DNA from: Mycobacterium sp.
Lineage (GTDB): Bacteria > Actinomycetota > Actinomycetes > Mycobacteriales > Mycobacteriaceae
Direction: 5' to 3'
Assembly (NCBI GenBank): GCA_016197405.1
Contig: JACPVR010000003.1
Location: 1 to 64,000, forward strand
DNA length: 64,000 nt
Numbering within the stretch: the stretch's first letter is position 1; each line of letters opens with the position of its first letter. Shown in pieces: positions 1 through 64,000 of this stretch. The position numbers were made by a program, and so were the translations under genes. The notes under the pieces were generated by a model, which worked only from the letters and a program-made list of their open reading frames with translations, was not told the DNA's origin and searched no databases.

Positions 1-118
1 GGTCGCACTGACGCTCAACAACCGACCCCGAAAGGTCCTCGGCTGGAAGACTCCCGCCGAAGTCTTTGCCCAACAGCTACACTCACTCCAACAACCCGGT
101 GTTGCAACGACCGATTGA
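1..118 (+). mobile_element. IS30-family transposase, C-terminal end (partial)
   Basis: An open frame enters from the left edge and stops at TGA 116-118. It reads LTLNNRPRKVLGWKTPAEVF, the characteristic C-terminal end of IS30-family DDE transposases, followed by a short Gln-rich tail. Only about 38 residues are inside the window; the catalytic domain and the other terminal repeat lie upstream. The element appears to end within about 10 bases after this stop, because sequence coding for a siderophore-interacting protein begins at about 122-135. Family assignment rests on the recognised C-terminal motif; the IS name and its inverted repeat cannot be fixed from this fragment. Confidence 0.85.
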
Positions 119-119
119 A

Positions 120-713
120 CCCGCCCTGCTGACCGAACGCCCGATCCACCCGACCATGTGGGTACGGGGCTGGTTCCCGGACGGTGAGAAGTCCCATCAA
201 CGTGGTTACACCCTGGTCGACCCCGATCCGGTGGCCCGGACCGTCGATATCGACTTCGCCATGCACGACGGCCTGGCCACCCGGTGGGCCGCCGGTGCCG
301 CGGCGGGCGATGTTCTCGAGGTGACCGTACTGGGCAGCAACTTCACGCTGCCGACGCCGGATCCGGCGGGCTACGTCTTCGTGGGGGACACCGCGTCGCT
401 GCCTGCCATCAACTCCCTGCTGGGTGCCATCGGTGACGCGCCGGCGCGGGTTTTCCTGGAAGCCGGGCACGCCGATGATCGCGAGCTGCCGGTGGCGGCG
501 GCGACCGGTGACGTGCGGATCACCTGGGTGGACCGGATCGACGGCGGCGAGGCACTGGTCAGCGCCGTCAGCTCGTCGGCGTTCGACGCCACCGATCACT
601 TCGGCTGGGTGGCGTGCGACAACCGCACCACCCGGACGGTGGCCAAGGTCCTGCGGGAGGAGTACGCGATCCCGCGCAAGTCCATCAAGGCGCAGGCCTA
701 CTGGGCCGCTTAA
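120..713 (+). pseudogene. Siderophore-interacting protein, 5'-truncated by IS insertion
   Basis: The frame from about 120 encodes ERPIHPTMWVRGWFP followed by a GYTLVDPDP motif and a C-terminal reductase-like half (FVGDTASLPAIN, GWVACDNRTTRTV), typical of the SIP/ViuB family of FAD-dependent ferric-siderophore reductases. About 195 residues remain of a family usually near 240-280. The missing part is the N-terminal FAD-binding barrel strand region. It is replaced directly by the IS30-type transposase end, so the frame has no native start; an ATG at 66 lies inside the transposase gene. The stop at 711-713 overlaps the stop of the convergent tetR gene. Probably non-functional, although a fusion transcript from the IS could produce a partial protein. 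Confidence 0.8.
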
Positions 714-1291
714 CTGCGCTTCGCCGGTGTGACGATCGGGACCAGGAACTCCTCGACCATGGCCCGTTCGTCATCGGCATCGCGGCCGGGGAAGATCAGC
801 AGCGAGGTCAGGATCCGCACCAGCCAGCGGGCTTTACGGTCGACACCGTCGGGATCGTCGGAGCCCAGCGAGGCGATGAAGGCCGCACTCATCGCTTTGA
901 TGACATCGGATTGCTCGGCGATCTCGGCGCCGATGGGCCGGTCGGCCGCGGAGAACCAGGACCGCAGTGCCGGGCTGCTGCGCACCAGGTCCAGTGACGC
1001 CAGGAATCCGGCGACGAGCTTCTCGGCCGGATCGTCGACATCGGCGAGCCGGGCGATCATCTGCTCGTGCACGGCGTAGGCCTCGCGGTGCACGAACGCG
1101 GTGTGCAGCGCCTCGCGGTTCTCGAAATACCGGTACAGGGTCGCCCTGGAACAGCCTGCGGCCTGGGCGATCTCATGCATGCCGATGGAAGCCGCGGGCG
1201 CCTTGGTGAACAGCTCGCCCGCGGCGTCGAGAATGCGGTCCACGGCGACTTCGCCGCGCCGCGATGCCAGCCAGTTGTTGCCCGCCATCAT
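710..1291 (-). CDS. TetR/AcrR-family transcriptional regulator
   Basis: A 193-residue regulator. The N-terminal helix-turn-helix (about residues 12-60) contains VDRILDAAGELF and the recognition segment IGMHEIAQAAGCSRATLYRYF; the rest is a helical ligand-binding domain of unknown ligand. The start MMAGNN is chosen because its ATG (1291-1289) overlaps the TGA of the upstream P450 gene (ATGA), so the two are translationally coupled. In Mtb a TetR gene (Rv1255c) follows cyp130 in the same way. It may therefore autoregulate the P450 operon through the imperfect palindrome over the P450 -10 box. Confidence 0.88.
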   Translation of the reverse strand: MMAGNNWLASRRGEVAVDRILDAAGELFTKAPAASIGMHEIAQAAGCSRATLYRYFENREALHTAFVHREAYAVHEQMIARLADVDDPAEKLVAGFLASLDLVRSSPALRSWFSAADRPIGAEIAEQSDVIKAMSAAFIASLGSDDPDGVDRKARWLVRILTSLLIFPGRDADDERAMVEEFLVPIVTPAKRS

Positions 1292-2526
1292 TTCACCGTG
1301 AACGGCACCGACAGCGGCCTGCGCACGTAACTGCCTCCGGCCCAGACGATTCCGCTCTCGTCGACCTCGAAATCCGGGCACCGTGACATCAGCTCGGTCA
1401 GCGCCACCCGGGACTGCATACGCGCTGCCGCCGCGCCCAGGCAGTGATGGGCACCATGGCTGAACGTCAGGATATTGCGTGGACGGCGGGTGACGTCGAG
1501 CTCGGCGGCGTCCTGGCCGTACTGTCGCTCGTCTCGGTTGCCCGAGCCGTACAGCAACAGCACGCGCCGGCCCGCCGGGATGGTGGTCTCGCCGAGGGTG
1601 ACATCGCGGGTGACGGTGCGGGCCAGTCCCTGTACCGGCGACGTCAGACGCAGCAGCTCGTCGACCGAATCCGGTATCAGATCGAGGTTTTCGGCCAGCA
1701 GCCGACGCTGATCGGGACGCTGATGCAACAGCTGTACCGATCCGCCGAGCATGCCGGTGGTGGTGTCGTTTCCGCCGGTGACCATGGTGAAGGTGAACGC
1801 CAGGATGGACAGCACACCGGCGATGTCACCGTCGGCGCCGATGCCGGCCGAAACCAGGTGTGACACCGTGTCGTCGGCGGGATCGAGCCGGCGTCGTTCG
1901 ATGAGACCGGTGAAATAGGTCATCATCTCGCCGAGTGCGTCACCGAGGGTTTCCAGCGCACCGCCCAGGCCGCCCTCGGCGGTGTTGGCCGCCACGATCG
2001 CCTCGGTCCAGTGGTCGAACTGGGCGCGGTCGGCCTCGGGTACGCCGAGATAGTGCGCGACGACCATCGAGGGCAGTGGTTTGAACAGCTCGGCGACGAT
2101 GTCGCCGCCGCCGCGTGCGCGCAACCCCTCGATGCGCCCTACGACGAATTCGCGGACCTTGGGCTCGACCGCTTCCACCTGGCGGGGGGTGAAACCCCGC
2201 GAGACCAGCTTGCGGAATTCGGTGTGCCCCGGCGGGTCCTGCATCACCATCGGCGGGTTGTCTTGCAGGCCAATCATTTCCAGTTCGCCGTAATTGACCG
2301 TCAGCCCTTGCGCCGACGAGAACGTCTCGTGGTCGCGGGCGGCGGAGAAGATGTCGGCATGCCGTGACAGCACGTAGTAGTCGTTGTCCGGGTTGGCCTC
2401 GGGAACCACATGGTGCACGGGGTCCAGGTCCCGCAGGGCCTTGTACAACGGCCAGGGCTCGGGCCAGGTGTCGGCATCGGCCAGCTGAAAGCGCGGTGGT
2501 GCTTGATGAGACACACTCGCAGTCAT
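1288..2526 (-). CDS. cyp130: Cytochrome P450 CYP130
   Basis: A 412-residue soluble P450 that closely resembles Mtb CYP130 (Rv1256c) along its whole length, for example the shared block QGLTVNYGELEMIGL. The heme-thiolate loop FSHGAHHCLGAAAAR places the axial Cys near residue 362. The I-helix oxygen-activation motif GGNDTTT is at about 251-257 and the ExxR pair at E290/R293. The enzyme needs ferredoxin and reductase partners not encoded nearby. The natural substrate is not known; the Mtb protein has been crystallised and binds azoles. The gene follows its own promoter immediately after the cupin gene and is coupled to tetR downstream. Confidence 0.93.
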   Translation of the reverse strand: MTASVSHQAPPRFQLADADTWPEPWPLYKALRDLDPVHHVVPEANPDNDYYVLSRHADIFSAARDHETFSSAQGLTVNYGELEMIGLQDNPPMVMQDPPGHTEFRKLVSRGFTPRQVEAVEPKVREFVVGRIEGLRARGGGDIVAELFKPLPSMVVAHYLGVPEADRAQFDHWTEAIVAANTAEGGLGGALETLGDALGEMMTYFTGLIERRRLDPADDTVSHLVSAGIGADGDIAGVLSILAFTFTMVTGGNDTTTGMLGGSVQLLHQRPDQRRLLAENLDLIPDSVDELLRLTSPVQGLARTVTRDVTLGETTIPAGRRVLLLYGSGNRDERQYGQDAAELDVTRRPRNILTFSHGAHHCLGAAAARMQSRVALTELMSRCPDFEVDESGIVWAGGSYVRRPLSVPFTVK

Positions 2527-2561
2527 GTCTTATTAGTACGACACCGGGTCTGATGTGTCAA
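2527..2561 (-). promoter_or_regulatory. cyp130 promoter, probably leaderless, with operator-like palindrome
   Basis: Read on the minus strand, a perfect -35 TTGACA (2561-2556) is followed by a 17-nt spacer, a -10-like TACTAA (2538-2533) and six bases before the ATG at 2526. Transcription would start at or just before the ATG. The 16-bp segment GTCGTACTAATAAGAC (2542-2527) is an imperfect palindrome (6 of 8 positions per half) over the -10 box and is a candidate TetR operator. Confidence 0.6.
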
Positions 2562-2936
2562 CTATGTGGTGGCCTCGGGCGGGTCCGGGACGAACCGGGT
2601 ATCGGCGCCGGGCTTGAACACCACATAGGCGCGTTTCCAGGGGGCGTCGTCGACCAGCCGCCATTTGTGCCCGGTACCGGTGTGGTCGACGGCCAGGAGT
2701 ACGTCACCGGGGTGGATGGTGAACGTCTCGCCGCCGACGGTCGTGAATTCAAGGACACCGGACAGCGTGATGACGTACTGCGGAATCGGGTCGTTGTGCC
2801 AGTCGAACGACGAATGTGGTTGGGTCTCTTTGAATTCGATGGACTGCGCGTCGACGAGTGCGCCGCCGGCAATGCTGCCGCGCTCGACGTGGGAGTTACC
2901 GTCGGGGCCGGTGTAGAGGCGATAGGCTCGGATCAT
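2562..2936 (-). CDS. Cupin-fold protein
   Basis: A 124-residue single-domain cupin. The two conserved cupin motifs are visible as FDWHNDPIPQYVITLSG (about 44-60) and GDVLLAVDHTGTGHKWRLV (about 77-95), which supply His residues of the type that bind a metal in the barrel. Similar small proteins are annotated only as cupin-domain proteins; the substrate is unknown. The start follows a GAGG ribosome site. It precedes cyp130 on the same strand with a 35-bp gap that holds the P450 promoter, so joint function is possible but not shown. Confidence 0.75.
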   Translation of the reverse strand: MIRAYRLYTGPDGNSHVERGSIAGGALVDAQSIEFKETQPHSSFDWHNDPIPQYVITLSGVLEFTTVGGETFTIHPGDVLLAVDHTGTGHKWRLVDDAPWKRAYVVFKPGADTRFVPDPPEATT

Positions 2937-3123
2937 CGTCTCATCCTCGCTGCTCGTCGGACCCGACGCGGGGTCGGGGGTCTACCGGAACATCGGTGCG
3001 CCCGCATGGCGTTACCTGCTGGCAGGAATGCCGGGTGGAGGTCACCGGTGCAGATATCGCTGCCCGTAGCCGCCACACTGGACATGCCGTACTGGCGGCC
3101 CACGACGACGGAAGAGGCGCGCG
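2937..3123. other. Intergenic region between divergent cupin and NmrA genes
   Basis: This 187-bp region separates two divergent genes and must hold both promoters. A purine-rich GGAAGAGG stretch precedes the ATG at 3124 and GAGGATGAGACG precedes the cupin ATG. No convincing -35/-10 pair, palindrome or RNA gene was found by eye. Confidence 0.5.
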
Positions 3124-3972
3124 ATGCAGGGACTGTATGCCGTACTGGGCGCCACCGGAGCTCAAGGCGGTGCGGTGGTGACGGCACTGCTCGAGCGCGG
3201 TGCTCAGGTCCGCGGAATCACCCGCCGCACGGACGCGCCGGCGGCCCGGGCGCTCGCTGCAGCCGGAGTGCAGGTGGTGGCCGCCGATCTCTCCGACGAG
3301 GCGTCGGTGGCCGCGGCCTTCACCGGTGTCGACGGTGCCTACGCGCTGACCACGCCATTCGAGGAAGGCCCGGCGGCCGAGGTGGCGCAGGGCGCGACGA
3401 TCATCGCTGCCGCGCTCGCCGCGCGGGTTCCGCATCTGGTGTTCTCCTCGGTGGCCGATGCCGACCGGCACACCGGGATTCCGCATTTCGACAGTAAAGC
3501 CGTCGTCGAGAAGGCGCTTGCCGATTCCGGCCTGTCGCACACCATCGTCGGCCCGACCTACTTCTACGACAACATGCTCGGTGGGATCGACGACATCAGG
3601 GCCGGGGTCTTCGAGCTTGCGCTGCCGGCCGATGTCGGACTTCAACAATTGTCGCGGCGCGATCTGGGCCGCTTCGTGGCGACCGTCCTGGCCGAGCCGG
3701 ACCGGTTCCGGGGCGCCCGCATCGACCTCGCCTCGGACGATCCGACGCCCACGCGGATGGCGGCGGTGCTCAGCGGTGCGCTGGGCAGGCCGGTGCGACT
3801 GGTGACCCGCGACCCGGCGGACATCGCCTCGGCGGATATGCGGGCGATGTTCGGGTTCCTGGCCCGCGGCGGCTACACCGTCGACATCGCCGAACTGCAC
3901 GCCCGCTACCCGCAGATCGGCTGGCAGTCCTTCGACGAGTGGGTCGGCGCCGAACTCGTCGGCGCACCGTGA
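3124..3972 (+). CDS. NmrA-like NAD(P)-binding oxidoreductase
   Basis: A 282-residue atypical short-chain dehydrogenase of the NmrA/HSCARG group. The Rossmann nucleotide-binding loop GATGAQG is at residues 9-15, followed by RGITRR for the 2'-phosphate of NADP. There is no YxxxK catalytic pair of classical SDRs, and FSSVADADRHTGIPHF matches the NmrA family. Such proteins act as NADPH-redox sensors or as reductases; the substrate is unknown. The stop is 4 bp before the next gene, a drug-exporter-like MFS, so the two probably share an mRNA. Confidence 0.8.
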   Translation: MQGLYAVLGATGAQGGAVVTALLERGAQVRGITRRTDAPAARALAAAGVQVVAADLSDEASVAAAFTGVDGAYALTTPFEEGPAAEVAQGATIIAAALAARVPHLVFSSVADADRHTGIPHFDSKAVVEKALADSGLSHTIVGPTYFYDNMLGGIDDIRAGVFELALPADVGLQQLSRRDLGRFVATVLAEPDRFRGARIDLASDDPTPTRMAAVLSGALGRPVRLVTRDPADIASADMRAMFGFLARGGYTVDIAELHARYPQIGWQSFDEWVGAELVGAP

Positions 3973-3976
3973 ACCG

Positions 3977-5566
3977 ATGACCTCTGTCGATCCGGGCGTT
4001 TCGCCCTGGGCACCGCTGCGGTCCGCGGTGTACCGCAGCCTGTTCTTCGCCCAGCTCGCTTCGAATATCGGCACGTGGATGCAAACCGTTGGTGCGCAAT
4101 GGTTCCTGGTCGACAGGCAGAGCAGTCCGACGGTCATCGCCCTGGTCCAGACCGCCAGCCTGGCTCCGACGCTGCTGCTGGCGCTTTTCGCGGGGACCAT
4201 TGCCGACGTCTTCGATCGCAGACGCGTACTGCTGTTCGCGACCGCGTACTCGGTGGTGGTGTCCGGGGTGATGACGGTGTTGGCCTGGACCCACACCCTC
4301 ACGCCCTACGGGTTGCTGGCATTGACGTTCGCAACGGGCATCGGGGCGGCGTTGGCCGCTCCCGCGTGGCAGGCCATCCAGCCCGAACTGGTACCGCGCG
4401 AACAGATTCCGGCGGCGTCGTCGTTGGGCAGCGTCACCGTCAACGGTGCGCGGGCCATCGGGCCCGCGCTGGCCGGGGTCGTGGTGGCAGCGGCCGGCCC
4501 CGGTGCGGTGTTCGCCGTCAACACCGCGTCGTTCCTGGTGGTGATCGGTGCGCTGGTCTGCTGGCGACGTACGCCCACGCAGCCCACCGCCGACCGCGAG
4601 TCGCTCGGTGGCTCCATCGCGGCCGGTATCCGCTATGTCAACTCCGCACCCATCGTGCGGAGAATCATGCTGCGGTCGGCATTGTTCGCCCTTCCTGCCT
4701 CGGCACTGTGGGCGCTGCTGCCGATCGCATCTGCTGAGCATCTCGGGTTGAGTGCGGCCGGCTACGGCGCACTGCTCGGGGTGCTGGGGGTCGGTGCGCT
4801 GGCCGGTGTGGCGGCGGTGCCCTGGCTGCGGGCGACGTTGTCGGACAACATGGTCTTGGCGTTGTCGGCACTGGTGTTCGCCGCCGGAACGGCCGCCGCG
4901 GGATACCTTCCGCTGTACCCGGCCGTGATCGCGCTGACGCTGGCCGGTACCGCCTGGATTGCGACGTTGACGACGCTTAACACCGCTGCCCAACTCTCGG
5001 TTGCGCCCTGGGCCCGGGCCCGTGCGCTTTCGGTCTATCTGCTGGTCTTCATGGGAGCGCAGGCCGGGGGATCCTTGTTGTGGGGATACCTGGCGTCTCA
5101 TGCCGGGCTCGGTGCGTCACTGGGGGTGGCGGCCGGACTGCTTGTCGCCGTTGCTGCCAGCGTGCTGCTGGTGCCGCTGCGCGCGCAGACCGGGACGCTG
5201 GATCGCGCGACGTCGTCGGCCTGGCCCACCCCCAGGTTGATGTTCGAACCCGAGCCCGACGACGGACCGGTCCTGGTAACGGTGTCCTACCGGGTGGCCG
5301 ATGATGACGTCGCGCAGTTCACCGCCGCCATGCGCGCCGTGCAGAAGTCCCGCCGGCGAACCGGTGGTTACGCCTGGCGCCTCTACCGCAGTGGTGACGA
5401 TCCGCAGGTCATGCTCGAGCAGTTCGTCGTGCCGTCCTGGGGGGAATTCCGTCGCCAGCACCGGCAACGGTGGCTCGCCTCGGATCACCACGCCATCACG
5501 GCCGCATTGGCGTTCACCGTCGACCGCCAGCCCCAGCAGCGGTTCTACTTTCAGCAGCTTCGCTGA
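3977..5566 (+). CDS. MFS exporter (EntS-type) with C-terminal soluble domain
   Basis: A 529-residue major facilitator of the MFS_3/EntS group. It begins with YRSLFFAQLASNIGTWMQTVGAQWFLVD, a hallmark of this subgroup, and has about 11-12 hydrophobic helices up to residue 410. A soluble extension of roughly 110 residues follows, beginning near FEPEPDDGPVLVTVSYRV, and resembles the antibiotic-monooxygenase-like (ABM) ferredoxin-fold domain often fused to this subgroup. Likely role: efflux of a small molecule across the inner membrane, substrate unknown. The 3' end overlaps the convergent ThrE-like gene by 16 bp. Confidence 0.85.
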   Translation: MTSVDPGVSPWAPLRSAVYRSLFFAQLASNIGTWMQTVGAQWFLVDRQSSPTVIALVQTASLAPTLLLALFAGTIADVFDRRRVLLFATAYSVVVSGVMTVLAWTHTLTPYGLLALTFATGIGAALAAPAWQAIQPELVPREQIPAASSLGSVTVNGARAIGPALAGVVVAAAGPGAVFAVNTASFLVVIGALVCWRRTPTQPTADRESLGGSIAAGIRYVNSAPIVRRIMLRSALFALPASALWALLPIASAEHLGLSAAGYGALLGVLGVGALAGVAAVPWLRATLSDNMVLALSALVFAAGTAAAGYLPLYPAVIALTLAGTAWIATLTTLNTAAQLSVAPWARARALSVYLLVFMGAQAGGSLLWGYLASHAGLGASLGVAAGLLVAVAASVLLVPLRAQTGTLDRATSSAWPTPRLMFEPEPDDGPVLVTVSYRVADDDVAQFTAAMRAVQKSRRRTGGYAWRLYRSGDDPQVMLEQFVVPSWGEFRRQHRQRWLASDHHAITAALAFTVDRQPQQRFYFQQLR

Positions 5567-6822
5567 CGGGTTCGCCGCGAGACCAGGATGTCGCGCAACC
5601 GCATGGGGATGAGCAGTCCGATGGCCATGGCGGCGATGACGCTGACGGCGAGCGCGCCCTCCGCGGCGGTCTCGGCCAGCAGTTCGGCGGAGGTGTTCGC
5701 CGGCAGCTGCAGGATGCCGCTGAGCATCCGGAACACGTACATGCCCGGTACCAGCGCCACAACGGAGGCGAATCCTATTGCCGCGAAGGGTATTCGCAGA
5801 AAGTGCGATACCGGCACCAAAATGATCCCGACCAGTAAGCACGCGAGGAATGCCGCGGTCGCCGGACCGGTGGCACCGACGCTCAGTGCCCACCAGTGCG
5901 CGCCGTGTGCGATCGTTCCGGCCAGTACCGGCCAGACCATCATGCGATAGGGCATGGAGAAGTACACCGAGTAGGACGCCGCGGCGACCGCGGCTGCCAG
6001 TACGTCGATCGGTAGCGGGGCCACCGCGACGGTGCCCGTGACGGGTAGTTCTTGACCGCCGATCCTCAGGCCCAGAATGAGGCCGGCGGCAATCGCGGTG
6101 AGAATTATTGCGCCGTAGCCTAATCGCGCCAGTCCCAGTGAAACGCGCAGCGCGATCAGATCGAGCGCGCCGTTGAGGATGTGCGGACCGGGAACCAGCA
6201 CCATCGCCGGACACACCGCGACCATGCCTGCCGCGGTGCCCAGCTGCAGGTGTGCCGCGGCCGCGCCGAGCAGGCCGGCGACCATCGCGGCGATGAACAC
6301 CTGAACCACGACGCCGATTCCGTACCGGCCCAATGTCCGGCGCAGTACTGCGCCGATGGCTGCACTGGTCGCAGACAGGACCACCGCGCGCACATCGTGC
6401 GCGCCGAAGATCACCGTCAGCGCGCCGGCCCCGGTGGCGCAGGCCAGCGTGAATGCCGCCGCATGTGACGGCGGCAGCGCCGCTGCCGCCGAGATGCCGG
6501 CCCGCACCTCGGCGAGGTCGAGGGGACCGTCCTCGGCTTGGTCGATGACACGCATCGCGCCCGCGACCCGGCGCATGTTTATGCCGGTCGGCGTGAGCGC
6601 GGAAACCCGGGCCGGCACGTCGTGGTCGGAGCTGCCCAGGATCAGTGACGCCCACGAGGGAATCAGCACACCGTGCACGCCGAGGCCGGAGTTGAGCCGG
6701 TCGACGGCGAGCAGCGTTGTGCCGGTGGATTGCCCGTTGTTCTGCAGGAGCACGGCGGCGTCGAGCACGCTGTCCAGCGGATCGGCCTGCCCGGCCGCGT
6801 CGTCGGTGTCCGGCTCCGTCAC
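5551..6822 (-). CDS. ThrE-family threonine/serine exporter-like membrane protein
   Basis: A 423-residue membrane protein. The N-terminal cytoplasmic half (about 15-150) and the membrane half (about 150-415, ten or so helices) correspond to the paired DUF1212/DUF3815 domains of Corynebacterium ThrE. Family signatures include GVLIPSWASLILG near the start and the loop CPAMVLVPGPHILNGALDL. ThrE exports L-threonine and L-serine using the proton gradient; whether this homologue uses the same substrates is inferred. It starts at GTG (6822) behind AGGGAGG and stands alone between convergent and divergent neighbours. Confidence 0.85.
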   Translation of the reverse strand: MTEPDTDDAAGQADPLDSVLDAAVLLQNNGQSTGTTLLAVDRLNSGLGVHGVLIPSWASLILGSSDHDVPARVSALTPTGINMRRVAGAMRVIDQAEDGPLDLAEVRAGISAAAALPPSHAAAFTLACATGAGALTVIFGAHDVRAVVLSATSAAIGAVLRRTLGRYGIGVVVQVFIAAMVAGLLGAAAAHLQLGTAAGMVAVCPAMVLVPGPHILNGALDLIALRVSLGLARLGYGAIILTAIAAGLILGLRIGGQELPVTGTVAVAPLPIDVLAAAVAAASYSVYFSMPYRMMVWPVLAGTIAHGAHWWALSVGATGPATAAFLACLLVGIILVPVSHFLRIPFAAIGFASVVALVPGMYVFRMLSGILQLPANTSAELLAETAAEGALAVSVIAAMAIGLLIPMRLRDILVSRRTRQRSC

Positions 6823-6963
6823 ACGAATTCCTCCCTGAAAACGGCCTCACCCTATCCGGCGCGTGCCACCGGGACCGTGCAAGCGGCGGAATACCGCAGC
6901 GCGCGGCGGCTGTTGAGTGCATAGTCTCGGTTGTCAGTCCCGATCTTTCGAAAGGACGGCGTG

Positions 6964-7587
6964 GTGAGCAAGCACTACGGCGCCATAGCGTTCACCGATG
7001 CTGTTCGCGACGTCCAGCACAGCCATGGCAGCGACGGTTTCTACAACCGCAAGCGGGTCGAGGGACGGGCGGTTCCCGGGGTCGACGCGCTGACCGACGA
7101 CGAGAAGGACTACCTCGCCGAACGTGACGGCTTCTATCTGGCGACGGTCAGCGAGACCGGCTGGCCCTATGTGCAGTTCCGGGGTGGTCCCGCGGGGTTC
7201 CTGCGGGTCGTCGACGATCACACCATCGGCTGGGCGGATTTCCGGGGCAATCTGCAGTACATCAGCACCGGGAACCTCGCCGGCTCCGACCGGGTGGCCC
7301 TGATCGCGATGGACTATGCCCACCGGCGCCGGCTCAAGATCTTCGGCCATGCCCGGGTGGTCACCGTGGAAGAGGATCCCCGACTGGTCGAGACCTTCGC
7401 CGACCCCGGCTACGACGCCGAGGTGCAACGCGTCGTGCTGGTCACGGTCGAGGCCTTCGACTGGAACTGCCCGCAGCACATCACGCAGCGGTTCAGCGCC
7501 GAGGAACTCGAACCACTACGCCGGGAACTCGAAGCCCTGCGTGCCGAGAACGCCGCACTTCGCGAAAAGCTCACGCCCGAGCAGTGA
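6964..7587 (+). CDS. Pyridoxamine 5'-phosphate oxidase-family FMN-binding protein
   Basis: About 207 residues with an FMN-binding split-barrel. TDDEKDYLAERDGFYLATVSETGWPYVQFRGG and the strand WADFRGNLQYISTGNL are typical of the group in which the flavin sits at a dimer interface. The last 30 residues (EELEPLRRELEALRAENAAL) form a predicted short coiled coil, possibly for oligomerisation. The start is set at GTG 6964, seven bases after AAAGGA (6951-6956); GTG 6961 and an upstream TTG at 6931 are alternatives. The role is unknown; relatives bind FMN, F420 or heme. Its stop abuts the convergent FAD-oxidase gene. Confidence 0.8.
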   Translation: MSKHYGAIAFTDAVRDVQHSHGSDGFYNRKRVEGRAVPGVDALTDDEKDYLAERDGFYLATVSETGWPYVQFRGGPAGFLRVVDDHTIGWADFRGNLQYISTGNLAGSDRVALIAMDYAHRRRLKIFGHARVVTVEEDPRLVETFADPGYDAEVQRVVLVTVEAFDWNCPQHITQRFSAEELEPLRRELEALRAENAALREKLTPEQ

Positions 7588-8949
7588 TCAGATCACCGCG
7601 CCCGGATTCAGGATCCCGTCGGGGTCGAGCGCGGTTTTGATCCGTCGGTTCAGTTCCATTGCCTCTGGCCCCAGATACCCGGCCAGCCAAGGCTTCTTGA
7701 GCCGCCCGACACCATGCTCACCGGTGATGGTGCCGCCCAGGCTCACGGCCAGATCCATGATGTCGCCGAAGGCCTTGTTGGCCCGCCGGGTCATCTCGGC
7801 GTCGGCGGGGTCGTAGACGATCAGCGGGTGGGTGTTGCCGTCACCGGCATGGGCGATCACCGAGATCATCAGGCCGGTGTCGGCGGACATCTTCTCGATC
7901 GCGGCCACCAGGTCGGCCAGCGCCGAGACCGGCACCCCGACGTCTTCGAGCAGTAGTGCGCCCTTGTCCTCCACGGCCGGGATGGCGAACCGGCGAGCCA
8001 CCACGAAGGCCTCACCCTCCTCGGCATCCGATGTCGAAAATACTTCGGTGGCACCGTGTTCGGTGAAGACCGAGGCCATGAACTCGGCGTCTTCGGCTCC
8101 GGAGGGGCCACGGTCGTCGGATGTCGCGACCATCATGGCGGCCGCGTTGCGGTCCAGGCCCATCCGCAGTTTGTCCTCGACGGCGTTGATGGCGACGGCG
8201 TCCATGAACTCCAGCATGGCGGGCCGGATCTTGGCGGTGATGGCGGTGACCGCTTCACATGCACCGCGTACCGACGGGAACGTGGCGACCACTGTGCAGG
8301 CCGGGTGCTGTGGCGGCAGCAGCCGCAGGGTCACCTCGGTGATGACGCCCAGGGTGCCTTCGCTTCCCACGAAGAGTTTCGTCAGGCTCAGTCCCGCAAC
8401 ATCTTTGAGGCGTGGACCGCCGAGGGAGACCGCGGTGCCGTCGGCGAGCACCACCTGCATGCCGAGCACATAGTCGGTGGTGACGCCGTACTTTACACAG
8501 CACAATCCGCCGGCGTTGGTGGCGATGTTCCCGCCGATGCTGCAGATCTCGAACGACGACGGATCCGGGGGATACCACAGCCCGTATTCGGCGACTGCCT
8601 TCTTGACCTCGGCGTTGAGCAGGCCCGGCTGTGCCACCGCGGTCCGCGTGACGGGATCGACGGTGATATCGCGCATCTTCTCGGTGGACAGCACTATCCC
8701 GCCGTTGACCGCGGTCGCGCCGCCGGACAGGCCCGTGCCCATTCCGCGCGGCACCACCGCGATCCGGTGTCTGGTGGCCCACCGCAGAACGGTCTGGACT
8801 TCCTCGGTGCGGGTGGGGCGCACCACGGCCAGCGCGGTTCCGGCGTCCGGATCGGCGGCGCGGTCCTGTCGGTAGGAGGCGACGATGTCGGGATCGGTGA
8901 CGACGGTGCCGTCGGGGAGTTCGGCAGCCAGTTCGGCGATCGCGGACAT
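7588..8949 (-). CDS. FAD-linked oxidase, GlcD/D-2-hydroxy-acid dehydrogenase type
   Basis: A 453-residue flavoprotein with the VAO/PCMH fold. The FAD-binding N-terminal domain contains VVPRGMGTGLSGGATAV (about 65-81) and SIGGNIATNAGGLCCVKYG; the C-terminal cap has VIAHAGDGNTHPLI and ends with GEHGVGRLKKPW and PDGILNPGAVI. These are the marks of glycolate oxidase subunit GlcD and D-lactate/D-2-hydroxyglutarate dehydrogenases, which oxidise 2-hydroxy acids to 2-oxo acids. The Mtb counterpart by position is Rv1257c. It starts 9 bp after the stop of tap and is likely co-transcribed with that efflux gene. Substrate not determinable here. Confidence 0.88.
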   Translation of the reverse strand: MSAIAELAAELPDGTVVTDPDIVASYRQDRAADPDAGTALAVVRPTRTEEVQTVLRWATRHRIAVVPRGMGTGLSGGATAVNGGIVLSTEKMRDITVDPVTRTAVAQPGLLNAEVKKAVAEYGLWYPPDPSSFEICSIGGNIATNAGGLCCVKYGVTTDYVLGMQVVLADGTAVSLGGPRLKDVAGLSLTKLFVGSEGTLGVITEVTLRLLPPQHPACTVVATFPSVRGACEAVTAITAKIRPAMLEFMDAVAINAVEDKLRMGLDRNAAAMMVATSDDRGPSGAEDAEFMASVFTEHGATEVFSTSDAEEGEAFVVARRFAIPAVEDKGALLLEDVGVPVSALADLVAAIEKMSADTGLMISVIAHAGDGNTHPLIVYDPADAEMTRRANKAFGDIMDLAVSLGGTITGEHGVGRLKKPWLAGYLGPEAMELNRRIKTALDPDGILNPGAVI

Positions 8950-8958
8950 GGCCCGATC

Positions 8959-10185
8959 CTACGAGGCCGGGGACTTGTCGAGTTCGCGTAATGACGACAG
9001 GAACACCGCGAGCACGCCGATCAGCAGCATCGGCAGCGATAACGCCAGGAAGGTGGTCTGCAGTCCGGCGGCATCTGCCAGCGGGCCGGCCACGATCAGT
9101 CCCAGCGGTCCGGCGGCGTAGGTCAACGAGCCCATCACGCCGACCACCCGGCCGCGCAGATGCTGCGGCGCGCGCGTCTGCATGACGTAGTTGTAGATCG
9201 GTGCGATCGGTCCGTACACCAGGCCCACCAGCGCGCACAGCGCCAGGATCAGCGGCAACGGCGGCAGGAACGCGATCACCGTCATCGCCACGCCGAGTGT
9301 CAGCACCGCGACCAGCATGGTGGTGCGCTTGCGCATGTACCTGCTCAGCAGGGCATAACCCAATGCCCCGACCAGCCCGCCGAGCGACAGCGCCATCAGC
9401 ACCCAGCCCAGGTGTGCCGGCTCGTTGCGGTCGGTGAAGTACTTCGGGAACAGCACCGACTCCATCGGCATGTACAGCCCCGTGACGGTCAGGTCGACGA
9501 ATGCCAGGGTGCGCAGCACCTTGGTGTTCCACACGAACCGCAGACCTTCGACGATGCCGGACCACACGCCGTCGGGCAGTTTGTTGGCATCTGGTCTGCC
9601 GGCACCCTCCAGGCGCAGCGCCGAGATCGCCAGGATCGACAGCAGGAATGCAGCGGCGGTGACCCACATGGTGTTGACGCCACCCAGGGTCGCGATCAGC
9701 AGACCGCCGATTCCGGGGCCGACGATATAGGCCAGGTTGAACACCGCCTCGTAGACGCTGTTGGCGTGGTCCAGGCTCCAGCCGGCGCGGTCGGCGGCCT
9801 CGGGCAGCATCGTCTCGCGTGCCGTCATGCCGGCCGGGTCGAAGAACGCTCCCAGTGCGGCCAGTGCCGCCAGTACGCCGACGTTGACGGCGTCGACACC
9901 GAAGCTCAGGGCGATCACCGGAACCGCGACCACCGACAGTCCCGACAGCAGATCGGAGATCATCGAGACGCGGCGCCGGCCCAGGTAGTCGACGGCGGCG
10001 CCGGCGATCAGGGTGGCGACCAGCAGCGGCAGCGTGCCGGCCATGGCGACGATCGAGGCGTCCAGTGCCGAGCCGTTTCGCTGCAGCACCAGCCAGGGGA
10101 AGGCCACCATCGAAATGCCGTTACCGGCTCCGGCCATCAACGCGGCGAACAGGATGGTCAGGACGGGACCGCGCTTGGTTGCCAT
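8959..10185 (-). CDS. tap: Tap multidrug efflux pump (MFS)
   Basis: A 408-residue 12-helix major facilitator that strongly resembles Mtb Tap (Rv1258c), with shared blocks such as VAFPWLVLQR near residue 28, AVDYLGRRRVSM, and PMESVLFPKYFTD. Tap pumps export tetracycline, spectinomycin and aminoglycosides using the proton gradient and help maintain envelope integrity in mycobacteria. In Mtb the gene belongs to the WhiB7 regulon; I could not identify a convincing AT-rich WhiB7 element in the 102 bp upstream. It leads a probable two-gene unit with the FAD-linked oxidase. Confidence 0.93.
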   Translation of the reverse strand: MATKRGPVLTILFAALMAGAGNGISMVAFPWLVLQRNGSALDASIVAMAGTLPLLVATLIAGAAVDYLGRRRVSMISDLLSGLSVVAVPVIALSFGVDAVNVGVLAALAALGAFFDPAGMTARETMLPEAADRAGWSLDHANSVYEAVFNLAYIVGPGIGGLLIATLGGVNTMWVTAAAFLLSILAISALRLEGAGRPDANKLPDGVWSGIVEGLRFVWNTKVLRTLAFVDLTVTGLYMPMESVLFPKYFTDRNEPAHLGWVLMALSLGGLVGALGYALLSRYMRKRTTMLVAVLTLGVAMTVIAFLPPLPLILALCALVGLVYGPIAPIYNYVMQTRAPQHLRGRVVGVMGSLTYAAGPLGLIVAGPLADAAGLQTTFLALSLPMLLIGVLAVFLSSLRELDKSPAS

Positions 10186-10287
10186 GGCGGGGGAAATCTA
10201 GCAGCGCACACCCATCGGCGGCCAGAGATTTCCGGCCCTTGATGCGCTCGGCGGGCCGGTTGGTGCCGCCGCGATTAACCTGACGAG

Positions 10288-11229
10288 GTGTTCGAGGCCG
10301 GCGACATCCTCGCGGGGTACACCGTTGAGGCGTACCTGGGTGGGGGCAGCACGGCCGATGTCTACCGTGCCCGGCGTAATGACGACGGCACCCTGGTGGC
10401 GCTGAAGGTTCTGCACACCGACGCCACGAGCTATGAACGCGCCAGGGATCGTTTCGTCCGCGAGTTCACCATCGCCTCGATGCTGCGGCATCGTCATATC
10501 GTGGCGATGTACGGCCACGGCGAGGTCGACTCGCACCCGGCGCAGCGACCCACCGCATTGCAGTCCGGTGCCTATCCGCCGTCGCCGGGCACGTTGTGGA
10601 TGAGCATGCAGTATGTCGACGGGCCGCAATCATCGGTGCTGATCCCGGCAGGCCCGGCCGAGCCGGATGTCGAGACCATCGTGCTCATCGCCGGCCAGAT
10701 CGCCGATGCGCTGGATTACGCGCATTCCCAAGACATTCTGCACCGCGACGTCAAACCGGCGAACATACTTCTCGACGGCGATCGGCGTAACGCCTACCTG
10801 ACCGATTTCGGCATCGCGCAGCTCGTGGACGATGCCAAACCGCTGGCCCGCAATGGTCGGGTCGAGGGCTCGATCGCTTATGCGTCACCGGAATTGCTAC
10901 AGGGGCAACAATTGTCGCCGGCGACAGATCTTTACGGGTTGGCGTGCACCTTGTTCGAGTGGTTGACCGGGCAGCCGCCCTTTCCGCGCGCGACCACTTT
11001 CGCCATCACCTATGCTCAGATTCGCGATCCGATTCCCCTTGTGACATCGCGCCGATCGTGGCTGCCGTCCGGGTTGGACGCGGTCTTCGGCAAAGCGCTG
11101 TCGAAAAGCCCGCCACAACGCTATTCGTCGTGTTCGGAGTTCGTCGACATCGTCGCTCGCACCCTGCGCGACGTGCCGGTTCCGCGTCGAACGCCGAGTC
11201 GTCGATGGTGGCTACCGAGCCGGGCGTAA
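10288..11229 (+). CDS. Soluble Ser/Thr protein kinase (PknB-like catalytic domain)
   Basis: A 313-residue Hanks-type kinase. The glycine-rich loop is LGGGSTADVY (18-27), the ATP lysine K40 (VALKVL), the catalytic loop HRDVKPAN (152-159, D154), DFG at 173-175 and the P+1/APE-equivalent SPE at 200-202. All catalytic residues are present. An insert of about 18 residues sits at 84-102 before the hinge. The protein ends soon after the kinase fold (RRTPSRRWWLPSRA) with no transmembrane helix or sensor domain, unlike most mycobacterial Pkn proteins. GTG 10288 lies six bases after TAACCT, suggesting a leaderless mRNA. It is an insertion relative to the Mtb order tap-udgB. Confidence 0.9.
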   Translation: MFEAGDILAGYTVEAYLGGGSTADVYRARRNDDGTLVALKVLHTDATSYERARDRFVREFTIASMLRHRHIVAMYGHGEVDSHPAQRPTALQSGAYPPSPGTLWMSMQYVDGPQSSVLIPAGPAEPDVETIVLIAGQIADALDYAHSQDILHRDVKPANILLDGDRRNAYLTDFGIAQLVDDAKPLARNGRVEGSIAYASPELLQGQQLSPATDLYGLACTLFEWLTGQPPFPRATTFAITYAQIRDPIPLVTSRRSWLPSGLDAVFGKALSKSPPQRYSSCSEFVDIVARTLRDVPVPRRTPSRRWWLPSRA

Positions 11230-11483
11230 CCGCAGTACCACACATTCAAACCCGAATTCAGTACGAAAAATAGTGGTTTACAACATGTTTCAAACACCGT
11301 GTTGATACGGGTGAAACATGGGTTGCGCAATATTTACATTGCTCCGCTTTCGCCTCTGGTTACCCGGCGTTAAGGTTTGGTCCAGCTCAGTCGAGGGGGG
11401 CCACTCGAAGTTCGATTGAGACCGAGTGGGGCTGGTGTCCGACATTCATGCCTGTGTTCGCACCTACGTAGTTAAGGGACGGT
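11230..11483 (+). promoter_or_regulatory. Upstream region of ansP with two potential structured elements
   Basis: This 254-bp gap is more AT-rich than its neighbours. It holds a 9-bp perfect inverted repeat, CATGTTTCA (11284-11292) and TGAAACATG (11312-11320), whose interior can also pair (CCGT/ACGG). Further down lies a leader-like structure at 11382-11435. TAAGGGACGG just before the ATG at 11484 gives a weak ribosome site. The first element is 54 bp after the kinase stop, so it could be a terminator or an operator. No transcription start can be fixed by eye. Confidence 0.55.
11382..11435 (+). promoter_or_regulatory. Candidate alternative-hairpin leader of ansP
   Basis: The outer arms CCAGC (11382-11386) and GCTGG (11431-11435) enclose CCACTCG (11401-11407) pairing with CGAGTGG (11423-11429). 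The same CTCGA (11404-11408) can instead pair with TCGAG (11391-11395), so two mutually exclusive hairpins are possible. This is the geometry of a conditional leader, but the pairing could be chance in GC-rich DNA and no known riboswitch class is recognised. Confidence 0.35.
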
Positions 11484-12983
11484 ATGACAGCCGAATCACC
11501 GACCAGTTACGACAATTCAGCACTTGCCCACGAAGACGAGGGTTATCACAAGGCGCTCAAACCGCGCCAGATCCAGATGATCGCCATCGGCGGTGCGATC
11601 GGTACCGGCCTTTTCATGGGTGCGGGCAGCCGGCTGAACAGCGCCGGGCCGGGATTGTTCCTGGTCTATGCATTCTGTGGAATCTTCGTGTTCTTCATCA
11701 TGCGTGCGCTCGGTGAGCTGGTCCTGCACCGGCCGTCATCGGGATCATTCGTCTCTTATGCGCGCGAATTCTTCGGTGAGAAGACCGCTTACGTCACCGG
11801 CTGGCTCTACTTCTTCAACTGGGCCGCAACCGCCATCGTCGACGTCACCGCCGTCGCACTCTACGTGCACTACTGGGGCATGTTCGAGGCGATACCGCAG
11901 TGGACGATCGCCCTGGTGGCACTCGGCATCGTGCTCACCATGAACATCATCTCGGTGAAACTGTTCGGCGAGATGGAGTTCTGGGCGTCGATCATCAAGG
12001 TGGCCGCATTGGTGACATTCCTGGTCGTCGGGTTCATATTCCTGGCCGGCCGGTTCGAGATCCAGGGTCAGTCAACCGGTTTCAGCGTCATCAGCGATAG
12101 CGGCGGGTTGTTCCCCTCCGGCATGTTCGCCCTGGTGATCGTCACCTCCGGTGTCATCTTCGCTTATGCAGCAGTCGAACTCGTCGGCATCGCGGCGGGC
12201 GAGACCGAGAATCCCGAGAAGGTGATGCCGCGTGCCATCAACTCGGTCGTCATGCGAATCGCCGTTTTCTACGTCGGCTCGCTGATCCTGCTGGCACTGT
12301 TGTTGCCCTACACCGACTATCACAAGGGTGAGAGCCCCTTCGTGACGTTCTTCTCCAAGATTGGGGTGCCCGCCGCCGGCGGCATCATGAACCTGGTGGT
12401 GCTCACCGCGGCCATGTCGAGCCTCAACGCCGGGCTGTACTCCACCGGGCGCATCCTGCGGTCGATGTCGATGAACGGCAGCGCACCGGAGTTCACCGGG
12501 AAGATGAACCGTAACGGCGTTCCGTTCGGTGGCATCGCATTGACCGCCGGGCTGACCCTGCTCGGTGTCGTGCTCAACCTGTTCGTCCCCGAGGAAGCGT
12601 TCAACATCGCGTTGGACCTGTCGGCGCTGGGCATCATCTCCACCTGGGCGATGATCATGGCCTGCCAGATTCAGCTGTACCGCTGGGAGCAGAAGGGCAT
12701 CCTGCAGCGGCCCAAGTTCCGGCTGCCCGGTACGCCCTACACCAGCTACGCGACGCTGATATTCCTGTTCGCCGTCACGGCGCTGATGTGCTACGAGAAC
12801 ATCTGGAACCTGATCGCGATCTTCGTCATCGGGCCGATGCTGGTCGCCGGCTGGTATGCCGTACGTCCCAAGGTCCTGTCGATGGCCGAGGCGCGCGTCG
12901 GCTACACCGGTGAGTACCCGGTGATCCCACAGCCGCCGATCCCCGAAGAACCGCACTTCGGCAAGCACGACGACGACAAGTAG
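11484..12983 (+). CDS. ansP: L-asparagine permease (AnsP-type amino acid permease)
   Basis: A 499-residue APC-superfamily (AAT family) transporter. The N terminus reads [30 protein letters not shown], with the unwound substrate-binding helix 1 motif GGAIGTGLF, and [24 protein letters not shown] is nearly identical in Mtb AnsP1/AnsP2. About 12 transmembrane helices span residues 30-465, with a hydrophilic charged tail ([12 protein letters not shown]). AnsP imports L-asparagine; AnsP2 also serves aspartate/asparagine uptake in Mtb, so the exact substrate is inferred. The gene is followed 16 bp later by a very strong hairpin. Confidence 0.9.
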
Positions 12984-12999
12984 GGACTGATCACGAACA

Positions 13000-13034
13000 C
13001 ACCCCATCGTGGCCCGCTCGGGCACGATGGGGTG
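13000..13034 (+). terminator. Strong hairpin after ansP, running into the udgB start
   Basis: CACCCCATCGTG (13000-13011) pairs perfectly with CACGATGGGGTG (13023-13034): 12 bp, with three further pairs (CCC/GGG) inside. It begins 16 bp after the ansP stop. No T-tract follows, as is usual for mycobacterial intrinsic-like terminators. The right arm contains the GTG (13032-13034) and abuts the ATG (13035) of udgB, so folding would also mask the udgB start on read-through mRNA. Confidence 0.65.
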
Positions 13035-13850
13035 ATGTTCGTCCACCCGCGCACCGGCCGCGGATTCGCGTCCCCGGTTCCGCCCGGGACGGGATGGCCC
13101 GGCGACCCGGCGACCGCCTCGACCCCGGTCGCCGCGGATGCCGGTGCCGTCAGCTCACTGGCGGCGCGGGCGACATCGATCGCCGACCTCGATGCCGAGG
13201 TCAGCGTCTGCCGGGCCTGCCCCCGGTTGGTCACCTGGCGCGAGGAGGTCGCCGCTATCAAGCGGCGCGCCTACGCCGACCAGCCGTACTGGGGACGCCC
13301 GGTGACCGGTTGGGGATCGGCTCGGCCACGGATCCTGATCGTCGGGCTGGCGCCTGCGGCGCACGGTGCCAACCGGACCGGCCGGGTTTTCACCGGCGAC
13401 CGCTCAGGTGATCAGCTGTTCGCCGCGCTGTACCGGTGCGGGCTGGTCAGCCAACCGACAAGCGTCGACGCCGCGGATGGTTTGCGAGCCAACAAGATTC
13501 GCATCACCGCACCGGTCCGGTGTGCGCCGCCCGCCAACGCCCCGACACCGGCGGAACGCGACACCTGCGCGCCTTGGCTGACCGCCGAGTGGGCGTTGAT
13601 CGCCGCGCATGTCCGCGTCGTGGTCGCCCTCGGCGGCTTCGCCTGGCAGGTGGCGCTCGGGATGCTCGCCGATCAGGTGCCGGCCGGCGCCAAACCGAAA
13701 TTCGGGCACGGTGTGGTCGCCGAACTGGATGGCGGTCTGCAGCTGCTCGGCTGCTATCACCCCAGCCAGCAGAACATGTTCACCGGCCGGCTCACCCCGG
13801 CGATGCTCGACGATGTCTTCACCGACGCCCGCCACCGCGCCCGCATCTGA
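13035..13850 (+). CDS. udgB: Family 5 uracil-DNA glycosylase (UdgB)
   Basis: A 271-residue Fe-S uracil-DNA glycosylase, matching Mtb Rv1259. The active-site motif [14 protein letters not shown] is at about 104-117, and the DNA-binding motif YHPSQQN (241-247) with H242 is near the C terminus. The four cluster ligands are C59, C62, C163 and C178. Family 5 enzymes lack the catalytic Asp/Asn of classical UDGs and remove uracil, hypoxanthine and ethenocytosine from double-stranded DNA, which suits high-GC genomes prone to cytosine deamination. ATG 13035 is chosen; GTG 13032 directly before it is possible. It is the first gene of a block collinear with Mtb Rv1259-Rv1264. Confidence 0.92.
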
Positions 13851-13888
13851 GCGATTTCGGCGTGTTGGGTTGGGTGTTGACTAGTTCT

Positions 13889-14932
13889 ATGCGGCTTTCT
13901 GTCCTCGACCTGGTGCCGGTGCGCACCGACCAGACCACCTCCGACGCGCTGGCTGCCACGGTCACGCTGGCCCAGACCGCTGATCGGCTCGGCTTCACCC
14001 GGTACTGGGTCGCCGAACACCACAACATGCCCGCCGTCGCGGCCACCAGCCCGCCGGTGCTGCTGGCTTACCTGGCCGCCCAGACCTCCCATATCCGGCT
14101 GGGGTCGGGCGGGGTGATGCTGCCCAACCACGCGCCGCTGGCCGTGGCCGAGCAGTTCGCCCTGCTGGAGGCGGCGGCGCCCGGGCGTATCGACCTGGGG
14201 CTGGGCCGCGCACCCGGTAGCGATCCGGTGGTGTCGATGGTGCTGCGGGGCGGACGCGACGAGACCGATATCGACAAGTTCCCGCAATATCTCGACGAGG
14301 TGGCCGCCATGATGAGCGCCACTGGCGTCCGCATCGAATTGCCCGCCCGGCTGCAACGTGCCGACTACATCCTCAAGGCGACGCCGGCCGCCGCGGGGGA
14401 GCCGCGACTGTGGCTTCTGGGGTCGTCGATGTACTCCGCGCATCTGGCCGCCGCCAAGGGACTGCCATATGTGTTCGCCCACCACTTCTCCGGCATGGGT
14501 ACCGACGAGGCGCTCGACATCTACCGCTCGGAGTTCCGGCCCAGCGATTTCGGCACCGAACCGGTCACCTTCCTGACGGTCAATGCCTCGGTGGCACCGA
14601 CCCGCGAGGAGGCCGAGGCCGCGCTGCTGCCCAATCTGCAGATGATGGCGAAACTGCGCACCGGGCAACCCCTGACCGCGCTCGACCTGATCGAGGACGC
14701 GCAGGCCGCGGTGCCGACGGCGCACGAGCAGGCCATCATCGACGCCGGCCGGGCCAAGTCCATCGTGGGCGCGCCCGCCGAGGCCGCCGATCAGCTGCGC
14801 GCGCTCGCGCAGCGCTTCGACGTCGACGAGGTGATGGTGAACCCGGTCGGTTCCGCGCACCGCGGCGACGATCCGGCGTCGGCGACCGCGCGCGAGACCA
14901 CGCTGGAGCTACTGGCCAAGGAACTGTTCTAA
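13889..14932 (+). CDS. LLM-class flavin-dependent oxidoreductase (MsnO8/YhbW type)
   Basis: A 347-residue luciferase-like TIM-barrel protein. MRLSVLDLVPV at the start, WVAEHHNMPAVAATSPPVLL (about 34-53), GSGGVMLPNHAPLAVAEQF and LGLGRAPGSDP are signatures of the LLM group that includes E. coli YhbW and the MsnO8 subfamily. Members use FMN or F420 with an unknown substrate. ATG 13889 is the first start fitting the family N terminus. The 3' end overlaps the convergent nitroreductase-like gene by 4 bp. It sits where Mtb has a different oxidoreductase (Rv1260). Confidence 0.88.
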   Translation: MRLSVLDLVPVRTDQTTSDALAATVTLAQTADRLGFTRYWVAEHHNMPAVAATSPPVLLAYLAAQTSHIRLGSGGVMLPNHAPLAVAEQFALLEAAAPGRIDLGLGRAPGSDPVVSMVLRGGRDETDIDKFPQYLDEVAAMMSATGVRIELPARLQRADYILKATPAAAGEPRLWLLGSSMYSAHLAAAKGLPYVFAHHFSGMGTDEALDIYRSEFRPSDFGTEPVTFLTVNASVAPTREEAEAALLPNLQMMAKLRTGQPLTALDLIEDAQAAVPTAHEQAIIDAGRAKSIVGAPAEAADQLRALAQRFDVDEVMVNPVGSAHRGDDPASATARETTLELLAKELF

Positions 14933-15369
14933 CGCGGTGTCAGGACTATCACCGGGATCGGACGCGGCGTCCGCTTCTGGTAGTCGCGGTACCTGTTGCT
15001 GTTGTTCTTGTTGGCGATATCCCAGAGCCGGCCGTAATCGGCGTCGTCGGGTGTGACGATGCGGGCTGTGGCCGGTAGCCGTCGCGGCCCCAGGTTGATC
15101 TCGACATCAGGATGCGCCTTGAGGTTGTGGTACCAGGCCGGGAACCGGTGGGCCCCACCGTTGGACGCCACGATCAGGTACCGGCCGCCGTCCTCGGCGT
15201 AGGTCAACGTGTGCGTGCGAGGCTGGCCGGTCTTGGCGCCGACGGTGTGCAGCAGCAGGCTGTTGGGCATTCCCGGCACCCATTGCCCGATCCAGCCCCC
15301 GGTGCGTTGGTAGACGGTGTCGTGGACGCGCAGGAATGCGAAAACGGCGCGTTCGACGGTGCGGTTCAC
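14929..15369 (-). CDS. Deazaflavin (F420)-dependent nitroreductase-family protein
   Basis: A 146-residue split-barrel protein of the Ddn group. SLLLHTVGAKTGQPRTHTLTY followed by YLIVASNGGAHRFPAWYHNL is the F420-binding pattern seen in Ddn and Rv1261c; Rv1261c is also its positional counterpart. Such proteins reduce quinones or nitro compounds with reduced F420 at the membrane. The GTG start (15369) overlaps the TGA of the HIT gene (GTGA), so it is translationally coupled as the last gene of a VOC-HIT-Ddn run. Confidence 0.9.
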   Translation of the reverse strand: MNRTVERAVFAFLRVHDTVYQRTGGWIGQWVPGMPNSLLLHTVGAKTGQPRTHTLTYAEDGGRYLIVASNGGAHRFPAWYHNLKAHPDVEINLGPRRLPATARIVTPDDADYGRLWDIANKNNSNRYRDYQKRTPRPIPVIVLTPR

Positions 15370-15788
15370 GGCTGCGCCGCCAGTGCGGTGCGCAGGATCG
15401 CGCCGGTGGCTTCGCGATCGGGGTCACGGCGCACCACCAGCCCTTTGGCGAACGACAGTTTGTCGCCGGTCTGCCGCGGTGCGACGTGCAGATGGATGTG
15501 GAACACGGTCTGGAATGCGGCTTTACCGTCGTTGATGACGATGTTGTTGCCGTCGGCGTGCAACTCCGAGACCCGCGCGGCCTTGGCGATGCGCTGCCCC
15601 AGGGTGACCATGCCCGCGATGGTCTCCGCCGGGGTGTCGGTCAGGTCGACGGTGTGCTTCTTGGGCAGCACCAGGGTGTGACCACGCACGATGGGGCGGA
15701 TATCGAGGATGGCGAGGTAGTCGTCGTCCTCGTGGATACGGATCGCGGGAGCCTCCCCGGCGACGATGGCGCAGAACACGCATGACAT
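15366..15788 (-). CDS. HIT-family nucleotide-binding protein
   Basis: A 140-residue histidine-triad protein, counterpart of Mtb Rv1262c. The N terminus MSCVFCAIVAGEAPA and the triad HIHLHVAP (in VFHIHLHVAPR, near residue 105) define the Hint branch, which hydrolyses AMP or purine phosphoramidates. The CxxC near the N terminus may bind zinc as in other Hint proteins. The start at 15788 matches the family N terminus; an upstream in-frame ATG would add a non-homologous extension. Confidence 0.9.
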   Translation of the reverse strand: MSCVFCAIVAGEAPAIRIHEDDDYLAILDIRPIVRGHTLVLPKKHTVDLTDTPAETIAGMVTLGQRIAKAARVSELHADGNNIVINDGKAAFQTVFHIHLHVAPRQTGDKLSFAKGLVVRRDPDREATGAILRTALAAQP

Positions 15789-15813
15789 GGCGCCACCGTA
15801 ACCAACACCGGCG

Positions 15814-16281
15814 TCACAGGTTGTCGCTGCCCCACTCGGCAAGTCGACGTTCGCGCTCGGCTGCCGAGACCTCTTCGACACGGGTCATCACGGCCCAGCG
15901 TTGTCCGAACGGGTCGACGATGGACGCGAACCGGTCGCCGGTGACGAAAGTGGACACGGGCTCGCGGATGGTGGCCCCGGCCCGCTCGGCGCGGGCCACC
16001 ACGTCGTCGACATCCGCGCAGTACAACACCATCGAATGCGTCACGGAATCACCGGCTTCCGGTGCCGCGAGACCATACTGCGGGTTCGGATCCGACAGTT
16101 GCAGCCGGCCGGTGCCGAAGTCGAGTTCGGCGTGCGCGATGGCGTCGTCGGGGCCCGTCATCTTCTCGACCAGCTCCGCACCGAACACCGACGTATAGAA
16201 GTCGATGGCCGCCGCGGCACCGTCGATGACGAGGAACGGGGTCAGGCTGGTGTATCCCTGCGGGATCGGTGTGACGGTCAT
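15814..16281 (-). CDS. VOC/glyoxalase-like protein (PhnB-type)
   Basis: A 155-residue vicinal-oxygen-chelate protein. GYTSLTPFLVIDGAAAAIDFYTSVFGAE at the start and FVTGDRFASIVDPFGQRWAVMTR near 120-140 match the PhnB-like subgroup (YurT/PhnB). Metal-binding residues are degenerate in this subgroup and most members have no assigned reaction. It is the first gene of a minus-strand run with the HIT and Ddn-like genes and is divergent from the AraC regulator (27-bp gap). Confidence 0.82.
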   Translation of the reverse strand: MTVTPIPQGYTSLTPFLVIDGAAAAIDFYTSVFGAELVEKMTGPDDAIAHAELDFGTGRLQLSDPNPQYGLAAPEAGDSVTHSMVLYCADVDDVVARAERAGATIREPVSTFVTGDRFASIVDPFGQRWAVMTRVEEVSAAERERRLAEWGSDNL

Positions 16282-16308
16282 ATCGACGAGTTTTCTAGGC
16301 TGGGATGC

Positions 16309-17151
16309 GTGCCGGCTTGGAAAAACACGCCACCCGCGCAGCCGCAGCGCGGTGTGGTCGGCCGTGCCGGGTCAGTGGACATGTTCGATCTCACGCGGTG
16401 GGAGCCGTCGCCGGCCGCCGCCCGGTTCGTCGAGCATTTCTGGTCGGTGCAGTGGGATCTGCGCGGTAAGCCGCCGTTCGACAGCACCGTCATAACCTTC
16501 CCGGCGATGCACCTGACGCACGAATGGGGTGCCGACCGGCCGCGGCACGGATACCGGCTGCCCAACACGCTGATCCAGGGTGTCGTGCAGCAGGTTTTCC
16601 ACACCACGCTCACCGAGTGGGGTGTGGTGGTCGGCGCCCGGTTCCGGCCCGGTGGGTTCACGGCGCGGTTCGGACGGGATGCCTGCGACTACACCGATCG
16701 CACGGTGCCCGCCGACGGCGGGTTGTTCGGACTGCCAACCGATTTCGTCGAGCAGCGGGAAGCCTGTGCGGCGTCGCTGGACGAGGCGATCGGCAACGTC
16801 GCGGTGGCCGTCGACCCGGTCTATGAGTCGTTGACCGCGCTGTTGGACCGGATCCGCGTCGACAACGACCTGCACCGCGTCGAACAGGTGATGGCGTATT
16901 CGCCATGGAGTGCCCGCACCACGCAGCGGGTTTTCCGCCGCTATGTCGGCGTCCCGGTGAAATGGGTGCTGTGCCGGTACCGGCTGCAGCAGGCCGCCCT
17001 GGACATCGAGACCTGCCCGGCCGTCGACCTGGCCGACCTGGCAGCCCGGCTGGGCTGGTACGACCAGGCGCATTTCACCAACGACTTCCGTTCGATGCTC
17101 GGGTGCACGCCGGGGGAGTACGCCGCGAGGCACGGCGTCGGCGGCGGCTGA
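16309..17151 (+). CDS. AraC-family transcriptional regulator (DUF6597 N-terminal domain)
   Basis: A 280-residue regulator. The N-terminal part (RGVVGRAGSVDMFDL, then VEHFWSVQWDLRG) matches the effector-domain type found in many actinobacterial AraC proteins. The C-terminal double helix-turn-helix (about 190-280) has ARTTQRVFRRYVGVPVKWV and LADLAARLGWYDQAHFTNDF. GTG 16309 is chosen over ATG 16381 because the preceding residues are conserved in the family and TAGGCT (16296-16301) lies seven bases upstream, typical of a leaderless start. Likely targets are the divergent VOC-HIT-Ddn run or itself; unproven. Confidence 0.85.
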   Translation: MPAWKNTPPAQPQRGVVGRAGSVDMFDLTRWEPSPAAARFVEHFWSVQWDLRGKPPFDSTVITFPAMHLTHEWGADRPRHGYRLPNTLIQGVVQQVFHTTLTEWGVVVGARFRPGGFTARFGRDACDYTDRTVPADGGLFGLPTDFVEQREACAASLDEAIGNVAVAVDPVYESLTALLDRIRVDNDLHRVEQVMAYSPWSARTTQRVFRRYVGVPVKWVLCRYRLQQAALDIETCPAVDLADLAARLGWYDQAHFTNDFRSMLGCTPGEYAARHGVGGG

Positions 17152-17169
17152 ACTGGCTACGCTCAGCCG

Positions 17170-18567
17170 ATGGACTCCATTGACCTCGCGTTCGCCGGAG
17201 CCGCCGAACAGGCCCGCATGCTGGCGTCGGGCACGGTGACGGCGCCTGCGCTCACCGAGCTCTACCTGGAGCGCATCGCACGGCTGGACCCTGAACTGCG
17301 GGCCTATCGCGTGGTGTTCGCCGATGCCGCGCGCGACGCGGCGCTGGACGCACAGCAGCGCCTCGACGCCGGCGAGCGGTTACCGCTGCTGGGTGTCCCG
17401 ATCGCCATCAAGGACGACACCGATGTGGCCGGCGAGGTCACCGCCTACGGTTCTACGGCGCACGGTCCGGCGCCGACCAAGGACGCCGAGGTGATCCGGT
17501 TGCTGCGGGAGGCCGGCGCGGTGCTGCTCGGTAAGACCGCGGTGCCCGAGATGATGATCTGGCCTTTCACCGAGACGGTGTCCTACGGGGCGACGCACAA
17601 TCCGTGGGACATCTCGCGCAGTCCGGGCGGCAGCAGCGGTGGCAGCGCGGCGGCGGTCGCGGCCGGGTTGGCCTCGCTCGCGCTGGGTTCCGACGGGGCC
17701 GGCTCGATCCGGATCCCCGCGACGTGGTGCGGCCTGTTCGGCATCAAGCCGCAGCGTGACCGGGTGCCGCTGGCGCCGCATGACGACGCCTGGTGCGGCA
17801 TGGTCGCCAACGGGCCACTGACCCGCACCGTCGAGGATGCGGCGTTGTTCCTCGACGTCACCTGTGCCAAGTCGATGCCGGGCCCCCCGGGCGGTTTCGT
17901 GGGAGCGGCGTCGCGGCCGCCGAATCGGCTGCGAATTGCGTTGAGCACCAAGGTTCCTCCGCTGGTGACGGCGTATCACGACGCCGAGCAGCGGGCCGCC
18001 GTGCATCAGGCCGGCGCGCTGTTACGCGAGCTGGGCCACGACGTGGTGATCCGCGATTTCGACTACCCGCCGGCATCGGTGTACGCCCATGTGTTGCCAC
18101 GCTTCTTCCGCGGGATCTACGACGACGTGAAGATGCTGCCGCATCAGGAGCGGCTGGATTCGCGCACCCGGGGGATGGCCCGCATCGGCCGGATGATCTC
18201 CGATGAGCGGATCGCCAAGATCCGTGCCGCCGAGGCCGATATCTCCAGTCGGATGCAGCGGATCTTCGATGACGTCGACGTCGTCATCACGCCGGGAACC
18301 GCGACCGGCCCGTCCAAGGTCGGGGCGTATCGGCGCCTCGGCGGCGTCTCGACGCTGTCGCTGGTCGCTGCGCGGGTGCCCTATCAGGCGGCGTTCAACG
18401 CGACCGGACAGCCCGCGGCGGTGGTGCCGTGGGGCCTGGACCGGCACGGTCTGCCGTTGTCGATCCAATTGGTGGGCAGGCCTTTCGACGAGGCGACGCT
18501 GTTGTCGCTGTCCGCCGAGATCGAGGCAGACCGCCCCTGGGCCCAGCGCCGCCCCGCCGTCTCCTAA
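17170..18567 (+). CDS. amiB2: Amidase AmiB2
   Basis: A 465-residue amidase-signature enzyme, counterpart of Mtb AmiB2 (Rv1263). The Ser-cisSer-Lys triad is visible as K81 (VPIAIKDD), cis-Ser S155 in SPGGSSGGSAAAVAAG, and nucleophile S179 in GSDGAGSIRIPA, with the usual 24-residue serine spacing. It hydrolyses carboxamides to acid and ammonia; the natural substrate is unknown. TACGCT (17158-17163) six bases before the ATG suggests a leaderless transcript. The gene ends in the palindromic element shared with the convergent cyclase gene. Confidence 0.9.
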   Translation: MDSIDLAFAGAAEQARMLASGTVTAPALTELYLERIARLDPELRAYRVVFADAARDAALDAQQRLDAGERLPLLGVPIAIKDDTDVAGEVTAYGSTAHGPAPTKDAEVIRLLREAGAVLLGKTAVPEMMIWPFTETVSYGATHNPWDISRSPGGSSGGSAAAVAAGLASLALGSDGAGSIRIPATWCGLFGIKPQRDRVPLAPHDDAWCGMVANGPLTRTVEDAALFLDVTCAKSMPGPPGGFVGAASRPPNRLRIALSTKVPPLVTAYHDAEQRAAVHQAGALLRELGHDVVIRDFDYPPASVYAHVLPRFFRGIYDDVKMLPHQERLDSRTRGMARIGRMISDERIAKIRAAEADISSRMQRIFDDVDVVITPGTATGPSKVGAYRRLGGVSTLSLVAARVPYQAAFNATGQPAAVVPWGLDRHGLPLSIQLVGRPFDEATLLSLSAEIEADRPWAQRRPAVS

Positions 18568-18569
18568 CT

Positions 18570-18637
18570 CCCCGCGAGCGCGCGTGTCTGTACAGCGACA
18601 CGCCGCTCCGGGCGTACAAAGACGCGCGCTCGCGGAG
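18570..18637. terminator. Palindromic intergenic element between convergent amiB2 and cyclase genes
   Basis: CCGCGAGCGCGCGT (18572-18585) pairs perfectly with ACGCGCGCTCGCGG (18622-18635). The stem continues imperfectly through TGTAC (18589-18593) and GTACA (18614-18618), leaving a loop of about 20 nt. It fills nearly the whole 70-bp gap between two converging stops, as expected for a bidirectional terminator. The core (gcgagcgcgcgtgtctgtac) resembles a short palindrome I recognise as recurrent between mycobacterial genes; copy number is not checkable here. Confidence 0.7.
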
Positions 18638-21600
18638 TCAGTCCATGGCGTCGGCGGACGCCATATGTCCTTCGAATCTCAATGCGTGAGCGATCTTTCG
18701 GTAATCGTCGCGCAAGTCGCGGTAGCCGGTGGCGTTTTCCCGTGCCTTTTCCAGTAGTGCCCTCTGGTACAGCAGCGGCAGCTCCTGAAAGGTGTAGCCA
18801 CCCGATGTTGCCGCGAAGCGGGCTATCGCCGACGAAGCCTCATCGATATCGCCGCCACCGGACCTGTGTAGCAACGCTTCGACCAAGACCGTGGTGACCT
18901 GCGGCGCGATTATCGCGTTGCCGCTGCCGAACATATCCTCGGCGGTGCGTCGCGCCAGTCGGATGGCACTATCGGTGTCACCGGAGCGAAGCAGGTGTCG
19001 TGCATACTGCACATCGGCCGTCGGTATCGCCGCTGTCAGAAAGCGGTCCTTAGCGGCGGCTTCGGTCGCCGACGCGAGCATTTCGAATGCCTCGTTTCGC
19101 GTTGAGTCATGACACGCCAGTGTGATCCCTCGCGTGAGGTGAGTACCGGACAGGGTGAAGTCGTCGCCGAAACGTTCGGCGGCACGCGCGAGTTCGGCCG
19201 TCTCGGAAAGCGCGACATCATCGGCAACCAAAACCCCAGCCGGTATGGCGAATACGTACTTGTAGGTCAGCACGATCGCGAGGGTGGTGGGATCACATAT
19301 CCGGCCCAGAGCCGTGGCATCAGCGAAATCCTCCCGCCATCCGGGGATCCCGAGGGCGATACGAGCTATCGCGCGAAGCACGGTTGCCGTCGCCAGCGGC
19401 GACGTGCTGAATCTGGTGCCTTTGTCTTTGTCGCCGTCGGCCATGTCGATGACGCGCTGGGATTGGTCAAGCAATGCGTGCATCCGACCCGACTGGTAGA
19501 TCGCGTACATCGACACGGTCAGCGCGGCGAGCACCACATCTGCATCGTCGAGTGAGCCCACCAACGCGACCAGCTCGGCGGTGAGTGCGCACGCAGTGTC
19601 GAGGTCATCGTGCAAGCCCAGCATCGCGCACTGGCCAATCATGGCGACAGCAAGCGCGTTATGGTCGTTGGATTCGATTGCCAACAAACGCAATTCCTCG
19701 TACCCCGTGTCGGCCACCGGTGCACCCACCCTCCACGCGCTTCCGGTCAACGGCAAACGGGCCGCAATCTGCATCGTCGTACGCCCTGGAATATCGATGG
19801 GTAACAAGTCGGCGATATCGCGTGCCCGACGCCAGCTCGACCGTGCCGCCGGGACGTCGCGTGAGGCGAACCAGTCGCCGGCACGCATATGCCAGGCAAA
19901 GGCATCGGCGAAATCACCAGCTGCTTCGTGGTGTTCGGCGATCATCGCGGCATTGCGATCGGTCCCGGTCTCATCGGATGCTATCGCCGCGGCGACCTGT
20001 CGATGCAGCTCGCAGCGATCAGACCGCAGCTGTGATTCGTATGCCACCGCGCGGATGAGTGGATGCCGGAAGGCATATTCCGGATCCGGCGTATAGGCCA
20101 CCTGCTCGAGCAGATCGGCGTTTACAGCCGCGGCGACGTCGACCTCGCCGAGCAACCTTTTCAGGACATTGCCGCCGAAGCGGCCGCCGAGGACGGCGGC
20201 GGCGTTCAGCGTCCGCTTTCCCCGCCGGTCGAGCCGGTCGATACGGGCGGCGATCGTGGATTGCAGTGTCGCCGGGATACCGATATCCGTGGTGTCCTGC
20301 TGACACACGTAGCGTCCGGGAAGCCCGTCCAGCACACCGCGTTCGGATAGGTCGCGGACCATTTCCTGTGCAAAGAACGGGTTTCCGTCAGCACGGACGG
20401 CGATGTGGGCCTTGAGTTTTATCGTCGAGGTGTCGGTGCCGACGATGGTGTCCAGCAGATCTGCGGTTTGCGCATCACGTAGCGGAGTCAAGGAGATCCG
20501 CTGACCGCTGACGGCCTGCGCCAGCGGGCCGCGGTATTCCGGGCGGTATGTCACCACCATCAGAATCCAGGTCTGCGACAGAACCGATGCGAAGTCGGCC
20601 AGCATGGCCTCGCTGGCGGGGTCGATCCAATGGGCGTCTTCGACGACCACGACGGCGGGTGCATCCCGGCTCAGCGCAGCGGTGTTCAGCAGGCCGGTCA
20701 CCCGACGTCGCCGGGCATCAGGGGCGACTTCCAGCGTGCGGGCGACGTGTTCGCGTATTCCGAGCAAGTCTTCGAGGAGGGTGATATCGGTGTCGTCGGC
20801 GGTACTGAGCCGCCGTCGCAGCGCGGCACGGGTGGCGCTGTCGTCGAGGCCCTCGATGCCGAACACCGATCGCAGGAGTCCGCTCGCCGCTCGGAATGCA
20901 ATATCGCCCGTATGGGATTCGCAGTAGGCCGTATACACGGCGATCTGTTGGTTCGTGGCATGCGTCGTCGCTTCGCGCGTCAGTCGGCTCTTTCCGATTC
21001 CTGGTGGTCCGACGACGCCGACGAGACCGCCGGTACCCGACACCGCTTGGTCAATCATTGCTACCAGTGCGCTGAGTTCCCAGGTCCGCCCCACCAGCTT
21101 CGGCTCGTCGCGCGGACGGTCACCGGCCGGCAGCGTCGCCGGCAGCAGCTGTCGCGCGCGTATCGATGTTTGGAGGCCCTTGATCTGAACCAATTCGGGC
21201 TCCGCCATGACGACCCGCCCGACTACCAGCTTTGCCGTCGATTCACCGAGCATGACACCACCGGGTGGCGCGATCGACTCCATCCTTTGCGCCAGACCCA
21301 CGTGTTCGCCGACCGCGGTATACCCGGCCGCACCAGTGCTGATTTCGCCGACGATCACAGCACCGGAGTTGATCCCGATGCGGAGCTGCAAAGCCACGCC
21401 GTTGCGGCTGTCGACATTTGCGGCAAGACGCTCGATGTCCCGTTGGATATCCAGGGCAGCCAGGCAGGCGCGATACGCGTGGTCCTCCAGGGCCGCCGGC
21501 GCGCCGAAGAGTGCCATGATCCCGTCGCCGGTGAACTTGTCGACGGTTCCACCGAAGCGTTTGACCACCCTTGCGCACAGGTCGAACACCTCGCCCATCA

Positions 21601-21784
21601 CTTCGCGTAGGCGCTCAGGATCGAGGGCCGCGGCGATATCCATCGACCGCACGACATCGGTGAACAAAACGGTGACCTGCTTGTACTCGGCACGCGAATC
21701 GCAAGACTCCAGCGCCGCCCCGCAGCTGTCGCAGAACCGCGCACCTTCACGCGGCTGCGCCCCGCATCCCCGGCATACCGCCAT
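18638..21784 (-). CDS. Class III nucleotidyl cyclase fused to AAA/STAND-type ATPase
   Basis: A 1048-residue multidomain protein. Order: zinc ribbon CRGCG...CDSCG (4-22); class III cyclase domain (about 35-205) with metal aspartates D43 and D87 (KFTGDG, K83 for purine), T156 at the adenine-reading position, and R167; Walker A GPPGIGKS (259-266) and Walker B VVVVEDAHWIDP of a STAND-like ATPase; then about 500 residues of TPR-like helices. The transition-state Asn is replaced by Gly (VGLAQR, G163), so activity may be altered. There is no C-terminal LuxR HTH, unlike Mtb Rv0386/Rv1358. The start at 21784 is supported by GGGGAGG five bases upstream. It is inserted between amiB2 and the Rv1264 counterpart. 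Confidence 0.88.
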   Translation of the reverse strand: MAVCRGCGAQPREGARFCDSCGAALESCDSRAEYKQVTVLFTDVVRSMDIAAALDPERLREVMGEVFDLCARVVKRFGGTVDKFTGDGIMALFGAPAALEDHAYRACLAALDIQRDIERLAANVDSRNGVALQLRIGINSGAVIVGEISTGAAGYTAVGEHVGLAQRMESIAPPGGVMLGESTAKLVVGRVVMAEPELVQIKGLQTSIRARQLLPATLPAGDRPRDEPKLVGRTWELSALVAMIDQAVSGTGGLVGVVGPPGIGKSRLTREATTHATNQQIAVYTAYCESHTGDIAFRAASGLLRSVFGIEGLDDSATRAALRRRLSTADDTDITLLEDLLGIREHVARTLEVAPDARRRRVTGLLNTAALSRDAPAVVVVEDAHWIDPASEAMLADFASVLSQTWILMVVTYRPEYRGPLAQAVSGQRISLTPLRDAQTADLLDTIVGTDTSTIKLKAHIAVRADGNPFFAQEMVRDLSERGVLDGLPGRYVCQQDTTDIGIPATLQSTIAARIDRLDRRGKRTLNAAAVLGGRFGGNVLKRLLGEVDVAAAVNADLLEQVAYTPDPEYAFRHPLIRAVAYESQLRSDRCELHRQVAAAIASDETGTDRNAAMIAEHHEAAGDFADAFAWHMRAGDWFASRDVPAARSSWRRARDIADLLPIDIPGRTTMQIAARLPLTGSAWRVGAPVADTGYEELRLLAIESNDHNALAVAMIGQCAMLGLHDDLDTACALTAELVALVGSLDDADVVLAALTVSMYAIYQSGRMHALLDQSQRVIDMADGDKDKGTRFSTSPLATATVLRAIARIALGIPGWREDFADATALGRICDPTTLAIVLTYKYVFAIPAGVLVADDVALSETAELARAAERFGDDFTLSGTHLTRGITLACHDSTRNEAFEMLASATEAAAKDRFLTAAIPTADVQYARHLLRSGDTDSAIRLARRTAEDMFGSGNAIIAPQVTTVLVEALLHRSGGGDIDEASSAIARFAATSGGYTFQELPLLYQRALLEKARENATGYRDLRDDYRKIAHALRFEGHMASADAMD

Positions 21785-21872
21785 GCGACCTCCCCGATGG
21801 TCTGCAATGCCCGCCCAACCGAGGGTAATCCCGGAGGTCTTCAGAGTCCCGGGAGTGGGCGACAATATCGAC

Positions 21873-22160
21873 ATGGGTCTGTTCGGCGGTGCCAAGGACG
21901 ATATCGACGACGGCGGTCTGCGCCGGCGGGTCGAGGAACTGGAACGACGCGTCGCGGCGCTGGAGTGGGCGTTGCGTGATGCGGGCCGGCAACCGGACCG
22001 CCTGCCCGAACCACCACATCAGCAGGTCGACGGCGACGGGATCAGCCCCGAGGTCCGTCAGCTGGCCATGCAGGGCAAGAAGATCCAGGCGATCAAGGTG
22101 CTGCGTGAACAGACTGGTCTCGGTCTGAAGGAATCCAAGGACATCGTCGACCGGCTCTAG
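21873..22160 (+). CDS. Small protein with ribosomal L7/L12 C-terminal-like motif
   Basis: A 95-residue protein. Residues 1-45 contain a heptad-like helix (LRRRVEELERRVAALEWAL), and the C-terminal half reads KKIQAIKVLREQTGLGLKES then KDIVDRL, nearly the helix-turn of the bL12 C-terminal domain that contacts translation factors. It is not bL12 itself: it lacks the N-terminal dimerisation domain and hinge. Similar small actinobacterial proteins carry this motif with no assigned role. GACAAT six bases before the ATG suggests a leaderless start. The 3' end overlaps the convergent glycosylase gene by 4 bp. Confidence 0.8.
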   Translation: MGLFGGAKDDIDDGGLRRRVEELERRVAALEWALRDAGRQPDRLPEPPHQQVDGDGISPEVRQLAMQGKKIQAIKVLREQTGLGLKESKDIVDRL

Positions 22161-22648
22161 CTGGTGATCACCCGCCAGGCATCGAGCTTCGCCGGATACC
22201 CGAGAGTGTGCGCCGGGCTGGTCGACGGCAACCGTGCATATGTCACCGAAGCGTCCATGCCGACCAGCTTGGCGTAGTTCGCCTCGGCTGCCGCGCCGTT
22301 GAAGAACACCCGGGTGATCGACGGATGGCGGTCGAAGAACACGGCAAAGTCGTTGGGCGCCATGCTGTCTCGCTCGACGGCCGAATCCAGGCTGCCCGGC
22401 CGGCGGCAGGACTCCAGCACATCCCAGACCGCCACCCGGGCTGAGATCAGCGATGCGACACGCACGTCGTAGTCGGCCTGGGCGTCGAAGCCGAACAGTT
22501 CCCCGGCGATACGCCAGAACGCGTTGCGCGGGTTTCCGTAGTACTGGCCGGCAGTCAGCGACAGCACGCTGGGCATGTTGCCGAGGATCAACAGCGAAGG
22601 GCTGCCACCGACGATCGGTGGCAGCCCCTGCAGCAGTGGTGAGCTCAT
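22157..22648 (-). CDS. DNA-deoxyinosine glycosylase (UDG family 6, HDG)
   Basis: A 163-residue uracil-DNA-glycosylase-superfamily protein. LLILGNMPSVLSLTAGQYYG followed by NPRNAFW (about 20-46) is the family 6 hypoxanthine-DNA glycosylase motif I, and the C-terminal LPSTSPAHTLGYPAKLDAW holds the SPA-type DNA-intercalation motif. The family excises hypoxanthine formed by adenine deamination. Its ATG overlaps the stop of the upstream flavin monooxygenase by one base (TGATG), so translation is coupled. With udgB 9 kb away, the window encodes two deaminated-base glycosylases. Confidence 0.85.
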   Translation of the reverse strand: MSSPLLQGLPPIVGGSPSLLILGNMPSVLSLTAGQYYGNPRNAFWRIAGELFGFDAQADYDVRVASLISARVAVWDVLESCRRPGSLDSAVERDSMAPNDFAVFFDRHPSITRVFFNGAAAEANYAKLVGMDASVTYARLPSTSPAHTLGYPAKLDAWRVITS

Positions 22649-24474
22649 CAGCTCACATGATGCACCTCGGCCAATCCGTACACCGGTGTCGGGATGCCCT
22701 CATAGCGGGCTTTGAGCTGCAATGCCAGGTACAGCGAGTAATGCCGTGACTGGTGCAGGTTGCCGCCGTGGAACCACAGGTTGTCCTGCTGGGTGGGCTT
22801 CCACATATTGCGCTGCTCACCCTCCCACGGCCCGGGATCCTTCGGGGTGTCGCTGCCCAGGCCCCACACTTTGCCGACCTTGTCGGCGATCTCCTGGCCC
22901 ATCAGGTCGGCGGCCCAGCCGTTCATCGAGCCGTAGCCGGTGGCGTAGACAACCAGATCGGCGGGCAGTTCGGTACCGTCGGCCAGCACCACCGAATCCT
23001 TCGTCAGATGCGAGACCTGGCCGTGCGCCAGCTTGATCGAACCGTCGGCCACCAGATCACAGGCCCCCACGTCGATGTAGTAGCCCGAACCGCGTCGCAG
23101 ATACTTCATGAACAGGCCGGAACCGTCTGAGCCCCAGTCCAATTCGAATCCGGCGTCGGCGAGTCGCTGGTAGAACTCCTTGTCTCGTTCGCGGATCGCG
23201 TCGTAGATCGGGATCTGGAACTCGTGCATGATGCGATACGGCAGCGAGGCGAAGGTCAGATCGGCCTTGTCGGTGGTCATCCCGGCAGCCAGGGCGCGTT
23301 CGGAGTACAGATCACCCAGCCCGAGGTCCATCAGCGAATCGGATTTGACGATATGCGTCGACGAGCGCTGCACCATCGTCACGTCGACGCCGTTCTCGAC
23401 GAGCGCCTTGCAGATATCGTGCGCGGAGTTGTTCGACCCGATCACCACGACCTTCTTGCCCGCGTAGCGGTCCGGCCCGGGATGCGCGCTTGAGTGGTGC
23501 TGCTCGCCGGCGAACACGTCCTGGCCCGGCAGCACCGGGATGCTGGGCTTACCCGACATGCCGGTCGCGAGCACCAACTGCGTCGGGTGCAGCGTCAGCT
23601 TCTCGCCGTCGCGGTCCACCTCGACAGTCCACCGGCCCGACGCCTCGTCGTAGGACGCGGACCGGCATGTCGTCTTCGACCAGTACGGGACCTCCATCAC
23701 CCGGGTGTAGAACTCCAGCCAGTCGCCGATCTTGTCCTTGGGCGCGAACACCGGCCAGTTCTGCGGGAAGGGCATGTACGGCAGGTGGTCGTACCAGACC
23801 GGATCGTGCAGGCACAGCGACTTGTAGCGCTTGCGCCACTGGTCGCCGGGGCGGTCGTGCTTGTCGACGACGATCGCCGGCACGCCGAGCTGACGTAGCC
23901 GCGCGCCGAGCGCGATGCCGCCCTGACCGCCGCCGATCACCAGCACATAGGGCTGCTCGCTGCGGCCCAGGGCAGCCTCCTCGGCGGCGCGCTTCTCGGC
24001 CCACGACCGCGGGTCGGGATCGGAACCGTGCACCGCGCCCAGCACCCGGGTCACACCCTTGCGCTCCTCGTGGCCCTTGATCTCCTGCAGCGTGGTCAGC
24101 AGCGTCCACGCCAGGTCCGTTCCCGCGTCGCTCCGGAGCCGCAGATGCCCGACGCCGCGACCTACCGCGGTCTCGAACTCGATGAACGCCGAGGTCACAT
24201 CACCATCGGTGACGGGTTCTTCGCGGGTGCGGAACCCGGACGGGTCGGTATCGGCAAGCCGGGCGCCGAGCATATCGGCAACGCCGTCGCGGCCCTCGAC
24301 GGTCTTGATGTTCCAGGTGAAGGCGACCAGGTCGCGCCAGAAGCTGTCGGTGGCGAACATTGCCACCACGCGGTCGATGTCGCGGGCCGCCAGCGCTGCC
24401 TCGAAATCGGCAAGCCAGGCGTCGACGCGCTGCTGCGGGGTCAGGGCAGTACTGGGTTCCAACGTTTGTGTCAT
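22648..24474 (-). CDS. NTF2-like domain fused to FAD/NADPH monooxygenase (FMO/BVMO-like)
   Basis: A 608-residue protein. Residues 1-150 form an NTF2/SnoaL-like domain (WLADFEAALAARDIDRVVAMFATDSFWRDL). The rest is a class B flavoprotein monooxygenase: FAD-binding GGGQGG (181-186), NADPH-binding VVVIGSNNSAHD (343-354), and a closing ATGYGSMNGW motif. Family members oxygenate ketones or soft heteroatoms; the substrate is unknown. MTQTLEPS at 24474 is chosen as start because the NTF2 fold begins there. It faces the butanediol-type dehydrogenase across a symmetric operator-like palindrome and is coupled to the DNA glycosylase downstream. Confidence 0.88.
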   Translation of the reverse strand: MTQTLEPSTALTPQQRVDAWLADFEAALAARDIDRVVAMFATDSFWRDLVAFTWNIKTVEGRDGVADMLGARLADTDPSGFRTREEPVTDGDVTSAFIEFETAVGRGVGHLRLRSDAGTDLAWTLLTTLQEIKGHEERKGVTRVLGAVHGSDPDPRSWAEKRAAEEAALGRSEQPYVLVIGGGQGGIALGARLRQLGVPAIVVDKHDRPGDQWRKRYKSLCLHDPVWYDHLPYMPFPQNWPVFAPKDKIGDWLEFYTRVMEVPYWSKTTCRSASYDEASGRWTVEVDRDGEKLTLHPTQLVLATGMSGKPSIPVLPGQDVFAGEQHHSSAHPGPDRYAGKKVVVIGSNNSAHDICKALVENGVDVTMVQRSSTHIVKSDSLMDLGLGDLYSERALAAGMTTDKADLTFASLPYRIMHEFQIPIYDAIRERDKEFYQRLADAGFELDWGSDGSGLFMKYLRRGSGYYIDVGACDLVADGSIKLAHGQVSHLTKDSVVLADGTELPADLVVYATGYGSMNGWAADLMGQEIADKVGKVWGLGSDTPKDPGPWEGEQRNMWKPTQQDNLWFHGGNLHQSRHYSLYLALQLKARYEGIPTPVYGLAEVHHVS

Positions 24475-24510
24475 GTGACCCAGCGCACACCCTGGCCGCC
24501 GGGGCGCGCA

Positions 24511-24556
24511 AGAGTTGCGAGACGTTGCAGTCGGCAGTGCAACCCCTTGCAACTCT
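24511..24556. promoter_or_regulatory. 46-bp nested symmetric palindrome between divergent catabolic genes
   Basis: Outer arms AGAGTTGC (24511-24518) and GCAACTCT (24549-24556), inner arms GTTGCA (24524-24529) and TGCAAC (24538-24543), with equal 5-nt spacers on both sides and an 8-nt centre (24530-24537). All 14 arm bases match on each side. The centre is 59 bp from both starts (FMO ATG 24474; dehydrogenase ATG 24593). This is what two cooperating dimers of one regulator would bind; the GAF regulator at 26455 is the obvious candidate. Confidence 0.75.
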
Positions 24557-24592
24557 TTCGCATTGTGGCCGCAGTCACATAGACATGCCGTT

Positions 24593-25639
24593 ATGAAAGC
24601 AGCTGTGTACTACGGGCCCAACAAGGTCGAGATCGACGATGTCGCCGAACCGGATCCCGCCCCGGGCACCGTCAAACTGAAGGTCGGTTTCAACGGCATC
24701 TGCGGCACCGACCTGCACGAGTACTACGCCGGCCCGATCTTCGTGCCCACCGAACCGCACCCGCTGACCCACCAGCAACTGCCCTTGACCATGGGGCACG
24801 AGTTCTCCGGAACCATCACCGCGCTGGGCGCCGGCGTAACCGGCTGGGCCGAGGGTGACCGGGTGGCCGTCGAGCCCATCTACAAGTGCGGGCACTGCGT
24901 GCCGTGCCTGGCCGGCAATTACAACGTGTGCCAGCAGATCGGGTTTCACGGTCTGATGTCCGACGGCGGGATGGCCGAATACACCGTGGTTCCCACCGAC
25001 ATGCTGCACAAGCTGCCCGACAACGTCGGCTTGGAGCTCGGTGCGCTGGTCGAGCCCATGTCGGTGGCCTATCACGCTGCCACACTGGGCGATACGAACC
25101 CTGGTGACACCGCGATGGTGTTCGGTGCAGGCCCGATCGGTATCGGTCTGTGGTTCGCGTTGCGCGGCAAGGGTCTTGACGATGTCTTCGTGGTGGAGCC
25201 GTCGGCGACCAGGCGTGCGGCAATCGAGGTCCTCGGCGCCAAGACGCTCGATCCGACCGCGCTCGACGTGCCGGCGTTCATCGCCGAGCACACCAAGGGT
25301 GCCGGCGCCGACGCGGTGTTCGACGCCGCCGGTGTCACCCCCGCGGTGGTCACGGCACTGGCCTGCGTCGGCTCCCGTAAGCCGATGGTCAGCGTCGCGA
25401 TCTACGAGAAGCCGCTGGAGACCCCGCTGCTGAACCTGGTGATGAACGAGTCCCGGATCCAGGGCTCACTGTGCTACACCGGCGCGGACTTCGAGGCCGT
25501 GATCGCGCTGATGGCCGAAGGCCGCTACGACACCACGGGCTGGGTCGCCCACATTCCGATCGATGACGTGGTCGATGAGGGCTTCGAGGCACTGCACGCC
25601 GGCAAGAAGATGAAAGTTCTTGTCGATCCGACGATCTGA
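24593..25639 (+). CDS. 2,3-butanediol dehydrogenase-type zinc alcohol dehydrogenase
   Basis: A 348-residue medium-chain dehydrogenase/reductase. Catalytic zinc ligands are C37 (GICGTDLHEY) and H69-E70 (GHEFSG); structural zinc cysteines are C99, C102, C105 and C113 (CGHCVPCLAGNYNVC). The nucleotide loop is GAGPIGIG. GICGTDLHEYYAGPIFVP and HPLTHQQLPLTMGHE are typical of (R,R)-butanediol dehydrogenases that interconvert 2,3-butanediol and acetoin with NAD. The ATG at 24593 fits the family N terminus. It leads the operon dehydrogenase, SDR, GAF regulator. Confidence 0.88.
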   Translation: MKAAVYYGPNKVEIDDVAEPDPAPGTVKLKVGFNGICGTDLHEYYAGPIFVPTEPHPLTHQQLPLTMGHEFSGTITALGAGVTGWAEGDRVAVEPIYKCGHCVPCLAGNYNVCQQIGFHGLMSDGGMAEYTVVPTDMLHKLPDNVGLELGALVEPMSVAYHAATLGDTNPGDTAMVFGAGPIGIGLWFALRGKGLDDVFVVEPSATRRAAIEVLGAKTLDPTALDVPAFIAEHTKGAGADAVFDAAGVTPAVVTALACVGSRKPMVSVAIYEKPLETPLLNLVMNESRIQGSLCYTGADFEAVIALMAEGRYDTTGWVAHIPIDDVVDEGFEALHAGKKMKVLVDPTI

Positions 25640-25649
25640 GGGATGCAAC

Positions 25650-26429
25650 ATGACATTGACAGGAAAAGTCGCCCTGGTGACAGGCGCAGGCCGTGGTATC
25701 GGGCGCGGCATCGCGCTGCGGCTGGCACGAGACGGTGCCGATATCGCGCTGGTGGACGTGGCCGCGGACACCGTCGCCGCGGTTGCCGATGAGATCGCCG
25801 AAATCGGCTGCAAGACAACCACATTTGTCGCCGACGTCAGCGATCGCGCTCAGGTGTTCGCCGCCGTCGACGATGCCGCCGCCGCGCTCGGCGGTTTCGA
25901 CATCATGGTCAACAATGCCGGTGTCGCGCTGGTCGGTCCGATCGCCGAGGTCACTCCCGACGAGCTCAAGCGGTTGTGGGCGATCAACGTCGACGGTGTG
26001 CTGTGGGGTATCCAGGCCGCGGTCGCCAAATTCAAGGAGCTCGGCCGCCCCGGAAAAATCATCAACGCCTCGTCAATCGCGGGGCACGACGGTTTCGCGA
26101 TGCTCGGGCCCTACAGTGCCACCAAGTTCGCGGTCCGGGCGCTGACGCAGGCCGCCGCCAAGGAGCACGCCGCCGACGGCATCACCGTCAACGCCTACTG
26201 TCCCGGAGTGGTCGGCACCGACATGTGGGTCGAGATCGACAAACGCTTCGCCGCGCTGACCGGCGCCGCCGAAGGCGAGACCTATGACAAGTTCGTCGGT
26301 GGTATCGCGCTGGGCCGCGCCGAGACACCCGATGACGTCGCGGGCTTCGTTTCCTATCTGGCCGGGCCGGATGCCGACTACATGACCGGGCAGGCCGGAC
26401 TCATCGACGGCGGGCTGGTCTACCGCTGA
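25650..26429 (+). CDS. Acetoin/diacetyl reductase-like SDR
   Basis: A 259-residue classical short-chain dehydrogenase. TGAGRGIG (11-18) binds the cofactor; NNAG, S (NASSIAG), and YSATK supply the catalytic set. VDGVLWGIQAAVAKFKELG, GKIINASSIAGH, YCPGVVGTDMW and SPDADYMTGQ-like PDADYMTGQAGLIDGG closely follow meso-2,3-butanediol dehydrogenase/diacetyl reductase (BudC). It starts 10 bp after the dehydrogenase stop, so the pair could interconvert butanediol stereoisomers and acetoin. Some related vicinal-diol or ketone substrate remains possible. Confidence 0.87.
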   Translation: MTLTGKVALVTGAGRGIGRGIALRLARDGADIALVDVAADTVAAVADEIAEIGCKTTTFVADVSDRAQVFAAVDDAAAALGGFDIMVNNAGVALVGPIAEVTPDELKRLWAINVDGVLWGIQAAVAKFKELGRPGKIINASSIAGHDGFAMLGPYSATKFAVRALTQAAAKEHAADGITVNAYCPGVVGTDMWVEIDKRFAALTGAAEGETYDKFVGGIALGRAETPDDVAGFVSYLAGPDADYMTGQAGLIDGGLVYR

Positions 26430-26454
26430 TCTGTGACGGGGAGCACAATCGACT

Positions 26455-27741
26455 GTGATGTCCGTACCTGAACCGGCGGTCGCCGTGGGCGAGGATCCGC
26501 GCAGTTATGCGCGGCTGATGTCGGCTGTGTACGAAGCGACTATGGCGGGCAACCGCGCACCGGCCCGGCCGCGCACGGTGATCAGCGATTCCTGGCAGCG
26601 CGTGATGGCCAGCGGCGCCGACCCCGACAGCCACGCGGCGCCGGTGGTCGAGACCGGCGCGCTGGAGCTGCTCCGGCGATCGTCGGGTCTGATGTCGGTC
26701 CTCGACGAGGTCTCACGGGGATTGGAATCCCTTGTGGCCGAGGGGGATAACATCCTGGTCGTCGCCGACGCCAAGGGTCGGGTGCTGTGGCGGTCCGGCT
26801 CGCCGTCGGTGCTCGGCAACGCCGACCGGCTGGGCTTCGTCGAGGGCGCGCACTGGGGTGAGGGTGCCGTCGGAACCAACGCGATCGGCACCGCGCTGGC
26901 CTCCCACCGTGCCGTGCAGGTGTTCTCCGCCGAGCACTTCATGCGCAGCCACCACGGGTGGACCTGCGCGGGCGCGCCGATCCGCGACCCACGTACCGGC
27001 CAGGTGATCGGCGTGGTGGACGTCTCCGGCCCGGCGGCCACCGTGCACCCGACGACCGTAGCGCTCGTCGACGTCGTGGCGCGGCTCGCCGAATCCCAGC
27101 TGCGCGAGCAGCACGACCGCACGCTGAACCGTCTGCGCACCGTCGCCGCCCCCATCCTGGCCCGGATCGGCAGCCCCGCGTTGGCCGTCGATGCCGAGGG
27201 CTGGGTCGCTGCGGTCGATTCGCTGCCGCTGCACAACCGCATCCTGCTGCCCGGCGAGATGGCCCCGGGACGAGTGTGGATCCCGACCCTGGGGCTGTGC
27301 GAGGTGGAGTTTCTGCCCGGCGGCTGGCTGGTGCGGGTGGATCCGGACCAGACCGGCGACACCGTCGGGACCGGGGCCTCGCGGGTGACTCTGGATCTGC
27401 GCAGCGCCGGATCGCCGTCTCTGGAGATGGTCGGGCAGTTCGGTTCCTGGCGGCACATCATCTCGTTACGACATGCCGAGATCCTGCTGATCCTCGCGCT
27501 GTTCAGCGAAGGCCGGACCGCGACGCAGCTGGCGACCGATCTCTACGGCGATCCCACCCGCGTCGTCACGGTCCGTGCCGAGATGTCGCGACTGCGAAAA
27601 CAATTGGCGGGCTTGGTGATCGGCAGGCCATACCGGTTCGGTACCAACGTCGCCGTGCAGGTCTGCTATCCCGACGACATGACGGCATTGCTGGCCGCCT
27701 CCACCTCCCCGGCCGTACGGGCCGCGCGGGTGCCGCGCTGA
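26455..27741 (+). CDS. GAF-domain regulator (AcoR/MimR-like N terminus, winged-helix C terminus)
   Basis: A 428-residue regulator. Residues 25-210 match the sensory half of AcoR-type activators: [14 protein letters not shown], then a GAF domain with [16 protein letters not shown] and [18 protein letters not shown], and [21 protein letters not shown]. There is no sigma-54 AAA+ domain. Instead, a linker leads to a winged-helix-like end ([20 protein letters not shown] then [18 protein letters not shown], about 340-395). Actinobacterial relatives such as MimR control ketone and alcohol oxidation genes. It sits third in the dehydrogenase operon and is the likely reader of the 24511-24556 palindrome. 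GTG 26455 or ATG 26458 are equally possible starts. Confidence 0.85.
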
Positions 27742-27760
27742 CCGCGGTAGTTTGACCTAC

Positions 27761-28876
27761 GTGGAGCAACCCGACATCGCGGCCAGTGGCCTGCTCGACG
27801 AACTGGACGGGCAACAGCGCAACGAGCGCGCCGAACTGATCGCCTGGCTGCTGGACCAGGGGTTCACCCTCGACCAGATCCGCGGGTCGTTCTCGCCGAT
27901 CCTGTTGGCGTCGCGACGCGTCATCGGCGACGACGGCACGTTCGTCTCGACCCGCGACATCGCCGCCAAGACCGGCGCCGATATCGAGCTGATCCGCCGC
28001 GTGCAGCGGGCGATAGGCCTGCCGACCGCAGAGGACCCGGACGCGGCGGTGTATCTGCGGGCCGACGGCGAAGCCGTGGGACACACCACCGGCTTCATCG
28101 ATCTGGGCTTCGATGCCGACGATCTACTGCAGGTGACCCGCAATCTGGCCGAGGGGCTGGCCGGAACCGCGGAAATGATGCGATCGACGGCCCTTGCGGC
28201 GGTATTGCGGCCCGGGGCAAGCGAACTCGACACCGCCAAGGCCGCGGTGGACATCGTCACCAAGGTGGCACCGCTGCTCGGTCCGATGATCGAGGACATG
28301 CTCATGGTGCAGTTGCGGCACGCCATGGAAACCGAAGCGGTCAACGCCTCGGAGCGGGCGTCCGGTCAGCCGTTGCCCGGGGCGCGCGAGATCGCGGTGG
28401 CATTCGCCGATCTGGTGGGCTTCACCCGGCTCGGTGAGGAGCTGCCGCCGGAGGATCTCGAGGCACTCGCGCACCGGTTGGCGACGATGGCCCGCGATGT
28501 CGCGGTCCCGCCGGTGCGCTTCGTCAAGACCATCGGGGATGCCGTCATGCTGGTGTGCCCGGAGCCCGCACCCCTGCTCGCGGCGATGCTGGAGCTGGCC
28601 GGCGCGGCCCAGGCCGACGCCGACTTCCCGCGGCTGCGGGTCGGTATCGCGTTCGGCGAAGCGGTCAGCCGGGCCGGCGACTGGTTCGGCAGCCCGGTGA
28701 ACCTGGCCAGCCGGGTCACCGGGGTGGCGCGGCCCGGCGCGGTCCTGGTGTCCGAGGCGACGCGGGAGGCGATCGGCGACGACGAGGGTTTCGACTGGTC
28801 CTTCGCCGGCGCGCGTCACCTCAAGGGCATCAAGGGTGAGACCAAGCTCTACCGCGCACGCCTGCACGCGGACTGA
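27761..28876 (+). CDS. Rv1264-type pH-sensing adenylyl cyclase
   Basis: A 371-residue class III adenylyl cyclase collinear with Mtb Rv1264. The N-terminal autoinhibitory domain (1-200) includes [21 protein letters not shown] and [20 protein letters not shown]. The C-terminal catalytic domain has metal aspartates D217 and D260, adenine-reading K256 and D307, and transition-state N314 and R318; all six are present. Rv1264 makes cAMP from ATP and is switched on by acid pH. GTG 27761 is preferred over TTG 27752 because TAGTTT (27748-27753) ends seven bases before it, a leaderless arrangement. Confidence 0.92.
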
Positions 28877-28884
28877 GACTCCTC

Positions 28885-29766
28885 TCACTGCACCGGGATC
28901 GTCACACCTTCCGACGGTTGCACGATGACGAAGCCCTGACCGGCGAAGGCGACCTGCAGTGCCTCACCGGATCCGCGGCCTATCAGCGCCCCGGCCTTGA
29001 AACTGGCCTTGAGCGAGGTCTGTAGGTTCGCCGACCAGGCGACGACGGCGTTGGTGTCGGCGAATGTCGGTGCCTCGCCGGCATTGAGGACCACCGGCGG
29101 ACCATCGGTGGTCAGGGCCACCCAGCCGGTGCCGCGCAGCGTGGTGTTGAACAGCCCGCCGGTCGCGATGCTGCCGCCTTTGACCCGTTCGACATTCCAG
29201 TCCAGGCTCGACGAGAACGCCAGGACGTTCTTACCGCTCACCGAAAGCCCGCTGTTGGACAGCTTCAGCAGGTGGATGTCGTAGGCCCGGTCGGCGAGGA
29301 ACACATCGCCCTGGCCCTGGCAGCGCATCAGTGGCAGGCCCTCGCCGGTGAACGCCTTCTTGATGAACTTCGACGCTCCGCTGCCTTCGTAGGCGAAATC
29401 GACATTGCCCTGATAGGCCACCATCGCACCCTGGCGGGCCATGAACGGCTCGCCGAGGCGCACGCGGAACATCTTGGCGTTCTGGTTGGCGATCGGGGTG
29501 GCTTCCTTCTCGCTGAACCGGCCGTCCACCAGATCACCGCTGATACCGGCGAAGCCGTCACCGGCCGGGGTGGGTTCCGGTGTCGCATGCGCCGGGCCGG
29601 ACGGTGCCTGGGCCGACTGTGGTTGGGCCGGTGGGCCGCCCAGCGGGGCCTGGAACACCTGACCCCGGGTGGAGACCTGATCGGTCCAGGTCTGACCATC
29701 CCACCAGCGGAACTCGAAGCGGCCCTCCGGATCAGGTTGCCAGCTCCCAGGATTTGGTTGATTCAC
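28885..29766 (-). CDS. AIM24-family protein with N-terminal DUF2510 domain
   Basis: A 293-residue protein. Residues 3-32 (NPGSWQPDPEGRFEFRWWDG then WTDQV) form a DUF2510 motif, common at the N terminus of actinobacterial envelope proteins. A Pro/Ala/Gln-rich linker follows (35-70), then a TRAP-like AIM24 beta barrel (about 80-290) with QGNVDFAYEGSG, LFNTTLRGTGWVAL and GSGEALQVAFAGQGFVIVQPSE. The molecular function is unknown; AIM24 in yeast is mitochondrial. The GTG start at 29766 follows GAGGAG. It converges with the cyclase gene (8-bp gap). Confidence 0.82.
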   Translation of the reverse strand: MNQPNPGSWQPDPEGRFEFRWWDGQTWTDQVSTRGQVFQAPLGGPPAQPQSAQAPSGPAHATPEPTPAGDGFAGISGDLVDGRFSEKEATPIANQNAKMFRVRLGEPFMARQGAMVAYQGNVDFAYEGSGASKFIKKAFTGEGLPLMRCQGQGDVFLADRAYDIHLLKLSNSGLSVSGKNVLAFSSSLDWNVERVKGGSIATGGLFNTTLRGTGWVALTTDGPPVVLNAGEAPTFADTNAVVAWSANLQTSLKASFKAGALIGRGSGEALQVAFAGQGFVIVQPSEGVTIPVQ

Positions 29767-29871
29767 CGCGCACTCCTCGTTGAATATCGACAGCAGGCAC
29801 TTCGAAATCCCAGCGTATGTCAGCCGGGCCGAGCCATTGCCGATCTCGTGGTCAGGGCGCATCCTTGGCGC

Positions 29872-30072
29872 ATGGCAGGCAAGGAGATCGACCGTGAGCG
29901 GGCCCGCGGCGCACTGGAGGTCGTCAAAGCCCATCCCGGCATGACGCTTTTCGCGGTGTCACCGGCGATCATCGCGTTGGGCGCGGTGTGGTGGTTGCTG
30001 GGTGGGGGCTGGGCCTTCGTGCTGCTGCTGGTGATGGTGGCAGGCGGGGCGGCGATAGTCCTCAAACGCTGA
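29872..30072 (+). CDS. Small two-helix membrane protein
   Basis: A 66-residue protein with a charged N terminus (MAGKEIDRERARGALEVVKAHPGM) and two close hydrophobic segments, about 28-44 (AVSPAIIALGAVWWLLG) and 46-63 (GWAFVLLLVMVAGGAAIVL), ending in KR. It is probably a hairpin membrane protein with both ends in the cytoplasm. No family recognised. It is divergent from the AIM24 gene with a 105-bp gap. The coding call rests on a clean start, typical composition and position. Confidence 0.6.
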   Translation: MAGKEIDRERARGALEVVKAHPGMTLFAVSPAIIALGAVWWLLGGGWAFVLLLVMVAGGAAIVLKR

Positions 30073-30081
30073 GCTGTGGCC

Positions 30082-30135
30082 GTTCACCTGTGGTGAACAC
30101 GGACCGACCAGTGATGTAACGGTGTAATTATGTAA
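30082..30135. promoter_or_regulatory. Inverted repeat plus 8-nt tandem repeats before the RHH-like gene
   Basis: GTTCACC (30082-30088) and GGTGAAC (30092-30098) form a perfect 7-bp inverted repeat with a 3-nt centre. Then TGTAA occurs three times at exact 8-nt steps (30115, 30123, 30131), ending 2 nt before the ATG at 30138. Tandem short repeats are the usual operator form for ribbon-helix-helix proteins, which suggests autoregulation. Confidence 0.5.
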
Positions 30136-30137
30136 TC

Positions 30138-30665
30138 ATGAAGCATCATCACGGACCCAACCGCCAATCCCAGCCCGATGCCACCGACGCCGCCGACTGG
30201 TTCGCCGGCCGCCTGCCGGAGGCCTGGTTCGACAGTGACCCACAGGTCACCGTCGATCGTGAAGAAATAACCGTCATCGGTCGCCTGCCCGCCGCAGACG
30301 CCGACGAGACCACCGCTCGCGCGTCGGGCCGCGTCGCACGATTCCGCGAGGAAACCCGTACCGAGCGCATGCGCATCGCCGACGAGGCCGAGAACCGTTT
30401 CGGCCGCAAGGTCGCCTGGGGCGTCGAGGTGGGCGGCGAGTCGCTGCTGTTCACCCATCTCGCCGTGCCCGTCATGACACGCCTGCGCCAGCCCGAACGC
30501 CGGGTGCTCGACACCCTGGTCGACGCCGGTGTGGCGCGCTCGCGTTCAGATGCGCTGGCCTGGTCGGTCAAGCTGGTCGGGGAGCACGCCGACGAGTGGC
30601 TCACCAAACTGCGCGACGCCATGTCGGAGGTCGACGAGCTGCGTTCGCAAGGCCCCGAGCTCTAA
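30138..30665 (+). CDS. Conserved hypothetical protein, possible ribbon-helix-helix C terminus
   Basis: A 175-residue charged soluble protein with no membrane segment. Residues 35-120 are a mixed alpha/beta region (VTVDREEITVIGRLPAAD, then MRIADEAENRFGRKVAWGVEVGG). The C-terminal 60 residues (PERRVLDTLVDAGVARSRSDALAWSVKLV) follow the strand-helix-helix pattern of RHH/CopG-like DNA-binding segments. No characterised family recognised. It ends 7 bp before the convergent ABC exporter gene. The TGTAA tandem repeats before its start support, but do not prove, a DNA-binding role. Confidence 0.7.
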   Translation: MKHHHGPNRQSQPDATDAADWFAGRLPEAWFDSDPQVTVDREEITVIGRLPAADADETTARASGRVARFREETRTERMRIADEAENRFGRKVAWGVEVGGESLLFTHLAVPVMTRLRQPERRVLDTLVDAGVARSRSDALAWSVKLVGEHADEWLTKLRDAMSEVDELRSQGPEL

Positions 30666-30672
30666 CCCGCAC

Positions 30673-32574
30673 TCAGGCCTGCGTCATATCCCAGTAGGCG
30701 CCGCGCCGGGCCATCAGCTCGTCGTGCGTCCCCTGCTCGACGATCCTGCCGGCCTGCACCACCAGGATCAGGTCGGCGTCACGGATCGTCGAGAGCCGGT
30801 GGGCGATAATGAAACTCGTTCGGTCGCGGCGCAGTTCGGCCATGGCCTGCTGAATCAGCAGCTCGGTCCGGGTGTCCACCGAGCTGGTCGCCTCGTCCAG
30901 GATCAGCAGGCGCGGGCCGGCCAGGATGGCCCGCGCGATGGTGATCAACTGCTTTTCGCCGGCGCTGATATTGCCGCCGTCGTCGCTGACGACGGTGTCG
31001 TACCCGTCGGGCAGCGTCTGCACGAACCGGTCGACATAGGCGGCGCGGGCCGCGGCGACGACGTCGTCCTCGCTCGCCGACGGCCGGCCGAAGGCGATGT
31101 TCTCGGCGATCGTCCCGCCGAACAACCAGGTGTCCTGCAGCACCATGCCGATCTGCGAGCGCACCGATGCCCTGCTGACTCCTGCGATATCGACGTCGTC
31201 GATCAGGATCCGGCCGTCGTCGACGTCGTAGAAGCGCATGAGCAGGTTGACCAGGGTGGTCTTACCCGCACCGGTCGGCCCGACGATCGCCACGGTGCTG
31301 CCCGGCTCGGCCACCAGCGACAGGTCGGTGATGACCGGTATGCCCTCGCGGTAGCTGAAGCCGACGTGGTCGAAAACCACCCGCGGTGGCGACGCCTGCA
31401 CCGGCAGGGCGGCGCCGGCCGGATCCGGTGACTGTTCGGGCTCGTCGAGGAAATCGAAAACCCGCTCCGCGCTGGCCATCCCGGACTGCAGCGTGTTGTA
31501 CATGCCCGCCACCTGCGTCAGCGGCTGGTTGAACTGGCGGACGTACTGGATGAACGCCTGGATGCTGCCCAGCGTGATCTGGCCGGTGGCCACCTGCAGA
31601 CCGCCGATCACCGCCACCGCGACATAGCTGAGGTTGCCGACGAACGTCGTCGCGGGGCCGACCAGGCCGGAGAAGAACTGCGCGCCGAAGCTGGCGTGGA
31701 AGACGTCGTCGTTGTATTCGGTGAACTGCTCACGGGCCGCCGCACGATGACCGAAGGTCTTGACGACGGTGAAACCGCTGTAGGTCTCTTCGATATGCGC
31801 GTTGAGCCGGCCCGTGTTACGCCATTGCGCCACAAAGAGTTTCTGCGATCGTCGGGTGATGCTGCGGGTGACCCACAGCGACAGCGGAACGGTCGCGACG
31901 GTGATGGCCGCGAGCAGGGGGGAGATGGTCACCATCATCACCAGCACCGCGATGATGGTCAGCAGCGAGGTGAGCAGCTGGTTGATGGTTATCGACAGCG
32001 AGGTCTGCACATTGTCGATGTCGTTGGTGACCCGGCTGAGCAGTTCACCGCGCTGGCGGGAATCGAAATGCGACAGCGGCAGCCGGTGCACCTTGTCCTC
32101 GACGTCGGCGCGCAGTGTGATCATGGTCCGCTGCACCGCCACGTTCAGCAGCCTGGCCTGAATCCAGATCAGCAGGGCGGCAACGAGGTAGAGCGCCAGT
32201 GCCAGCAGCAGGGTGCGGGCCACCGCGGCGAAGTCCACCCCCTGTCCCGGGATGACGTTCATCCCCGACAGCAGGTCGGCGAAGGTGTTGTCGCCGCGTG
32301 CGCGGGCGGCGTCGATGGCCTGTTGCTTGGAGATGCCCGCGGGCAGCTGTCTGCCGATCACACCGTTGAACAGCAGATCGGTGGCGTGTCCCAGGATTCG
32401 CGGGCCGATCACCCCGATGGCGATGCCGATTATCGACAGCACGATGACAGCGATGGTGACACCGCGCTGCGGGGTGAGCCTTCGTACCAGGCGCAACGCG
32501 GCGCCCGTGAAATCCCGTGACCGTTGCGCGGGTGCCTGCTGCAGGCGCATCGCGCCGCGCATCGGCCCGCTCAC
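30673..32574 (-). CDS. ABC exporter half-transporter (Rv1272c counterpart)
   Basis: A 633-residue ABC exporter subunit with six membrane helices in the first 340 residues and an ATPase domain after about 380. Walker A is GPTGAGKTT, the signature is the variant NISAGEKQ, and Walker B is [12 protein letters not shown] with the catalytic Glu present. A long first periplasmic insert (about residues 70-120) is unusual and is also seen in the Mtb homologue. The GTG start (32574) overlaps the TGA of the partner gene (GTGA). It forms a heterodimer with that partner. Rv1272c has been linked to long-chain fatty acid uptake in a heterologous host; direction and substrate here are inferred. Confidence 0.9.
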
Positions 32575-34304
32575 CCGGGCACTCCCAGTGCCTGCGATTC
32601 GGCGAACTCCGCGTAGATCGGGCAATCGACGAGCAGGCTGTCATGGGTGCCCGTTCCGACCACCCGGCCGTCGTCGAGCACTATCACCTGATCGGCATGC
32701 AGCACCGTGGAAATACGTTGCGCCACAATGATGACCGTGGCATCCGCGGCGACCTCGGCCAGCCGGGTGCGCACCCGCGCATCGGTACCGACGTCGAGGG
32801 CGGAGAACGCGTCGTCGAACAGATATATCGCCGGACGGCGGATCACCGCCCGGGCGATGGCCAGTCGCTGGCGTTGGCCGCCGGAGAAATTGATACCGCC
32901 CTGGGCCACCCGCATGTCGAGCTTGTCCTCGCTCGCCCCGACGAAACCCTCGGCATCGGCGATGCGCAGCGCCTCCCACATCTCGTCTTCGGTGCAGTCG
33001 GCCTTGCCGTAGCGCAGATTGTCGGCGATCGTGCCGGAGAACAGGTATCCCCGCTGCGGTACCAGGCCGATCGTCGACCACAGCCGCTCGGTCCGGTAGT
33101 CCCGGACGTCGACATCGTCGACGAACACCGCGCCGGATGTCACGTCGTACATCCGGCTCATCAGCGCGACCAGGGTCGACTTCCCCGAGCCGGTGCTGCC
33201 GACGATCGCGGTGGTGGTACCCGGCCGCGCGGTGAACGAGACATCATGCAGGACAGGCTGATCGGCTCCGGGGTATTGGAAGCTCGCGGCGTCGAGGCGC
33301 ACCACACCGGTGCTGCCGGCCGCGGGTTCGACGGGGTTGCGCGGATCGGCGATGGCCGGCGTGGTGTCGAGCACCTCGGTGATCCGCTCGGCGCACACCG
33401 TGGCCCTGGGCAGCATCGCCAGGAAGATGGTGGCCATCAGCACGGCCATCAGGATCTGCATGAAATAGGACAGGAACGCGATCAGCGAACCGACCTGCAT
33501 CTGGCCGTCGTCGATGCGCTGACCGCCGAACCAGATCAGCGCCACGCTGGAGATGTTGATGGTCAGTGTCGTCACCGGCAGCATCAGCGCCTGCCAGCGG
33601 CCCGCCTCCAGGGCGGTGTCGGCCAGCTTTCGGTTGGCGGTCTCGAACCGGTCGCGTTCCAGCGGTTCGCGCGCGAACGCGCGGATGACCCTGATACCGG
33701 ACAGTTGTTCGCGCATCACCCGGTTGATGCCGTCGATGAAGCCCTGCAGGTTGCGGAAGATGGGCAGCAGATGCCGGATGATCCAGTAGTTCGACAGTGC
33801 CAGCACCGGCACGCTGACCACCAACAGCCAGGAAAGTCCGGCGTCCTGGTGGATCGCCATGAAGACGCCGCCGACACACATGATCGGTGCGGTCACCAGG
33901 GTGGTGAAGGTCATCTGGACCAGCAGCTGTACCTGTTGGACGTCATTGGTGGTCCGGGTCAGCAGTGACGGCGCGCCGAAGCGGGCGGTCTCGTGCGCGG
34001 AGAACGTGATGACGTGACCGAATATCGCCGCTCGCACGTCGCGGCCGAAACTCATCCCGGCCCGGGAACCGAAGTACACCGCGGCGATCGCGCACAGCAC
34101 CTGGCCGGCGGTCACCGCGAGCATGACCCCGCCGAGCCGGATGATGGTGTCGGTGTCGCCGACGGCCACGCCGTCGTCGATGATCGCCGCGTTCACCGTC
34201 GGCAGGTACAGCGAAGCCAGCGAGCTGACCATCTGCAGTCCCACCACCACCGCGACCAGCCACCGGTACGGCCGCACGTACTGCCGCAGCAGAGCCAGGA
34301 GCAT
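32571..34304 (-). CDS. ABC exporter half-transporter with degenerate catalytic site (Rv1273c counterpart)
   Basis: A 577-residue ABC subunit beginning [15 protein letters not shown], with six membrane helices to about 320 and an ATPase domain after about 345. Walker A is GSTGSGKST and the signature [14 protein letters not shown] is canonical, but Walker B reads [12 protein letters not shown], with Asp in place of the catalytic Glu. Heterodimeric exporters normally have one such weak site. Here the intact signature of this subunit and the intact Glu of the partner can form the single active site. It is the first gene of the pair and is translationally coupled to it. Confidence 0.9.
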
Positions 34305-34475
34305 CTCGCTACTGTCGCACACCGCCCGCGCCGGCCGCCGTCGGCAAGACCGCGCATCCGGTGTTTTCACAGCTACCGCGACGCCATTCAAAAGGCCAGG
34401 TCAATAGGCGTGTCTGTCGAGCACGCCAAGGACGGCCGCTACAGTGCATGCTGTGAGCAGAAGGCAACTGAACCG
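34305..34475. other. Divergent promoter region between ABC exporter and lprB
   Basis: This 171-bp gap separates the ABC pair (minus) from the lipoprotein pair (plus). CTACAGTGCATGCTGTGAGC (34439-34458) contains ACAGTGCATGCTGT, a 14-bp near-perfect dyad (ACAG-CATG-CTGT type), possibly an operator. No clear -35/-10 pair was found. Confidence 0.35.
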
Positions 34476-35024
34476 GTGACGCGCAAGATCACGGCGCTGG
34501 CCGTCGCGGCGGTGGCCGCGATCCCGCTGATCGCCGCTTGCTCGAGCGACAACTCCGGCCCGTCCAGCGATGTTCCCCAGACCCCGGCACCCAATGCCGA
34601 TATCAAGCACGGGCCGACATTCCCCGAGTGTGGCGGCGTCAGCGATGCGACGGTCAGCCAGCTCACCCAGATCACCGGGTTGGTCAACACCACGAAGAAC
34701 TCGGTCGGATGTCAGTGGCTGGTCAACGGCGGCATCGTCGGACCGCAGTTCTCCTTCACGTCCTTCCGGGGCAGCCCCATCGGCCGCGAGCGCAAGACCG
34801 AAGAGCTGTCCCGCAGCAGTGTCAACGACATCACCATCGAGGGCCACAGCGGTTTCATCGCCGTCGGAACGGATCCGCAGATCGGTGACAATCTCTGCGA
34901 GATCGGCATCCAGTTCGACGATGATTTCATCGAGTGGTCGGTCAGCTTTGCCTCCGAACCCTTCCCTGACCCGTGCGGTGTGGCCAAAGAGCTGACCGCC
35001 CAATCGATCAGGAACGCCAAATGA
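34476..35024 (+). CDS. lprB: Lipoprotein LprB
   Basis: A 182-residue secreted lipoprotein matching Mtb LprB (Rv1274) in position and length. The signal peptide MTRKITALAVAAVAAIPLIA ends in lipobox IAAC with the lipidated Cys at 22. The mature part is a DUF3558-type domain with paired cysteines (FPECGGVSDATV; SVGCQWLVNGG; NLCEIGI; DPCGVAKEL). The function is unknown. The GTG at 34476 places the signal peptide correctly. The stop overlaps the lprC ATG (ATGA), so the two lipoproteins are co-translated. Confidence 0.88.
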   Translation: MTRKITALAVAAVAAIPLIAACSSDNSGPSSDVPQTPAPNADIKHGPTFPECGGVSDATVSQLTQITGLVNTTKNSVGCQWLVNGGIVGPQFSFTSFRGSPIGRERKTEELSRSSVNDITIEGHSGFIAVGTDPQIGDNLCEIGIQFDDDFIEWSVSFASEPFPDPCGVAKELTAQSIRNAK

Positions 35025-35569
35025 TCCAGCCCAGGCGCCTGTTGATCCCGGTCGTCGTCACGTTGTCGGCGCTGGCGCTGATCACCGGTTGTTCGCGTGC
35101 CGTCGACGGCACCGCGGTCAAGGCCGGCGTCGCGGGCCCGCGCAACAACGACTCCGCGCAGACCTATCCGAACCTGCTGAAGGAATGTGACGTCCTGACC
35201 ACCGATGTGCTGGCGAAGACCGTCGGCGCGGACCCGTTGGACATCCAGAGCACCTTCGTCGGCGCGGTGTGCCGCTGGCAGGCCGCCAACCCGGCGGGCC
35301 TGATAGACATCACCCGGTTCTGGTTCGAGCAGGGCAGCCTGGACAACGAGAAGAAGGTCGCCGAGACCCTGAAGTACCAGATCGAGAACCGTGCCATCGC
35401 CGGTGTGCCGTCGATCGTCATGCGCAATACCGCCGCCAACGGTGCGTGTGGCGTGGCCAGTGACGCCGCCGGTGTGGTGGGTTGGTGGGTCAACCCGCAG
35501 GCCCCCGGGATCGACGCGTGCGGTCAGGCGATCAAGCTGATGGAGCTCACGCTCGCCACCAACTCGTAG
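35021..35569 (+). CDS. lprC: Lipoprotein LprC
   Basis: A 182-residue DUF3558-family lipoprotein matching Mtb LprC (Rv1275) and paralogous to LprB. The signal peptide starts MIQPRRLLIPVVV and ends in lipobox ITGC with Cys24. The mature domain repeats the LprB cysteine arrangement (KECDVLTTD, AVCRWQAANP, GACGVASD, DACGQAIKL). The pair probably forms related extracytoplasmic proteins at the outer face of the membrane. It ends 2 bp before the convergent SixA-like gene. Confidence 0.88.
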   Translation: MIQPRRLLIPVVVTLSALALITGCSRAVDGTAVKAGVAGPRNNDSAQTYPNLLKECDVLTTDVLAKTVGADPLDIQSTFVGAVCRWQAANPAGLIDITRFWFEQGSLDNEKKVAETLKYQIENRAIAGVPSIVMRNTAANGACGVASDAAGVVGWWVNPQAPGIDACGQAIKLMELTLATNS

Positions 35570-35571
35570 CC

Positions 35572-36096
35572 CTACCGGGGTACGTAGAACGTCACGAGCG
35601 CGGCGCTGCCCAGTTCCAGGGAGCTCCACGGCCCGGTGAACTTCAGCACCGCCATCGCCGATGTCGGATACTTCGTCGAAACACGTTCCGCAGCGCTGTG
35701 ATTGGTCCCCTCGCTGGCCGCCAGGCCGAGAGCCAGACCGGACATCGCTGGCTCATGGCCCACGACGAGCAGCGTGTCCACGTCGAAATCGAACGCGGAA
35801 TCGACTTTGTTGATCTCGTCGATGATCGCTCCGGGCGCCGCGCCGTAGAGCCGGTCGAGGTAGTGCACCGGGACGTCGAGACCCGTGCGTTCCAGGGTCT
35901 GGCGGGTCCTGGTCGCGCTCGAGCACAACACCGCCTGCACCGGTGGCCCGGTCACCGATTGCCGCAGCCAGTCGCCGGCCAGGCCGGCCTCGCGTTCGCC
36001 GCGTGATGCCAGCGGCCGCTCGTGGTCGCCGACACCGGCGGGATAGTCCGACTTGGCGTGCCGCAGCAGAACCAGGGTGCGTCGTTCGTCGCTCAT
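35572..36096 (-). CDS. SixA-like phosphohistidine phosphatase
   Basis: A 174-residue histidine phosphatase, counterpart of Mtb Rv1276c. The RHG-type motif LVLLRHAKSDYP gives R12-H13 (H13 phosphorylated in catalysis); a second conserved His lies in VVGHEPAMSGLAL (about 115-120). SixA in E. coli removes phosphate from histidines of phosphotransfer proteins such as NPr/ArcB; the partner here is unknown. The start MSDERRTL is chosen to match the family, dropping 12 upstream residues. A 12-bp perfect palindrome lies 27 bp upstream. Confidence 0.86.
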   Translation of the reverse strand: MSDERRTLVLLRHAKSDYPAGVGDHERPLASRGEREAGLAGDWLRQSVTGPPVQAVLCSSATRTRQTLERTGLDVPVHYLDRLYGAAPGAIIDEINKVDSAFDFDVDTLLVVGHEPAMSGLALGLAASEGTNHSAAERVSTKYPTSAMAVLKFTGPWSSLELGSAALVTFYVPR

Positions 36097-36122
36097 CGGG
36101 TCAACATACGAGCGCCGGCGAG

Positions 36123-36134
36123 CTGTGTACACAG
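36123..36134. promoter_or_regulatory. Perfect 12-bp palindrome upstream of sixA-like gene
   Basis: CTGTGTACACAG is fully self-complementary and lies 27 bp before the SixA-like ATG, in the shared divergent region with the repair operon. The length and place fit an operator for a dimeric repressor, but a 12-mer palindrome can occur by chance. Confidence 0.35.
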
Positions 36135-36183
36135 TGCCCTGAAGGAATGCTCACGCGGCGACGCGCGCGGTGGTTGAGCTGAT

Positions 36184-36206
36184 CTGTCAGGCCCCAGTCC
36201 TAGACT
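36184..36206 (+). promoter_or_regulatory. RecA-NDp (PafBC)-type DNA-damage promoter of the SbcCD-like operon
   Basis: CTGTCAGGC (36184-36192), eight bases, then TAGACT (36201-36206). This fits the LexA-independent mycobacterial damage promoter tTGTCRgtg-N8-TAnnnT at all core positions (TGTCAG, exact 8-nt spacer, TAnnnT -10). The gene starts 43 bp downstream behind AAAGGAG. In mycobacteria the activator is the PafBC dimer. Confidence 0.65.
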
Positions 36207-36248
36207 CGCCTCGTCCCGCAATCAGCGCCGAGCAAAGGAGAGTCGCGG

Positions 36249-37397
36249 ATGCGTTTCCTACACACCGCCGACTGGCAGCTCGGCATGACGCGGTACTTCC
36301 TGGAAGGGGAGGCCCAGCCGCGCTATTCGGCGGCCCGGCGCGACGCCGTGGCCGGCCTCGGCGCCATCGCACAGGAAACCGGCGCCGAGTTCGTCGTGGT
36401 CGCCGGTGACGTCTTCGAGGACAACCAGTTGGACCCGCGCGTCGTCAGCCAGTCGCTGGAGGCCATGCGGGCCATCGGCGTTCCGGTGTACCTGCTGCCG
36501 GGCAATCACGACCCCCTTGACGCTGCGTCGGTGTACACCAGCGAGCTCTTCACCGCCGAGCGTCCCGACAACGTCATCGTGCTCGACCGGGCCGGGGTCT
36601 TCGAGGTGCGCCCGGGACTGCAGATCGTCGCCGCGCCGTGGCGGTCCAAGCGCCCGACGACCGATCTGGTGGCCGAGGTGCTGGCCGACCTGCCCGCCGA
36701 CGGTGCCACCCGGATCCTGGTGGCACATGGCGGAGTCGACATCCTCGACCCGGACCCGACCCGGCCCAGCCTGATCCGCATCGCAGCGGTCCACGATGCC
36801 CTCGACCGCGGCGCCATCCACTACGTGGCGTTGGGCGACAAGCATTCCCGCACCCAGGTCGGGCAAACCGGCCGCATCTGGTACTCCGGCTCACCCGAGG
36901 TCACCAATTACGACGACATCGAATCCGATCCCGGACATGTCCTCGTGGTCGATATCGACGAGGACGATCACGCCGTCACGGTCGATGCCCGCCGAGTCGG
37001 GCAGTGGCGATTCGTCACTCTGCACCATCAGGTCGATGACAGCCGCGGCGTCGCCGATCTCAACCTTAACCTGGATCTGCTGGCCGACAAGGACCGCACG
37101 GTGGTTCGGCTGGTTCTGACCGGATCGCTGACGGTGACCGACCGGGCCGCGCTGGACGCCTGCCTGGACAAGCACGCCCGGCTGTTCGCCTGGCTCGGAC
37201 TGTGGGAGCGGCACTGCGACCTGGTGGTGGTGCCCGCCGACGGCGAGTTCGCCGACCTCGGCATCGGCGGTTTCGCGGCGTCGGCGGTCGCGGAGCTGAT
37301 GGACACCGCACGATCGACGGCCGAGGACGCCCAGGACGCGCAGGCTGCGCTGGCACTGCTGATGCGGCTGGCGACTCCGAAGAGCGGTGCGGCATGA
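36249..37397 (+). CDS. SbcD-like DNA repair exonuclease (metallophosphoesterase)
   Basis: A 382-residue Mre11/SbcD-type nuclease, counterpart of Mtb Rv1277. Metal-binding motifs appear in order: FLHTADWQLG (H5, D8), VVAGDVFEDNQ, LLPGNHDPLD, LVAHGG and LGDKHSR (GxH-like). The C-terminal third (260-380) is a capping region that would contact the partner ATPase. Together they should process double-strand break ends or hairpins. Its stop overlaps the ATG of the SMC-like gene (ATGA), and the operon carries a damage-type promoter. Confidence 0.9.
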   Translation: MRFLHTADWQLGMTRYFLEGEAQPRYSAARRDAVAGLGAIAQETGAEFVVVAGDVFEDNQLDPRVVSQSLEAMRAIGVPVYLLPGNHDPLDAASVYTSELFTAERPDNVIVLDRAGVFEVRPGLQIVAAPWRSKRPTTDLVAEVLADLPADGATRILVAHGGVDILDPDPTRPSLIRIAAVHDALDRGAIHYVALGDKHSRTQVGQTGRIWYSGSPEVTNYDDIESDPGHVLVVDIDEDDHAVTVDARRVGQWRFVTLHHQVDDSRGVADLNLNLDLLADKDRTVVRLVLTGSLTVTDRAALDACLDKHARLFAWLGLWERHCDLVVVPADGEFADLGIGGFAASAVAELMDTARSTAEDAQDAQAALALLMRLATPKSGAA

Positions 37398-40021
37398 GAC
37401 TGCACCGGCTGACACTGTCCAACTACCGCGGAATCGCGCACCGCGATATCGAGTTCCCGGAGCGTGGCGTCACCGTCGTGTCGGGTCCCAACGAGGTCGG
37501 CAAGTCCTCGATGATCGAAGCGCTCGACCTGCTGCTGGAGTCCAAGGACCGGTCCTCGAAGAAGGACGTCAAGCAGGTCAAGCCCACGCATGCCGATGTC
37601 GGCTCCGAGGTCACCGCCGAGATCAGCACGGGCCCATACCGATTCGTGTACCGCAAGCGGTTCCACAAGAAGTGCGAGACCGAGCTCAGCATCCTGGCCC
37701 CGCGTCGTGAGCAACTCACCGGCGACGAGGCGCACGACCGGGTGCGGGCCATGCTCGCCGAAACCGTCGACACCGGGCTGTGGCAGGCACAGCGGGTGCT
37801 GCAGTCGGCGTCGACGTCGGCGGTGGACCTGTCCAGCTGCGACGCGCTGTCACGGGCACTCGATGTGGCCGCCAGTGATTCGGCGGCCGCCGATCTGGCT
37901 GCCGGGCTGTCCTCCACCGAACCGCTGCTGATCGAGAAGATCGACACCGAGTACGCGCGGTATTTCACCGCGACCGGACGCCCGACCGGCGTGTGGGCCG
38001 CGGTGAGCGCCGCCCTGCGCGACGCCGACGCCGATGTCGCGCAATGCCAGGAAGCCCTCGCCGAGGTGGACGAGCGGGTACGGGTGCACGCCGAATTGAC
38101 CGACGAGCTCGCGGGTTTGACCGGATTGCGTGCCGAGGCGACGGGCCGGCTGACGCGGGCACAAGCCGCCGCGGCGCACGTCGCCGCCCTGACCGACGAG
38201 CTGCGCGCCGCCCAGCAACAGGCCGCCGCCGCGGCCGCCACCCACACCGCCGCCGTCGCCGCACACCGTGAGCGGCTGCGGTTGCGCGCCGACGCGCAGG
38301 ACCGCGCCGTCGTGGTCGACGAGACCGAGTCGGCGGCCGTCGAAGCCGCCGAGTCCGAGGCGCTCGGACGTGCGGTCCTCGACGAGGCCGAGCAGGCCGC
38401 CGAAACCGCGGGTGTCGCGTTGGGGCAGGCCCAGCAGCGGGTCGAGACCGCGCGCCAGGCGATCGCCGAACTGATCCAGGCGCAGGAGTGCGAGCGGTTG
38501 CGCGCCAGGCTGGCCCGGATCGACGCCGCGAGGTCCGAACTGGACACCGTGGCGACGCGGTTGCGCGGTATCACCCTGACCGACCGCGCCTTCGGCATCG
38601 TCGAGGCCGCCGCTGCGGCAGTGGCAATGGCCGGTGCCCAGGCCGAGCAGCAGTCGGCCACCGTCACGCTGGCGGCCGAGAGCGCCGTCGAGTTCCTGGT
38701 CGGCGACCGCCGGGTCGTGCTGGCCGCCGGTTCGACCTACGACCTGACCATCGCCGAGGTCACCCAGATCACGCTGCCCGGGCTGCTGACGACGACAATC
38801 GCGCCGGGCGCGACGGCCGAAGACACCCAGGCGAAATTCGCTGCCGCGCAGCACACCCTGACCGAGGCACTCGTGGGCGCCGGCGTCGAGAGCCCGGAGG
38901 CGGCCCGGCAGATCGACCAGCAACGCCGCGAGCTGCTGGCACAACGCGATCGGCTGGTCGCGGTCATGACCGGCCTGCTGGGCGACGATGACGAGGCGCA
39001 GCTGCGGTCGCGAGTGGCTGAGCTGGCCGACACCCAGCCGCCGGCAGACCCCGATCAGGACGCCGTGCGCGCCGAACTCGAAACCGCCCGCGCCGAGCTG
39101 GCGCTGGCCGAGACACAGTGCACCAGTGCGCGCAAGGTCGCCGTCGCCGCCGCCACCCAACTGACCGAACGGACCACCAGGTCGACCATCCTGCGGGAAA
39201 AGGCCAGCGCGGCCCGGACCGAGAGCGCCGCGGTGGCCGAGCGGCTGGCCGCGAGCCGCGCCGAGATCGCCGACGACGAGTTGGCGGTGCGGGCCCAGGC
39301 CGCCGCCGAGACCGCGGAGAAAGCCGCCGCATCGGTGGCCGAATTGTCGCAGCGGTTGGCACAAGCCGGTCCCGACGCCGCGGCCGCCGAACTGGCGGAA
39401 GCGCAGCGCGCCCAGCTCGCACTCACTGCCAGGTACGAACAGGTGTCACAGGCACTGCGCGATGTCACGGTGCAGCTGGACACCATCGGAACGCAGGGCC
39501 GCGCAGGCAAATTGGCGGCCGCCCGGATCCGGCGCGAGCATGCCGCCGCCGAGTTCGCCCGCGTTCAGAACCGGGCCAACGCCGCCCGGCTGCTCCGTTC
39601 GACGATGGCCCGGCACCGCGACGACACCCGGCAGCGCTATGCCGAACCGTTCCGCACCGAGGTGGAACGCCTGGGCCGCACCGTTTTCGGTGCCAGCTTC
39701 GAGGTCGAGGTCGACAGTGATCTGCAGATCTGCAGTCGCACCTTGGAGGGGCGGACCGTTCCGTTCGAATCACTCTCGGGCGGTGCCAAGGAGCAGCTCG
39801 GCATCGTGGCACGGCTGGCGGTCGCGGCGCTGGTCGCCAAGGAAGACACCGTGCCGGTGATGATCGACGATGCGCTGGGCTTCACCGACCCCGGTCGGCT
39901 GGCCCGGATGGCCGCGGTCTTCGACGAGGTCGGGGTGGACGGCCAGGTCATCGTGCTGACCTGCACCGCGGATCGCTACCGCGGTATCACTGCCGCCCAC
40001 ACCGTCGAACTCACCGCCTGA
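37394..40021 (+). CDS. SbcC/Rad50-like coiled-coil ATPase
   Basis: An 875-residue SMC-family ATPase, the same length as Mtb Rv1278. Walker A GPNEVGKSS is at 31-39. Residues 230-780 are long Ala/Glu/Arg-rich coiled coil broken by a compact central segment (about 430-520, VEFLVGDRRVVLAAGSTYDL) that may replace a zinc hook. The C-terminal half-ATPase has signature SLSGGAKEQLGIVARL and Walker B VPVMIDDALGFTDPGRL, where Asp stands at the catalytic Glu position. It pairs with the SbcD-like nuclease encoded directly upstream. Internal reverse-strand frames are codon-bias shadows. Confidence 0.9.
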   Translation: MRLHRLTLSNYRGIAHRDIEFPERGVTVVSGPNEVGKSSMIEALDLLLESKDRSSKKDVKQVKPTHADVGSEVTAEISTGPYRFVYRKRFHKKCETELSILAPRREQLTGDEAHDRVRAMLAETVDTGLWQAQRVLQSASTSAVDLSSCDALSRALDVAASDSAAADLAAGLSSTEPLLIEKIDTEYARYFTATGRPTGVWAAVSAALRDADADVAQCQEALAEVDERVRVHAELTDELAGLTGLRAEATGRLTRAQAAAAHVAALTDELRAAQQQAAAAAATHTAAVAAHRERLRLRADAQDRAVVVDETESAAVEAAESEALGRAVLDEAEQAAETAGVALGQAQQRVETARQAIAELIQAQECERLRARLARIDAARSELDTVATRLRGITLTDRAFGIVEAAAAAVAMAGAQAEQQSATVTLAAESAVEFLVGDRRVVLAAGSTYDLTIAEVTQITLPGLLTTTIAPGATAEDTQAKFAAAQHTLTEALVGAGVESPEAARQIDQQRRELLAQRDRLVAVMTGLLGDDDEAQLRSRVAELADTQPPADPDQDAVRAELETARAELALAETQCTSARKVAVAAATQLTERTTRSTILREKASAARTESAAVAERLAASRAEIADDELAVRAQAAAETAEKAAASVAELSQRLAQAGPDAAAAELAEAQRAQLALTARYEQVSQALRDVTVQLDTIGTQGRAGKLAAARIRREHAAAEFARVQNRANAARLLRSTMARHRDDTRQRYAEPFRTEVERLGRTVFGASFEVEVDSDLQICSRTLEGRTVPFESLSGGAKEQLGIVARLAVAALVAKEDTVPVMIDDALGFTDPGRLARMAAVFDEVGVDGQVIVLTCTADRYRGITAAHTVELTA

Positions 40022-40023
40022 GC

Positions 40024-41385
40024 TCAGCTCGCCGCGATCTGTGCGGTCCGGTGCGGCGCACTGAAGGTTGCCGGCGGCAAACCGAGATGATCGCGCAGGG
40101 TGGTTCCGCTGTATTCGGTACGGAACAGTCCGCGCCGCTGCAGTTCGGGCACCACCGAATCGACGAAATCGTTGAACGTGCCGGGGCTGGACGCCGCGGA
40201 CACCATGAAACCATCGGCTTCACCGCCGGTGAACGACGCCTCGATCTCGTCGGCGACCTGCTTTGCGGTGCCGACGAACTGGGGCAGCAGCACACCCTGG
40301 GCGTACCACTTACCGATATCGCGCAGCGTCAGGTTGTCACGGTTGGCGACCCGCCGGGCGGTGTCGAACAGACCCTGGGTACCGGTGACCTGCACATCCT
40401 CGACAGGTGCATCGAGGTCGTACTGCGAGAAGTCGTGGTCGGTGTGCACGCTCAACGTGATGAGCCCCGATATCGGGTCGGCCAGTTCGTTGTGGAACGC
40501 CTGCTTTTCACGGGCGATCGATTCGGTCTCGCCGATGAACGGGATGAAGGCCGGAAAGATCAGCACATGATCGGGGTTGCGGCCATAGTCGGATACCCGT
40601 GACTTGATGTCGTCGTAGTAGGCGCGCCGGCCCTCCGGTGTGGGGTCGATCTCGAATATCGCTTCTGCCCAGCGCGCGGCGAAATCCTTTCCGGTGCCCG
40701 ATGATCCGGCCTGGATGAGCACCGGACGCCCCTGCGGCGAGTGTGGCACATTGAGCGGACCGCGGGACTTGAAGTATTTGCCGGCATGGTCGATGTGACG
40801 GATCCGCGTCGGATCGGCGAAGACCCCGGATTCCTTGTCCAGGATCAGCGCGTCGGGTTCCCAACTCGACCACAGTTCGAGGGCGGTGCGGACGAACTCG
40901 TCGGCGCGCTCGTAGCGGAACTCGTGGTCGAGGTGGTCGTCCTGGCCGAAGTTCTGCGCCTCGGCCTGGGTCAGCGAGGTGACGATGTTCCATGCCACCC
41001 GCCCGCGGGTGACGTGGTCAAGGCTGGAGAAGATCCTGGCCAGCTCGTAGGGGTGAAAGTAGGTGGCGGACTTGGTGATCGCCACGCCGAGGTGGGTCGT
41101 GACGGCTGCGATACTGGCCGCCACGATCGACGGGTCCAGCGTCGCGGTGGCCTGCGTACCTCGCCGGAACGGCTCGGCGATACCGTCACCGAATCGGATC
41201 GGCGCGGCCAGCAGATCGGCGAAGAACACGAAGTCGAACTTGCCGCGTTCCAGGATGCGTCCGATGCGGTGGTAGTACTCCGGCGTCAGGAACGAGGTGT
41301 CGCTGGCGGGATGGCGCCAGGCGGCGTGCGAATGGGTGACCTGCGAGGCGATCTGGAATCCGCCCAGGTGCAACTGTTTGGGCAT
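40024..41385 (-). CDS. LLM-class monooxygenase, NtaA/SnaA/DszA type
   Basis: A 453-residue flavin-dependent luciferase-family monooxygenase. Family marks: FDFVFFADLLAAP (about 50), THLGVAITKSATYFHPYELARIFSSLDH, GRVAWNIVTSLTQAEAQNFG and QGRPVLIQAGSSGTGKDFAA. The group uses FMNH2 from a separate reductase to oxidise nitrilotriacetate, dibenzothiophene sulfone or long-chain sulfur compounds. It is encoded with an acyl-CoA-dehydrogenase-fold monooxygenase 8 bp upstream, the pairing typical of sulfur scavenging. No flavin reductase is seen nearby. The pair replaces Mtb Rv1279 at this site. Confidence 0.86.
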   Translation of the reverse strand: MPKQLHLGGFQIASQVTHSHAAWRHPASDTSFLTPEYYHRIGRILERGKFDFVFFADLLAAPIRFGDGIAEPFRRGTQATATLDPSIVAASIAAVTTHLGVAITKSATYFHPYELARIFSSLDHVTRGRVAWNIVTSLTQAEAQNFGQDDHLDHEFRYERADEFVRTALELWSSWEPDALILDKESGVFADPTRIRHIDHAGKYFKSRGPLNVPHSPQGRPVLIQAGSSGTGKDFAARWAEAIFEIDPTPEGRRAYYDDIKSRVSDYGRNPDHVLIFPAFIPFIGETESIAREKQAFHNELADPISGLITLSVHTDHDFSQYDLDAPVEDVQVTGTQGLFDTARRVANRDNLTLRDIGKWYAQGVLLPQFVGTAKQVADEIEASFTGGEADGFMVSAASSPGTFNDFVDSVVPELQRRGLFRTEYSGTTLRDHLGLPPATFSAPHRTAQIAAS

Positions 41386-41393
41386 TGTGTTCC

Positions 41394-42623
41394 TCAGAAG
41401 TAGGCGTTGGCGGGAATCGGGGTGCCGTGCAACAGGTTCTCGCCGATGACGCGCGCCTTGTAGGCCACCGGGTTGTGCAGCGTGATGGTGCGGATATTGC
41501 GCCAATGCCGGTCCAGGTTGCGTTGCCTGCTGGCGGCGCTGGCACCGCCGAGTTCCAGGAGCCGGGTGGCGGCCTCGGGCGCGACATCGTCGAGGTGCAC
41601 CTTCACCTTGGCGACCTTGAGCTGCGCCTGCACGGCGAGCGTGGCATCGGGGATACCTGAGGCGTCGATCGAATCGGTGGCCGCGCCGATCGCGTCGGCG
41701 GCGTCGAGCACCGCAGCCTTGGCGATGTAGGCCGTGGCGGCCAGTTCTCCGAGCAGCTTCTGGTACAGCGGATCGTCGACGGGGCGTTCGGTGATCGCGT
41801 GGCTGAAGCTGCGGGTACGCGAGCGCAGCAGTGCCACCCCGTCATCGACGATGGAGGCCAGCACACCGGCCACGATGGCGTGGATGTAGAGCTGCAACGA
41901 CGAATACTGCACGGTTGCAGTCGGTTCGGCGTCGTACGGGGTGTCCACCAGTATCTCGTCGGCGGCGACGGCCACATTGTCGAATTTGGTGGTGCCGGTA
42001 CCGGTGCGCCGCTGGCCGAAGCCGTCCCAGTCGTCGATGAGGCGGACACCGGTGCGGTCGGCGGGCACGATGACGTTGGCAACGGAGTCGTGGTCGGTGG
42101 TGGCGGTCACCGTCAGGTAGTCGGAGAACAGTGTGCCGGTGCTGTAGAACTTCTCGCCGTCGAGCCGGAATCCGCCGCCGTCGACGGGCAGCAGGCGGGT
42201 GTTGAACACCAGGCTGCCGACCGCCAGCGATCCCTTCTCGCTGAACGCGTTGGCGAACAGTCGCCCGGCCTTGACCTCGTCGATCCACCGCTTCGAGACC
42301 GCGTCATCGGGATCGATGCGCAGGGCCCGCAGCCGTTCCTCGACGAACCAGAAGTGGGTGCGGAAGATGTGGGCGACTATCGGATCGGCCTGGGCAACAT
42401 CGATGATGGTGGAAAACAGTTGCCGCACAGAAAGTCCGGGACCACCGAACTCCGCGGGCAGGCGCAGTGTGCCGAAGCCGGCCCGCTTGAGGGCGGCGAC
42501 CTGGTCGAAGGGATTCTCGTCGTTGAGGTCGCGGTCCTTTGCCCCGGCGGCGATCTCGGAGAGCAGGGTGGCGAATTCGTCGGAGCCGGGCAGCAGGGTC
42601 CGGATGGCAGGTGCTTGGGTCAT
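41394..42623 (-). CDS. Acyl-CoA dehydrogenase-fold flavin monooxygenase (SfnB/DszC-like)
   Basis: A 409-residue protein with the acyl-CoA dehydrogenase fold. FGTLRLPAEFGGPGLSVRQLF (about 52-72) and FRTHFWFVEERLRAL are typical of the SfnB/DszC branch, which uses FMNH2 to hydroxylate or oxygenate sulfur and aromatic compounds rather than dehydrogenate CoA esters; GEKFYSTGTLFSDYL is its flavin/oxygen loop. SfnB and DszC work with LLM partners in dimethylsulfone or dibenzothiophene use. Here the LLM gene follows after 8 bp. An IdeR-like but longer inverted repeat lies 37 bp upstream. Confidence 0.85.
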   Translation of the reverse strand: MTQAPAIRTLLPGSDEFATLLSEIAAGAKDRDLNDENPFDQVAALKRAGFGTLRLPAEFGGPGLSVRQLFSTIIDVAQADPIVAHIFRTHFWFVEERLRALRIDPDDAVSKRWIDEVKAGRLFANAFSEKGSLAVGSLVFNTRLLPVDGGGFRLDGEKFYSTGTLFSDYLTVTATTDHDSVANVIVPADRTGVRLIDDWDGFGQRRTGTGTTKFDNVAVAADEILVDTPYDAEPTATVQYSSLQLYIHAIVAGVLASIVDDGVALLRSRTRSFSHAITERPVDDPLYQKLLGELAATAYIAKAAVLDAADAIGAATDSIDASGIPDATLAVQAQLKVAKVKVHLDDVAPEAATRLLELGGASAASRQRNLDRHWRNIRTITLHNPVAYKARVIGENLLHGTPIPANAYF

Positions 42624-42659
42624 GCTCCGGTTCTACCGACCAGCCGATCGGCGAACACC

Positions 42660-42684
42660 TCTTAGGATCAGGACGAACCTAAGA
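42660..42684. promoter_or_regulatory. Inverted repeat upstream of the sulfur-type monooxygenase pair
   Basis: TCTTAGG (42660-42666) and CCTAAGA (42678-42684) form a perfect 7-bp inverted repeat with an 11-nt centre, 36 bp before the minus-strand ATG at 42623 and after the stop of the HNH gene. It could be the operator for the monooxygenase pair. The arms resemble an iron box (TTAGG/CCTAA), but the centre is 2 nt too long. Confidence 0.4.
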
Positions 42685-42706
42685 AGCCGATGAATCGACG
42701 CCGCCG

Positions 42707-44110
42707 TCAATGGTGGTCGTCATCCTCACCGTCATCCCGATCGCGGCCACCCAGGAGCCGCTCGGGGTGGTGGTAGTCGTTGGTGCGAGCGCCGCCGGAG
42801 TCCAGTTCGGCCGGCAGGATCCACTCGGTGCGGCCGTCTTCGCGTTTCCTGGTCTGCCAGCCGTCGGGTCCGATCAACTGGTGATGCCGACCGCAGGCAA
42901 GGGTCAGTTCATCGATGTTGGTCTGCCCCTCGTCGGCCCAGTCCGTGACCGCATGATGCACCTCGCAGTAGTACGCCGGCACAGTGCATCCCGGTGCGGT
43001 ACAGCCACGTTCGCGACCGTAGAGCACTATGCGCTGACCAGCCGAGGCGATGCGCTTGGATCGACCCAGATACAACGGCACCTCGGTGGCGTCGTCGAAA
43101 ACCGCCAGATAGTGGTGGGCATGGCGGGCCTGCCGGATCACATCCGACATCGGCAGAAGTGTTCCGCCTGCTGTGACGGCATGTCCGGTGGACGATTCCA
43201 ACTCGGCCAACGTGGTGGAGATGAATATCGTGGCCGGAAGGCCCCGGTGCTGGCCGAGGTCACCGGATGCCAGCATCGCCCGGCTCAGGGCCGTCAACGC
43301 ATCGTGTCGGCGTTGGGCCGGGCTGCGCAGGTCGGCATCGATCTGCTGCTGGCTGGCGCTGCCGTCGACCCGTGGGGACGTTTCGTCGGGATTGCACATA
43401 CCCGGTGCGGCGAGCTTGGCGAAAACCGCATCCAGGGTGGCGCGCAGTTCGGGGTCCAACAAGCCGGTTATCGGGCTCATGCCGTCGAACTGCTGGCGCC
43501 CGATCGTGATACCACGGCGCCGGGCCCGGTCACCGTCGGTCAGGGTGCCGTCCTGGTCGAGCAGGGACGCCAGTTTCGTTGCGACCTGACGTAATTCGTC
43601 GGGCCCCAACTCCCGGGCGTAGCGTGCCACATCCTGTTCGGCCTGGCCGCGTGTGGTGGCGTCCACGCTGGCGGGCAGCTGTTTGAAGAAGGACCGGATG
43701 ACGCTGACGTGCTCGGTACCGATCTCACCGGCCGCCACACCGGTTGCCACCGTCGGCAGGACCGGCTGCAGCAGCTCACCGGTCATCGCGGTCCGTGGCG
43801 CCAAGTCCTGGGCAACGGCGATGCGGTTGCGGGCATCGGAGCGTGAGATGCGAAGCCGCAGCGCCAGCACCTCGGTCATGCTCTTGGCGCCGAATTCTCG
43901 AGGGTCGCATTCATTGGCCAACCGGCCGTACAGCCGGTGATCGACCGCCGCCTGCGCGCGCCGCATGGCCTCGCGGCGATCGGCGACCGCGAGTAGGTCG
44001 GTCGGGGTCAGCGCGTCCAGGGGCAGTGCCGCGAATGCCGCACTGGCGGCCTCGTGTAACTCCAAGGCGCGCTTGATCGCCGCACGATCCGCGAGCACAC
44101 CCGAACTCAT
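42707..44110 (-). CDS. DUF222/HNH endonuclease protein (13E12 repeat family)
   Basis: A 467-residue protein of the mycobacterial REP13E12 type. The N-terminal DUF222 region (1-330) is helical; the C-terminal HNH part has GRERGCTAPGCTVPAYYCEV followed by HHAVTDWADEGQTNIDELTL and ACGRHH, with the paired Cys and His residues of a beta-beta-alpha metal nuclease. An acidic His/Asp-rich tail ends the protein. These proteins are multicopy in mycobacteria and are often associated with integration sites of phage-like elements; their target is unknown. It lies alone between two metabolic insertions at the Rv1278/oppA junction. Confidence 0.88.
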   Translation of the reverse strand: MSSGVLADRAAIKRALELHEAASAAFAALPLDALTPTDLLAVADRREAMRRAQAAVDHRLYGRLANECDPREFGAKSMTEVLALRLRISRSDARNRIAVAQDLAPRTAMTGELLQPVLPTVATGVAAGEIGTEHVSVIRSFFKQLPASVDATTRGQAEQDVARYARELGPDELRQVATKLASLLDQDGTLTDGDRARRRGITIGRQQFDGMSPITGLLDPELRATLDAVFAKLAAPGMCNPDETSPRVDGSASQQQIDADLRSPAQRRHDALTALSRAMLASGDLGQHRGLPATIFISTTLAELESSTGHAVTAGGTLLPMSDVIRQARHAHHYLAVFDDATEVPLYLGRSKRIASAGQRIVLYGRERGCTAPGCTVPAYYCEVHHAVTDWADEGQTNIDELTLACGRHHQLIGPDGWQTRKREDGRTEWILPAELDSGGARTNDYHHPERLLGGRDRDDGEDDDHH

Positions 44111-44194
44111 GCCAGAACACTACGTTCGGCCACCGACAGGAATCGACGAAATGTGACTACTGAAACCTAAGTGGCAGAAGAGAATTCGCGCTCT

Positions 44195-45016
44195 TCAGTC
44201 CTTGTAGTACACGATCTGATGCGTGCTGACCAGCAGGGTGCCGTCGCGGCCCCACAGCTGCGCGGATTGGTCGAAATACCCACGTGCGAACCGATTTGCG
44301 CGGGCCGTCGCCAAGACGTGGTCGCTACCCTGAGCCGTCAGCTGTGCACCGTCGACATGGAAGTACACCGTCAGCGAGATGGTGCCCGCCGGAACCACTT
44401 TGGCTCGGCGGCGGTAGATGCGCGGGTAGAAGATATCCGACATCGAGGTGAGTGCCGGGAAGTCCAGCGGCCGGGCGGGCCGCTCGCGCACCCACAGTGT
44501 GGTCTCCGAGGATTCGCTCTCGTCGTCACCACGGCTGGGTGCGGCGCCGGTGACGAACCGCATTTCGTAATTGCGTGCCCAGGCGATCACATCGGGCAAC
44601 CCGGAGACCGGTGTGGCTTCGACGGTCGGTGCGTCGGGCATCGTCGACTCGGTATCCGACCAGGCGTCGCGCCGGATACCGAACACTGCGGTCGCGGTGG
44701 TCTTGACGTCCCCGTCCTGGGCCAGCTCGAGGATCCAGTGCTGGTTGGTGCGATTGGTGCGTACCGCGCGCAGCGAGATGTCGAACTCCCCGTCGGCCAT
44801 CGGCGCCAGGAAGTTGACGGTCAGCGCCACCGGCTCGCCATGCCGATCGGGATGCTGCTCGATGGCGCGGATGAACCATGCGGCGGTGATCCCGCCGTAC
44901 GGCCCGACCATGTTGGCCCAGGCCGGTGTGGTGCGTCCCCGGACCACACCGTCGGATACCGGATCGAGTTGCATGGCCACGTCAAAGGAATGGATCGAGT
45001 GGTCTATCTGCGCCAT
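44195..45016 (-). CDS. Thioesterase-like double-hotdog protein
   Basis: A 273-residue protein with two tandem hotdog folds. The first has NMVGPYGGITAAWFIRAIEQ (about 36-55) and PVALTVNFLAPMADGEFDISL; the second has ISLTVYFHVDGAQLTAQGSDHVLATARANRF and ends with STHQIVYYKD. This is the acyl-CoA thioesterase II/TesB-like layout, including the TesB-like 'VNFLAP' strand. Likely hydrolysis of an acyl-CoA; substrate unknown. It diverges from the alpha/beta hydrolase gene with a 61-bp gap. Confidence 0.82.
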   Translation of the reverse strand: MAQIDHSIHSFDVAMQLDPVSDGVVRGRTTPAWANMVGPYGGITAAWFIRAIEQHPDRHGEPVALTVNFLAPMADGEFDISLRAVRTNRTNQHWILELAQDGDVKTTATAVFGIRRDAWSDTESTMPDAPTVEATPVSGLPDVIAWARNYEMRFVTGAAPSRGDDESESSETTLWVRERPARPLDFPALTSMSDIFYPRIYRRRAKVVPAGTISLTVYFHVDGAQLTAQGSDHVLATARANRFARGYFDQSAQLWGRDGTLLVSTHQIVYYKD

Positions 45017-45077
45017 GCCGTCACGTTACTACGTGCCCCCTGCCCACCCGCGCCCGATGGCGGCACAATGTAGTGCG

Positions 45078-46322
45078 ATGACCCTGAACGCCAAGCGCAA
45101 GCGGGCCCACGACAAGCTCGCCGCGCTGCCGGGTGTGTCCTCGGTGCGGCGGCCGGTGACGACCGGCGGCGCCGAGCGGTTCGACGTGTTCTACGTGCGT
45201 TCGGGCCCGGTGACCGACCATCCGCTCGTCATCATCCCCGGCGGCCCGGGAGTGGCCTCGGTTCAGCAGTACCGCGCGGTGCGCCGGCGGTTGGCCGATC
45301 AGGGCATCGACGTCCTGATGGTCGAGCACCGCGGTGTGGGCATGTCCCGGCATGACGACGCCGGTGCCGATCTGCCGCCCGAAGCCATCACCGTCGACGA
45401 GGTGCTCGACGATATCGCCGCCGTCCTCGACGACGCCGGGGTCGATACCGCCGATATCTACGGCACGTCCTACGGCAGCTACCTGGCGGCCGGTCTGGGT
45501 GTTCGGCATCCGCACCGGGTGCACAGCATGATCCTGGACTCGCCGGTGCTCTCGGCCCGCGATATCGAGGCCGTCCGGGCCGCGGTGCGCGGACTGCTGC
45601 TGCACGGTCCGCATCCGGAAGCCACCCGGCTGGCGCCCAAGGTGCGCAGGCTCATCGACCGGGGTGTGCTGGCCCCGTCCACGGTCGAGGTGGCCAGCGC
45701 GGTATACGGCTACGGTGGCGTCAAACTGCTGGAGCGCCAGCTCGACCTGCTGCTCAGTGGGCGGACCCTGTTGTGGCGGGGGATAGCGCAGATGAACCAG
45801 CTGATGATGCGCAAAGTGCCCTATCGCAATGAGATCGACTTGGTCGGCCGCATCGCGTTCCGGGAACTGGACTATGTGGGCCAGCCCGACGGCCTGCCGC
45901 TCGATCCGTCGGAGTCCATGCAGGAGCTGTGGGTGCAAAGCACCGAAGCTGCAACCGAATTCGAGGCCGAACCCTACGATCTGGTGTCCGAGATGCCGCG
46001 TTTCGGCTGGCCGACAGTGGTGCTGTCGGGTGGCCGGGACCTCACCACGCCGCCTGCGGTGGCCGCCCGCGTCGCCGCCCTGATCCCGGACGCTGTGCTG
46101 GTCGAACTGCCGACCGCCGCGCACAGCGTGCTCGATTTCCGGGAACGGGCAGCGATCGAGATCATCACCGCGGTGCGCAACGGTGAGCGGGACTCGCTAC
46201 CGGCGCGCGCCGCCGAACTCGATGCGCTGCCGGCGCATCCGGCGTTACGGCTGCTGATGTCGGCGATAGCTGCGGCCGCAGTGGTGGAGAACGCCTTGCC
46301 GCCACTGCCGGCTACTTCATGA
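45078..46322 (+). CDS. Alpha/beta-hydrolase, proline iminopeptidase-like
   Basis: A 414-residue serine hydrolase. The oxyanion motif PGGPG (54-58) and nucleophile GTSYGS (S131) are typical of proline iminopeptidases and tripeptidyl peptidases; the acid is D321 (GGRDLTT) and the base H349 (AAHSVLDF). A helical cap lies at about 165-300. With no signal peptide it should be cytoplasmic. Its position next to the oligopeptide importer (overlapping oppA by 11 bp, tail to tail) fits peptide breakdown after import, though this is only contextual. Confidence 0.85.
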   Translation: MTLNAKRKRAHDKLAALPGVSSVRRPVTTGGAERFDVFYVRSGPVTDHPLVIIPGGPGVASVQQYRAVRRRLADQGIDVLMVEHRGVGMSRHDDAGADLPPEAITVDEVLDDIAAVLDDAGVDTADIYGTSYGSYLAAGLGVRHPHRVHSMILDSPVLSARDIEAVRAAVRGLLLHGPHPEATRLAPKVRRLIDRGVLAPSTVEVASAVYGYGGVKLLERQLDLLLSGRTLLWRGIAQMNQLMMRKVPYRNEIDLVGRIAFRELDYVGQPDGLPLDPSESMQELWVQSTEAATEFEAEPYDLVSEMPRFGWPTVVLSGGRDLTTPPAVAARVAALIPDAVLVELPTAAHSVLDFRERAAIEIITAVRNGERDSLPARAAELDALPAHPALRLLMSAIAAAAVVENALPPLPATS

Positions 46323-47970
46323 AGCCGATCTTGGTGTAGTCCAGATCACCGATACCGGCCGGGCCGAAGTTGGCCAGGTTGGCGCGCAGCGCCACATTGC
46401 CCGGACTTTGAGTCAACGGCAGGCTGAAGCCGATGGCCCACAGCAGCTTGTCCAGCTCGTTGGCGTGCTCGCGGGCCTTGGCCGGATCCAGCTCAGAGAG
46501 CGTCTGTTCGATCTTGGCGTCGATCTCGGGGCTGCTGATCTTGCCGAAGTTGCTGTCACCGCCGGTCGCGAAGATCTGGGTCAGGCTCGACAGCGCGAAA
46601 GCATCGCCACTCCAGGCGAATTGCGCCATGTCGAAGTTGCCCGGCGTGACGTACTGAGTGAACAGCGAACCACCTGCGACCGGCTCCAGCTGCAGGTTGA
46701 CCCCGATCTGTGCCAGGTTGTTCTGCGCGATCTGGCCGATCTGCCGGGTGCTCTGGGCGTCGTAGAACACGTCCCGGATCACCAGCGGTTTACCGTCTTT
46801 GGCGCGGAACTGGCCGTTCTGCTTCCACCCCAGCTCGTCGAGCTCGCGTTTGGCGGCTTCCGGATCGAACGGCGTGCCATTGTCCTGGTAGCCCTCCTGG
46901 CCGGCCACGTAGATGTGATTGTTCAGTGGGACGGGTTTGTCGACCATGCCGCGCTGGGTGATATCGGCGATGGCTTGCCGGTCAATACCTTTGGCGACCG
47001 CCAGGCGCAGTTTCGGGTCGGCCAGTATCGAGCCGGGGGCGCCGTTGAAGGTGAAGTGGTAGTAGTACGGCGCCGATGCGCGGCGGATGGCGATGCCCGG
47101 TATACGTCGCGCGATGGTCAGATCGTCCAGGTTCTGCATCGCCACGGCGTCGATGGCGTTGTTCTGCAGCGCCGGCAGGCGCGCGGCGTCATCGAGCACG
47201 GTGTAGCTGATCGAGTTGAGCAGCGGCGGGGTGCCCCACCATTTCGGGTTGCGTGTCAGTGTGATTCGCTGCGCGCCCTTGTCGAGGCCGGTGACGATGA
47301 ACGGGCCCGCCGAGGGCCCGGGCGCATCGCGCATGGCCTTGTTGAACGCCTCCGGCGTCGACGTCATCGACTTCGGGAACAGCATGCCGTTACCGGCGAA
47401 CATGGCCTTCCAGTCCGCGAAATGCTTGGCGAAGGTGATGACGGCCTGCCGGTCGTCGACTCCCTTGGTCACCGAGGCGACCCGCTCGCTGCCATTGGGG
47501 GAGGAGATCAGATAGGCGGGATCGGTGCCCTTGGTGGCGTTGATCTGGGAGGCGATGTCCTCCCAGGTGATCGGGGTTCCGTCGGACCAGACGGCCTTCG
47601 GGTTGATGGTGTAGGTGACTTCCTGCGGATCGGTCTTGGTCAGCTCGACATCGGTGAAGTAGTCGTGGTTGACGGTGGTGCTGCCGTCGGGCGCGATGAT
47701 GAAAGCCCGCGGCATGGTGGGGCGCAGCAGCCCGCCGACCTCGCCGTCGCTGTCGATGTTCATGCTGTTGAAGTTGTTGGGGTAACCGGTCAGCGCCAAC
47801 CGCAGGTCGCCGCCGTCGCGCAGGGTCGACGGGTCCTGCGGGTTGATGTCGTTGGTGGCGCCGACCTCGGCGTTGCCGCCCGGGGCGGGCGGTGCCGTGT
47901 TGTCGCTCGAACAACCGGCCAGCAACAGTGCGGCCGCCAGCAGCGCGGACCCGTAGCGTCGAAGCGTCAT
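46312..47970 (-). CDS. oppA: Oligopeptide-binding lipoprotein OppA
   Basis: A 552-residue SBP family 5 protein, counterpart of Mtb Rv1280c. The lipoprotein signal MTLRRYGSALLAAALL ends in lipobox LAGC (Cys20). Conserved parts include YPNNFNSMNIDSDGEVGGLL, WSDGTPITWEDIASQI and LRLAVAKGIDRQAIADI. It captures peptides outside the membrane for OppBCD; Mtb OppABCD has been reported to import glutathione and other oligopeptides. It is the last gene of the operon, 24 bp after oppD. Confidence 0.92.
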   Translation of the reverse strand: MTLRRYGSALLAAALLLAGCSSDNTAPPAPGGNAEVGATNDINPQDPSTLRDGGDLRLALTGYPNNFNSMNIDSDGEVGGLLRPTMPRAFIIAPDGSTTVNHDYFTDVELTKTDPQEVTYTINPKAVWSDGTPITWEDIASQINATKGTDPAYLISSPNGSERVASVTKGVDDRQAVITFAKHFADWKAMFAGNGMLFPKSMTSTPEAFNKAMRDAPGPSAGPFIVTGLDKGAQRITLTRNPKWWGTPPLLNSISYTVLDDAARLPALQNNAIDAVAMQNLDDLTIARRIPGIAIRRASAPYYYHFTFNGAPGSILADPKLRLAVAKGIDRQAIADITQRGMVDKPVPLNNHIYVAGQEGYQDNGTPFDPEAAKRELDELGWKQNGQFRAKDGKPLVIRDVFYDAQSTRQIGQIAQNNLAQIGVNLQLEPVAGGSLFTQYVTPGNFDMAQFAWSGDAFALSSLTQIFATGGDSNFGKISSPEIDAKIEQTLSELDPAKAREHANELDKLLWAIGFSLPLTQSPGNVALRANLANFGPAGIGDLDYTKIGFMK

Positions 47971-47994
47971 GAGCTCCGATGCTAACCCGATCCG

Positions 47995-49848
47995 CTAGCC
48001 CGACGGCGGTGTCGGCTGCGGAACCGCCGCGAGCAGTTTGCGGGTGTAGGGGTGCGTCGGGTTGGCGAACACCTGATCGGCGTCGCCCTGTTCGACGATG
48101 ACACCGGAGTTCATCACCGCGACCCGGTGCGCCAGATGCTTGACCACCGACAGGTCGTGGCTGACGAAAAGGTAGGACAGGCCGAACTGCTGCTGCAGGT
48201 CGAGCAGCAGGTTGACGATGCCGGCCTGGATCGAGACGTCCAGCGCCGACACCGGTTCGTCGAGGGCGAGGATCTTCGGCTGCAGCGCCAGTGCCCGCGC
48301 GATCCCGATGCGCTGTTTCTGGCCACCGGAGAATTCGCCGGGGTAGCGGGTGGCGTCGGCGGTGCGCAGCCCGACGATATCGAGCAGTTCGGCGACTCGC
48401 CGGTCAAGGTCTTTCTTGTTGAAACCGTTGGCCTGTAACGGTTCTGCCAAAAGCTCGAAAACCGGCAGCCGGGGATCGAGCGAGGCGACCGGGTCCTGGA
48501 ACACCACCTGCAGATCCCGGCGTAGTGCGCGGCGCCGGGTGTTGTCGGCGGTTGCGACGTCGGTGCCGAGTATTTCGATGGAGCCCGACTGCGGGCGGGT
48601 CAGTTCCAGGATCTCGTGCAGCGTCGTCGACTTGCCCGAGCCGGATTCGCCGACGATTGCCAGCGTCTGTCCGGCGAGCAGCTCGAAGCTCACACCGTCG
48701 ACGGCGCGCACCTCGCCGACGGTCCGGCGGAACACCACCCCTTTGGTGAGCTGATAGGTCCGCACGAGATCCCGCACTCGCAGTACGACCTCACCGGTCG
48801 AAGCGACGGCGTCGGCGGTGTCGGTGACGGTGGCCACCTGATAGATGTCGGCCGCGCTGCGCCCGGCGACGTCGTCGGTGCGGATACAGGCCGCCAGGTG
48901 TGCATTCGCACTGCTGGGGTCGCCTACCGCTCGCAGGTCCGGCTCGGCACTGCGGCAGTCGTCGACGGCCAGCGGGCAGCGCGGCGCGAACGGACATCCG
49001 GGATCCAGTCCCGCCAGGGTGGGCGGTGCTCCGGGAATCGGCACCAGCCGGGTGCCCTGCGCTGCGTCCAGCCGCGGAACCGAGCCCAACAGGCCTGCGG
49101 TGTAGGGCATCCGGCGGTCGGCATACAAGGTGGGCACCGTGGCGGATTCGACGATGCGTCCGCCGTACATCACCAGGGCCCGGTCGGCGAACTCCGCGAC
49201 CACACCGAGGTCGTGGGTGATGATCAGCACGCCCGCGCCGGTGACATCCCGAGCCGTCTTGAGCACATCGAGGATCTGCGCCTGCACCGTGACATCGAGG
49301 GCCGTCGTCGGCTCATCGCAGATCAGCAGGTCCGGGTCGTTGGCGATGGCGATGGCGATGACGACGCGCTGGCGCTCACCGCCGGACAACTCGTGCGGGA
49401 AGGAACGCGCCCGCCGTTCGGGTTGTCCGATGCCCACCAGCTCGAGGAGTTCGACGGCACGCTTTCGGGCCGCGGCTTTGCCCAGCTTGTGCTGGTGGAC
49501 GGTGATCGCCTCGGCGATCTGGTCGCCGACGGTGAAGACCGGCGTCAGCGCCGACATCGGGTCCTGGAACACCATGCCGATCGAGGCGCCGCGGAACCGT
49601 GACATCTGCTTATCGGATATGCCGAGCAGTTCCTGGCCGTGCAGCCGCACCGACCCGGTGACATCGGCATAGTCGGGCAACAGCCCCATGACGGCCATCG
49701 CGGTCGCCGACTTGCCGGAGCCGGATTCGCCGACGACGGCCACGACTTCGCCGGGTTCGACGCGCAGGCTGACACCGCGGACGGCGGTCACCGGGGTGGT
49801 GTCGGTGGGGAAGGTGACGGCCAGATCGGTCACTTCGAGCAGGCTCAC
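47995..49848 (-). CDS. oppD: Oligopeptide ABC transporter ATPase OppD (fused OppD-OppF)
   Basis: A 617-residue protein with two complete ATPase domains in one chain, counterpart of Rv1281c. P-loops are GESGSGKSA (40-48) and GESGSGKST (400-408); signatures are ELSGGERQR and EFSGGQKQR; Walker B motifs are [12 protein letters not shown] and [12 protein letters not shown], both intact. Between the domains, the oligo_HPY region has C285, C291, C298 and C321 in a CPFAPRCP type motif that binds an Fe-S cluster in related importers. The GTG start overlaps the oppC stop (GTGA). Confidence 0.93.
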
Positions 49849-50735
49849 CGGCTGCCCCGCAGCCGCCGCAGGCTTCCCGATCCGGGATCCACGGCATCGC
49901 GCAGTCCGTCACCGATCAGGTTGGCGCACAGCACTATCAGTACCAGCACCCCGGCCGGGAACAGGAAGACCCACGGGTAGGTGGTGGCCGACGGCGTGCC
50001 GTCGGCGATCAGGGTGCCCAGTGACACGTCGGGCGGTTGCACGCCGAATCCCAGGAAGCTGAGTCCGGTTTCGGCCAGAATCGCGATCCCGACGTTGAGC
50101 GCGGTGTCGATGATCAGGATCGACGCCACGTTGGGCAGGATGTGCCGGGTGATGATCTGGCGGCTCGGCACCCCCATATAACGTGCGGCGCTGACGTATT
50201 CGCGGTCGCGCAAGCTCATCGTCAGTCCACGGACCATGCGTGAGCTGATCATCCAGCTGAACGCCGCCAGCAGCAGGATCAGCGTGATGACGGCACCCGA
50301 TTGCCGGATCCGCGGTGTGACGATGGCGATCAGGATGAAACTCGGGACCACCAACAACAGGTCGACGAGCCACATCAGGCCGCGATCCCGCCAGCCGCCG
50401 AAGTATCCCGATATGGTGCCGAACGTCGCGGCGACCGCCGTCGAGATGAATGCCACGCACGCCCCGATGAGCATGGATTTCTGCATACCGCGCAGCGTCT
50501 GGGCGAACAGATCCTGGCCCAGCCCGTTGGTGCCGAACCAATGCGTCGTCGACGGCGGTTGCTGCAGGTTGTAGTAGTCCAGATCGGTGTAGGAGTAGGG
50601 CAGCAGTGGTGGCACCGCGTAGCAGGCGACGAACAACAGCACCAGCAGCGCCAGTGCTGCCATTGCGGGCCGGTTGCGCCGGAATCGCCGCCACACCAGG
50701 GTGCGTCGTGACGCGAAAACCGTCGGCTCGCTCAT
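49845..50735 (-). CDS. oppC: Oligopeptide ABC transporter permease OppC
   Basis: A 296-residue permease with six membrane helices, counterpart of Rv1282c. [20 protein letters not shown] is the conserved first periplasmic segment of DppC/OppC proteins; [21 protein letters not shown] is the EAA loop that contacts the ATPase. Its ATG overlaps the oppB stop (ATGA) and its stop overlaps the oppD GTG, so B, C and D are translationally chained. Confidence 0.93.
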
Positions 50736-51709
50736 GAGACCCGCACCCGGGGATCGAGGATGGCATAGATGACATCGGACAACAGCCCCGCGAGCAGCAC
50801 CACGGCGCCGGTGAACACCGCGACCGCGGCGATGATGTTGGTGTCCTGGTTGGCGATGCCTTGCACCACCCATTCGCCGATACCGTGCCAGCCGAAGATC
50901 TTCTCGACGAAAACCGAGCCGGTGACGACGCCCGCGAGGCCGTAGGCGAACAGCGTGGCCATCGGGATCAGCGCGGTCCGCAGGCCGTGTTTGAACAATG
51001 CCTGGCGCCGGGTCAGGCCCTTGGCGCGGGCGGTCCGGATGAAATCCTGGTTGAGCACGTCGAGCATGGCGTTGCGCTGGTAGCGGCTGTAGCCGGCGGC
51101 CGCTCCCAGGATGAGTGTGAACGTCGGCAGGGCCAGGTGTTGCATCCGGTCGGCGAACTGGCTCCAGGCGTCGGGCGCGGTCATCGGCGAGGTTTCGCCG
51201 GTGTATTCGAAAAGCTGAACGCCCAGAATCGAATTGACGCGCAGCGCCGCCAGGATGAGCAGGTTGGCGATCACGAACGTCGGTGCGCTGATGACCAGCA
51301 GTGAGGCCACCGTGATGACGCGGTCGGACAGCCGGTATTGCCGGATCGCGCTCCAGGCGCCGACCACCACGCCGGTGATCGCGCCGACGACGCTGCCGAT
51401 GATGAGCAGCCGCAGGCTGACCCCGATGCGTCGCCACAACTCCTCGGCCACCGGTTGGCCTTGGACCGTGGTGCCGAAGTCGCCGTGCACCGCGCCCGCC
51501 ACCCAGTGCGCGTAGCGCAGCGGTATCGGCTTGTCGAGATCGAGTTCGGCAGCCTTGGCCGCGATGACGGCCTCCGGGGGCCGCGGGTTGCGCTGCTGCA
51601 GGCTCTCCAGTGGCGAGAAGGACACCGACGTCAGGCAGAAGGTCAGGAACGACGCCAGGAACAGCAGCACCACGTAGTTGAGCAGCCGGCGCGCCAGGAA
51701 GCGCGTCAT
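50732..51709 (-). CDS. oppB: Oligopeptide ABC transporter permease OppB
   Basis: A 325-residue permease, counterpart of Rv1283c, first gene of the opp operon. MTRFLARRLLNYVVLLFLASFLTF is the standard first helix; SPLESLQQRNPRPPEAVIAA is the periplasmic linker; RTARAKGLTRRQALFKHGLR is the EAA coupling loop. Six helices are apparent. It is divergent from the carbonic anhydrase gene, with a 147-bp gap that should hold the promoters. Confidence 0.93.
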   Translation of the reverse strand: MTRFLARRLLNYVVLLFLASFLTFCLTSVSFSPLESLQQRNPRPPEAVIAAKAAELDLDKPIPLRYAHWVAGAVHGDFGTTVQGQPVAEELWRRIGVSLRLLIIGSVVGAITGVVVGAWSAIRQYRLSDRVITVASLLVISAPTFVIANLLILAALRVNSILGVQLFEYTGETSPMTAPDAWSQFADRMQHLALPTFTLILGAAAGYSRYQRNAMLDVLNQDFIRTARAKGLTRRQALFKHGLRTALIPMATLFAYGLAGVVTGSVFVEKIFGWHGIGEWVVQGIANQDTNIIAAVAVFTGAVVLLAGLLSDVIYAILDPRVRVS

Positions 51710-51856
51710 CCGGTGCCCTTCCGTGTGTGCCGCATCCGCACAGGGTAGGAGATGGTTCTGGACCGCCGCCGCTCGACGCGCTGCGCGGGCACCCGTTGGG
51801 ATCAGCGTGATCGAAGGCGCTGGAGCCGTGCCGAGTGGCTGTTAGCGTCGAAACTC

Positions 51857-52348
51857 ATGACCGTCACCGATGAGTATCTGGCCAACAACGCGAAGTACGT
51901 CGAGACGTTCACGGGCCCGCTGCCGCTGCCGCCGAGCAAGCATGTGGCCGTCGTGGCGTGCATGGACGCCCGACTCGACGTCTACCGGATCCTCGGCCTC
52001 GGCGACGGTGAGGCGCATGTGATCCGCAATGCCGGCGGCGTCGTCACCGACGACGAGATCCGCTCGTTGGCCATCAGCCAGCGGCTGCTTGGCACCCGCG
52101 AGATCATCCTGATCCACCACACCGATTGCGGCATGCTGACCTTCACCGACGACGGTTTCAAGAAGGCCATCCAGGACGAGACGGGGATCAAGCCGGAGTG
52201 GGCGGCCGAGTCATTCCCCGATGTGGACGAGGACGTGCGCCAGTCACTGCGCCGGATCGAGGCCAGCCCGTTCGTCACCCTGCACGAATCCCTGCGGGGT
52301 TTCGTCTTCGACGTGGCCACCGGCAAGCTCAACGAGGTCACCCTCTAG
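51857..52348 (+). CDS. canA: Beta-carbonic anhydrase (Rv1284 type)
   Basis: A 163-residue zinc enzyme identical in length to Mtb Rv1284. Zinc ligands C35, H88 and C91 with the gating/catalytic D37 and R39 are in VACMDARLD and HHTDCGML. It interconverts CO2 and bicarbonate. The ATG at 51857 gives the exact family N terminus MTVTDEYLANNAKYVETF. It lies between oppB and cysD as in Mtb and ends inside the long perfect hairpin at 52345-52406. Confidence 0.93.
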   Translation: MTVTDEYLANNAKYVETFTGPLPLPPSKHVAVVACMDARLDVYRILGLGDGEAHVIRNAGGVVTDDEIRSLAISQRLLGTREIILIHHTDCGMLTFTDDGFKKAIQDETGIKPEWAAESFPDVDEDVRQSLRRIEASPFVTLHESLRGFVFDVATGKLNEVTL

Positions 52349-52406
52349 CGATTTGGGCGTGTTACGCCACGCTCCGCGTGGCGTAACACGCCCAAATCAC
52401 GGCTAG
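52345..52406. terminator. Perfect 23-bp hairpin holding both convergent stop codons
   Basis: Positions 52350-52372 pair without mismatch with 52376-52398 (loop TCC), a 23-bp stem. A second tier, CTAGC (52345-52349) with GCTAG (52402-52406), encloses it across a 3-nt bulge and contains the TAG stops of both the carbonic anhydrase gene and the convergent GIY-YIG gene. It should stop transcription in both directions. The start of its left arm, GCGATTTGGGCGTGTT, recurs as GCGATTTCGGCGTGTT at 13851-13866. Confidence 0.8.
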
Positions 52407-53035
52407 TTCCACTCGGCGAGCACGCGCATCTTGGCGGCCTTCGCCGCAGCTTCGCGCCGGAGCCGCATCAGCTCGGGTGCGAAGGCATTGCGCTCGTTGT
52501 GCTGATAGTTCAGCGGTAGATCCAGTGCAGCGATCAGCTTGGCTTCGAGGTGCCACGGCTCGGGATGAACCTTCCAGGACACCGTGGCGTTCTCGGCCAT
52601 CCACGCAGAAAGCACCGCTTCACCGTCGGCAAAGGTCTGCCGCTTGCCCGACCCGATCCGGCGCAGGGCGAACCCGAGTTGGTGGCCGAGCAGCACACCC
52701 AGCGATTTACGCAGCGGGGAGCCTTCCGCGTTCGCGGAGCCGGCGCCGAAGTGGTAACGGGTGCGTTTGCGGATGTCCTGGGGCATCGCCGGCTTGCCGT
52801 CGGTCCGCGGCGGTCCGGGGCTGATCCCCACATACAGCAGTGTCCAGCCGTCGCGCTGTTCGCAGCCGGAGACGTCGATATCCCCGGGGATCTCCCGGAA
52901 CCACCAGCCGCAGGCTCCCGATTCGGCAGGGATCGGACTGGGCTCGGCGAATATCTCTTCGCAGGTATGGCGTTTGGCCGCAAGGAAATTCACGACGGTG
53001 TTTTCCCTGCGCTTCGCGGACATCGACTCGGCCAT
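52403..53035 (-). CDS. GIY-YIG nuclease-like protein
   Basis: A 210-residue protein. The core DGWTLLYVGISPGPPR (YVGIS standing in for YIG) followed by RKRTRYHFGAGSANAEGSPLRKSLG, with R and H as in the second GIY-YIG motif, and the closing EAKLIAALDLPLNYQHNERN (Glu and Asn) fit a compact GIY-YIG nuclease-like fold, as in actinobacterial stand-alone proteins. A CGWWFREIPGD segment precedes the core. The function is unknown. The start MAESMSAKRRENTV at 53035 avoids an upstream extension into the cysD promoter. It is absent from the Mtb Rv1284-cysD junction. Confidence 0.72.
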   Translation of the reverse strand: MAESMSAKRRENTVVNFLAAKRHTCEEIFAEPSPIPAESGACGWWFREIPGDIDVSGCEQRDGWTLLYVGISPGPPRTDGKPAMPQDIRKRTRYHFGAGSANAEGSPLRKSLGVLLGHQLGFALRRIGSGKRQTFADGEAVLSAWMAENATVSWKVHPEPWHLEAKLIAALDLPLNYQHNERNAFAPELMRLRREAAAKAAKMRVLAEWN

Positions 53036-53218
53036 GGAGCTGAGCGTAGTCGCAGGCAGGTCCACCGGCTCACGGCATTTGCGGCCATCCTCGCGATATC
53101 GCCGGGCGGGTGCGCGTGGCGTAGGGAGGCACGTCGTTGACATCGCGACGTATCGCTGGTTCCATACTGGGTTATACCAATTAACTTGGTCAGATCGACC
53201 AACTTTGCAAGGAAGCGT
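53036..53218 (+). promoter_or_regulatory. cysD promoter region with triple ACCAA/TTGGT half-sites
   Basis: This 183-bp divergent region contains ACCAA (53176-53180), TTGGTC (53186-53191) and GACCAA (53197-53202): alternating half-sites that form two overlapping inverted repeats 17 bp before the cysD ATG. TTGACA at 53137-53142 with CATACT or TCCATA 18-20 nt later is a possible promoter. CAAGGAAGCGT gives the ribosome site. The half-site array could bind a sulfur regulator. Confidence 0.5.
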
Positions 53219-54148
53219 ATGACGACTCCAGTCGCGAGCCAACCGGCCGCCGGTCAGTACGAGCTGAGCCACCTTCGATCACTCGAAGCCGAGGCCATCC
53301 ACATCATCCGGGAGGTGGCGGCCGAGTTCGAACGGCCGGTCCTGCTGTTCTCCGGTGGCAAGGACTCCATCGTCATGCTGGCGCTGGCCATCAAGGCCTT
53401 CGCCCCGGGACGGTTGCCGTTCCCGGTCATGCACGTCGACACCGGCCACAACTTCGACGAGGTCATCGCCACCCGCGACGCCCTGGTGGCCCAGCACGGC
53501 CTGCGCCTGGTGGTGGCCAGCGTGGAGGAGGACATCGCCGCCGGCCGCGTCGTCGACAACGGTCCGTCGCGTAACCCGCTGCAGACCGTGACCCTGCTGC
53601 GCGCCATCCGCGAGAACAAGTTCGACGCCGCATTCGGTGGCGCCCGCCGCGACGAGGAGAAGGCCCGCGCCAAGGAGCGGGTTTTCAGCTTCCGCGACGA
53701 GTTCGGCCAATGGGATCCCAAGGCCCAGCGTCCCGAGCTGTGGAACCTCTACAACGGCAGGCACCGCAAGGGTGAGCACATCCGGGTCTTCCCGCTGTCG
53801 AACTGGACCGAGTACGACATCTGGGCCTACATCGGCGCCGAGAACATCACGCTGCCCGGCATCTACTACGCACACACCCGCCCGGTGTTCGCCCGCGACG
53901 GGATGCTGCTGGCGGTGCACGAGTTCATGCAGCCCCGCGACGACGAAGAGGTCTTCGAGACCTCGGTGCGGTTCCGCACCGTCGGCGACGTCACCTGCAC
54001 GGGCTGCGTGGAATCGACCGCGGCCACCGTCGACGAGGTGATCGCCGAGACCGCGGTATCGCGACTGACCGAACGAGGCGCGACCCGCGCCGATGACCGG
54101 ATCTCCGAGGCCGGTATGGAAGACCGCAAGCGGGAGGGCTACTTCTGA
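53219..54148 (+). CDS. cysD: Sulfate adenylyltransferase subunit 2 (CysD)
   Basis: A 309-residue ATP sulfurylase catalytic subunit. The PP-loop SGGKDS (45-50) binds ATP pyrophosphate; HVDTGHNFDEVIATRD, FGGARRDEEKARAKERVFSF and LSNWTEYDIWAYI are CysD signatures; the C terminus KREGYF is conserved. With CysN it forms adenosine 5'-phosphosulfate from sulfate and ATP. The ATG at 53219 follows AAGGAAG. The cysD stop and cysN start overlap by one base (TGATG), so they are co-translated. Confidence 0.95.
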   Translation: MTTPVASQPAAGQYELSHLRSLEAEAIHIIREVAAEFERPVLLFSGGKDSIVMLALAIKAFAPGRLPFPVMHVDTGHNFDEVIATRDALVAQHGLRLVVASVEEDIAAGRVVDNGPSRNPLQTVTLLRAIRENKFDAAFGGARRDEEKARAKERVFSFRDEFGQWDPKAQRPELWNLYNGRHRKGEHIRVFPLSNWTEYDIWAYIGAENITLPGIYYAHTRPVFARDGMLLAVHEFMQPRDDEEVFETSVRFRTVGDVTCTGCVESTAATVDEVIAETAVSRLTERGATRADDRISEAGMEDRKREGYF

Positions 54149-56013
54149 TGGCTTCGAACATGACGTTGTTGCGCATCGCGACAGCAGGTTCGGTCGACGA
54201 CGGGAAATCAACCCTGATCGGCCGGCTGCTGTATGACTCCAAGGCCGTCATGGAGGATCAGCTGGCCTCGGTCGAGCGCACCTCCAAGGAGCGCGGCAAC
54301 GATTACACCGACCTGGCCCTGGTGACCGATGGCCTGCGCGCCGAGCGCGAGCAGGGCATCACCATCGATGTCGCCTACCGCTATTTCGCAACGGCTAAGC
54401 GGAAATTCATCATCGCCGACACCCCGGGGCACATTCAGTACACCCGCAACATGGTGACCGGTACCTCGACGGCGCAGCTGGCGATCGTGCTCGTCGACGC
54501 CCGCCACGGGCTGCTCGAGCAGTCCCGTCGGCACGCCTTCCTGGCCTCGCTGCTCGGTGTGCAGCACATCGTGCTGGCGGTCAACAAGATGGACCTGATC
54601 GACTGGGACCGTGAACGATTCGAGTTCATCCGCGACGAGTTCCACGCCTTCGCTGCGCGCCTGGACATCCACGATGTCACCACCATTCCGCTGTCGGCGC
54701 TCACCGGCGACAATGTGGTCACCAAATCCGACAAGACGCCGTGGTACGAGGGGCCGGCCCTGCTGGCGCATCTCGAGGACGTCTACATCGCCGGTGACCG
54801 CAACCTGATCGACGTCCGGTTCCCGGTGCAGTACGTCATCCGGCCGCAGACCCGTGACCATGCCGACCACCGCAGCTACGCGGGCACGGTGGCCGGCGGC
54901 GTGTTGCGACCCGGTGACGAGATCGTGGCGCTGCCCAACGGCAAACTGAGCCGGATCACCGCAATCGACGGCCCCACCGGCCCGGTCACCGAGGCGTTCC
55001 CGCCGATGGCCGTCTCGATAAGCCTGGCCGACGATATCGACATCTCCCGCGGCGACATGCTGGCGCGCCCGCAGAATCAGCCCGCCACCACCAGCGAGTT
55101 CGACGCCATGGTGTGCTGGATGGCCGATGACGCGGCGCTGGAACCGGGACGCGACTACGTCATCAAACACACCACCCGGACCACCAGGGCGCGGGTGACG
55201 GGCCTGGACTACCGCCTCGACGTCAACACCCTGCACCGCGACAAGAGCGCAACGGCGCTCAAGCTCAACGAGCTGGGCCGCGTCACCTTGCGCACCCAGG
55301 TGCCGCTGTTGCTCGACGAGTATTCGCGCAATGCCGCCACCGGGTCGTTCATCCTGATCGATCCCGACACCAACGTCACGGTGGCGGCCGGCATGGTGCG
55401 CGACACCACCCCGGCGGCCGCCCGGTCGGCGACGCCCAACACCGTCCGGCATCAGTCGCTGGTCAGCGCGCAGGATCGGCTGAGTAAGGGCCGCACCCTG
55501 TGGTTCACCGGTCTGTCCGGTTCGGGCAAGTCGTCCATCGCGGTTCTCGTGGAGCAGAAACTGCTCGAAAGCGGCTGCCCGACATACATTCTCGACGGAG
55601 ACAACCTGCGGCACGGCCTCAACGCCGACCTGGGGTTCTCGATGGCCGACCGCGCGGAGAATCTGCGCCGGCTCGCCCATATCGCCACGTTGATGGCCGA
55701 TGCCGGTCTCACGGTGCTGGTGCCGGTCATCAGCCCGCTGACCGAGCACCGGGACCTGGCCCGCAAGGTGCACACCGATCAGGACGTCGACTTCTACGAG
55801 ATCTTCGTCGACACGCCACTGGAGGATTGCGAACGCCGTGATCCGAAGGGTCTGTACGCCAAGGCCCGGGCCGGTGAGATCACGCACTTCACCGGAATCG
55901 ACAGCCCGTATCAGCGTCCGCGGAACCCTGATCTGCGGCTGACTCCCGATCGTTCCTGTGATGAACTTGCCCAAGAAGTCGTCGATCTGCTGACAGTGGG
56001 TGCACATGGGTGA
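54148..56013 (+). CDS. cysN: Bifunctional CysN (ATP sulfurylase GTPase) - CysC (APS kinase)
   Basis: A 621-residue fusion, counterpart of Rv1286. Residues 1-430 are the EF-Tu-like GTPase subunit: P-loop GSVDDGKST (14-22), DTPGH (91-95), NKMD (146-149). Residues 440-621 are APS kinase: GLSGSGKSS (455-463), DGDNLRHGLN (483-492), and PKGLYAKARAGEI. The GTPase powers APS synthesis; the kinase makes PAPS from APS. The fusion and overlap with cysD give a single unit for sulfate activation. It overlaps the next gene, a PAPS phosphatase homologue, by 8 bp. Confidence 0.95.
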   Translation: MASNMTLLRIATAGSVDDGKSTLIGRLLYDSKAVMEDQLASVERTSKERGNDYTDLALVTDGLRAEREQGITIDVAYRYFATAKRKFIIADTPGHIQYTRNMVTGTSTAQLAIVLVDARHGLLEQSRRHAFLASLLGVQHIVLAVNKMDLIDWDRERFEFIRDEFHAFAARLDIHDVTTIPLSALTGDNVVTKSDKTPWYEGPALLAHLEDVYIAGDRNLIDVRFPVQYVIRPQTRDHADHRSYAGTVAGGVLRPGDEIVALPNGKLSRITAIDGPTGPVTEAFPPMAVSISLADDIDISRGDMLARPQNQPATTSEFDAMVCWMADDAALEPGRDYVIKHTTRTTRARVTGLDYRLDVNTLHRDKSATALKLNELGRVTLRTQVPLLLDEYSRNAATGSFILIDPDTNVTVAAGMVRDTTPAAARSATPNTVRHQSLVSAQDRLSKGRTLWFTGLSGSGKSSIAVLVEQKLLESGCPTYILDGDNLRHGLNADLGFSMADRAENLRRLAHIATLMADAGLTVLVPVISPLTEHRDLARKVHTDQDVDFYEIFVDTPLEDCERRDPKGLYAKARAGEITHFTGIDSPYQRPRNPDLRLTPDRSCDELAQEVVDLLTVGAHG

Positions 56014-56737
56014 TCACGATCTGGCCGCCGAACTGGCGACGCGCGCCGGCCGGTTGTTGCTGACGGTCCGCGAGGAACTCGCCGAGGCTTCCACCGATGA
56101 GCGCAAAGCCGCCGGCGACAAACGATCTCATGATTTCCTGATGGCCGAGCTGGCGGCGGCCCGGCCCGATGACATTGTGCTTTCCGAAGAGGGTGCCGAC
56201 GACCCGGCCCGGCTCACCGCCGACCGGGTGTGGATCGTCGACCCACTCGACGGCACCCGGGAGTTCTCCGAACCGGGACGTGCGGACTGGGCCGTGCACG
56301 TAGCCCTCTGGCAGAACGGCGAACTGGTGGCCGGAGCGGTCGCACTGCCGGCTCAGGACGTCACCTTGGCCACCCCCGACGTTGCCGCCCCGGCCGCCTT
56401 CGACGGTCCACCGCGGGTCGTGGTGTCCCGCACCCGCCCGCCCGCGGTGGCGTTGGCGGTGCGTGACGCCCTGGCCGGCACGCTGGTGGAGATGGGCTCG
56501 GCGGGTGCCAAGGTCGCCGCGGTGGTGCAGGGCCACGCGGACGTCTATGTGCACGCCGGCGGGCAGTACGAATGGGATTCGGCCGCCCCGGTGGCGGTGG
56601 CCCGTGCTGCCGGGTTGTTCACCTCGCGTATCGACGGTTCGCCGCTGCGCTACAACCAGACCGACATCAAGCTGCCCGACCTGATCGTGTGCCGGCCCGA
56701 ATACGCCGACGCCGTGCTGGCGGTCACCAGGGCCTGA
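56006..56737 (+). CDS. cysQ: CysQ-like 3'-phosphoadenosine 5'-phosphate phosphatase
   Basis: A 243-residue inositol-monophosphatase-fold enzyme closely resembling Mtb CysQ (Rv2131c). Metal sites are E61-E62 (LSEEG) and D79, D82 (VDPLDGTREF), and the substrate/metal motif HAGGQYEWDSAAP lies near 180. CysQ dephosphorylates PAP/PAPS and tunes the sulfate pathway. In Mtb cysQ is elsewhere, while here it overlaps cysNC by 8 bp (ATG 56006; GTG 56000 possible), so synthesis and removal of PAPS are encoded together. A second copy elsewhere cannot be excluded. Confidence 0.88.
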   Translation: MGDHDLAAELATRAGRLLLTVREELAEASTDERKAAGDKRSHDFLMAELAAARPDDIVLSEEGADDPARLTADRVWIVDPLDGTREFSEPGRADWAVHVALWQNGELVAGAVALPAQDVTLATPDVAAPAAFDGPPRVVVSRTRPPAVALAVRDALAGTLVEMGSAGAKVAAVVQGHADVYVHAGGQYEWDSAAPVAVARAAGLFTSRIDGSPLRYNQTDIKLPDLIVCRPEYADAVLAVTRA

Positions 56738-56753
56738 CGCGGTAGGTTCGGGT

Positions 56754-57350
56754 ATGGCCGAACTACCGACACTACGGTCCCTTGCCGGGCTCCCCACGGA
56801 GCCGGTGAGCTTGGCCGAGTCCACGTTGATCCTGATCGACTGCCAGAACACCTATACCGAGGGTGTGATGGAGCTCGAAGGTGTGCAACCGGCGCTCGCG
56901 GAAGCCGCCGCGCTGCTGGAGCGGGCGCGCAGTGCCGGTATCCCGATCATCCACATCCAGCACAACGACGGTCCCGGGTCGCTGTACGACATCGAGGGGC
57001 GCAGCGGCGCCATCGTCGACATCGTGGCGCCTCGCGGTGACGAGCCGGTGGTGGTGAAGGCCTATCCGAACTCCTTCGTCGACACCGATCTCGACGATCG
57101 GCTGAAGGCCGTCAACGCCACCAACCTCGTGCTGGCCGGCTTCATGACACACATGTGTGTCAACTCCACCGCCCGCGGTGCGTTCAATCTTGGCTACGCC
57201 CCGACGGTGGTCGCCGCCGCAACCGCCACGCGTGCGCTGCCCGGGCCCGGCGGCGATGTCCCGGCGGCGACAATGCAGGCAGCCAGCCTGGCTGCGGTCG
57301 CCGACCTGTTCGCCGTGGTGGCGCCCGACGCCGCGGCGATACCCGGTTAA
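56754..57350 (+). CDS. Isochorismatase-family cysteine hydrolase
   Basis: A 198-residue alpha/beta hydrolase-like protein with the Asp-Lys-Cys triad: D29 (LILIDCQN), K102 (VVVKAYPNSF) and C135 (FMTHMCVNST). This supports a nicotinamidase/carbamoylsarcosine-amidase-type amide hydrolase rather than true isochorismatase, which lacks the Cys. The substrate is unknown. TAGGTT (56743-56748) five bases before the ATG suggests a separate leaderless transcript. It is inserted between the sulfur genes and the Rrf2 regulator. Confidence 0.87.
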   Translation: MAELPTLRSLAGLPTEPVSLAESTLILIDCQNTYTEGVMELEGVQPALAEAAALLERARSAGIPIIHIQHNDGPGSLYDIEGRSGAIVDIVAPRGDEPVVVKAYPNSFVDTDLDDRLKAVNATNLVLAGFMTHMCVNSTARGAFNLGYAPTVVAAATATRALPGPGGDVPAATMQAASLAAVADLFAVVAPDAAAIPG

Positions 57351-57377
57351 CACCGCCCGAATGGCAGAATTCGCCTG

Positions 57378-57857
57378 ATGAGGATGTCGGCGAAGGCGGA
57401 GTACGCCGTGCGAGCCATGGTGCAGCTCGCCACGGTGGAACCCGGCATCCTGGTGAAAACCGACGACCTGGCCAAGGCGCAGGGCATCCCCGCGCAATTC
57501 CTGGTCGATATCCTCGCCGCCTTGCGCAACGACCGACTGGTGCGCAGCCATCGCGGACGGGAGGGCGGCTACGCGCTCGGTCGTTCCGCCGAGCAGATCA
57601 GCATCGCCGATGTGCTGCGCTGCATCGACGGACCGCTGGCCAGTGTGCGCGATATCGGGCTGGGGGACCTGCCGTACTCCGGCCCGACCGAGAAACTCAC
57701 CGATGTATGGCGAGCATTGCGGGCAAGCATGCGGGCGGTGCTGGAGCAGACCAGCCTGGCCGACGTGGCCTCAGGAACGCTGCCGCCGCACGTCAGCGGC
57801 CTGGCCGATGACTATCGCAGGCAGGAGACCAGCCGCGGTCACCGCTCGGCGGGCTGA
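57378..57857 (+). CDS. Rrf2-family transcriptional regulator (Rv1287 counterpart)
   Basis: A 159-residue Rrf2 protein. The winged helix (1-80) starts [18 protein letters not shown] and has [20 protein letters not shown] and [17 protein letters not shown]. The usual C-terminal Fe-S cysteine triad of IscR is absent; only one Cys ([10 protein letters not shown]) remains. Position after cysD-cysNC is kept with Mtb Rv1287, and CymR-type Rrf2 proteins regulate sulfur genes in Firmicutes without a cluster, so control of the cys genes is plausible. Confidence 0.88.
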
Positions 57858-58063
57858 GCGCCGCCGTCCCCCTCGGCCTGCTCGTCCTTGCCGTACTTCG
57901 GGTTACCGTCGTCGTCGAGCCAGTCGTTGACCGCGGTCCCGGTGATGGTGTTGTGCGACCCGGGCAGCACCGCCGTGGGGCGGTCGTCGTAGGCACGCGC
58001 CATCTCGGCGGCCTCTTCTTTTGCCGATTCGGTGACTTCCACCGGCGTCTCGTTTGATTCCAT
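57839..58063 (-). CDS. Small acidic hypothetical protein
   Basis: A 74-residue hydrophilic, acidic protein ([22 protein letters not shown]... ending in GGAQPAER) with a central [20 protein letters not shown]. No membrane segment or known domain; the composition suggests partial disorder. It overlaps the convergent Rrf2 gene by 19 bp. Kept as a gene because it has a clean start and similar small acidic proteins occur in mycobacteria, but a shadow frame is not excluded. Confidence 0.5.
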
Positions 58064-58116
58064 GCCCGTTCGGCTGCCCCGAACGCTGTGAGCCGAAACA
58101 CACCGGCGGTGATTGC

Positions 58117-58995
58117 TCAGTCCCGGCGCGAGATGGTCAGGTCACCGCTGTCGGTGCGCGCCGTGATGACCGCGACCGCGGCGGCGGGATCCGCTGCCTG
58201 CGGTACCCGGACCACGGTGTCTCCCGATCCGCTGGCGGCGTTGACCGCGAACGGTCCCGGCCCGGGCACGTCGAGCCGCACGTCGCCGTCCCCGGTTCTC
58301 ACCGAGATGGTTCGCGGTGCGCTGTCGAAGTCGACGGTGACGTCACCGTCGATGCTGTTGGCCGCGAACGACTCTCGCACCGCGATGGGCGTACGGGTAT
58401 GGATGCCGCCATCCTGGGTGTGGATCTCGATGGCGCGTGCCGAACCACGCAGCAGCACGCCGCCGTCGGTCACGTGCGCCACCAGCCGATCCAGATCCGC
58501 ATCGGCCATCAAGACGCCGTCCTGCTGTGTCGTGCTGACACTGAGGCGGCGGGCGAGATCCGGTGGCAGCACCACCGTCAGCACCCCGCCGCCCCAGCTG
58601 AGCCAGCCCGGATCCCGGCCGCTGACACGCACGCGGACGTCGGTGCCGGTGGCGATGTCGAGACCGCCGCCTGCGCCGCCCGCGCTGAGGAATCGAAGGT
58701 CCACCCGGGGCTGGGTCACGTCCGGATCGGTGGTCAAGCGCACCGCCATCGGCAGATCACCGGTGTCGATCGCCAGGGTGCGCATGGTCGCGGGCAGCGG
58801 CTGCGAATCGGCGATCATCCGGGTGTTACCGATCCCGACGGCCGCGGCCGTCAGACCGCCCACCGTGCCGAGCAGCAGAAGTGTCGCGGCGAGCACCAGG
58901 GCCACCCGGATCGTGGTGCGGGCCGCACTGGTCACGGCGGGCGGCTGCGCCGCGGGTGCGGGCGGGTAGGGCATCGTCATCAGCAGGTCCTTCAT
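58117..58995 (-). CDS. DUF4097 (toastrack) membrane-anchored protein
   Basis: A 292-residue protein. A Pro/Ala-rich cytoplasmic N terminus (1-25) is followed by one membrane helix (about 29-53, TIRVALVLAATLLLLGTVGGLTA). The extracytoplasmic beta-helical region after about 140 has the repeated strands LSVSTTQQDGVL, IEIHTQDGGIHTRTP, NSIDGDVTVDF, ISVRTGDGDVRLD and ITARTDSGDLTISRRD that define DUF4097. LiaF-like and related proteins with this fold gate envelope-stress two-component systems. It follows the response regulator with no gap, last in a kinase-regulator-DUF4097 operon. Confidence 0.82.
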   Translation of the reverse strand: MKDLLMTMPYPPAPAAQPPAVTSAARTTIRVALVLAATLLLLGTVGGLTAAAVGIGNTRMIADSQPLPATMRTLAIDTGDLPMAVRLTTDPDVTQPRVDLRFLSAGGAGGGLDIATGTDVRVRVSGRDPGWLSWGGGVLTVVLPPDLARRLSVSTTQQDGVLMADADLDRLVAHVTDGGVLLRGSARAIEIHTQDGGIHTRTPIAVRESFAANSIDGDVTVDFDSAPRTISVRTGDGDVRLDVPGPGPFAVNAASGSGDTVVRVPQAADPAAAVAVITARTDSGDLTISRRD

Positions 58996-59640
58996 TCAGG
59001 ATTCGAGGTAACGCAGGACGGCGAGTACGCGGCGGTTCTCGGTCTCGTCGGGTGCCAGGTCGAACTTCGTGAAGATCGAGGCGATGTGTTTCTCCGCGGA
59101 TCCGGTCGAGATCGACAGGGTGCTCGCGATGGCCGAATTGGTCTTGCCCTCGGCCATCAGTTGCAGCACGTCCTGCTCTCGGGGGGTCAGCTGGCCCAAG
59201 GTGTTTCGCCGCTGCGAGCGCACCAGGATCTGGGACACCACTTCGGGATCGAGCACGGTGCCGCCGGCGCCCACCGTGGTGACGGCGTCCAGGAAAGCCG
59301 GTACGTCGGCGACCCGATCCTTGAGCAGATAGCCGAACCCGCGGGTGTCCGAGGCGATCAACTCGGCCGCATACCGTTCTTCGACGTAGTGCGACAGCAC
59401 CAGTACCGCCGATTCCGGATTCTGGCTGCGCAGGATGGCGGCCGCGCGGATGCCTTCGTCGGTGAAGGTCGGCGGCATCCGGACATCGACGATCACCAGA
59501 TCCGGTTGCTTGTCCCCGACGATCCAGAGCAGATCGGTCGCATCGGACACCCCCGCGACGACCTCGTGGCCGGTGTCGGTGAGGATCCGCTCGAGTCCGG
59601 CCCGCAGCAGAGCGGAATCCTCGGCGATCACGATCCGCAT
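58996..59640 (-). CDS. NarL/LuxR-family response regulator
   Basis: A 214-residue response regulator. The receiver domain (1-120) has the acidic pair E7-D8, phospho-acceptor D52 (LVIVDVRMPP) and conserved K107 (GYLLKDRV). The LuxR-type HTH (about 150-195) reads LTPREQDVLQLMAEGKTNSAIAS. Its start overlaps the histidine kinase stop by 13 bp. Targets are unknown; the sensor-side DUF4097 gene is directly downstream. Confidence 0.92.
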   Translation of the reverse strand: MRIVIAEDSALLRAGLERILTDTGHEVVAGVSDATDLLWIVGDKQPDLVIVDVRMPPTFTDEGIRAAAILRSQNPESAVLVLSHYVEERYAAELIASDTRGFGYLLKDRVADVPAFLDAVTTVGAGGTVLDPEVVSQILVRSQRRNTLGQLTPREQDVLQLMAEGKTNSAIASTLSISTGSAEKHIASIFTKFDLAPDETENRRVLAVLRYLES

Positions 59641-60929
59641 GGCAGCACCGCACTGACGATCGTCGGGCCGGTGGCGGGACTCGACACCGTGAAGACCCCG
59701 CCCGCCGAGCGCACCCGTTCGGCCAGACCGCGCAGCCCGGTGCTGTCCTCGTCGTCGGTGACGAGCGCACCGCCGCGGCCGTCGTCGAACACCGAGATGT
59801 GCAGCGCGCCGGCGGTGTCGTCGAGCCGGACAGTGACCACGGCCCTGGTGGCCTCGGCGTGTTTGGCGACATTGGTCAGCGCCTCGGCGACGACGGAGTA
59901 GGCCACCGCCTCGATCTCGTCGGGTAGTCGACGTGGCAGTTGGATGTTGAGATGCGTTGGTACTCCAGATGTCTCGCTGCGTTGTACGACAGCCGACAGT
60001 GCGGCGTCGAGGCCGCGGTCGGCCAGGATGGTCGGGGCGATACCGCGCACGACGTTGCGCAGCTCGGCGAGGGCCTGTTTGGCGTCGTCATGGGCTTCGG
60101 CGATCAATGCCTTCGCCGCGGGCAGGTCGTCGTCGAGTTTGGTCTGGGCCAGCCCGATGGTCATCGCCAGCGAAACCAGCCGCGGCTGCACGCTGTCATG
60201 CAGGTCGCGCTCGATGCGGTGGCGTTCGGTCTGCGCTGACGAGACGGCGCCCTGCCGGGCATCGGCCAGCGCGTACACCTGGTTGCGCAGGGCATCGGTC
60301 GGTGACGGGGAGAGCAGCCATCGATCGATTCGGGCGTCCAGCGCCGGTGCCAGTGCCAGGATTGCGATGGCCGCGACCAGCGCCACCACCGCCAACAGGA
60401 ACGCCACCGGCGGTGCGAGGAAGTCCAGGCCGGCCGCCGGGTCGCTGCGACGCGCCGCGATCGATGCCGCCGGGCCCAGGAATGCGAAACCCAGCAGGGC
60501 GATCGCCGCGGTGGTGGCCGTCGCGTCATAGACCATCCGTAGATAGTGCTGCGCGCAGCCTTTCCAGAATCGGGCGCTGCTGACATCGAGCCACAGTTGG
60601 TGCAGCCATCGCTGGAACCCGGTGTGCTGCGACAGCGGCCGAATCGGGACCGGGATGCCCATACCGAAAACCGCTTCGCTGCGCAGCCGCTCGACGGTCT
60701 CCACACCGCGCATCAGATAGATGAACACCACCGCGGCCAGCACGAAACCGATCAGCGACGGGATCGACGACACCGCGACGATCAGGATGGCCAACGGGAT
60801 CCAGAACCACACCACAGCCACCGCGGCACCGCTGACCATCGACGCTGTCGGGACGACACCGATATGCCAATCCCGGTTCCGTCCGAGATCGGTCGTGCTC
60901 AGGCCGGCGTTGTCGGTGATTGCAACCAT
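59628..60929 (-). CDS. NarL-type histidine kinase (HisKA_3)
   Basis: A 433-residue sensor. Helices lie near 33-75 (VSGAAVAVVWFWIPLAILIV, then IGFVLAAVVFIYLM), 136-160 and 172-195, giving four membrane segments and little extracytoplasmic sequence, so it may sense within the membrane or through a partner. The dimerisation/phosphoacceptor box ERHRIERDLHDSVQPRL puts the phospho-His at 244; the ATPase part has VAYSVVAEALTNVAKHAEAT (N box) and DDGRGGA, then GLRGLAERVRSAGG. The start MVAITDNAGL at 60929 excludes about 350 residues of upstream shadow frame. It overlaps the response regulator gene. Confidence 0.9.
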   Translation of the reverse strand: MVAITDNAGLSTTDLGRNRDWHIGVVPTASMVSGAAVAVVWFWIPLAILIVAVSSIPSLIGFVLAAVVFIYLMRGVETVERLRSEAVFGMGIPVPIRPLSQHTGFQRWLHQLWLDVSSARFWKGCAQHYLRMVYDATATTAAIALLGFAFLGPAASIAARRSDPAAGLDFLAPPVAFLLAVVALVAAIAILALAPALDARIDRWLLSPSPTDALRNQVYALADARQGAVSSAQTERHRIERDLHDSVQPRLVSLAMTIGLAQTKLDDDLPAAKALIAEAHDDAKQALAELRNVVRGIAPTILADRGLDAALSAVVQRSETSGVPTHLNIQLPRRLPDEIEAVAYSVVAEALTNVAKHAEATRAVVTVRLDDTAGALHISVFDDGRGGALVTDDEDSTGLRGLAERVRSAGGVFTVSSPATGPTIVSAVLPCGS

Positions 60930-60989
60930 GCCCCCAAACCTAGGGACCGGGAGGGCTGGGCGACACAGCGTTTCCCTCCGAATGTCCGT

Positions 60990-61003
60990 GGGGGAAAACC
61001 CCC
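60990..61003. promoter_or_regulatory. G5-A4-C5 hairpin in the kinase/TDT divergent promoter region
   Basis: GGGGGAAAACCCCC (60990-61003) is a 5-bp stem with an A4 centre between the minus-strand kinase start (60929) and the plus-strand TDT start (61032). It could be an operator for the response regulator; alone it is weak evidence. Confidence 0.3.
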
Positions 61004-61031
61004 GGATCGCGAATCGCAGTAGGCTGCCGAC

Positions 61032-62156
61032 GTGTCGAGCCCGCAGAGACGTGTCGAGGTACTGGGCAATATCGGTCCCAACTGGTTCGCCTCGGTCATG
61101 GGCACCGGGATCGTCGCCACCGCGGCGGCCTCCCTGCCGGTACACGTGCCGGGTCTGCAGACCTTCGCGCGCGTGGTGTGGGTTATCGCCGCGCTGCTGC
61201 TGGTGGTCCTGATCGTGGTGATCGGCGGGCACTGGCTGCGTCATCCCACCGTTGCGCGCACCCATGCCCGGAACCCGCAGATGGCGCATTTCTACGGGGC
61301 GGCGCCGATGGCGTTGATGACGGTCGGCGGCGGTGCCCTCCTGGTGGGCAAGGATCTGATCGGCGAACGCGTCGCGGTGGACCTGGCGTGGGTGTTGTGG
61401 ACCGCGGGCACCCTCGGCGGTCTCTTCACCGCGGTGAGCATCCCGTACCTGATGTTCACCCAATACCGGGTGGAAGCCGACGCCGCATTCGGCGGCTGGC
61501 TGATGCCGGTGGTCCCGCCGATGGTGTCGGCAGCCACCGGAGCGTTGTTGATCCCGCATATGGCGCCGGGTACCGGGCAGCAGACACTGCTGTACGGCTG
61601 CTATGCCATGTTCGGTCTGTCGCTGATGGCTTCGATCCTGATCATCGCGATGATCTGGACGCGGCTGACGCTGTACGGCACATCGGGTTCGGCGCGGGTG
61701 CCCACGCTGTGGATCGTGTTGGGCCCGCTTGGGCAATCCATCACCGCGGCAGGGCTTCTCGGCACCAATGCGGCCCTGGCGGTCAAGCCGGAGATCGCCG
61801 AGGATCTCAGCGTCTTCGCGATCCTCTACGGCGTCCCGGTCTGGGGATTCGCGGTGCTGTGGATTGCGTTGGCGATGTCGCTGACCGTGCGGACGCTGCG
61901 GCGCGGGATGCCGTTCGCATTGACGTGGTGGAGCCTGACCTTTCCGGTCGGCACCTTCGTCACCGGCACCACGCAGCTTGCGGTGCACACCGGGCTGCCG
62001 GCCTTCCGGTATGCCGCCGCTCTGGCCTATCTGGGCCTGTTGACCACCTGGATCGTCGTCGCGGTGCGCACGACCGGCGGCAGTGTGCGGGGCAACCTAT
62101 TCGCGCCGCCGCCCAGCGGCGGGCCCATCAAAGCCTTCAAAGACCCGGCATCCTGA
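61032..62156 (+). CDS. TDT-family carrier (TehA/Mae1/SSU1-like)
   Basis: A 374-residue membrane protein with ten predicted helices. GPNWFASVMGTGIVATAAASL (about 15-35) and TFPVGTFVTGTTQLAVHTG (about 303-321) are TDT-family signatures. Members export tellurite, C4-dicarboxylates or sulfite, or act as anion channels, so substrate cannot be assigned; with sulfur genes 5 kb away, sulfite is one option. The GTG start sits six bases after TAGGCT (61020-61025), a leaderless pattern. It converges with the VOC gene (9-bp gap). Confidence 0.85.
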   Translation: MSSPQRRVEVLGNIGPNWFASVMGTGIVATAAASLPVHVPGLQTFARVVWVIAALLLVVLIVVIGGHWLRHPTVARTHARNPQMAHFYGAAPMALMTVGGGALLVGKDLIGERVAVDLAWVLWTAGTLGGLFTAVSIPYLMFTQYRVEADAAFGGWLMPVVPPMVSAATGALLIPHMAPGTGQQTLLYGCYAMFGLSLMASILIIAMIWTRLTLYGTSGSARVPTLWIVLGPLGQSITAAGLLGTNAALAVKPEIAEDLSVFAILYGVPVWGFAVLWIALAMSLTVRTLRRGMPFALTWWSLTFPVGTFVTGTTQLAVHTGLPAFRYAAALAYLGLLTTWIVVAVRTTGGSVRGNLFAPPPSGGPIKAFKDPAS

Positions 62157-62165
62157 ACTGCCGGC

Positions 62166-62579
62166 TCATTTCGGCGCCGACAGCTCCAGGGCGATGTTGT
62201 CGGGATCGCGGAACTCCAGGATGAACATGGCGCCGATATCCTTGACGCCGGCGTGCGGGATGCCGAGATCATCGAGATGTGCTGCGGCCGCGTCGATATC
62301 GGCCTTGCTCGGCACTTTGAATGCCAGATGGTCCAGTCCCACCCGGTCCTCGTCGAATGCCCCGGTCGCCACCGGACGCAGCCCGATCAGCCCGTCGCCG
62401 AACCGGTAGATGACACCGCCGAACAGAAAACTCAACTCGGCCCTGGTCTTCTCGTCGGCGTCGGCGGGCACCTCGATGGCGACCGGCCAGCCGAAGACAC
62501 TTTCGTAGAACTGCCGCGAACGCGCGATATCGGTGACGGTGAGCCTGATGTGCGAGAACTCGGTGGTGGTTATTGTCAT
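62166..62579 (-). CDS. VOC/glyoxalase-bleomycin resistance-like protein
   Basis: A 137-residue vicinal-oxygen-chelate protein. FSHIRLTVTDIARSRQFYESVFGWPV (1-33) and GLDHLAFKVPSKADIDAAAAHL form the two beta-alpha-beta-beta-beta modules; H10, H82 and E128 (EFRDPDNIALELSAPK) are the likely metal ligands, better conserved than in the VOC protein at 15814. The reaction is unknown. The start at 62579 drops a non-homologous upstream extension. It is divergent from the LLM gene (94-bp gap). Confidence 0.82.
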   Translation of the reverse strand: MTITTTEFSHIRLTVTDIARSRQFYESVFGWPVAIEVPADADEKTRAELSFLFGGVIYRFGDGLIGLRPVATGAFDEDRVGLDHLAFKVPSKADIDAAAAHLDDLGIPHAGVKDIGAMFILEFRDPDNIALELSAPK

Positions 62580-62673
62580 CCACCCACTCTGCCAGTGCAC
62601 GCAAACCTGACGTCGCGCGCCCATTACCTGCGGTCTGGTCGGCGCGGCGCCGATCCGTGCCAGAATCGCGAAC

Positions 62674-63576
62674 GTGCGCATTGGGATGACGTTGCCGGTG
62701 ATGGAACCTGACCTGGACGCGGCAGTGCTGCGGGAGTGGACCGAGATCATCGACAACGGGCCGTTCTCATCGCTGGCCTGGGGTGAGCGCATAGCCTTCA
62801 CCAACCCAGACAGCCTGACGTTGCTGGGCGCCCTGGCCGCCTGGACCGAGCGGGTGGAGCTGGTGGCGACGGTCATCGTGCCCCAGCTGCACGACCCGGT
62901 GATGTGTGCCAAGGCGCTGGCGACCGGTGACCTGCTCTCCGGTGGCCGGCTCACCGTCGGGATCGGCGTGGGCGGCCGGCATGAGGACTACCTCGCCGTC
63001 GGTGCCGACCCCGCCACCCAGACCATGCGTGAGATGGCCGACCGCGTCGCGCTCATGCGCAGGGTTTGGGCCGGCGAGAAGCTCACCGAATCGGTACTTC
63101 CGGTCGGGCCGGTCCCGATCACCCCCGGCGGCCCGCGGCTGCTGGTCGGGACCATCGGACCCAAGACCGTGCGCAGCGCGGCGGCCTGGGCCGACGGGCT
63201 GGCCGGTATCACCATGGACCTCGACGTCGCCAAGCAGAACGAACTGTTCGACGTCGCGCGCGACGCATGGAAACAGGCCGGTAAGCCGGCACCGCATCTG
63301 GCCACCTCGTTCTGGTTCGCGATGGCCAAACCGGGTGACACCGGCCAGGCCCGCTCCCAGGTGCACCACCATCTGCGCCGGTACATGAACTGGATTCCGG
63401 TCGAGCTGGTCGATGCCATCGCCCCGAGCACCGGTTGGTCGGGTGACGAGGACGACCTGGCCGCCACCCTGCGTGCCTTCGAAGCCGTCGGCACCGACGA
63501 AATCCATCTGATCCCAACCAGTTCCGATATCGACCAGCTCCGGCGGGTCGCCGATGTGGTGAAGGACTTCACATGA
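62674..63576 (+). CDS. LLM-class F420-dependent oxidoreductase
   Basis: A 300-residue luciferase-like protein. [16 protein letters not shown], then [28 protein letters not shown] and [21 protein letters not shown], are marks of the actinobacterial F420-type group. The substrate is unknown. GTG 62674 follows CAGAAT (62661-62666) by seven bases, so the mRNA is probably leaderless. Its TGA overlaps the ATG of the lactate-monooxygenase gene (ATGA), linking the two in translation. Confidence 0.87.
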
Positions 63577-64000
63577 GCATGAGCGCACCGTTCGGCGCCT
63601 ACCAGTACGAGATCTACTTCCAGGGACTGACCGGCGTGCTGCCGAGTCTGCCGATGACCTACGCCGAACTGGAGTCGCGGGCCCAGCAGGTGCTGTCACC
63701 GTCGGTATGGTCCTACGTCGCCGGCGGAGCGGGCGACGAGCACACCCAGGACGGCAATGTGGCGGCGTTTCGCCGATGGGGCCTGATACCGCGCATGCTC
63801 GTCGGGGCCAAAGAACGCGACTTGTCGGTCGAGTTGTGGGGAAAGCGCTGGCCGGCACCGATTTTCATGGCGCCGATCGGCGTCATCGCGTTATGCGCGC
63901 AGGACGGGCACGGCGACCTCGCGACGGCGCGGGCCGCGGCGGCCACCGGTGTACCGATGTGCGTCTCGACTCTCGTCGAGGATCCGATGGAGGATGTCGC
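63573..64000 (+). CDS. Lactate 2-monooxygenase-like FMN enzyme (5' part, cut by window edge)
   Basis: The first 142 residues of an FMN-dependent alpha-hydroxy-acid enzyme. [59 protein letters not shown] and [20 protein letters not shown] closely follow Mycobacterium smegmatis lactate 2-monooxygenase, which converts L-lactate and O2 to acetate and CO2. The catalytic His and substrate Arg would lie beyond the window. It is translationally coupled to the preceding LLM gene. Confidence 0.85.

Follow-up and report, generated by a model that had tools for sequence, protein, structure and literature searches.

Two mirrored directional operators predicted between a type II flavin-containing monooxygenase gene and a butanediol-type dehydrogenase gene in Mycobacterium

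A stretch of 64,000 nucleotides from a Mycobacterium sp. genome (assembly GCA_016197405.1, contig JACPVR010000003.1; hereafter the window) carries a long palindrome between two divergent genes, one encoding a flavin-containing monooxygenase (FMO) and the other a butanediol-type dehydrogenase (BDH). An earlier note, made from the sequence, had proposed a single operator that switches both arms together. The question is whether the symmetric DNA is indeed one operator or a pair of sites, each serving its own gene.

The gene calls of that note (FMO, butanediol-type dehydrogenase, acetoin-type SDR and GAF regulator) were upheld by Pfam, NCBIfam and PDB comparisons. The FMO (22648..24474, minus strand) is a type II enzyme whose nearest match is JsFMO (PDB 8acs), with 919 bits over residues 19-608. 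Its SnoaL/NTF2-like N-terminal domain comprises ~160 residues (Pfam SnoaL_2, E 6e-5, under the gathering score), and residues H223, D224 and Y465 correspond to the catalytic His, Asp and Tyr of JsFMO (216, 217 and 458), as taken from the alignment, the numbering being offset by an inferred 16. BDH (24593..25639, plus strand) is a zinc-dependent dehydrogenase whose nearest solved structure is an (R,R)-butanediol dehydrogenase (6ie0); none of the NCBIfam models listed for it scored above its own cut-off. The SDR (25650..26429, plus strand) falls in the acetoin reductase / 2,3-butanediol dehydrogenase subfamily (TIGR02415, 348 bits against a cut-off of 304; PDB 3wtc, 3wye, 1geg and 3a28).

The palindrome spans 24510-24557 (AAGAGTTGC-gagac-GTTGCA-gtcggcag-TGCAAC-ccctt-GCAACTCTT) and has 15 matched bases per side, read from the sequence. 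The limits given previously (24511-24556) were correct, with the symmetry reaching one base more on each side. A wider inverted repeat of 24 nt (24506-24529 / 24538-24561) is 83% complementary. The window holds a single instance of the four-box pattern, against 0/100 shuffles at ≤3 mismatches, and across the 6.1 Mb genome the inner GTTGCA-N8-TGCAAC is matched exactly at one place. The centre lies 59.5 bp from each predicted ATG (FMO 24474, BDH 24593), in line with the 59 bp noted before; the ORF tool also offered longer FMO and BDH frames starting at upstream TTG codons, and the ATG starts were preferred because relatives align from residue 1. This mirror-symmetric DNA consists of a directional direct repeat, TGCAAC-N4-TGCAAC-N-CTT, present twice in back-to-back orientation, with one copy per gene. 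The predicted FMO-facing operator (24510..24529, minus strand, TGCAACGTCTCGCAACTCTT) has one mismatch to the repeat, whilst the predicted BDH-facing operator (24538..24557, plus strand, TGCAACCCCTTGCAACTCTT) is an exact match. The predicted start codon of each gene follows its arm at 35 bp, which makes the centre equidistant from both starts.

The two arms were followed through 80 FMO loci, the best 80 of 583 relatives, a selection in which close relatives are therefore over-represented. The FMO-facing copy was found at ≤2/15 mismatches in 72 of these 80 loci; eight 2-mismatch sites fall outside FMO promoters, and in L029-L031 and L094 the FMO-facing site matches only at 3 mismatches. The mirrored copy was present at ≤1 mismatch in 25/26 of the best 80 loci that have BDH divergent from FMO, and in 0/39 of those with the GAF gene divergent from FMO. 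The conservation check that the note had suggested thus came out in favour of the element, which persists where the gene arms persist. Across the 26 BDH-divergent loci of the best 80, arm-to-arm spacing runs from -14 (overlap, as in L029-L031) to 94 bp, and it reaches 1.3 kb in 2 genomes. With relatives' start codons chosen by script as the nearest to the aligned start, 34-35 bp separate the FMO-facing arm from the FMO start in 23/26 BDH-divergent relatives (L029-L031 among these via their 3-mismatch sites), and 33-36 bp separate the BDH-facing arm from the BDH start, also in 23/26. The distance from an arm to the gene that it faces is kept, although the spacing between arms varies. Moreover, the second arm travels with BDH or SDR in 8 of the best 80 loci.

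These observations bear directly on the original proposal, in which one nested palindrome is read as a unit by two dimers of the GAF protein. Exact symmetry in the window and the closeness of the arms in many relatives are what such an operator would lead one to expect. Nevertheless, it is contradicted by the single arms of the GAF-divergent loci (0/39 of the best 80 with a mirrored arm at ≤1 mismatch), by the variable spacing (between overlap and 1.3 kb) and by the way the second arm follows BDH or SDR; moreover, the predicted winged-helix class of the regulator includes AfsR, a reader of direct repeats. A single nested operator was rejected on these grounds and we regard it as very improbable. 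The other half of the proposal, control of both arms by the GAF protein, stands as the best inference, because the element is conserved with the genes, accompanies the GAF gene and is present on both arms. Our preferred reading, with a probability of about 0.78, is that there are two mirrored directional operators, each 35 bp before its own start, which are predicted targets of the GAF/winged-helix protein and through which the FMO and dehydrogenase promoters would be activated separately.

The link to the GAF gene was followed in the genus. The exact site occurs in 27 of 98 congeners, all of which have the GAF gene (27/27), and in none of the 66 congeners without it; the reversed pattern was found in 0/98. 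One congener (G020) lacks FMO, and BDH and SDR are absent from the 14 kb examined, yet the GAF gene is there together with a single exact site. These patterns count against the alternative that the repeats are read by some other, unlinked regulator, with the GAF protein acting elsewhere, as does a GAF paralogue that adjoins the acetaldehyde dehydrogenase gene exaC and sits by the same boxes. What such a regulator would explain is the presence of the site in L055, L069 and L088, and of both sites in L072, with the GAF gene absent from the flanks examined. We consider this alternative unlikely, and the patterns of co-occurrence point to the GAF protein as the probable binder of the repeats. Another congener (G074) has FMO without GAF gene or site, the upstream DNA covered being 144 bp. 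A second GAF copy is present in G056 (63%) and in G077 (43%), and the stretches examined for these copies (L138, L139) contain no site at ≤2 mismatches.

The regulator (26455..27741, plus strand) has a DhaR-like N-terminal half with a GAF domain, a middle beta region and a predicted C-terminal OmpR/SARP-type winged helix (approximately residues 309-404, with about 24 residues beyond). GAF was its sole Pfam match at E up to 1, which agrees with the earlier remark that the sigma-54 ATPase domain is missing. Neither the AAA+ sigma-54 domain nor the Fis HTH was found in the window regulator or among the 25 families listed for 55 members, and the window regulator had no Pfam match to BTA. Besides the window protein, the regulator alignment took in 54 complete GAF ORFs out of 72 (L090 was omitted and the remainder left out by choice). 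Pfam Trans_reg_C matched 19/55 members (best E 0.002), the window protein not being among them. When the C-terminal domain was given to Foldseek by itself, no match reached an E below 0.04, the top rows were unrelated proteins and the first OmpR-type row stood at rank 17; the fold claim therefore leans on the structure model, the profile and VIA, which is a re-alignment of Foldseek's own list only. The protein is predicted to be a DhaR-like GAF half fused to an OmpR/SARP-type winged helix.

AfsR and other SARP activators use an OmpR-type DNA-binding domain to read direct repeats at -35; these repeats are 11 or 22 bp apart, with the 3′ repeat 8 bp from the -10. An OmpR-type winged helix is predicted here too, but at the C-terminus, whereas that of SARPs is N-terminal and followed by BTA. 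The window regulator is without BTA, its sensor is a GAF domain and the repeat period is 10 bp rather than the 11 bp of AfsR. Being 10 bp apart, the TGCAAC boxes lie on the same helix face, and by analogy with AfsR on its 11-bp repeats the pair may take side-by-side winged-helix domains at the -35 region. The GAF-containing DhaR-like N-terminal half is common to DhaR and AcoR, but a predicted winged helix replaces their AAA+ sigma-54 domain and Fis HTH. The available text of PMC8784404 describes, without experimental evidence, a comparable mycobacterial protein with an AcoR-like sensor and CadC-type HTH (AcoR; CadC1-HTH, MYCCH_RS28740, Mycobacterium chubuense NBB4); it differs in adjoining an alkane monooxygenase (smoXYB1C1Z), and no operator is given for it there.

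CRP may provide a second input. The CRP consensus is TGTGA-N6-TCACA (PMC4218801, available text), and a CRP-like TGTG-N7-TCACA was found at ≤1/9 mismatches in 29/34 BDH/SDR promoters (shuffles mean 0.06) and 64/72 FMO promoters (shuffles mean 0.2); a CRP-like profile was drawn from promoters already selected for that match. In the window, the putative BDH-side element (24564..24579, plus strand, TGTGGCCGCAGTCACA) is followed directly by a -10-like TAGACA at 24580-24585, and the last base of the putative FMO-side element (24474..24489, minus strand, TGTGCGCTGGGTCACA) is the A of the FMO start codon. The halves counted as CRP-like may overlap the core promoter. A sigma-70 scan of 20000-30000 gave no promoter-like site, and the -35 and -10 assignments therefore rest on conservation. 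The same interval had 3 terminator-like matches against 2.2 expected and no Rfam match.

BDH, SDR and GAF would form a single transcription unit, and positive feedback would therefore follow, with the GAF half predicted to sense a small carbonyl or diol. With less confidence, BDH and SDR could form acetoin by oxidising stereoisomers of 2,3-butanediol, and the FMO could oxygenate acetoin or a related small ketone. The chances are roughly even that the FMO is instead a general ketone/sulfide oxygenase acting on a substrate with no connection to butanediol, and that BDH and SDR belong to the regulon via a common inducer only. FMO with a divergent GAF gene and no BDH between them in 39/80 loci (best 80 of 583 relatives) is consistent with this, as is the range of JsFMO, which takes cyclobutanones, medium linear ketones and sulfides (PMC10028610, available text). 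Against it stand the linkage of FMO to two butanediol/acetoin-type dehydrogenases and the presence of ExaC, the acetaldehyde dehydrogenase, within or adjoining the FMO locus in 7 of the best 80 loci (identified by NCBIfam in 2/7 and by >86% identity to ExaC in the other five).

Upstream of exaC, next to the GAF paralogue, are the same TGCAAC boxes with N5 instead of N4 spacing. N5-spaced sites occur at 13 places in 12/98 congeners (control 1); 7/13 precede exaC and have a GAF gene alongside, and 6/13 are without any of seven genes searched nearby. One might tentatively read the FMO as an O2-dependent acetoin-cleaving enzyme of actinobacteria and the regulators as two paralogous GAF/winged-helix activators separated by spacing, with TGCAAC boxes common to both, N4 for FMO/BDH/SDR and N5 for ExaC; we hold this combined reading to be rather doubtful. 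The FMO would put oxygen beside the acetoin carbonyl (Baeyer-Villiger), giving 1-hydroxyethyl acetate and then acetate and acetaldehyde, a route that would replace acetoin dehydrogenase in actinobacteria. It is favoured because BDH and SDR are in the regulon, ExaC is found in 7 of the best 80 loci, the window genome has a single PDH-type heterodimeric E1 alpha (PF00676 search) and there is a parallel with mouse FMO5. In mice, according to the available text of PMC9393927, 2,3-butanediol is a urinary biomarker for loss of the Baeyer-Villiger enzyme FMO5, and stomach microbes, another possible source of 2,3-butanediol, are also altered.

On the other side of the FMO gene, its stop codon and the start of a DNA glycosylase gene have base 22648 in common. 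The glycosylase, which the note had taken to be coupled to the system, is in the flanks of just 2 of the best 80 loci (L037, L065) and was rejected as a member; it is a neighbour within the window's subclade, and L131 also has one. Among 10 neighbours scanned downstream of FMO, no conserved third enzyme was seen. One cluster is shared by 10 mycobacterial loci (the one member scanned is an S9 peptidase), another is found in 7 loci, mostly Gordonia (the two members scanned are universal stress proteins), and others are single-locus genes, e.g. an esterase in L063 and a phosphotriesterase in L066.

In the openly licensed PMC literature we found no description of the operator, nor of acetoin as a type II FMO substrate, and the terms natural substrate, physiological, biological role and operon are all absent from PMC10028610. 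The window FMO is like JsFMO and RHA1 FMO-E/F/G (type II FMOs with an N-terminal extension) over its full length, including the SnoaL-like domain and the His-Asp-Tyr residues, but it is tied to a regulator and a predicted operator. Enzymes of that group accept NADH as well as NADPH and have Baeyer-Villiger activity. A type II FMO, of a kind known as a biocatalyst and whose natural task is not stated in the portions of the literature consulted, thereby gains a concrete predicted operator, regulator and gene set. The regulator described combines a DhaR-like sensor with a predicted OmpR/SARP-type DNA reader, and the N4 and N5 sites suggest paralogous regulators that use one box at different spacing. 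Finally, a striking palindrome can come from two one-way sites set back to back.

The type II flavin-containing monooxygenase gene of the window (FMO, 22648-24474, minus strand) lies 118 bp from a divergent unit (24593-27741, plus strand) encoding a zinc-dependent butanediol-type dehydrogenase (BDH), an acetoin reductase-type protein (SDR) and a DhaR-like GAF regulator. Between them lies an inverted repeat (24510-24557) whose two sides match perfectly for 15 bases; both predicted start codons are 59.5 bp from its centre. The four-box pattern of this repeat was found a single time in the window and in 0/100 shuffles; the palindrome described in the earlier note was correctly observed. Read on one strand, however, each arm (FMO-facing, 24510-24529, minus; BDH-facing and mirrored, 24538-24557, plus) is a directional direct repeat, TGCAAC-N4-TGCAAC-N-CTT, with a period of 10.

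Of 583 relatives of the FMO locus, the best 80 were compared. An FMO-facing copy was found within 300 bp upstream of FMO with no mismatch in 30 loci, one in 38, two in four and three in four. All 72 FMO-side sites used for the profile have GCAA in each of the two boxes. Four loci lack a copy at ≤3 mismatches; two of these (L080, L092) carry the boxes with N5 spacing 87-90 bp upstream of FMO, and in the other two (L034, L077) neither an N4 copy nor N5 boxes were detected there.

The mirrored copy follows the second promoter. Where BDH is divergent (26 loci), it is present in 25 at ≤1 mismatch and in all 26 at ≤2, alongside an FMO-facing copy in 23 at ≤2 (exceptions L029-L031). Where the GAF gene is divergent (39 loci spanning Gordonia, Nocardia, Nocardioides, Geodermatophilus and others), the FMO-facing copy is kept (34/39 at ≤1 mismatch, 38/39 at ≤2), but the mirrored copy is found in 0/39 and 2/39, respectively. 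The other 15 loci have an FMO-facing copy in 11 cases. In eight Rhodococcus-type loci, with BDH or SDR 1.5-3.6 kb away, a second copy sits 61-86 bp upstream of that gene; these are the only sites at ≤1 mismatch outside FMO promoters in the 1.39 Mb scanned, where the reversed-pattern control gave none. The FMO start lies 34-35 bp from its arm, and the BDH start 33-36 bp from the other, in 23/26 loci each; in the other three, both distances fall within 57-86 bp. The two arms are separated by -14 (boxes shared) to 94 bp, and by 1.3 kb in two genomes (G004, G053; loci L140, L141) where they enclose an FAD_binding_3 oxidoreductase gene and are still 33-35 bp from their own genes. A single nested operator, as previously proposed, is not supported by these patterns. 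In L028-L031, L041 and L136 the sites overlap by 14 bp with common boxes, and a single box pair may serve both directions.

The site is closely tied to the GAF gene. Of the 98 congeners, 27 have the exact site, at 37 places in all (reversed-pattern control, absent from all 98): 34 of these places are no more than 1.4 kb from FMO and on its contig, one is at G020's GAF gene, and two are on a contig that, in a split assembly, appears to start at BDH. At E up to 1e-150 for FMO and up to 1e-60 for the GAF gene, each is found in 32/98. The GAF gene is present in 27/27 exact-site genomes and the exact site in 0/66 genomes without it, a co-occurrence whose p-values ignore kinship; in the five GAF-gene genomes lacking an exact site, each side carries one with a single mismatch. 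G020 (L131) has no FMO match in its genome and neither BDH nor SDR within a 14 kb stretch, and retains the GAF gene together with one exact site, which faces the DNA glycosylase gene; we infer a deletion at this locus. In a phylum sample the exact site occurs in 4/296 genomes, each time adjoining FMO or BDH. However, four loci (L055, L069, L072, L088) have sites but no GAF gene in the flank examined. Second GAF regulators in G056 (C1:533052, L138, 63% identical) and G077 (C1:5298798, L139, 43%) have no site within the stretch examined. The reading of both arms as a regulon under joint control by the GAF protein is strengthened, whilst the operator model, one palindrome bound by two dimers, needs revision.

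A variant spacing accompanies some copies of the acetaldehyde dehydrogenase ExaC, which is within or beside the unit in 7/80 loci of the same set (two of the seven were scanned with the naming model, both above cut-off). The 6.1 Mb host genome carries an ExaC relative (87%) away from the locus, beside a GAF paralogue and downstream of TGCAAC-N5-TGCAAC (C3:97948-97967; stretches L004, L164, L179), the same boxes one base further apart. When box gaps of 0 to 15 were scanned in the 80 loci, N4 occurred 79 times, N5 six times (four before ExaC, two before FMO in Pseudonocardia) and any other at most three times; in the genus, 7/13 N5 places precede ExaC. The other six N5 tandems (L168, L170, L172-L175) adjoin none of the genes searched and are possibly regulon members or chance.

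Downstream of the site, TGTG-N7-TCACA is found in 64/72 FMO-side promoters (19-22 nt past CTT in 62 of those) and 5-6 nt past CTT in 29/34 BDH/SDR promoters, extending to TCACATA in all 29. Because this element matches the mycobacterial CRP consensus, given as TGTGA-N6-TCACA in PMC4218801, the sequences suggest CRP as a possible second input. The transcripts are predicted to be leaderless, which would place the arm in the -35 region. Two cyclase-domain proteins (18638-21895 and 27752-28876), one with AAA_16 and one with Ad_Cy_reg, flank the locus near these promoters, the second starting 10 bp past the GAF gene.

FMO aligns with the type II reference JsFMO (8acs) over residues 19-608 and retains the catalytic residues, SDR scores above an acetoin reductase model cut-off, and the closest solved structure to BDH is (R,R)-butanediol dehydrogenase. 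A PF00676 search of the host genome returned one large E1 and one heterodimeric E1 alpha, the latter passing a pyruvate dehydrogenase model's cut-off; no dedicated acetoin dehydrogenase was seen, although an enzyme named by that model may still have this activity. From this, the BDH and SDR identities and the ExaC linkage, we propose, as the boldest reading, that FMO may cleave acetoin. The regulator joins a DhaR-like sensor half to a DNA reader predicted to be of OmpR/SARP type, for which the direct repeat would be a code of its own.
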